Positions 1 through 24,070 of a DNA stretch of 24,070 bases are shown one piece after another. Numbering within the stretch: position 1 is the first letter of the stretch; the number at the start of each line of letters is the position of its first letter. Source of the DNA: a virus; IMG/VR virus record IMGVR_UViG_3300033146_000406, positions 1 through 24,070 of that record; one strand, written 5' to 3'. The position numbers and the translations under genes are program-made. The notes beneath the pieces are model-generated. The model saw only the letters and a list, made by a program, of their open reading frames with translations, searched no databases and was not told where the DNA came from.

Positions 1-455
1 TGAAATAAGACTGCGGCTAGGTGGGCAGCATCTACACTACTTAAGAACTTTCCTGATCCAGAAGAGGCTGGGACAAAAAGGCCTCCATCAGTTCCGATAG
101 TAGCAATATTATCTACGTCTGTAGAGATCTTTATGGGAGTATCATGCCAAACATTTCCATCGTACCACTGTACAATAGCCTGGTCCCCATCCCTAATAAC
201 TCTTGCTTGGATCTTACGATGCCAGTAATCTGGTAGCTCTGCCCAGTCCCCATTGGTAATCCCATTCTCTAAAGTATAAGCCATTCCAGTATCCAAGTCT
301 GTCACTACCATATTTGGATATCTAACGTACATCTCTATATCCTCTTTCTTTGCGTACTTGAGGAATGGGTAGGTAGCTAAGTCCCCTACAAAGTTCTTAA
401 TATCTAGCGGGGCTTGCAAGGCGGCCCACAAAGCTTCATTAAAAGGTATGGCCAT
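1..455 (-). CDS. tail fibre or adhesin, partial (runs off left edge)
   Basis: An ATG at 455, four bases after the adhesin stop, opens a frame of at least 151 codons that stays open to the window edge, so the C-terminus is missing. The sequence begins MAIPFNEALWAALQAPLDIK and continues with aromatic-rich strands (DWAELPDYWHRKIQARVIRD, QAIVQWYDGNVWHDTPIKIS). DVDNIATIGTDGGLFVPASS is a phrase like the start of trimeric fibre shafts. It is most likely a tail-fibre or receptor-binding protein. The function is inferred from position and style; receptor specificity cannot be told from this fragment. Confidence 0.7.
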   Translation of the reverse strand, partial: MAIPFNEALWAALQAPLDIKNFVGDLATYPFLKYAKKEDIEMYVRYPNMVVTDLDTGMAYTLENGITNGDWAELPDYWHRKIQARVIRDGDQAIVQWYDGNVWHDTPIKISTDVDNIATIGTDGGLFVPASSGSGKFLSSVDAAHLAAVLF

Positions 456-459
456 GTTT

Positions 460-1650
460 CTATTCTTTATATAGTTTCAAATCATTTTTAAAGTAGGATA
501 GGTAATTAGACATGTAGATTACATAGTCAACCCCTCCTACAGGGGTTAAACCAAGGATACGGGTTATAAAGTCTGCTCCTGTTCCTGAGAGTCCAGTACC
601 TATGTCACCTCTGTTTAGTGTATTTTGTACATCCTCCCATTTATTAAAATCCCCTGGGAAGGAAGCATCTGGGATAGCTACCCATAGGAACTGTCCTTCA
701 ATATTAGGTGGGAAAGTAAATTGGTTAGGGGAAGTAGGATATGAAGGTACTGCTGTGCCGGCCTGTATCTCAGCAGGAGTAGGAGGAGTACCACTAACAT
801 TCTTTCCATAGTAAGCGGGGTCTATTGCCTCCTTTGCCAGGATAGATATAGAATCCGTGTTATTTAAAGGATGGCTATCTATTCCGTCTCCCTGTATATG
901 CCCAGTATACTCCAAGAGATTCGAGGTATTTATTTGATACACTATCTCCAGTACCCTGTGTTGTCCTGCTGGGAAGTTTCCTACAGTCCATCTTTGGGTA
1001 ACTGGGTCAAAGACTCCAGAACCATTATCACTTACGTAAACCATCCCAGAAGGTGCAGGGAGACCTATGTATACTCCAGTATCCGGTAAGTTCCCATTGT
1101 TTCTTATCGAAACCGATACAGTTATTTGTGTTCCAACGTAAGGTGTGTAGCTATCTGCAGAGAGCTCTATAGTGAGGTCGATATAGTTAACGTCCAACCA
1201 GGGCTTAGTTAAGAACTCTCGTATATTTCCTGTGGAGTTTTTAAACCAAGGCCTATCATCCCAGATCCCTACATAATAAGTTCCAGAGGGGGGATTGGGA
1301 AGGTGTTCTGGGTCGATATCTACGCAAGTACAGAACCCAGCATCAGCTCCTGGGACTACTACCCACTGAGTCCCATCCCATACTAATAAGTCTTTTGGGT
1401 TAGCTGTTACTCCTCCGAAATTTACATATACCCCCAAGTCTATCGCTAACCACGTATCAAAAGTGTCAGGTGTACCGGGATCTGTAGCTAAATAAGCTAG
1501 GCCTTGTATCTGTCTTTGATGGAACGACGCTACAGGGGACATGTAAGACCTACCCCCTGTAAGGATTCTTATGTAATCTGTTAAGTCAGCTACTGGTTTT
1601 ACTGGTAGGGAATTTTCATATATATCCCCACTTGCATTCGGATTAGGCAT
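460..1650 (-). CDS. tail-associated adhesin with DUF11-like domain
   Basis: This is a 396-residue protein after the baseplate block, in the position of a tail fibre or adhesin. The N-terminal half is beta-rich (QIQGLAYLATDPGTPDTF, FDTWLAIDLGVYVNFGG). Residues about 155-270 match a DUF11-type immunoglobulin-like domain: IDLTIELSADSYTPYVGTQI, then TVSVSIRNNGNLPDTGVYIG and NFPAGQHRVLEIVYQINTS. Such domains are common in bacterial and phage surface proteins. The C-terminal part (about 320-396) includes EGQFLWVAIPDASFPGDF. Specific host binding is an inference; there is no visible enzymatic motif. Only 4 bp separate its stop from the next gene start. Confidence 0.6.
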   Translation of the reverse strand: MPNPNASGDIYENSLPVKPVADLTDYIRILTGGRSYMSPVASFHQRQIQGLAYLATDPGTPDTFDTWLAIDLGVYVNFGGVTANPKDLLVWDGTQWVVVPGADAGFCTCVDIDPEHLPNPPSGTYYVGIWDDRPWFKNSTGNIREFLTKPWLDVNYIDLTIELSADSYTPYVGTQITVSVSIRNNGNLPDTGVYIGLPAPSGMVYVSDNGSGVFDPVTQRWTVGNFPAGQHRVLEIVYQINTSNLLEYTGHIQGDGIDSHPLNNTDSISILAKEAIDPAYYGKNVSGTPPTPAEIQAGTAVPSYPTSPNQFTFPPNIEGQFLWVAIPDASFPGDFNKWEDVQNTLNRGDIGTGLSGTGADFITRILGLTPVGGVDYVIYMSNYLSYFKNDLKLYKE

Positions 1651-1657
1651 AGTTTTA

Positions 1658-2317
1658 TTATTTAAAAGCGATTAACCTTCCTCTGTCGGAAGTAATTATG
1701 TAAGCATCTTCGTTCACCAGATATGCTATGCTAGAGTTTATTGTTACTGACCTCCAGAAAATTGGAGCCATAGAGTTCAGAGCACCCACTACCCTATCTG
1801 GGAAGTCAGGGTCATTTAAAGCATCATGTGCAGGCTGGGTAAAAGGCATTAGCAAGATATCTACACTGATACACTTAGAACAACTTTGGTCATAGTAATA
1901 TATGTCATCATACTTTAACCCTGTATCGTATAGGATTTTGTCTGGGGAAGTGACTGTGATAGTTACATTAAACCCCCATATTCTGAAGAACCTTCTAAGC
2001 CCCTCTATCGTTCCCTTGTACCGATACATAGCTATACTATGGGCCAAGACCTTTCTGAATACTTGGTCATTGTCTAGTACCAAGAGTGGGGGTAATCCTA
2101 GAGCATAAGCAATGTAGTCCAGGTGTTCTCTCTTAGCTGTCTCTGGGAACACTGCCGTAAGCATATTCCTAATAGCTTCCTCGTCTACCTCCGACTCTTG
2201 TTGGAGTACTGATAGGAATCTTTGTAGTAGTCCTTCCTTATTAGCGTCCTTGTAAGTATCATAGTGATAGAAATACGCAGGTAAGGAGTCGAAGAAAAAT
2301 CTTTGTAGTCTACCCAT
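1658..2317 (-). CDS. tail protein I-like baseplate component (gpI-like)
   Basis: This protein of about 219 residues directly follows the gpJ-like gene and resembles P2 gpI-type baseplate proteins. It has helical HYDTYKDANKEGLLQRFLSV and EREHLDYIAYALGLPPLLV-like segments (here AKREHLDYIAYALGLPPLLV). The telling part is AMYRYKGTIEGLRRFFRIWGF near residues 95-115, where the family has a KGT-A-led helix and a Gly-Phe end. The C-terminal half is beta-rich and includes SCSKC. I prefer the ATG at 2317 (8 bp overlap with the previous gene, weak GAGA before it) over a TTG three codons further upstream. Such proteins usually attach the fibre network. Confidence 0.75.
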   Translation of the reverse strand: MGRLQRFFFDSLPAYFYHYDTYKDANKEGLLQRFLSVLQQESEVDEEAIRNMLTAVFPETAKREHLDYIAYALGLPPLLVLDNDQVFRKVLAHSIAMYRYKGTIEGLRRFFRIWGFNVTITVTSPDKILYDTGLKYDDIYYYDQSCSKCISVDILLMPFTQPAHDALNDPDFPDRVVGALNSMAPIFWRSVTINSSIAYLVNEDAYIITSDRGRLIAFK

Positions 2318-3998
2318 TGGTCTCAATTATTTCAAATTCGAAATCTCCAGGTCCTATAATAGGGATGGACATATCATTTAATACGATGTCTTTACTGTAG
2401 GCATAGCTAGCGAAGGTCCAGTAATCATTGTTAAGAAGGTTCGAGGGGATAGATGGAATATATATACTTATTATCCCCTCTATTGTATACTGTATTCCTA
2501 CGTGTACCTCCTGGACTAAGATTCCCTCTTTATATAACATAAACTTAGATGATACGCTATCGAAATAAAGTTTCCATCTAAAGGTTGTTGTGGATCCTGG
2601 TAGGATCTCTATAGTATATGGAAGATCAATCAATAGGTTGCTAGGTCTCAGGTAAGGTACTGCCGAGAAGTGGTCCAGGACTAAGTAGTCTACCTCAGGG
2701 AGGTTATCTACAGTGGCTATGATGTCTGATTGCCTAACATCTTGGTTAGCTTGGGATCTGTATGGTGAATACAGGTCTAGTAAGGCAGCTTCAGCTGCGG
2801 CTTTGATAGTGGTGTTAGATACTCTATATTTCCCTTTAATGGTCATCTTTCCCTTTACATGTGTTTCACCAGATGGTAAAACCTGGAGAGCTAGCCCAGC
2901 TACTGACCGCCTCTCTACGAAGGCTTTTACTTCACTTAGGAAAGCAAGTGTAGGATTACCTCCTCCTTCTGCTACTACAAAAAGCATAACCCCTAGCCCA
3001 CAGTCAAATGCGATGTTAGCACCTCGAACCCCAGGGGCCAGTAAAGTAATATCCAAGTAATCTTGAGTAGAGACTGCTCTATACAGGGTTCTTAAAGATA
3101 AGGGTATTGCTTTTCTCAAGTCTTCGATTCCCTCTATTGCCTTACCCCCATATCCCGAATTGGGGTTAGTGTAGGAATAATCTGCTATGGGATGAGGCTT
3201 AGGTAAGCTTCCATCTAAGGTGATTATAGAATCTGGAGGGACATTCCCTAATGGTCCACCTGTGGTTTGGTAACTGATAGATATGGGAGCCCCTATCATG
3301 GGTACTTTCCCGGTAGTTCCATCCCCAAACTCCAAATAAATCTTTCCGTCTAAGTGCATCCTTACCTGGAAGTCTTCGCTATCAGGGGTAGAGAACCCTA
3401 GGTCATCTACTCTTTGCCAATAGTCATTTCCTACTTTCACATCTAAAGAGCCTTCTGCATAACTGTCCTCCAGTGCATATCGCATGTTCAATGAGCCATC
3501 TGATACTCCCAAGTTTTTGTCCAATACAGTGGAGAATTGTTTTACTTCTACCATCAGTGTCTTGTAGTCTTTTCGGAAAGTAACTTCATATACAGTGTGC
3601 CATTCCTGGCCTTCTCTATCCGTAAAAGTGGTTCCTACTGGGATTACAATATCCTGAGGGACTGCTACTGGGTTGTCGTCCTGGTCAAGAGCCGTGATCA
3701 ACATAGAAGCAAAAGCAGAAGTTCTAGCCTTCCCATTGTAGTTTGCTGCGTAGGCTAAAGTTAAGACACTAGAGAATCTCTGGGCCATAGGGAGGAAGAG
3801 CTCCCTAATGTTTACATCGATGTTATAGTTTAAGAGTTCGCTTACCCCAGCAAAAATATCCACTAAGACTATCAAGAGGTTTGACTGGGACTTGTCTGTT
3901 AGCTCGGGAACAGCTACACCAAGGTTCTTCAACACGGAAGCTTTTATTGTCCTAGCTGCCCTGTCTACGTAACTGACCCAGTTTGTGGTTATTTTCAT
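2310..3998 (-). CDS. baseplate wedge protein (gpJ/gp6-like)
   Basis: This 562-residue protein resembles the baseplate J family (P2 gpJ, T4 gp6), which forms the ring of wedges. The helical N-terminus ends in ANYNGKARTSAF. It has DIVIPVGTTFTDREGQEW, the family's typical strand and loop near 115-135. The later core has LYRAVSTQDYLDITLLAPGV, then RGANIAFDCGLGVMLFV and ETHVKGKMTIKGKYRV. Next is DIIATVDNLPEVDYLVL. A C-terminal region of about 110 residues beyond the core is beta-rich (FRWKLYFDSVSSKFMLYKEG). The order gp25-gpJ-gpI is the P2-like baseplate block. Confidence 0.82.
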   Translation of the reverse strand: MKITTNWVSYVDRAARTIKASVLKNLGVAVPELTDKSQSNLLIVLVDIFAGVSELLNYNIDVNIRELFLPMAQRFSSVLTLAYAANYNGKARTSAFASMLITALDQDDNPVAVPQDIVIPVGTTFTDREGQEWHTVYEVTFRKDYKTLMVEVKQFSTVLDKNLGVSDGSLNMRYALEDSYAEGSLDVKVGNDYWQRVDDLGFSTPDSEDFQVRMHLDGKIYLEFGDGTTGKVPMIGAPISISYQTTGGPLGNVPPDSIITLDGSLPKPHPIADYSYTNPNSGYGGKAIEGIEDLRKAIPLSLRTLYRAVSTQDYLDITLLAPGVRGANIAFDCGLGVMLFVVAEGGGNPTLAFLSEVKAFVERRSVAGLALQVLPSGETHVKGKMTIKGKYRVSNTTIKAAAEAALLDLYSPYRSQANQDVRQSDIIATVDNLPEVDYLVLDHFSAVPYLRPSNLLIDLPYTIEILPGSTTTFRWKLYFDSVSSKFMLYKEGILVQEVHVGIQYTIEGIISIYIPSIPSNLLNNDYWTFASYAYSKDIVLNDMSIPIIGPGDFEFEIIETNG

Positions 3999-4354
3999 AA
4001 TGTTTCTGTTAAAGTGTAAGGTGAATCGTTTGATACTATGGTACCCGTAATGGTTATACTAAGCTTCCCACTCTCAGAGGCTGTTATAGCTATATCCTCA
4101 ATTAATAGCCTCCTTTCCCACATAGAGAAAGCTTGTCTAAGATACATCTGGATAGCGGTTAGCCTTTCTACAGAACTGGGCTTACCCAGCATTGCTTTGA
4201 GAGGAGTTCCAAAATAGTTCTCAAAGTTCCTGGTCCCAATAGCCCAAGATAGGATAATGCGTACAGAGGAGTCAATGCTATCCACTAGAGAGGGTTTAAT
4301 AGGGGTACCCGCCTCTAAAACTAAGGGAAAGTATAAACCATATTGGTTGTCCAT
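3995..4354 (-). CDS. baseplate wedge protein (gp25-like, GPW/gp25 family)
   Basis: This 119-residue protein matches the GPW/gp25 wedge family. The signature lies in SVRIILSWAIGTRNFENYFG, near residues 30-50, followed by TPLKAMLGKPSS. Towards the C-terminus come AFSMWERRLLIEDIAI and GKLSITITGTI. These proteins sit at the inner baseplate and link the wedge to the sheath. Despite the family's lysozyme-like name, no hydrolase function should be assumed. It starts after the 168-bp gap and its stop overlaps the gpJ-like start by 4 bp (ATGA). Confidence 0.85.
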   Translation of the reverse strand: MDNQYGLYFPLVLEAGTPIKPSLVDSIDSSVRIILSWAIGTRNFENYFGTPLKAMLGKPSSVERLTAIQMYLRQAFSMWERRLLIEDIAITASESGKLSITITGTIVSNDSPYTLTETL

Positions 4355-4522
4355 TTATAATAAGTAGTTGTTTACTCGTTCTTTTTTAGGAAATATTACT
4401 TCCTAGTTAACTATTAAAATTGCATATATAATATATGTATCCTGTTTGCTTTTGGCGATGCCTTAGGCTTCCTCTAAGCTACTTAAGTTGCACACTAATA
4501 AAAATATATGCTAGTAGAATGC
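4355..4522 (-). other. 168-bp intergenic region with inverted repeats
   Basis: This is the longest gap between genes in the window. It holds a 15-base perfect inverted repeat with a one-base centre (CATATAT A ATATATG, 4423-4437), a TAGGAA/TTCCTA hairpin (stem of six, 4387-4405), and a GCCTTAGGC-like element near 4460. It could hold an operator or promoter for the distal baseplate and fibre genes. I see no -35/-10 pair, Bacteroidota-type -33/-7 pair or T-run terminator convincing enough to name. Confidence 0.4.
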
Positions 4523-5254
4523 TTAAGTATACTTGGTTATGTTATTTTCGATATCCTGCTTGAGTTTTGCTAGAGGAACAGCAGTAGCAGGATTCTGAAA
4601 AGGCACCTGATTCTTGTGTGAACCAGGATCTACGATGATAGTCTTAGACCAATTATCTATGAGGTCTAGGAGGTCCTTTAAAATAGCCTGGGTGTCTTCA
4701 GCTTTGGGTAAGTGGTGTAACTCTTGCTTCCCTGCCTCAATAGCTTTCTCAGATAGTTTAAGTTTCACCCCGTGGCTTGTCTCTAAGGTTAGCTCGTCGT
4801 TTGTAAAGAAAAACTTAGTCCCCTTGGGAGTCTGTAGTAAAATAGTTTCCTCCTCGTCAGCCTCGCCTTCCTTAAAGATTACCTTAGATCCTTTAGGAGT
4901 TACAAATCCAATAACATTCTCTTCTTTAAATTCCTCAGGGATTTGGTCTACCTGGAAGTTTGAGAAACTCCAGAGAGGGTAACTAGGATTCCCATGGCGA
5001 AAAGTTATTATCACTTGGTCTCCCTTTTTAGGTAGAAGGTGGGACCCATACCCGGGACCTGAGTATTGATTGCGAGGTAGAGCTGCAACGGCGGGGCTCT
5101 TCTTCCCAAGTACCTCTGGGATAATAACAGATATCCTGTCTACTTGGTGAGGGTCCTTAGTATCTACTACATACCCATAATAAGTAGAGTAAAAAAGGCC
5201 GAACCGTTCTAGGCCGTATGTAATAATGTGTTGTACAACCTCAAGTATATCCAT
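4523..5254 (-). CDS. baseplate spike protein (gpV/gp5-like)
   Basis: The protein has an OB-fold N-terminal domain like T4 gp5 and P2 gpV. After a short helical start, FYSTYYGYVVDTKDPHQVDR and ISVIIPEVLG are followed by GPGYGSHLLPKKGDQVIITF and GNPSYPLW. A beta-prism-like repeating region follows (VTPKGSKVIFKEG, LLQTPKGTKFFFTNDEL, LTLETSHGVKLKLS), then an alpha tail of about 60 residues. It should form the trimeric tail needle at the hub tip. I prefer the ATG at 5254, which overlaps the hub stop as TGATG, giving 243 residues, over a TTG start 63 bases upstream. No lysozyme domain is visible. Confidence 0.8.
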   Translation of the reverse strand: MDILEVVQHIITYGLERFGLFYSTYYGYVVDTKDPHQVDRISVIIPEVLGKKSPAVAALPRNQYSGPGYGSHLLPKKGDQVIITFRHGNPSYPLWSFSNFQVDQIPEEFKEENVIGFVTPKGSKVIFKEGEADEEETILLQTPKGTKFFFTNDELTLETSHGVKLKLSEKAIEAGKQELHHLPKAEDTQAILKDLLDLIDNWSKTIIVDPGSHKNQVPFQNPATAVPLAKLKQDIENNITKYT

Positions 5255-7047
5255 CACTTTTTCTGTAAAATATCGTAGTCCGCTTTGCGTAGCCAGTCTT
5301 GTCCTAACATAATCCAAGCCTTGTGACTCTGTATGAAAGGGTTGTCTAAGTATTTGTAAGCGGGGTCGTAAGTGTCGTAAAGGTTAAAGGCTTCAGCTAC
5401 CTCTTGCTTGGTGTCAGTATCCTTAAGGAGTTGTTGGATACTACCCGTCTTAGATACAACCTCTTCCTCTATCACTTGGCTAATAGAGTCAGGGATAAGC
5501 CCCCCAAGTAAAGATACGAAGTACCCTGAGGGAGATATTTTATGGGCTATTTTTAAGGCCAAGTAATCCCCATTTAGCTCTGCTATATTTTCACGTACTG
5601 AAAAGTTGAAGTCTCCTCGTAAAGCTGGGTTTCCTTCTAGCTTAATAGTTACTCCCGTTGCTTTATAGATCGCCTCCATTCTCTCTTGGACTATTTCCCC
5701 CAAGCTTAAATCTAACCTCTTAGGAGTAGCCTTAAAAGTAATAGCAGCATCACTACCTTCAATGCCTATATCTTCCGCAGAAAAGGGGATACCCCTCTCT
5801 CGGTATAGGTCAGAAAGCCCCATTGCTAAAACCTTTGGGTCATCTTTTTTATTAAAATTGTAGCTCTGGATATCCTCAATAAGGATTTTGGACTTCTGTT
5901 TATCATTCTTTTTTTTAGCTTCATCTACCTGAACCTGCTTCATAAAAGCTTCCTTAGTAGTTTTACTCAAGGCCCGGAAGGTCTTAGCGTCTGTCTCTGG
6001 GTCTACCACTAGAAACCCATACTGTCCGTCTTTATATATTATGGGTACCTTCTCGAAGTCCTTACCATGTTGGGCAAAGTTAATAGAGTACCCCTCATGA
6101 ATCCCCGAGGTAGCTACATTCACTGCACCGGTTATGGGGTCCACTTGGAGAGTCTCAGTAAACTCAGTGGCTAATTTTTTAGGAAGTTCTTTGTACACTA
6201 GGCTGATAGCACTGCTAGGAACAAACGTAAAGGCTGAAGGCCTTTCTCGGATACCTGAAGTAATGATTACTTTCCTGTCCCTAGTACCGATAAGCCTAAC
6301 CCCAGCCTCTTGTAGGAGAACTTTAGAGACTAGCTTTTGTAGGCCCTCGTTCATGTGTGCTCGAGTCTTACGGGTTATACGTTTTTCAGTCCTGTATATG
6401 ATTGTCTTAGAATTGGCGGACATCATTACTTCCCTGTACTCCGTACAAGGCTCTATGTCGTCTGGAACCTCTCCCTCTTCCAATTTCTCTAGCCAGTCCT
6501 TTGCGTCTTTCCATGCAGCCTCACTAGCGTCATTGAGGAACTTCTCGTAAAAGGTTTTCTTTTTAGTAGTGGGGTTAAAGTATTCATAGATCATTTTACC
6601 TGCAGTCCTATCGTAGTAGGTAGCTACATAGGGGAAGTTTTTCTCAAGCAAAGCTTGTTCAGTATCAATAGCTTTGGGAGGACTCTTAGTCTCCATTGCT
6701 GCTACGTCTATGCAAAGGACTTTAATGGTAGTTCCTCTAGCCCCTGTAGTAACTAAGAGTTTGTCGATAGCGACCTCTTGCTCTGCCCAATACTCTTTAG
6801 ATAGGCCACTGTAACCCCAGCGAAGTAGGAGGGTACTGCCCCGTTTAAAAGGGGCTATGGATATGGCAGTAGAGGGGATGTGTAAAGTAAAGGAAGCAGA
6901 GTCTGCTCCTTGTATGTTGTATTCGTAAGAGAAGTCTACTAAGTACTCCCTAGCTACGCTAACTCCAGCATAAGTAAGAAGCTGTACGTAAGCTTCCTCA
7001 CCCTGTAAGGCTGACCTAAGGATTTCTACTTGGGGTAACTTAACCAT
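5254..7047 (-). CDS. baseplate hub protein (gpD/gp27-like)
   Basis: This 597-residue protein resembles phage late control gene D / T4 gp27-type hubs, which form the ring joining tube and spike. Its N-terminus has VSVAREYLVDFSYEYNIQGA followed by DSASFTLHIPS and GSTLLLRWGYSG. The middle has RDRKVIITSGIRERPSAF, and the C-terminal part NPALRGDFNFSVRENIAELN. It is clearly longer than typical hubs of about 350 residues. A Lys/Glu-rich insertion lies near 125-230, another charged segment near 330-420, and a C-terminal extension near 525-597. It lies between the LysM gene (8 bp overlap) and the spike gene (TGATG overlap), consistent with a hub-spike assembly order. Confidence 0.78.
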   Translation of the reverse strand: MVKLPQVEILRSALQGEEAYVQLLTYAGVSVAREYLVDFSYEYNIQGADSASFTLHIPSTAISIAPFKRGSTLLLRWGYSGLSKEYWAEQEVAIDKLLVTTGARGTTIKVLCIDVAAMETKSPPKAIDTEQALLEKNFPYVATYYDRTAGKMIYEYFNPTTKKKTFYEKFLNDASEAAWKDAKDWLEKLEEGEVPDDIEPCTEYREVMMSANSKTIIYRTEKRITRKTRAHMNEGLQKLVSKVLLQEAGVRLIGTRDRKVIITSGIRERPSAFTFVPSSAISLVYKELPKKLATEFTETLQVDPITGAVNVATSGIHEGYSINFAQHGKDFEKVPIIYKDGQYGFLVVDPETDAKTFRALSKTTKEAFMKQVQVDEAKKKNDKQKSKILIEDIQSYNFNKKDDPKVLAMGLSDLYRERGIPFSAEDIGIEGSDAAITFKATPKRLDLSLGEIVQERMEAIYKATGVTIKLEGNPALRGDFNFSVRENIAELNGDYLALKIAHKISPSGYFVSLLGGLIPDSISQVIEEEVVSKTGSIQQLLKDTDTKQEVAEAFNLYDTYDPAYKYLDNPFIQSHKAWIMLGQDWLRKADYDILQKK

Positions 7048-7294
7048 ATTTAGGAAGATTTATGATAGCCCCTGGGGTTAGTACTACCAAGTCAGTTAAC
7101 TGAAGGTTAAGCTGGGCGATATCATACCATTTATTAGTGTCTTTGAATTCTTTGTTCGCTATAGAGAACAAAGTGTCTCCATGCTTTACCCTATACTCTA
7201 GTACCCCTGTAATCAACTGGGATAGTTGAAAAATGGGTTGTAGGGTAAGAGTCCTATCTTCGTTCTGTACTACGTAAGCTTTTTCGTATATCAT
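7040..7294 (-). CDS. LysM-domain baseplate protein
   Basis: This is an 84-residue protein with a LysM fold at its C-terminal half: YRVKHGDTLFSIANKEF, then NKWYDIAQLN and LVVLTPGAIINLP. The ATG at 7294 overlaps the previous TGA as ATGA and has AAGGAG at 7308-7303 with an 8-base spacer. I prefer it to a longer upstream frame opened by a TTG at 7312. LysM modules in baseplates bind the tube or hub side rather than acting as enzymes. The 3' end overlaps the hub gene by 8 bp. Confidence 0.85.
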   Translation of the reverse strand: MIYEKAYVVQNEDRTLTLQPIFQLSQLITGVLEYRVKHGDTLFSIANKEFKDTNKWYDIAQLNLQLTDLVVLTPGAIINLPKYG

Positions 7295-7956
7295 GCCATT
7301 ATCTCCTTCCAAGTTAAAGAATGGGAAGTGATCCTTTTTAAAGTTACAACCTGCTTTCCATAAGTAGGGTAAAAACCACCCAGGTTACGTAGTCGGTAAT
7401 ACTCATTGGGGGCGATATGATTCTTAGAAAAGTGGGATAGTTTATAAGGAGCAGATACCACTATAAAGAAATGTTTGTCGAACAAGGAATTTCCGGTACC
7501 CCACTTGATATACACTATGGGAGGCCTCTTCCCATACCCATCCGCTTTAGTCAAAGCTTCTATTGCCCTACACTTGTTTATGACGGTGTCTCTGGAAAAG
7601 TGGTACCAGTCTATCTCAAAGGATAGAGAGTCTTCACTACCTCCGTAATGGTACTTAGGATTATTCCGCCCAAGCAGTTTAATAGCGGGAAAGGAACTTG
7701 TAACCTTGTAGTCTAACTCTGTAGGAATGAAGTCCAAGATAACGTGGGGCTCTGCTCCAATTTCAGCAGCTTTAAAGGGGTCCACAATATATATTTTTAT
7801 AGCTTTCTGAAACTTCTCAAAAGATGAGGCTATGGAAAGCCCTTGGGGTTGTGGGCCTTCTACTCCGGCTATGCTTTCGTAACCACGTTGTCTAGGAATG
7901 TTCCTATGTAAGGAAAGCCCCTTTGTTGATTTCTTATGTACTAAATATCCTTCCAT
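7291..7956 (-). CDS. CIS-tube-type baseplate hub adaptor
   Basis: This 221-residue protein contains the N-terminal CIS-tube domain found in Afp7/Pvc7-like proteins. HVILDFIPTELDYKVTSSFP is followed by the glycine pair in YHYGGSEDSLSFEIDWYHFS, and then the strand-rich end VVTLKRITSHSLTWKEI. In contractile injection systems this domain connects the tube to the central hub. The basic N-terminal 60 residues look disordered. The stop codon TGA overlaps the ATG of the LysM gene by 4 bp. In Afp7-type proteins a LysM domain usually follows in the same chain; here it is on the next gene, implying the two products work together. Confidence 0.75.
   Translation of the reverse strand: MEGYLVHKKSTKGLSLHRNIPRQRGYESIAGVEGPQPQGLSIASSFEKFQKAIKIYIVDPFKAAEIGAEPHVILDFIPTELDYKVTSSFPAIKLLGRNNPKYHYGGSEDSLSFEIDWYHFSRDTVINKCRAIEALTKADGYGKRPPIVYIKWGTGNSLFDKHFFIVVSAPYKLSHFSKNHIAPNEYYRLRNLGGFYPTYGKQVVTLKRITSHSLTWKEIMA
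7303..7308 (-). promoter_or_regulatory. Shine-Dalgarno for the LysM gene
   Basis: AAGGAG on the minus strand lies 8 bases before the ATG at 7294 and decides that start over the TTG at 7312. It sits inside the upstream coding sequence (Trp-Lys-Glu-Ile), so it may partly be coincidental. It is the only clear Shine-Dalgarno motif I found in the window. Confidence 0.55.
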
Positions 7957-7958
7957 GT

Positions 7959-9914
7959 TTAAAATTTTCCTACAGTTACATCTACTTCCATGTTCGCTAG
8001 CATAGCATCAGTGTCCCCTTGCCTAATAGCCTCCCTCAAAGCTTCTCCATTATCTGCAGAAAGGAGGAGTTGAGCTTCAGCTAACTCCACTAGCCGCTGG
8101 GTAGCACCTGCTACACTCATACCCTGTATGAGAGTGTATAGTTGGCCCATCTTAAAGTCTAGCTTAGTTTCTCTCAGAGCTCTAGTGTTTTCTTTGGTAG
8201 CCTCAGAGTTCCCTGAGAAGACATCAATAATGTAGGGAAGTGCGAGAGAGATGCCTGTTATAGCTATACCCCAGGGCCCTCCTAGTATCCCCAGTAAACC
8301 TTTTCCTACTCTAGCTAGTTTAGATACTCCCCCCACTATCTTAGGCAACTTAGAGCTGACTCCTCGCATGGGGGTTAGTAAAGGCTGTACAGGAATGACC
8401 CTTTTGTTATACGACTTTAAACCATTAGCCGCGTAGGAGTCATAGGACCTATTCATCCTCCCCCAATACGGTCCATGAGGGCCGCTAGTTAAACTGGAGG
8501 AAGGACCGCTAGCAGGTCCCCTGGGGTAGCCTGTAAAAGGAGTTACTAGCCCAGCCATACTGGGGACAGCCCCAGTCTGTGCTAAAGCACCTATATAGTT
8601 AGCAGCCCCTATCCTAAGCTTTCGTAATTGAGAAACAACTAGGGCTAAACCTCCTAAGGCAGTAGTGACTGCTATAATTCCTACTGCCACTTTAGTAAGG
8701 AAAGACCCTACAGGAGTCTCGATAAACTTTGTTACCCCTTGTAAAATAGAACTAAGCCCTGTAAGGAAGGAGTGAAGCTGGGGTCCTAGAGCCTCTGTAA
8801 TAGTTACTCCCAGTACAGAAAAGGAGTCTCCCAAGATTTTGATATCCCCTAGTAAAGTGTCCATCATCATCGCCATAGTCCCGGCAGCAGTCCCAGAAGT
8901 AGATGGGTCAGTAAGAGACTCGTAGAACCTCTTAACCTCGCCCAAGTTATTAAGGAGAGTTGCTCCTGCCCTTTTACCTCTAACTCCAAAGATAGCTTGC
9001 AAGATGTTCTGTTGCTCAATCGAACCCAGATCTACCATCCTGGACTTTATCTTTCCCAAGATTTCCCACATGGGGAGTAGATCCCCAGTAGTAGTTAGGA
9101 TGTCTTTCTTAGATAAACCCAACTGAGCCCAAGCAGCTTTGGATTTCTTAGTAGCGCCAGATCCTAGAGAAGCAGCAATATACCTCATAGAGTTCTCTAT
9201 CGCAGTACCTGCCATAGACCCTTGTATACCCGCATTTCCTAAGGCCATTATCTGGGCGATAGTTTCCTCGGGTATGATCTTTAAGCTTCGAGAGGTAGCC
9301 GCAACGTATCTAATAGAGTTGCCTAAGTCTACTAAAGATACGTTAGCTGATGTAACAGCCTTAGTCAATACGTCAGCAATCTGTGTAGAGTCTTTCCCAG
9401 ACCAGTCAAAAGCTTTCTGGGCATTAGTAAGGATATCAGCAGCACCCCCTTTCCCAGCTAATGGGGTCATAGTAGCACCCGCTAGGTTAGCAGCATCAGC
9501 AATAGTAGCCTTAATCTTAATCATGCTCTGGCCCGCCATCGCCATAAAACGCATCCCAGAAGCGATCTCTCTAGGGTCGAATATAGTCCTTAAACTGAGT
9601 TGCTTGGCTACCTTGGTAAGGTCTGTTAAGCTGCTGGTTGTACCTCGAGTAATCGCTTGTACACTTTTCATTGTATACAAGAACTCAGCCCCACTTTGTA
9701 CCATGGAGCTTAGCCCTCGTAAAGCTGCTACCCCAGCAGTGGTTACTCCTAGAGCTATGTTACGGGTATTAGTTAAAGTAGTCTGGACTTGTGCAAACTC
9801 TTTTCGGTAGCCCGCTAAGGCTGCCGACATCCTGCGAGTAGGCCCTGAAAACTGGTCCTTTAAAACTACCCTAACTCCGAGGGCTAACTGTCGGTTATTT
9901 GCTCCTAATAGCAT
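7959..9914 (-). CDS. tail tape measure protein
   Basis: This 651-residue protein has the layout of tail tape measure proteins, which set tail length and pass down the tube during infection. A helical N-terminus (DQFSGPTRRMSAALAGYRKE) leads into a TP901-type core at about 75-330, with FLYTMKSVQAITRGTT, EIASGMRFMAMAGQS, ANVSLVDLGNSIRYVA and IMALGNAGI. A strong hydrophobic stretch lies at about 405-430 and another near 545-575, either of which could enter the host membrane. A Gly/Pro/Ser-rich linker (about 440-520) separates them. At roughly 0.15 nm per residue, the length implies a tail near 100 nm. The C-terminal end (LAEAQLLLSADNGEALREA) is helical. The preceding frameshifted chaperone supports the call. 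Confidence 0.88.
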   Translation of the reverse strand: MLLGANNRQLALGVRVVLKDQFSGPTRRMSAALAGYRKEFAQVQTTLTNTRNIALGVTTAGVAALRGLSSMVQSGAEFLYTMKSVQAITRGTTSSLTDLTKVAKQLSLRTIFDPREIASGMRFMAMAGQSMIKIKATIADAANLAGATMTPLAGKGGAADILTNAQKAFDWSGKDSTQIADVLTKAVTSANVSLVDLGNSIRYVAATSRSLKIIPEETIAQIMALGNAGIQGSMAGTAIENSMRYIAASLGSGATKKSKAAWAQLGLSKKDILTTTGDLLPMWEILGKIKSRMVDLGSIEQQNILQAIFGVRGKRAGATLLNNLGEVKRFYESLTDPSTSGTAAGTMAMMMDTLLGDIKILGDSFSVLGVTITEALGPQLHSFLTGLSSILQGVTKFIETPVGSFLTKVAVGIIAVTTALGGLALVVSQLRKLRIGAANYIGALAQTGAVPSMAGLVTPFTGYPRGPASGPSSSLTSGPHGPYWGRMNRSYDSYAANGLKSYNKRVIPVQPLLTPMRGVSSKLPKIVGGVSKLARVGKGLLGILGGPWGIAITGISLALPYIIDVFSGNSEATKENTRALRETKLDFKMGQLYTLIQGMSVAGATQRLVELAEAQLLLSADNGEALREAIRQGDTDAMLANMEVDVTVGKF

Positions 9915-9941
9915 AACGAATAAATAGTATCACAAGCTTTA

Positions 9942-10828
9942 TTAGCCTATGGTTTTCTTGATGTGTGCTTCTTGAAAGTCGTTGTATTCATCGATTAGGT
10001 TTGAAAACCTTTTAACCCTTGACGTCCCCATTTGTAAGAAGTCTGCCCAAGAGATCATAAGGTGTCCTACACAAAGCTTGTGATATAGAGCTTCTAGATC
10101 TTCGTTGGGAAGAAAAAATCAACTATCCCCAGGATTGAAAGGTCTAAAACCTCTCCCGTATAAGGGTTACTGATTGTGACTAGGCCCTGTACTTCGGGGT
10201 CCAATTCTGTAGCTTTACCCCGGATAGTTACCATCTCTCTAGCAGAAAGCTGGCCGAAGTTTTTTACCCTCTTAAATTCCCCAGCGATCTCCATAGATAG
10301 GTTCCTGGCAGATAGCTGCTGATTAATGGAACGTTGGCTAGGGGGTAGCTCCAGTAAGTATGCTTCTCCTTCTCCTGTGAGGAAATCCATTTGGAATTTC
10401 TTGTCTCCTACTACGAATTCTATCTTATCCATATTTTCAGGATACGGAAGAATTCTCTGGTCAAAGTATTTTGGATCATTCTCTTCCGGAACAGGCTTAG
10501 TGTAATCCCAAATGTACTCAGATAAATCAACTGCATATTCTTCGGGTTTTTGGCCTTCTTCCCAAGCATGTGTAAAGTATAGGATAGGACTCAAAGAGAA
10601 GATCCTAGAAGAAAGTATAGTGAAGTACTTATCACGCAATAACATCTTCTTTACTTTAGTTGGGGATGGTTTCCCTAAATCTCCTCCTACAATAATGGTA
10701 GAAACAAACTGGTTGATAATGTCATAGTCTCGAGCTGTTGCTCCGGAAAACAGGTCATCATCTGCACCAGTTGTCTCTCTAATCTCTAGCTTTAAGCCAG
10801 AGGGTGTTAAAATCTCAGTTGTTTTCAT
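9942..10828 (-). CDS. tail assembly chaperone, -1 frameshift extended form
   Basis: Ribosomes slipping back one base on T TTT TTC (10118-10112) read 56 further codons to a TAA at 9944-9942, giving a 295-residue fusion (239 zero-frame residues plus the extension). The extension begins LPNEDLEALYHKLCVGHLMI and continues SWADFLQMGTSRVKRFSNLI, with a charged helical end before the stop. The heptamer is in the correct X XXY YYZ phase. The -1 frame stays open from the slip until 28 bp before the tape-measure start, filling what otherwise would be a gap of nearly 180 bp. This is the classic G/GT arrangement, in which the long form binds the tape measure. A conventional single-frame annotation omits it. 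Confidence 0.85.
10094..10828 (-). CDS. tail assembly chaperone, unshifted form
   Basis: This is the 244-residue zero-frame product between the tube and the tape measure, the position of tail assembly chaperones (lambda gpG-like). The sequence is acidic and helical with strands: TPSGLKLEIRETTGADDDLF near the N-terminus, a tyrosine- and proline-rich middle (about 105-125), and a C-terminal end STLGIVDFFFPTKI-type tail (SILGIVDFFFPTKI). It stops at TAG just beyond a T TTT TTC slippery heptamer at 10118-10112. Most ribosomes would make this form and a fraction the extended one. Chaperones of this kind bind the tape measure and recruit tube subunits. The TAC assignment rests on the frameshift, size and gene order. 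Confidence 0.85.
   Translation of the reverse strand: MKTTEILTPSGLKLEIRETTGADDDLFSGATARDYDIINQFVSTIIVGGDLGKPSPTKVKKMLLRDKYFTILSSRIFSLSPILYFTHAWEEGQKPEEYAVDLSEYIWDYTKPVPEENDPKYFDQRILPYPENMDKIEFVVGDKKFQMDFLTGEGEAYLLELPPSQRSINQQLSARNLSMEIAGEFKRVKNFGQLSAREMVTIRGKATELDPEVQGLVTISNPYTGEVLDLSILGIVDFFFPTKI
10112..10118 (-). promoter_or_regulatory. programmed -1 frameshift site (T TTT TTC)
   Basis: On the minus strand GAT TTT TTC contains T TTT TTC in exact zero-frame phase, 15 bases before the zero-frame TAG. A -1 slip re-pairs both tRNAs on TTT. A weak 5-bp hairpin (CACAA/TTGTG) lies about 30 nt downstream, but no clear stimulatory structure is visible. Confidence 0.85.
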
Positions 10829-10857
10829 TCTCTTATTATTTATGTGAAATTATTTGC

Positions 10858-11376
10858 TTAAGCGAGCCCACCCGTAGGGTTAGTTCCCCTACCTACCGGA
10901 GGAGTATTAGACATAGCCTGGACAGCGAACTCAAGAGATTCTACCACATTCTCTGAAGCAGTGGCTGAATACTCTCTACCATTTATCTTAGTAACCCAGC
11001 AACCTTCTAGGAAGCGAGTACTAGTGGGGACAGCAACGTTATTAACCCATACTACCTCGTCGACCCTTATCATAAGCTCGTATAGTTCGGGATGGCCAGT
11101 ATTCCCATTTAAAGGGTCTTGGGCAGCCAGCTGGAGATTAAAGAAGAAGTCATTAAAATTGGTGTCTGTGGGAATAATATGGTCGACTGTTAGAACCCCT
11201 GTGGAGAATAGGCCGGGAGACTTATAAGTAGTGTTCCCCTCCCCATGTTCTACTGGCTCGATATTAGTCTCGGGCATAGTGACGTCTTGTGCTCCAAAAC
11301 TTTGGATATCAGGACGATCCATTATGGTGATCTTGAAGTTAAACTTCTTTCTTGGATTTTTTATTGTTCTTGACAT
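10858..11376 (-). CDS. tail tube protein
   Basis: This 172-residue protein matches gp19/Hcp-like tail tube subunits, which form the inner tube through which DNA passes. The N-terminus KKFNFKITIMDRPDIQSFGA is followed by MPETNIEPVEHGEGNTTYKSPG, the loop typical of these tubes. Then come TGVLTVDHIIP with the helix NFNDFFFNLQLAAQD, and a last-third strand sequence LEGCWVTKINGREY and SLEFAVQ. Length and order (after sheath, before chaperone) agree. A 39-bp gap with no evident signal separates it from the sheath gene. Confidence 0.88.
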   Translation of the reverse strand: MSRTIKNPRKKFNFKITIMDRPDIQSFGAQDVTMPETNIEPVEHGEGNTTYKSPGLFSTGVLTVDHIIPTDTNFNDFFFNLQLAAQDPLNGNTGHPELYELMIRVDEVVWVNNVAVPTSTRFLEGCWVTKINGREYSATASENVVESLEFAVQAMSNTPPVGRGTNPTGGLA

Positions 11377-11415
11377 GATATTGTGATTTTAAAAGATTAA
11401 GATTTCCGTTTTGGC

Positions 11416-12948
11416 CTAGCTGATGGTTATCTGAGTCCCAGATAATTCAATATCTATCTCTATCTCTATCATAGGAGAAACAGTGACAGCCTTTAGCTTG
11501 GCTTTGTACTTTCCATTAGCTACGTCTGTAGGATTGTTAACCTCCAGGTCATCCAAGGAAGTAGCAAATTGGTCCCCAATCCACTCATACCCGTATAGGG
11601 CAACATCCCCAACTAAGCTATCCAAGAAAGGAGTTACAGTTGTATACATGGCGGCCCATTGAGTAGGGTGGTTAGGCTTAGTAAGGAACGGACGAAGGTA
11701 CTGCCTTAGCATTTTCTTTATGTAAAGTTCCAAGAATACAATGGTTAAAAACTTGGATGTGTTATCCTTCGAAACCATCGAATAGAAGTCCCATTGGGTA
11801 ATTGCCCCGTCATCGTTCACCGCCATGTTTCCGCCAGAGTTAGCAATAAGGTTTCTGTCGGCCATACTAGCAGGAGATCCAAAATCATTAACAACCCGGA
11901 TAGCCTGTGAAAAATCTCCATTAGTATTCGTAGGAGAAACCCAAACCCCGTTATCAGTATGGGAAGTAGCTACTATCCCTAGAAGTTCTCCCATTGTGTA
12001 AACTTCTTTTGTTCCCCCGTTTACTGGGTCGATAACCTCTACCCCTCCTCCGAAGCTTCCCGAGAAACGGTTTCCGATCAGAGTGTCCAAGTGTTGGGTA
12101 ATCTCTGTAGCTGTATCTAAGGTGTTTGAGAATGCGTAGAAGTATATTAAGTCTTCCCTCTGGGTTGCATATCCTTTTCCTACTTGGAAGATATTTACGA
12201 TCTCTGCCTCACTAACTGCAGGAGTAGCAATCACAAAGGAATCTGAGTAAGCATCAAAAGCGTGTAACCCAGTCTTGTTCACTGAGCTTCCTGCATAGTG
12301 GCCTTCATCAATGGCAAGATCATCTACCCCACCTGCTGCTTTCTGTTCCTGGTTCATAGGAAGAAGATCTCCCCCTATAAGGCCCAAGTCTGCGTAGTGT
12401 ACATCCACGAGGGCAGAGTTATCTACCACGGGCTTTAGCCAAGTGTAAGGGGCAGCGGGGTCTGCAGCCTTTACAAGGTTTTCGTATAATTCGATAATAG
12501 TCTGGTCACCATTGATAGATTGCACCAAGAGGGAAACCGTCAGATTAAAGTGATCAGGATGTAGGTCCGTGGCCTTAGCCACTGTCACTGTCAAATTATC
12601 ATTGTATTTTTCCCCAACCCCTTTAGAACTGAAAGAAGCAAGTACTTCACTAGTGGGGTTTTCGATAGAAGCAGTTGCAGGCAAAGAGCCATCGCCAGTG
12701 ATTTTACAAACCCTAAGCATTGCACCAGCAGTGAGGGCTAGTTCACAAAGCAGTGGGAAGTCGGAATGGTTATTAGGACCACCATATAATCTTTCGAATT
12801 GCTCCACAGAAGTGATAACATCTTCGGGGTTATTTGGAATCCCATACTCTGTTTCACCAGCTACAAACATGATCCCCAGGGGAACAGTAGGTTCTATAGC
12901 TGATACGTTTGACACGTTGAATTTAAGGTGGGCTGTATTTTTTGCCAT
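11416..12948 (-). CDS. tail sheath protein
   Basis: The 510-residue protein has the layout of contractile tail sheaths. The N-terminal arm (EPTVPLGIMFVAGETEYG, then PEDVITSVEQFERLYGG) is a common opening. A variable middle follows (about 70-330). The conserved C-terminal region begins near residue 370 and includes the LELYIKKMLRQYLRPFLTKP helix, a WAAMYTTVTPFLDSL segment and a strand-rich end (VSPMIEIEIDIELSGTQI). Sheath subunits stack around the tube and contract to drive it into the cell. The gene directly precedes the tube gene, as in myoviruses and contractile injection systems. It starts at an ATG with an A-rich leader, 15 bp after the previous gene. Confidence 0.9.
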   Translation of the reverse strand: MAKNTAHLKFNVSNVSAIEPTVPLGIMFVAGETEYGIPNNPEDVITSVEQFERLYGGPNNHSDFPLLCELALTAGAMLRVCKITGDGSLPATASIENPTSEVLASFSSKGVGEKYNDNLTVTVAKATDLHPDHFNLTVSLLVQSINGDQTIIELYENLVKAADPAAPYTWLKPVVDNSALVDVHYADLGLIGGDLLPMNQEQKAAGGVDDLAIDEGHYAGSSVNKTGLHAFDAYSDSFVIATPAVSEAEIVNIFQVGKGYATQREDLIYFYAFSNTLDTATEITQHLDTLIGNRFSGSFGGGVEVIDPVNGGTKEVYTMGELLGIVATSHTDNGVWVSPTNTNGDFSQAIRVVNDFGSPASMADRNLIANSGGNMAVNDDGAITQWDFYSMVSKDNTSKFLTIVFLELYIKKMLRQYLRPFLTKPNHPTQWAAMYTTVTPFLDSLVGDVALYGYEWIGDQFATSLDDLEVNNPTDVANGKYKAKLKAVTVSPMIEIEIDIELSGTQITIS

Positions 12949-12963
12949 GATAAGAGATTTATG

Positions 12964-13641
12964 TTATGAAATAATAATTTCTGTTCTATGTGGGTCAGCC
13001 GAGATACCCAAATAATTGGATAGAGTGATCTCAACTGTAATTTCATTAATGGGAGGCTGAGTACCTATAACCTCTTCTCCCATGAGGATTACGTCCGGGA
13101 CCATATAGGTTATCATCCTACCTAGCATCCCGAGGCTCTCTTTAGGAAGAGAGACTGTAGAGTCTAACTTTACTAGGAAGTCTGGTTCTGTAACTTCAGA
13201 GTAAAACCCTATGTACCCTAGTACGGGAAGAGCTCCATAGATGATTTCTAGCCCTGTCCTAAGTACTTCCTGGTTTTCGGCTAGTAAGGAACAGTCTAAG
13301 TAATATTCATATGTCAGAGCCTGAGTCATAGTAGTGACCCCCGTATCGGAGTCTACCTGGGGGGTTGCATCCAAACCCGTATCCCCCGGTACTAACGTAT
13401 TAAAGTCCAGGACTATCCTAGCATATTTTTCCTCTCCTCTATGGAAAGCTGCCTCCGTACCAAAGATCTCAAAAGCGAAGCCCTTAGTAGCCTGTATCTG
13501 AGCTAGAGCAACCTTGTACTGTTCCAACCCAGCAGGCGAGTCTGGGAAGGTAGTTATATCTGGGGTTACTCCCGCTGCTACTGCCTTCAGCCGAATAGCT
13601 TCGAATATACTTCTATCGATATGCTGTATTTGTAATCCCAT
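12964..13641 (-). CDS. probable tail terminator protein
   Basis: This is a 225-residue protein just before the sheath gene. The N-terminal helix (MGLQIQHIDRSIFEAIRLK) and a mix of strands including GEEKYARIVLDFNTLVPG and LTYEYYLDCSLLAENQEV fit the alpha/beta ring proteins that cap the tail tube and join it to the neck (gpU/gp15-like). The position, directly after gp10-like and before sheath and tube, is the main evidence. Strong motifs are absent, so family membership remains uncertain. The ATG overlaps the preceding gene stop by one base, suggesting coupling. Confidence 0.5.
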   Translation of the reverse strand: MGLQIQHIDRSIFEAIRLKAVAAGVTPDITTFPDSPAGLEQYKVALAQIQATKGFAFEIFGTEAAFHRGEEKYARIVLDFNTLVPGDTGLDATPQVDSDTGVTTMTQALTYEYYLDCSLLAENQEVLRTGLEIIYGALPVLGYIGFYSEVTEPDFLVKLDSTVSLPKESLGMLGRMITYMVPDVILMGEEVIGTQPPINEITVEITLSNYLGISADPHRTEIIIS

Positions 13642-14213
13642 TACCTTATGCCTAGTTTATCCAATCTTTTACCAATTGCTCCCAAGAGATTCTTAGTAAG
13701 GTTACGATGTCCCCCCATTTTACTGTAGGTTGCATTCCATAGAGGCCTAGCGGGTTGGTTCCATTTACCACCTTCGAATATCAGAGCATATTTGTTTAGC
13801 CTGTACCCTCCCCTAAAAGACTTCCGGTTTAGGTCTCCAGGGCTGTAAGTTAGAGACACTGAGTATCCCTTTTGTATTATTCGTAGATTCCTTAGAGCGT
13901 CTAGATATACCCCAGATTTGTGGCCTACAGAGAAGCCTGGGCGACTATACCCGGGGGAGTGTTCTTCAAAAGGCATCCCTACGGATGTACCTTCAGATAA
14001 TAAGCCCCCTACTAATTTTATTTTATAGCGTTGTAACCAATCCCTTTGCGCTTTAGCTAAGTCTCTCTTTAGGCTTAGCCCAGTACTACGCCCACTTAAA
14101 TACCTTAGAAACTTATCCAGCTTTACCCAATCTCCCGTAAATTCAAATTCTACATCCCCGATAGGAGACCTAACCCCTAAGCTCTTTTGATATGAAGAGA
14201 AGCTAAATGCCAT
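13641..14213 (-). CDS. neck / tail-completion protein (HK97 gp10-like)
   Basis: This 190-residue basic protein carries features of the HK97 gp10-type neck protein. An amphipathic helical N-terminus (DLAKAQRDWLQRYKIKLVGG) is followed by a Ser/Gly-rich middle with SPGYSRPGF. The characteristic RPLWNATYSKMGG, with PARP immediately before it, lies near residues 155-170. The stop overlaps the next start by one base (TAATG). Such proteins line the head-tail joint between the stopper and the tail terminator. It is preceded by the stopper candidate and followed by the tail-terminator candidate, the standard order. Confidence 0.6.
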   Translation of the reverse strand: MAFSFSSYQKSLGVRSPIGDVEFEFTGDWVKLDKFLRYLSGRSTGLSLKRDLAKAQRDWLQRYKIKLVGGLLSEGTSVGMPFEEHSPGYSRPGFSVGHKSGVYLDALRNLRIIQKGYSVSLTYSPGDLNRKSFRGGYRLNKYALIFEGGKWNQPARPLWNATYSKMGGHRNLTKNLLGAIGKRLDKLGIR

Positions 14214-14663
14214 CTATGGTCTTGATTCTTTCCCAGATAATCCTGGGGCTCGTTTTAAGATGAGTAGGAATAACTGGGGAGAGCCAGAGGTCTGAGCTAC
14301 ATCTGTGTCTCCTCCTGCCAGGTATTTAACCCCGTTTATTTCGAATTGGTCATTTCCTATTTCAATGTTTGCATTTCCTGCCTGGTTCAATAGCCCTAGC
14401 TCAGTTAGCTTATCTTTGTGCATATAGACTGCGCAATCTTCTCTGTCGACTGTTCCTGTAGAATAGGTTTTATCAGCAGGCCATCTTGCGTAGTAGTTAT
14501 AATCCACGAGACAAGGGACACTGTAAGATTTGGTCTGGAAACTGTCTCCCTCTCCATATCTAGAAATCCCCCCTATTTTCTTTTTCCAAACTAGAACCTC
14601 ATTAAAGTTCTCTTCAGAAAAGTCCTTTAGGATTTTGTTAAACTTAGCCCAGGGTACTGTCAT
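14214..14663 (-). CDS. probable head-closure (stopper) protein
   Basis: This 149-residue protein is a candidate for the ring that closes the head after packaging, gp16/gpFII-like. The evidence is its size, its place between the connector and the gp10-like protein, and its beta-rich composition (YSVPCLVDYNYYAR, VDREDCAVYMHKD, DQFEINGVKYLAGG). The N-terminal 20 residues look helical. It overlaps the connector gene by 4 bp (ATGA) and the following gene starts immediately after its TAG stop. No individual motif identifies the family, so the assignment is mainly by gene order. Confidence 0.5.
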   Translation of the reverse strand: MTVPWAKFNKILKDFSEENFNEVLVWKKKIGGISRYGEGDSFQTKSYSVPCLVDYNYYARWPADKTYSTGTVDREDCAVYMHKDKLTELGLLNQAGNANIEIGNDQFEINGVKYLAGGDTDVAQTSGSPQLFLLILKRAPGLSGKESRP

Positions 14664-15436
14664 AACTTATTCTGAAACTCAGGAGTGACCAGGTATTTAT
14701 GTTCATAAGAACTGTCAGAGCTATACATAACCGAGATCACTGTAGGAGAATCGTCACACCCGTGGAAGTGGATATGGTATAGGGAAGCTAATCCACATAG
14801 CTGAGACATAAATATTTCGAAAGGCATACCATCTCCAAGGATAGTACGGAGGGTAGTGGTGGGGTCTGCGAAGTCAACTTCAGTGGGACCTGTCACTATC
14901 TTAGTACTAACACCAGCGCCTCCACTGGCATCTAAGGCAGTAGAGGTTGCAGCTATCATCATCAAATCCCGGACTATTAGGTAAGAGATTAGGAGGTTTG
15001 CTTGGTGGGGGTATACTAATTCATTGTAAGTGTCTTCTATTGGGACTCCGGCTACCGGGCCTACTATTGCTTGCCATTTCCTTTTCAGGGCATCGAATGT
15101 ATCCTGGTCTAGTTCGTATCCAGGAGTTAATAGGGCAACAGTTTGTCCAATATCCCGAAATATGATTATCCCAGTATTAGTAGTGGTAAGTTCTACCCTA
15201 GCTACGATCTCGTCTGTACTCTTTAACTTCAACTGTACTTGGAAGTACCTGGCTGGAGCTAGTGTAAGAGTAAAGGGGTTATCATCTGACTCAATGGGTG
15301 AGGTCCCGTAAGCGGGAGAATCGATCACCCAAGAAGTTGCATTAGGAGTAGCCGTTACAGGATACACAGTAGCATCTGTTAGGGTCAAATCTAACCCCAC
15401 AAACTTCATCGCTATAGAGTAGAACTTACTGGCCAT
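14660..15436 (-). CDS. head-tail connector (gp6/gp15-like adaptor)
   Basis: The core (about residues 105-195) matches the helical gp6/SPP1 gp15-type adaptor that docks under the portal. It starts with helix DTFDALKRKWQAI, continues through NLLISYLIVRDLMM and a Gly/Ser-rich loop, and has the hallmark TKIVTGPTEVDFADP near 180-193. The protein is 258 residues, whereas simple adaptors are about 100-150. It has an extra beta-rich N-terminal domain of roughly 95 residues and a C-terminal extension of about 55 residues (from FEIFMSQLCGL). These may be additional surface or neck-binding domains. It overlaps the next gene by the ATGA arrangement, consistent with coupled translation. Confidence 0.65.
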   Translation of the reverse strand: MASKFYSIAMKFVGLDLTLTDATVYPVTATPNATSWVIDSPAYGTSPIESDDNPFTLTLAPARYFQVQLKLKSTDEIVARVELTTTNTGIIIFRDIGQTVALLTPGYELDQDTFDALKRKWQAIVGPVAGVPIEDTYNELVYPHQANLLISYLIVRDLMMIAATSTALDASGGAGVSTKIVTGPTEVDFADPTTTLRTILGDGMPFEIFMSQLCGLASLYHIHFHGCDDSPTVISVMYSSDSSYEHKYLVTPEFQNKL

Positions 15437-15439
15437 GAT

Positions 15440-15790
15440 TTAGTCTTCTTCAGGGTAGTCTTCCTCAACTGAGCGGAGGAACTTAACCAGGTCAAGTTTG
15501 GTTTTTTGCTTCTCAGCTACTTCCAAATCTTGTTCTGTTAAGAACCCATACTCTTCCATGATCTCGTTACGAGTCTTCTCCATTAAAGGATCCTGAATTT
15601 CTTCGGGTTCTTTCTTACCCTTGATCTCGTCCTTAGTTGCCCTTACTAGGGTTCCTACTGCTAAAGCAGCTTTAACGCGAGAGTTGTTAAAATCCATTTT
15701 AACGACTTCTCCGGGGAAGGCAGATGTCCTAGTGCTTAGGTCATAAAAATGCCTAGCATTCTTTCCCAATTTTACTGATACTTTTGCCAT
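15440..15790 (-). CDS. hypothetical protein, small acidic neck-region protein
   Basis: I do not recognise this 116-residue protein. The first half is basic and mixed (MAKVSVKLGKNARHFYDL, then a run of short strands). The second half is helical and strongly charged, with a KKEPEE stretch near 60 and an acidic C-terminus (SVEEDYPEED). It is the first gene after the capsid terminator and lies 3 bp upstream of the connector gene. In related phages this slot holds small head or head-tail joining proteins. A virion or assembly role is plausible from position only. Confidence 0.6.
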   Translation of the reverse strand: MAKVSVKLGKNARHFYDLSTRTSAFPGEVVKMDFNNSRVKAALAVGTLVRATKDEIKGKKEPEEIQDPLMEKTRNEIMEEYGFLTEQDLEVAEKQKTKLDLVKFLRSVEEDYPEED

Positions 15791-15816
15791 ATTGCTTCTG
15801 TTTAATATTTAAAGAT

Positions 15817-15868
15817 TAAAGAAAAGGGCCCAACAAGGGAGTGGTCTACCGGCCTCCCAAGGGCCCTT
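15817..15868 (-). terminator. rho-independent terminator after the major capsid gene
   Basis: On the minus strand an 8-bp outer stem (AAGGGCCC, with its complement GGGCCCTT) and an inner GGGAG/CTCCC pair form a hairpin. A T-rich run (TTTTCTTT) follows downstream in the direction of transcription. It begins 22 bp after the capsid stop codon and ends before the next gene, so it should end or attenuate the capsid transcript and lower expression of the neck and tail genes. Confidence 0.88.
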
Positions 15869-15890
15869 ATTCTATCATTATGAAAATTTC

Positions 15891-17006
15891 CTAGTCCATC
15901 AGGACGTGTTGGAGTGAATAGTAGTCCATTTCAGGTGGGAATGGGAAGTTTGCAAAGTCTTTACTGGTGTCCTGGATTAAGCAGGCATCAGTAAACATCT
16001 TAGCAAAACCGGTTGTGAAGGAAGCATAAAATGCTGAGCTTTGGTTTGAAACGATCCTTTCAGATTCAACTTTCATAGGCTGAGCATTAAGCTTAATCAA
16101 AGAAGAGGTTGGATCAACAATCAATTGTTGGTTGTCACTGATCAATCCATGGATGTAATAATCAGCCCCCTGTGGGAGAGGAGTTTTTACATTCAACTTA
16201 GCAACAGGGGAACCCTCTGGGTTTTGGCCACCTGTGGTACGCTTCTTAAATTCTGGGAGATCCCAAGTTTCAAGAGCCATATCTTCTCCACCAACCATAA
16301 TGCTAGGCATACGGCCAATAGCACTCATCCTGATCCACATTTTAAGAATATCGCGGAAAGTAAGAGTTCCGGCAGTTTTAACTCCGATAACAGGAGCAGC
16401 TTCAGAGCCGTTAGCCTGTTCTCCATTGATAAGAGTATCGATAGCGAGAGTGTCAACCCCCATACCCATCTTAACTCCGAAATCCTGGAGATACAAGGAA
16501 ACTACATTAAGTGAAACATACTGGGCAACCTCGTCAGTAATTTTGATTCCTCTTCCATACTTATGGATGGAGAACTGTTTCGACTGGTAAGAGATGGTTC
16601 CCAATGGGATAGTTTCACCTTCCCCAACTTTCTTAGGGGTAGCATCGCTCATATTAACCGAAGGAACGATCTGTGAAAGGCCTGTTGTATTTTCTTCAAC
16701 GGCAGTGATATTTGGCCAGATTGGAGCTTTACGATAGCCCAGGCGGAGTGCATCACGGAAAATTTCAGGAATTAACCAACGAACGTCTGCATCAGGAGAC
16801 GTAAACAGGTTAGAGATTGTGTCAAAGGCGAGGTCCACTCCAAGGGACTCATAGAAATCATTTATACCGATGCCATGTTTTGCTTTCACCATTTCGGCAA
16901 AAGTAACATCAACAGGGGTATTCGCATCTACTCGCATAGCTTCTGCCTCTTTTACGAGGGGCCGAATATCTTTGTACTCGGACGATTGGAATTTTTTAAT
17001 ATCCAT
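15891..17006 (-). CDS. major capsid protein (HK97 fold)
   Basis: The 371-residue protein has the length, layout and position of an HK97-fold major capsid protein, which forms the icosahedral shell. An N-terminal helical arm of about 85 residues, rich in charged residues, could serve as a delta/scaffold region cleaved by the upstream protease. It is followed by an E-loop-like segment (about 110-150, GLSQIVPSVNMSD to KYGRGIKITDEVAQ) and a spine-helix and P-domain region (about 165-185, then 214-245). It ends with strands YASFTTGFAKMFTDACLI. The gene stands between the decoration gene and a strong intrinsic terminator, so its message probably ends there at high abundance. A 59-bp gap precedes it, and the ATG at 17006 follows AATAAATACATAAACA, with no SD sequence. 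Confidence 0.85.
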   Translation of the reverse strand: MDIKKFQSSEYKDIRPLVKEAEAMRVDANTPVDVTFAEMVKAKHGIGINDFYESLGVDLAFDTISNLFTSPDADVRWLIPEIFRDALRLGYRKAPIWPNITAVEENTTGLSQIVPSVNMSDATPKKVGEGETIPLGTISYQSKQFSIHKYGRGIKITDEVAQYVSLNVVSLYLQDFGVKMGMGVDTLAIDTLINGEQANGSEAAPVIGVKTAGTLTFRDILKMWIRMSAIGRMPSIMVGGEDMALETWDLPEFKKRTTGGQNPEGSPVAKLNVKTPLPQGADYYIHGLISDNQQLIVDPTSSLIKLNAQPMKVESERIVSNQSSAFYASFTTGFAKMFTDACLIQDTSKDFANFPFPPEMDYYSLQHVLMD

Positions 17007-17065
17007 TGTTTATGTATTTATTGCGTTCAAACAAAATTAATTCAAAGTAATAGGCTAGGCCTAGT

Positions 17066-17521
17066 TTAGACAGAAACAGCTACGTCTACAATGTCACCAG
17101 CTACACCAGCTTGTAAAGCCCAACCCCACATAAGGGTAGTGTCGGCAGCTTGCTTAACAAGGTTGTAACCAGCAAATTCCTTCTGATTACCAGGATAACC
17201 CTCTGTTGTATCGTAACCAGCATACTGTACCTTACCGGCAGTAGCATCTGATTCCAGTTTACATTTAATGATTGCGAAGGCTTTCATCATTACCACTACA
17301 GTGTCTCCATAAATGGAATCACCCTCGTGGATAGAGATACCGATAGTATCATCTTTGTCCATTGCAGTACCTGGAGAAGGTAGAACTTTTCCAGTTGCGG
17401 GTTCTAATAAAACGGGTTGTCCTTTATGGATAGTACCGCCGGTCTCGAACTCTTGAAAAAGCTTGTGAGACTCTGATTTAAAGATTGTGGATTTTGTTCC
17501 TCCACCTAATGTCCAAGTCAT
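17066..17521 (-). CDS. probable head decoration / capsid stabilisation protein
   Basis: This is a 151-residue, mostly beta-type protein lying directly upstream of the capsid gene, the classic place for a small trimeric decoration protein (lambda gpD or DUF2190-type) that caps capsid vertices. The sequence has the family-style pattern KGQPVLLEPATGKVLPS followed by DTIGISIHEGDS and GDTVVVMMKAFAI: a short N-terminal arm, then alternating strands and glycines. No catalytic residues are visible. The start is ATG at 17521, preceded by an A-rich leader with no Shine-Dalgarno sequence. The assignment rests on size, position and fold-like pattern rather than on an unmistakable motif. A different small head protein cannot be ruled out. 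Confidence 0.55.
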   Translation of the reverse strand: MTWTLGGGTKSTIFKSESHKLFQEFETGGTIHKGQPVLLEPATGKVLPSPGTAMDKDDTIGISIHEGDSIYGDTVVVMMKAFAIIKCKLESDATAGKVQYAGYDTTEGYPGNQKEFAGYNLVKQAADTTLMWGWALQAGVAGDIVDVAVSV

Positions 17522-17589
17522 AGTATTGTGTTTTTAATTATGATTATTCATTAATAAGACAGTTAGTACTTGTAAAAAGCAAGGAAGTA

Positions 17590-19110
17590 TTACTCCCCAT
17601 GTACGTCGGAAGCTTTACGCTTATGTTTATCGACGATCTCTTTTTTAGTATCTTCGAAGCTGTTTTCTTTAGGATCTTTAGGATCTTTCTTGAAAGAAGC
17701 CCTAGAAACGTCTGAGCTACCACATTTTTGGCAGGTCAGGGGAGCAGTAGAATCAGCCAGTCCCTCATACATAGCTTTGAAAGATTTAGCCTCCTCCAGT
17801 GAAGCGTTTTCAATGGTTTTAAGGATAGTAGCATCAGCTTTTTCTTCCCCAGCAACTAGCTTATATAGGCGAGCAGCATCGTCCCTCAAAGAGGTAAGGA
17901 AAGCTTCTCCATCAGAAGCCAAGGCAGCTTTAGCTTCGAAGTCAATAACGCCTTCTCCGAAGTGCTCACGTACTCCAGTTACCAAAGCTTCAACCTCAGG
18001 AGTTATGAGTTTAGCGTCCTTGGGGAGTTGGTTATCCATAAGATCTTGGATAGCGGTACCCATAGTGTCGTCAACTAATCCGGTATCTTCATCCAAAGAT
18101 AGCTTTTTAGCGATTCCTTTTAAAGCCGAGTGAGATGCCTCAAGGGCTTTAAAGTGGGCTACTAACTCTTCCTGAGTTGCAAAGGCATCTTCTGCCAAGC
18201 CCAAAATTGTTAACATTTGTTTAAGGTCCATCGTATTTGAATTTTGTTTATTAAAAATAGGATTCTCGTTTGTCATAGAGCATAGTCCCTTGAAATCTAG
18301 GGAGCAGTGTAGGCCCCCCTGCTTATCTTCCTCAGCACTCAAGGAATAAACAGTAGAAGCGTATTTAGGATTGTTAATAATCCCGTTGTCATCCACCTTC
18401 TGGGCATAAGGATCAGCTCCATGATGTACAAGGGATACTTCTGGATAGGATATGATATTTGATACTATCAATCTGATAAGCTCTCCATCTTTGTCATAGC
18501 TGCCCACCTTCTCCCAAAAATCTTCCATATCTGGGTGGGATTTTTCCCAATCGAAGCGGACTGTAACAGAGATAGAGTGTATACTAGGAGGGTTCATCAT
18601 AACTCCTCTAGCAATACGGGGATTAGACTTAGCATCTAGCTTTAGTCTTCCTAGAACCCCGGCAGGGACTTTAACCCCATTAGCAGTATAGCCCTTTTGC
18701 CATTCTACTTCCTTAATTGCCCCTAAAGCATTTCCTACAGATTTACTCTCATGGTCGGGGTTTAATGTTGCTCCAACCAGTTTTCCTATAGAAGAAGAAA
18801 CTACGCCCTCTTTAGAGAAGTCAATGGGAGTCCCCCACTTAACTACGATAGTTTCTGAAAATAACCTGAATAATGGGTATACAAAATCCTCGTCTTTAGG
18901 AGTCCAGTCTTCGGCAGAAGCATCTGGGTAAAAAGTGGTGTAATTAGGAGAGGTAGAATCAAATAAGCCAAGTGACTCTAGGCCACTGGTTGACCCTGCC
19001 GCTATAGCTTTCGTAATAGTGGCTAAGTGTTCCCCTCCGGGGGAATTCCCGAAAATCAAGCTATGCCCACTAGACATAGTTAATTGAAGAATCTTTGGTA
19101 TTTTTTTCAT
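17590..19110 (-). CDS. prohead protease fused to scaffold-like C-terminal domain
   Basis: Residues 1 to about 280 resemble a prohead maturation serine protease of the HK97/T4 gp21 type, which cleaves scaffold and capsid delta regions after shell assembly. A candidate catalytic His120 lies in ATLNPDHES and a candidate Ser179 or Ser181 in HSISVTVRFDW. The conserved IISYPEVSLVHHGADP follows at 219-234. Residues from about 294 to 506 are helical and charged (MDLKQMLTILGLAED onward), as in scaffolds. They end with one CxxC (460-463) in a Lys/Asp-rich tail. The ATG at 18231 (Met294) follows an A-rich leader like those of other genes here and could start a free scaffold, as lambda Nu3 starts within gene C. 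The gene begins 2 bp after the portal. Which serine is catalytic is a guess from position. Confidence 0.78.
   Translation of the reverse strand: MKKIPKILQLTMSSGHSLIFGNSPGGEHLATITKAIAAGSTSGLESLGLFDSTSPNYTTFYPDASAEDWTPKDEDFVYPLFRLFSETIVVKWGTPIDFSKEGVVSSSIGKLVGATLNPDHESKSVGNALGAIKEVEWQKGYTANGVKVPAGVLGRLKLDAKSNPRIARGVMMNPPSIHSISVTVRFDWEKSHPDMEDFWEKVGSYDKDGELIRLIVSNIISYPEVSLVHHGADPYAQKVDDNGIINNPKYASTVYSLSAEEDKQGGLHCSLDFKGLCSMTNENPIFNKQNSNTMDLKQMLTILGLAEDAFATQEELVAHFKALEASHSALKGIAKKLSLDEDTGLVDDTMGTAIQDLMDNQLPKDAKLITPEVEALVTGVREHFGEGVIDFEAKAALASDGEAFLTSLRDDAARLYKLVAGEEKADATILKTIENASLEEAKSFKAMYEGLADSTAPLTCQKCGSSDVSRASFKKDPKDPKENSFEDTKKEIVDKHKRKASDVHGE
18229..18262 (-). other. possible internal translation start for free scaffold
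   Basis: The in-frame ATG at 18231-18229 inside the protease-scaffold gene is preceded on the minus strand by an A/T-rich stretch (AATAAACAAAATTCAAATACG). This resembles the SD-less leaders before the capsid, decoration and sheath genes of this window. It lies at the protease-scaffold boundary, where an Asn-rich linker is encoded. The context parallels lambda C/Nu3, but no ribosome-binding motif proves use. Confidence 0.35.
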
Positions 19111-19112
19111 AG

Positions 19113-20600
19113 CTATTTATTATTTTTGGGCTGAGTCTTACTCTTGTCCCTAGTCTTCTTGTTTGATTTATTATCCTGGTCTTGTTTGTTATCTTTTGCG
19201 ACAGCATCTGCCTGGACTTTAGCAGGATCAATCTCCACTCTAGGTTCTTCCTGGTCAGGGGCATCATAGCCATGTCTGTTAGCATAGGTGGGTTGAGATA
19301 TAATCCCAGCAGCATATAAGAGATTAGAGTTTCTAACCTTGATCTCTTCTGCTTGAGCCTCCTTGAGAGTATCTGAGACAGTGGATTTATTGAACTTGAC
19401 TTCTAACCAGTCAAATTTAAACCCAGCTAGGGTTAGCTCAAACCAGATCCCCTTTTCTAAAGCCTCTGCGATGTACTTCTGTATGTTATTTAATTGGGAA
19501 AGGAGCATTGTAAAGATAATGTTCAACCCAGTTTCAGCCCCTGTAGATTGTCCTCCCAAAAACTGAGAAGGAGAGAGGAGGCCGTTTGATACCATCCTTT
19601 GATTTATATTGAAAATGTCTGCGACCCCAGAAGTGTCTTTAGTAGAAGAATGGAAGTCAAACTCATGTTCGTCCCTGAACCCGGCTACTACTCCGTCTTT
19701 TACCCCATCTTTAATAGCTACCTTAGCTCTGTTTAAGTAAGAATTCAATCTCTGGATGTAAGCCTCATCCTCTTCTCCCTCTTTCTGGAGAGGTTTATCG
19801 AGTAAGAGTTCCAGAAAGCCCATAATTCCCAGTTGATCTGTTACGAAGCCGATATTACGTAGCATTTTCAACTGGGCTTGGACATCGTCCAGGGCAGAAA
19901 GAAACGGAGGAGTACCCACCGGACTTTCTTCATCTGTAAATAAACCGAAATACTGATAAGTTACTGGATTAAGTTTTACCCCTGCGTCTATCCCACCTTT
20001 TTGGACTTTAGGATCCCAGTAGTTGGGGACTTGATAAAACTCGTACCTACCTGTGGAGGAGGAGTATAATGCCCGGATACTTTCGGGGTTTATGAAAGCC
20101 GGGTAATCGACTCCTGTTAGGTCCTTCTTTAAGACCCATTCCACAGACAAGGCACCACCAATGTAGATTTGAGTGATCATCTTGTTAATGATCCCATGTA
20201 TACCTGCAGTTCCTAGTGCCCATTTCTTATATACCTTTTTTAAGTGTTGGTTTATCTCTCGTCTTGTATCATCGTTTACTGAGGAGTCGAATTCTACCGT
20301 AAACCCAGAATTGATAAGTTCCGTCAGTGTGACTGTAGACCTAAACACGGAAGAGTTAGTCTTAAACAGTTTTCTAATTACTGGGATGTATTCGTACTGG
20401 AAATCGGGGGTTACGAAACTTAAAGCCCCTTTAACCCATACGAAGGAAGACTTGTAGTCAGGTAAACTCACTCGACTAGTTGGAATCTTCGTTCCAGAGT
20501 ACTTATCTGGAGTTATCTCCTTTATGCTATCCGCCTTCTCCTTATCTTTGGGAGAGTTTTGCTTAGCTTTTGTTGTGTAAAAAAACCTATCTAATATCAT
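19113..20600 (-). CDS. portal protein
   Basis: This 495-residue protein directly follows the terminase, with its start codon abutting the terminase stop. It resembles phage portal proteins, the dodecameric ring at one capsid vertex through which DNA enters and to which the neck attaches. Supporting features are a helical N-terminal half with the segment ITQIYIGGALSVEWVL, a clip/stem-like region around VPNYWDP (about 215-225) and GTPPFLSALDDVQAQLKMLR (about 245-265), then a long helical stretch with PSQFLGG and GAETGLN. The family length is typically 450-550. The C-terminus is a low-complexity Lys/Asn/Gln-rich tail of about 40 residues. The gene order terminase-portal-protease-capsid supports the assignment more strongly than any single motif. 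Portal rings normally nucleate assembly of the scaffold and capsid encoded just downstream. Confidence 0.85.
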   Translation of the reverse strand: MILDRFFYTTKAKQNSPKDKEKADSIKEITPDKYSGTKIPTSRVSLPDYKSSFVWVKGALSFVTPDFQYEYIPVIRKLFKTNSSVFRSTVTLTELINSGFTVEFDSSVNDDTRREINQHLKKVYKKWALGTAGIHGIINKMITQIYIGGALSVEWVLKKDLTGVDYPAFINPESIRALYSSSTGRYEFYQVPNYWDPKVQKGGIDAGVKLNPVTYQYFGLFTDEESPVGTPPFLSALDDVQAQLKMLRNIGFVTDQLGIMGFLELLLDKPLQKEGEEDEAYIQRLNSYLNRAKVAIKDGVKDGVVAGFRDEHEFDFHSSTKDTSGVADIFNINQRMVSNGLLSPSQFLGGQSTGAETGLNIIFTMLLSQLNNIQKYIAEALEKGIWFELTLAGFKFDWLEVKFNKSTVSDTLKEAQAEEIKVRNSNLLYAAGIISQPTYANRHGYDAPDQEEPRVEIDPAKVQADAVAKDNKQDQDNKSNKKTRDKSKTQPKNNK

Positions 20601-21368
20601 TTACCTTGGGTGTGTTGTGTTTATTGATAACCTCTTATTACCTCTTCTTACGTAGTTACAGATGGACTTTCCGATGATGGAGTCATCTGAGTAAGTCTCA
20701 GAGCCATCTCCAATATACTCCCCTTTACTTTGGGCAACTGGCCTATTCATCTCATCGTATATGAAAGTATATGCTTCATTAGTAAAGAATGGGTCTTTCA
20801 ATTGGATAACTTCCATCCTTATGTCTTCCTCTAGGGCAGCAATCATTAGAGGCCTATTTGCCCCTGTGGTATACCATCCTGGTACTTTCTTTTGCACGGG
20901 TTTGGAACTCCTTCTTTCTTTCACCAGCTGGATGTGGTAATATAGGTTAGGATAACCTTGTTCCTGTAACCCAGATATTACACCCTCTCCGATGTCGTTA
21001 CTTTCTACTGCTAGGAGGGCTTGGTTATATTCCATCCCAGTTTCTCCTAATAAGTCCCGTAAACGATTTATAGGAAGCCTACCCTTGAAAGCGGCATATT
21101 CTTCCCCCGCCTCGTTCATAACGGTGAAAGCAGAGTAGTCAGCAGCCCTACCTGTAGAAACGTCCGACCCAATTACAAACTTCATGTTGGGTTCAGGGTG
21201 TTTAAAGATAAGGAAGTTCCCGTCTAGCCTCCTTTCAATTACTGGGGAATCCTGGAGGTCTTCCTCTATAGCTTTGATATCTGCTAAGTCAAAGACTGTA
21301 TTTCCAGATGCTAAGAAGTCTGCATCGATCTCTTGTGCAGTCCTTTTAGCCCCCAGAGACCTTCTCAT
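20601..21368 (-). CDS. terL: terminase large subunit, C-terminal nuclease fragment
   Basis: This is the RNase H-fold nuclease domain of the large terminase, which cuts concatemeric DNA at the start and end of packaging. Candidate metal-binding acids are Asp69 in FVIGSDVSTG, Glu122 in LLAVESNDIG and Asp228/Asp229 in YSDDSIIG, the usual three-acid spacing. The frame is open upstream of the ATG to 21488, and that stretch reads as terminase linker (WSESLFGGNEFNPIKIKWDL, then HPDRDIEWYK). The ATG is therefore an internal methionine, and the domain is the continuation of the preceding fragment after a -1 frame change near 21461-21480. The stop codon abuts the portal start. As annotated, the isolated nuclease domain would have no ATPase. 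Confidence 0.85.
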   Translation of the reverse strand: MRRSLGAKRTAQEIDADFLASGNTVFDLADIKAIEEDLQDSPVIERRLDGNFLIFKHPEPNMKFVIGSDVSTGRAADYSAFTVMNEAGEEYAAFKGRLPINRLRDLLGETGMEYNQALLAVESNDIGEGVISGLQEQGYPNLYYHIQLVKERRSSKPVQKKVPGWYTTGANRPLMIAALEEDIRMEVIQLKDPFFTNEAYTFIYDEMNRPVAQSKGEYIGDGSETYSDDSIIGKSICNYVRRGNKRLSINTTHPR

Positions 21369-21412
21369 GGTCTTGTACCATTCTATGTCTCTATCGGGGT
21401 GTAAATCCCATT

Positions 21413-22660
21413 TTATCTTAATAGGGTTAAATTCGTTACCCCCAAATAGTGATTCTGACCAAAATTGCCAATCCCAAAAGCTGTTGAGTTAAGAATCGCA
21501 GAACCTCCCGTGTTGTGATTTATATAATTATTAGAAGTTATATAGGAATGGTCCCCCTCTACTTGAATGTCAACTATTAATTCCCTAGTCTTTTTTACTA
21601 CTCTTAGCTTCGATATATATAAAGTAGGTTTCCTCTTGTTTTTATACAGGATGCCTTCAACCCTCTTCTCAGTAACGTTGTACCCAAGGAGCCTTAGCCG
21701 GTTACTTATCTCAGCCTTAGTATGCCCCTCTTTTCGTAAGGCCAGTATTAATCCCTTTCTAAGTAAATCCCCATTACGGGACCCTTGAAATGAGGTGAAG
21801 GTGTTTTGTAAATTCCCGTAAGCTTTTGACACATTTTCAGACCCAGACAAAAGTTGCAAGTTTCTGTAGTAGTTATTTTTCCGGTTATCATCCTTGTGGT
21901 CTACTTGTAGACCTTCCTGAATATCCCCGATAAAGTGAGAGAAAACTAACCCACTTACGCTTTTCATAAAAGTCTTAAGCTTTTTCTGATCCGTCCTGTA
22001 TACCCCATCCCTAGTTAAAGGTACTCTTAAATAGCCATCTTTATTCTCTCGAGCCTTTCTTATGTTACCGGTCCTCTGGTTTACTATGTTACCCCAGGAG
22101 GATATTTGGAACTTTGGGAACCCCTTAATGGTAACCCACCTTTCAGGCTCCCTAGCAAGTTCTTCCCTATTAGGTCTAACCTTTGCTAGTCTCCTAGTAA
22201 CGTTTCGTTGGATTACATATAAATCCTTTTCTATGATTTCCTCTATGGTTTTCCAGCCTTGAGGAGTGAGTAGCCTATGCTTAGGAGTCCCTCCCAGAGT
22301 TTCCCCTTTATCATCCTGTACGTACCAGGTTTCAAGCTCTCCCTTGTTTACCCCATGAGTGATCTTTTTCCAAACCCCTTTATGGGTAAAGGCCTCGTAG
22401 CCTTTAATCTCCTGTTGCCCCAGTTTATCAGGAGCAAAAAACCCAAGGGTAGTGTTGATTACTTTCCCATCTTTCTTTACGAGGATGGGAGTAGAGGGGA
22501 TAACGCAACTTAAAGTGGGCATTGCTGATGCCCAGATTCCCTCTGCATATCTCATAAAAGCAGTCTCATCCATTACTAATAGGGTTAAAGCATCAGACCT
22601 ACCAGCATCCTCAGAAGTAGGAACCGATATATAAAAAGTATGGAAGGTTTGAATAAGCAA
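21413..22660 (-). CDS. terL: terminase large subunit, middle fragment containing an intein
   Basis: The first 51 residues are extein. From about residue 11 they read SVPTSEDAGRSDALTLL, followed by Walker B (VMDE, acidic pair at 31-32) and a segment ending PTLS. An intein occupies residues 52-383. Extein then resumes with TGGSAILNSTAFGIGN, the coupling motif (motif III) of large terminases, before the frame loses homology and stops at 21413. The called start at 22660 is a TTG upstream of the homologous part and is probably not used, since this is the continuation of the preceding ATPase fragment in another frame. The C-terminal nuclease continues in the -1 frame near 21461-21480. After splicing and with frames restored, the parts give an ordinary ATPase-nuclease terminase. 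Frame breaks on both sides of the intein are odd, because virtually every other gene here is intact. Confidence 0.85.
   Translation of the reverse strand: MLIQTFHTFYISVPTSEDAGRSDALTLLVMDETAFMRYAEGIWASAMPTLSCVIPSTPILVKKDGKVINTTLGFFAPDKLGQQEIKGYEAFTHKGVWKKITHGVNKGELETWYVQDDKGETLGGTPKHRLLTPQGWKTIEEIIEKDLYVIQRNVTRRLAKVRPNREELAREPERWVTIKGFPKFQISSWGNIVNQRTGNIRKARENKDGYLRVPLTRDGVYRTDQKKLKTFMKSVSGLVFSHFIGDIQEGLQVDHKDDNRKNNYYRNLQLLSGSENVSKAYGNLQNTFTSFQGSRNGDLLRKGLILALRKEGHTKAEISNRLRLLGYNVTEKRVEGILYKNKRKPTLYISKLRVVKKTRELIVDIQVEGDHSYITSNNYINHNTGGSAILNSTAFGIGNFGQNHYLGVTNLTLLR
21512..22507 (-). other. intein with HNH homing endonuclease, inserted in TerL
   Basis: This is a 332-codon in-frame insertion between extein residues S and T (PTLS / TGGS). 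It begins with Cys1 in block A (CVIPSTPILVKKDG). Block B has the TPKHRLLT signature, whose His lies about 77 residues in. It ends with block F/G (IVDIQVEGDHSYI, then NYINHN), the terminal His-Asn being followed by Thr+1. These are the residues needed for protein splicing. The centre holds a NUMOD4-like segment (ERWVTIKGFPKFQISSWGNI), an HNH motif (LQVDHKDDNRKNNYYRNLQL) and a helix-turn-helix-like tail (HTKAEISNRLRLLGYNVTEK), so it appears to be a complete homing cassette using an HNH rather than a LAGLIDADG nuclease. The insertion point, between Walker B and the coupling motif, is a highly conserved part of the motor, as is usual for inteins. Confidence 0.93.
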
Positions 22661-23009
22661 ACCTAATCCGTCTTAGAAGCCTTTTAGCAACCCTATCCTT
22701 AAGAGATATGATGGTTACTGACTTATAAGAGTGGAAAAGAGTTAACCACAGGATATAAGCCCCTAATAACTCCGAAAGGCCCATTTGCCGGGCTTTTAGG
22801 ACGATATTAAACCGGTGGTTTAGAAATTCCCATAAAGCCCTTTTCTGGAAAGGGTAAAGAGCAAACTTTACTCTTCCTCGGATAGGGTGAACTACGAAGT
22901 AGTAAGTTGTAATGAAGTAGAAAGGGTCCCTAGCACATTTTGCCAACTCTTGTAAATGAGTCTTTGTAAGGCCCCTATTTATTTCGATGATCTGCCTGCG
23001 TCTTGCCAT
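22611..23009 (-). CDS. terL: terminase large subunit, N-terminal ATPase fragment
   Basis: This 132-residue frame is the front of the phage large terminase, the ATP-driven motor that packages DNA through the portal. An adenine-binding-type segment (ALYPFQKRALW, about 50-60) precedes a Walker A-like element, KARQMGLSE, at 72-80, which has Leu where many relatives have Lys or Gly-Lys before Ser/Thr. Residues 98-125 (ending SNLPYF) match the strand and helix that follow Walker A. The frame then leaves homology and stops at 22611. The rest of the ATPase continues in the +1 frame (next entry), with the break near the T-run at 22633-22637. Beyond the frame change, the join lacks roughly 20 residues, including the usual NGS-type strand found in T4 gp17 and relatives. 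This is either a real lesion or an assembly or sequencing error. Confidence 0.85.
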   Translation of the reverse strand: MARRRQIIEINRGLTKTHLQELAKCARDPFYFITTYYFVVHPIRGRVKFALYPFQKRALWEFLNHRFNIVLKARQMGLSELLGAYILWLTLFHSYKSVTIISLKDRVAKRLLRRIRFAYSNLPYFLYIGSYF

Positions 23010-23055
23010 ACTCCCCTACATATATTAGATAACTGGTTCTTGTTGTTTCATAGGT

Positions 23056-24069
23056 CTATTTTAATAATCTATCCATCATTAATTTAAACCATAGCCCTAT
23101 TTCGTAGGGAGGAGTATTCGCAACAGTTAGCCTTCCCTTATTTATTAGTGTTTTCTGGCTATAGTCGCAAGAAGTACCAGGATAACATAAGCGGAAGTCA
23201 TCAGGAATACCCTGAATCCTTGCCATCTCCCTGGGGCTCATCTGTAAGCCATCAGGGTTAAACTGGCGGTTAGTTTTCCGAACAGTCTTAGGAAAAGAGC
23301 TCTCCCTGTTGATATAAACTCCGGGGGCATAGTGCATATTAGCTTTCTCAGCCTTGTACCGGGTTAAATCCGGATTGTCTTTCCAGTATTGTTGTAATTC
23401 CCGCAGCGTACTTTTAAAACCTCCATAGACGGTTATTTCTTCATCTAAGTCTTCCCTGAAGTGGCCATTTTCGGGTAGGTTAGCCAAAAGCTCTTCTGAG
23501 GATTGAGTACTCCAAAGGGGCTTCGGCCTGGATAGGAGGAATTTAGCCTTTTTCTGAGAAGGTAGGTCTTTTCGTATCCCCATTATTAATAACCTCTTCC
23601 TGGATAGCTGGGAATTGCCAAAACTGGAAACGGACCCACTCCAGAAGACTAAGTTATAGTTACTAAAGATATCTGCGAAGTCTTCCTTTGAGTAAGTGTC
23701 TAAAAGTTTCGGCAAATTCTCCAATAGGAAGTATTTTGGGAAAAAAGCATGTATCCCATGTATGAAGAGGTTTAAAGAAGGCTCATCTTTGTGTGAAGTA
23801 TTCCTTTTACCCCTTGATAAAGCAAATACTGAAGACATTCCACATTTAGGGTGTCCTACTATAACATCCACTGACTCTACCGGTATGCTCAGGTTTTCTG
23901 AATAGGGAGTGTCTGAGAAATTTAGGTGAAACTGGTTTGGATATCCACCTACTAAGTAGTCTCGTCGACATTCTACCGCCCATTTGACATCTATGTTTGT
24001 GTCTTTATAAAAGGGATGCAGGATTACTCCATTACCTGACGAAAGGCCTATTACTGAATATGAACTCAT
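23056..24069 (-). CDS. DNA (cytosine-5-)methyltransferase
   Basis: This 337-residue protein carries the ordered motifs of C5 cytosine methyltransferases, which transfer a methyl group from S-adenosylmethionine to cytosine in DNA. A motif I-like stretch lies at residues 5-34 (GLSSGNG, then WAVE). Motif IV is at 68-80 with the probable catalytic Cys76 in GHPKCGMSS, motif VI ENL at 117-119, motif VIII QLSRKR at 154-159, motif IX near 278-292 (SPREMARIQGIPDDF) and a motif X-like VANTPP near 316-321. The usual GGPPCQ of motif IV reads GHPKCG, so it is divergent, but the cysteine is kept. The region for target recognition, about 170-265, is short. The start is an ATG one base from the window edge; motif I sits where expected for a complete N-terminus, although an upstream start cannot be excluded. 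It lies 46 bp before the terminase gene and may protect phage DNA from host restriction (inference). Confidence 0.88.
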   Translation of the reverse strand: MSSYSVIGLSSGNGVILHPFYKDTNIDVKWAVECRRDYLVGGYPNQFHLNFSDTPYSENLSIPVESVDVIVGHPKCGMSSVFALSRGKRNTSHKDEPSLNLFIHGIHAFFPKYFLLENLPKLLDTYSKEDFADIFSNYNLVFWSGSVSSFGNSQLSRKRLLIMGIRKDLPSQKKAKFLLSRPKPLWSTQSSEELLANLPENGHFREDLDEEITVYGGFKSTLRELQQYWKDNPDLTRYKAEKANMHYAPGVYINRESSFPKTVRKTNRQFNPDGLQMSPREMARIQGIPDDFRLCYPGTSCDYSQKTLINKGRLTVANTPPYEIGLWFKLMMDRLLK

Positions 24070-24070
24070 A

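Follow-up and report, generated by a model that had tools for sequence, protein, structure and literature searches.

A predicted I-HmuI-type HNH intein in a frame-broken phage terminase gene belongs to a family found at three neighbouring terminase sites

Results

The insert and its place in the terminase gene

In this study, which was based on one stretch of viral DNA of 24,070 nt (IMG/VR record IMGVR_UViG_3300033146_000406, positions 1 to 24,070; hereafter, the window), we analysed an insert in the terminase gene TerL. Both the gene and the insert are on the minus strand. The insert comprises 332 codons without a stop (22507..21512 in the window ORF reading), starts with CVIPST, contains GGTPKHRLL and ends with NNYINHN. 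In TerL, it is preceded by PTLS and followed by TGGSAILNST. The original prediction of an intein at 21512-22507, for which no strand had been given, was exact in its coordinates, and translation bore out the PTLS and TGGS flanks that it had named. Directly upstream of TerL there is a gene for a C-5 cytosine DNA methylase (23056-24069), and such a gene is also found upstream of TerL in the related contigs L003, L004, L005, L006, L007, L010 and L019.

The N-terminal splicing half, which was delimited by fold and profile matches, covers residues 1-106 of the insert (22190..22507) and includes Cys1 and T74PKH77. It is followed by an I-HmuI-like homing nuclease in residues 122-292 (21632..22144; Pfam, profile, model and alignment) that consists of NUMOD4 (122-165), HNH_3 (187-226, with D203-H204 and N216) and a helical, helix-turn-helix (HTH) tail (248-292). 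The C-terminal splicing half, which was placed by alignment and the model, occupies residues 296-332 (21512..21622) with block F, VDIQVEGDHSY, and block G, NHN. The class 1 splicing residues C1, T74, H77, D313, H331, N332 and T+1 are all present in the window, as are the HNH catalytic residues D203, H204 and N216, which align with the DH and N of I-HmuI (1U3E). In the alignment of 24 homologues, T74, H77, D313, N332, D203, H204 and N216 are invariant; C1 is shared by 23 of the 24, the exception being L012, and the penultimate His is replaced by Ser, Arg, Gln or Lys in five. Arg, Gln or Lys stands in its place in L005 (4939-5940), L017 (2652-3653) and L126 (2055-3077). The Cys1, block B TPKH, HN terminus and Thr+1 that had been proposed from the window are therefore not only present but nearly invariant in the family.

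Profile and structure comparisons

On the window sequence alone, Pfam matches to HNH_3 (1.3e-9) and NUMOD4 (4.9e-9) were found, and Intein_splicing was matched at 4.7e-7 and 30.2 bits, below its 35.8-bit cut-off. Nothing was obtained at threshold for PF01844, the Pfam HNH family, in the window, and the nuclease belongs to HNH_3. LAGLIDADG was absent among the Pfam matches, and the region between blocks B and F was covered by NUMOD4 and HNH_3. In the PHROGs comparison, HNH endonuclease families matched the centre of the insert and terminase families the pieces on either side.

A profile of 16 homologues from the contigs (alignment A3), all 16 of which match both HNH_3 and Intein_splicing, was compared with the PDB. 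Its positions 120-282 matched I-HmuI (1U3E residues 3-160) with an E-value of 6.5e-23, and known mini-inteins were matched at 4.3e-8. Solved inteins, including Spl DnaX and Ssp DnaB, match the N-terminal part of the profile, and some of them its C-terminal end. As judged from sequence, the homology to I-HmuI and to the mini-inteins is far beyond chance. An AlphaFold2 model of the intein (pLDDT 86.5), for which the fold matches were ranked with Foldseek, showed a HINT fold assembled from both ends and aligned with the Ssp DnaE intein (1zd7) with a Z of 18.8 and an rmsd of 2.7 over 150 residues. With the nuclease left out, model residues 1..332 align with the splicing domains of the DnaE, DnaB and RecA inteins (Z up to 18.8), and residues 122..282 align with I-HmuI with a Z of 15.4. 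Because of these profile and fold matches and the presence of the catalytic residues, a full I-HmuI-like enzyme is predicted within the splicing domain, and the insert is, on its sequence and model, a predicted class 1 intein with a complete NUMOD4-HNH-HTH nuclease.

These results agree with the original prediction in that intein models are matched and that the centre is NUMOD4-like and HNH rather than LAGLIDADG. The HTH-like tail that it had described also holds; the profile match at 120-282 shows that this tail is the remainder of the nuclease.

Insertion sites and the distribution of the family

A TerL profile that was built from 31 intact relatives of the window TerL matched T4 gp17 at 8.6e-37, with the Walker B motif, the C-motif (the coupling motif) and the nuclease domain aligned. 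The PTLS/TGG junction falls at gp17 PVIS/SG, and NSTP falls at gp17 TTTP. Hence, as had been proposed, the window insertion follows Walker B and precedes the C-motif, from which it is nine codons away.

Three insertion sites were recognised in this TerL family, all of them occupied by homologous I-HmuI-type inteins. Site I is a G/T junction between Walker A and Walker B (L083, L124 and, as an intein tail, L049); site II is the PTLS/TGG junction of the window; and site III is an NS/TP junction in the C-motif (L001/L100, L005, L007, L010, L011, L012, L013, L017, L019, L037, L059, L069, L114, L116, L120 and L126). The +1 residue is Thr at every inserted intein. The window site is not unique, since L042, L052/L053, L070, L076, L093 and L105 also use PTLS/TGG. 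The combination of nuclease and insertion point that had been singled out in the window is thus real but not a singleton, being shared by at least six other contigs, with more inteins at the two neighbouring sites. L010 and L124, which both come from metagenome 3300033146, have similar TerLs, with the intein at site III in the former and at site I in the latter.

Intein-free relatives, which had been suggested as a check, were found in number: 62 TerL loci are continuous across sites II and III, and all 62 have Thr at both +1 positions. Empty-site alleles such as these are to be expected if an intein is mobile, and the closest of them at site II, L004, has 80% amino acid identity. Position -1 (within 22508-22519) is Ser in the window, whereas the close relatives that lack the intein (L004, L006, L026, L027 and L029) have Ala there; it is possible that the Ser was acquired by co-conversion with the intein.

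A scan of the contig collection with the window intein alone returned zero relatives, so no near-copy was found in that collection, and relatives were recovered only with an alignment of four as the query. In the intein tree, the inteins of each insertion site form a clade of their own (site II, 100/99, with the window inside; site III, 93/93; site I, 100/99), and the inteins are scattered over a TerL tree of 85 loci with at least 14 presence/absence changes. L083 differs from L087/L089 solely by the exact intein insert, with 99.4-99.7% identical flanks, and the same is true of L069 and L073, whose flanks are 99.7% and 100% identical. These near-identical pairs with and without the intein come from sites I and III; no such pair was found at site II. 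Since the nearest empty relative there has only 80% amino acid identity, it is from the wider family that we infer recent movement at this site. A tree that is split by site, patchy presence and clean inserts are what site-specific homing predicts.

Homologous I-HmuI-type inteins are also present in DNA polymerase I of the gut phages L008 (3001-3990; MT121960) and L009 (2890-3873; MT121964), where they are inserted at an HG/TTSGRLSS junction. The stretch in MT121960 is annotated merely as 'DNA polymerase 1', and the one in MT121964 has no annotation.

A terminase frame that is broken on both sides

The original prediction of an intein in TerL stands, but it had missed that TerL is frame-broken on both sides. 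Apart from the intein, the host gene has no single intact frame because of two frame-breaking deletions, both of which were located by DNA alignment with L004. The N-terminal piece with the Walker A side (22611..23009, an ORF that matches phrog_5989 at 2.2e-24) runs into a stop at the first break (22627..22632), a net loss of 77 nt that spans the site I position and removes about 26 codons, including residues that are invariant in the 31 relatives. The piece from Walker B (LLVMDE) to PTLS (22508..22627; frame reading and DNA alignment) is in the frame of the intein and not in that of the N-terminal piece. At the second break (21461..21462), 13 nt are lost; it is located about 50 nt beyond the 3' end of the intein, and site III is 24 nt 5' of it. 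The C-terminal piece with the nuclease domain (20601..21440), an ORF that is 80% identical to L004, again shares the frame of the N-terminal piece, so that only the intein and its immediate flanks (22627..~21463) are in another. All of these pieces are on the minus strand.

No other frame breaks were found in the window, where about 24 other gene matches against the L004 contig are collinear and each in one frame; random assembly noise across the contig can thus be dismissed. The 13-nt loss in the L004 alignment rules out a single-base homopolymer slip at the second break, and programmed frameshifting could not rescue TerL, because the first break also deletes the 26 or so codons with invariant residues. 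The dN of the TerL pieces is about 0.11-0.22, which signifies strong purifying selection, dS being saturated in most pieces so that only dN is readable. As the pieces are still highly conserved, the damage is either recent or an assembly error. The TerL structure model had a pLDDT of 77.7.

Two further lesioned intein-bearing TerLs were observed in metagenome 3300033146. In L012 (831-1799), the site III intein lacks Ser-1 and Cys1, and its TerL has a further in-frame loss; judging by these absences, this intein is probably unable to splice, or it is misassembled. L019 (3001-3606) contains a 202-aa site III mini-intein from which NUMOD4 and HNH have been lost in frame, and its TerL is frame-broken upstream of the mini-intein.

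Discussion

The reading that we favour, with a probability of roughly 93%, takes the insert to be a mobile class 1 intein with an I-HmuI-type nuclease that excises itself from an intact TerL and homes into empty alleles. Its anatomy, homology and fold, the precise empty sites, the site-specific clades and the patchy distribution were all observed, and splicing and DNA cutting would be expected by analogy with I-HmuI and the mycobacteriophage TerL inteins. In an intact TerL precursor, attack by Cys1 would be followed by transfer to Thr+1 and cyclisation of Asn332, which would restore the packaging motor. When a co-infecting phage has an intein-free TerL, the nuclease would nick or cut that allele at the conserved codons for PTL(S/A)-TGG, and its repair would copy the intein in. 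The deposited copy cannot yield a spliced TerL because two deletions disrupt the gene. Moreover, no branch in the site II clade of the intein tree is longer than that of the window intein (1.04), so the activity of this intein may be impaired. A nuclease of a type that is itself known from phage introns could also point to a non-splicing nuclease insertion or to a group I intron that carries an HNH gene, for which the ShiLan element and the I-HmuI intron of SPO1 offer models. However, the open frame is in register with the extein codons next to it, neither half of the splicing domain is missing, every catalytic residue is there and a HINT fold is seen in the model, and we consider such an element extremely improbable.

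The origin of the breaks is less clear-cut. We give an even chance to their being assembly or sequencing errors, in which case TerL would be intact, intein included, in the actual phage. No other gene of the window is frame-broken relative to the L004 contig, and the retained signature of purifying selection implies that the break, if real, is recent. Assembly graphs can tangle in TerL, a conserved gene in which contig ends often fall and relatives have exact words of up to 25 nt in common. In addition, L012 and L019, the two others with TerL lesions, come from the one metagenome, which is rich in related TerLs. Errors of this kind are harder to reconcile with deletions of 77 and 13 nt, which are not homopolymer slips, and with the fact that all of the pieces look like one lineage that is nearest to L004. 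That the breaks are real, with the intein stranded in a recently defective phage or a decaying prophage, comes in our estimate a little short of even odds. Two independent frame breaks in TerL with zero elsewhere, the lesions in L012 and L019 and the long branch of the window intein all fit such decay, although none is seen elsewhere in the 24 kb and the lesions may share a technical cause. It is also conceivable, if very improbable, that the deletions are homing scars that were left when related site I and site III nucleases cut TerL and the breaks were misrejoined. This proposal stems from the positions of the losses, since the 77-nt loss spans site I and the 13-nt loss is 24 nt from site III; if it is true, intein invasion can kill its host gene.

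Inteins are common in mycobacteriophage TerL, where the sites TerL1-a to -e, TerL6-f and Pham3880-g have been described; several of these inteins splice, two cut empty alleles and the two nucleases tested carry LAGLIDADG motifs (PMC5050341). Like the window intein, they lie in functional motifs of the TerL ATPase domain, TerL6-f being in the C-motif (PMC5050341). The window intein differs from them in its NUMOD4-HNH-HTH nuclease of the I-HmuI type and in its PTLS/TGG site nine codons before the C-motif. I-HmuI (1U3E) shares its domain order and fold with the entire central domain of the window intein, but it is encoded in an RNA group I intron, whereas the window enzyme forms part of a protein-splicing element. 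PMC5050341 credits the first report of HNH inteins to Dalgaard et al. (1997). Like the window intein, these are class 1 with HNH rather than LAGLIDADG, but they differ in host gene and lineage. Homologues of the window intein are the TerL and PolA inteins of related uncultured phages (MT835790, MT121960, MT121964 and IMG/VR contigs), which have the same architecture and are 30-42% identical over the full length. These are inserted at site III, at site I or in DNA polymerase I at HG/TTSGRLSS, and only some of them at site II. In the part of the literature that we searched, no description of I-HmuI-type inteins in TerL was found.

TerL inteins and HNH inteins were each already known, and it is the radiation over three sites that is the interesting part. 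The broken TerL of the window serves as a warning that a dead host gene can go unnoticed when only the insert is considered in calling an intein. What is added here is that, within one TerL family, three neighbouring sites are occupied by a single lineage of I-HmuI-type inteins, whose tree follows the site and not the host. This family offers a natural series for studying how the target of an HNH intein moves by a few codons and how nucleases of one type pass between RNA introns and protein inteins.
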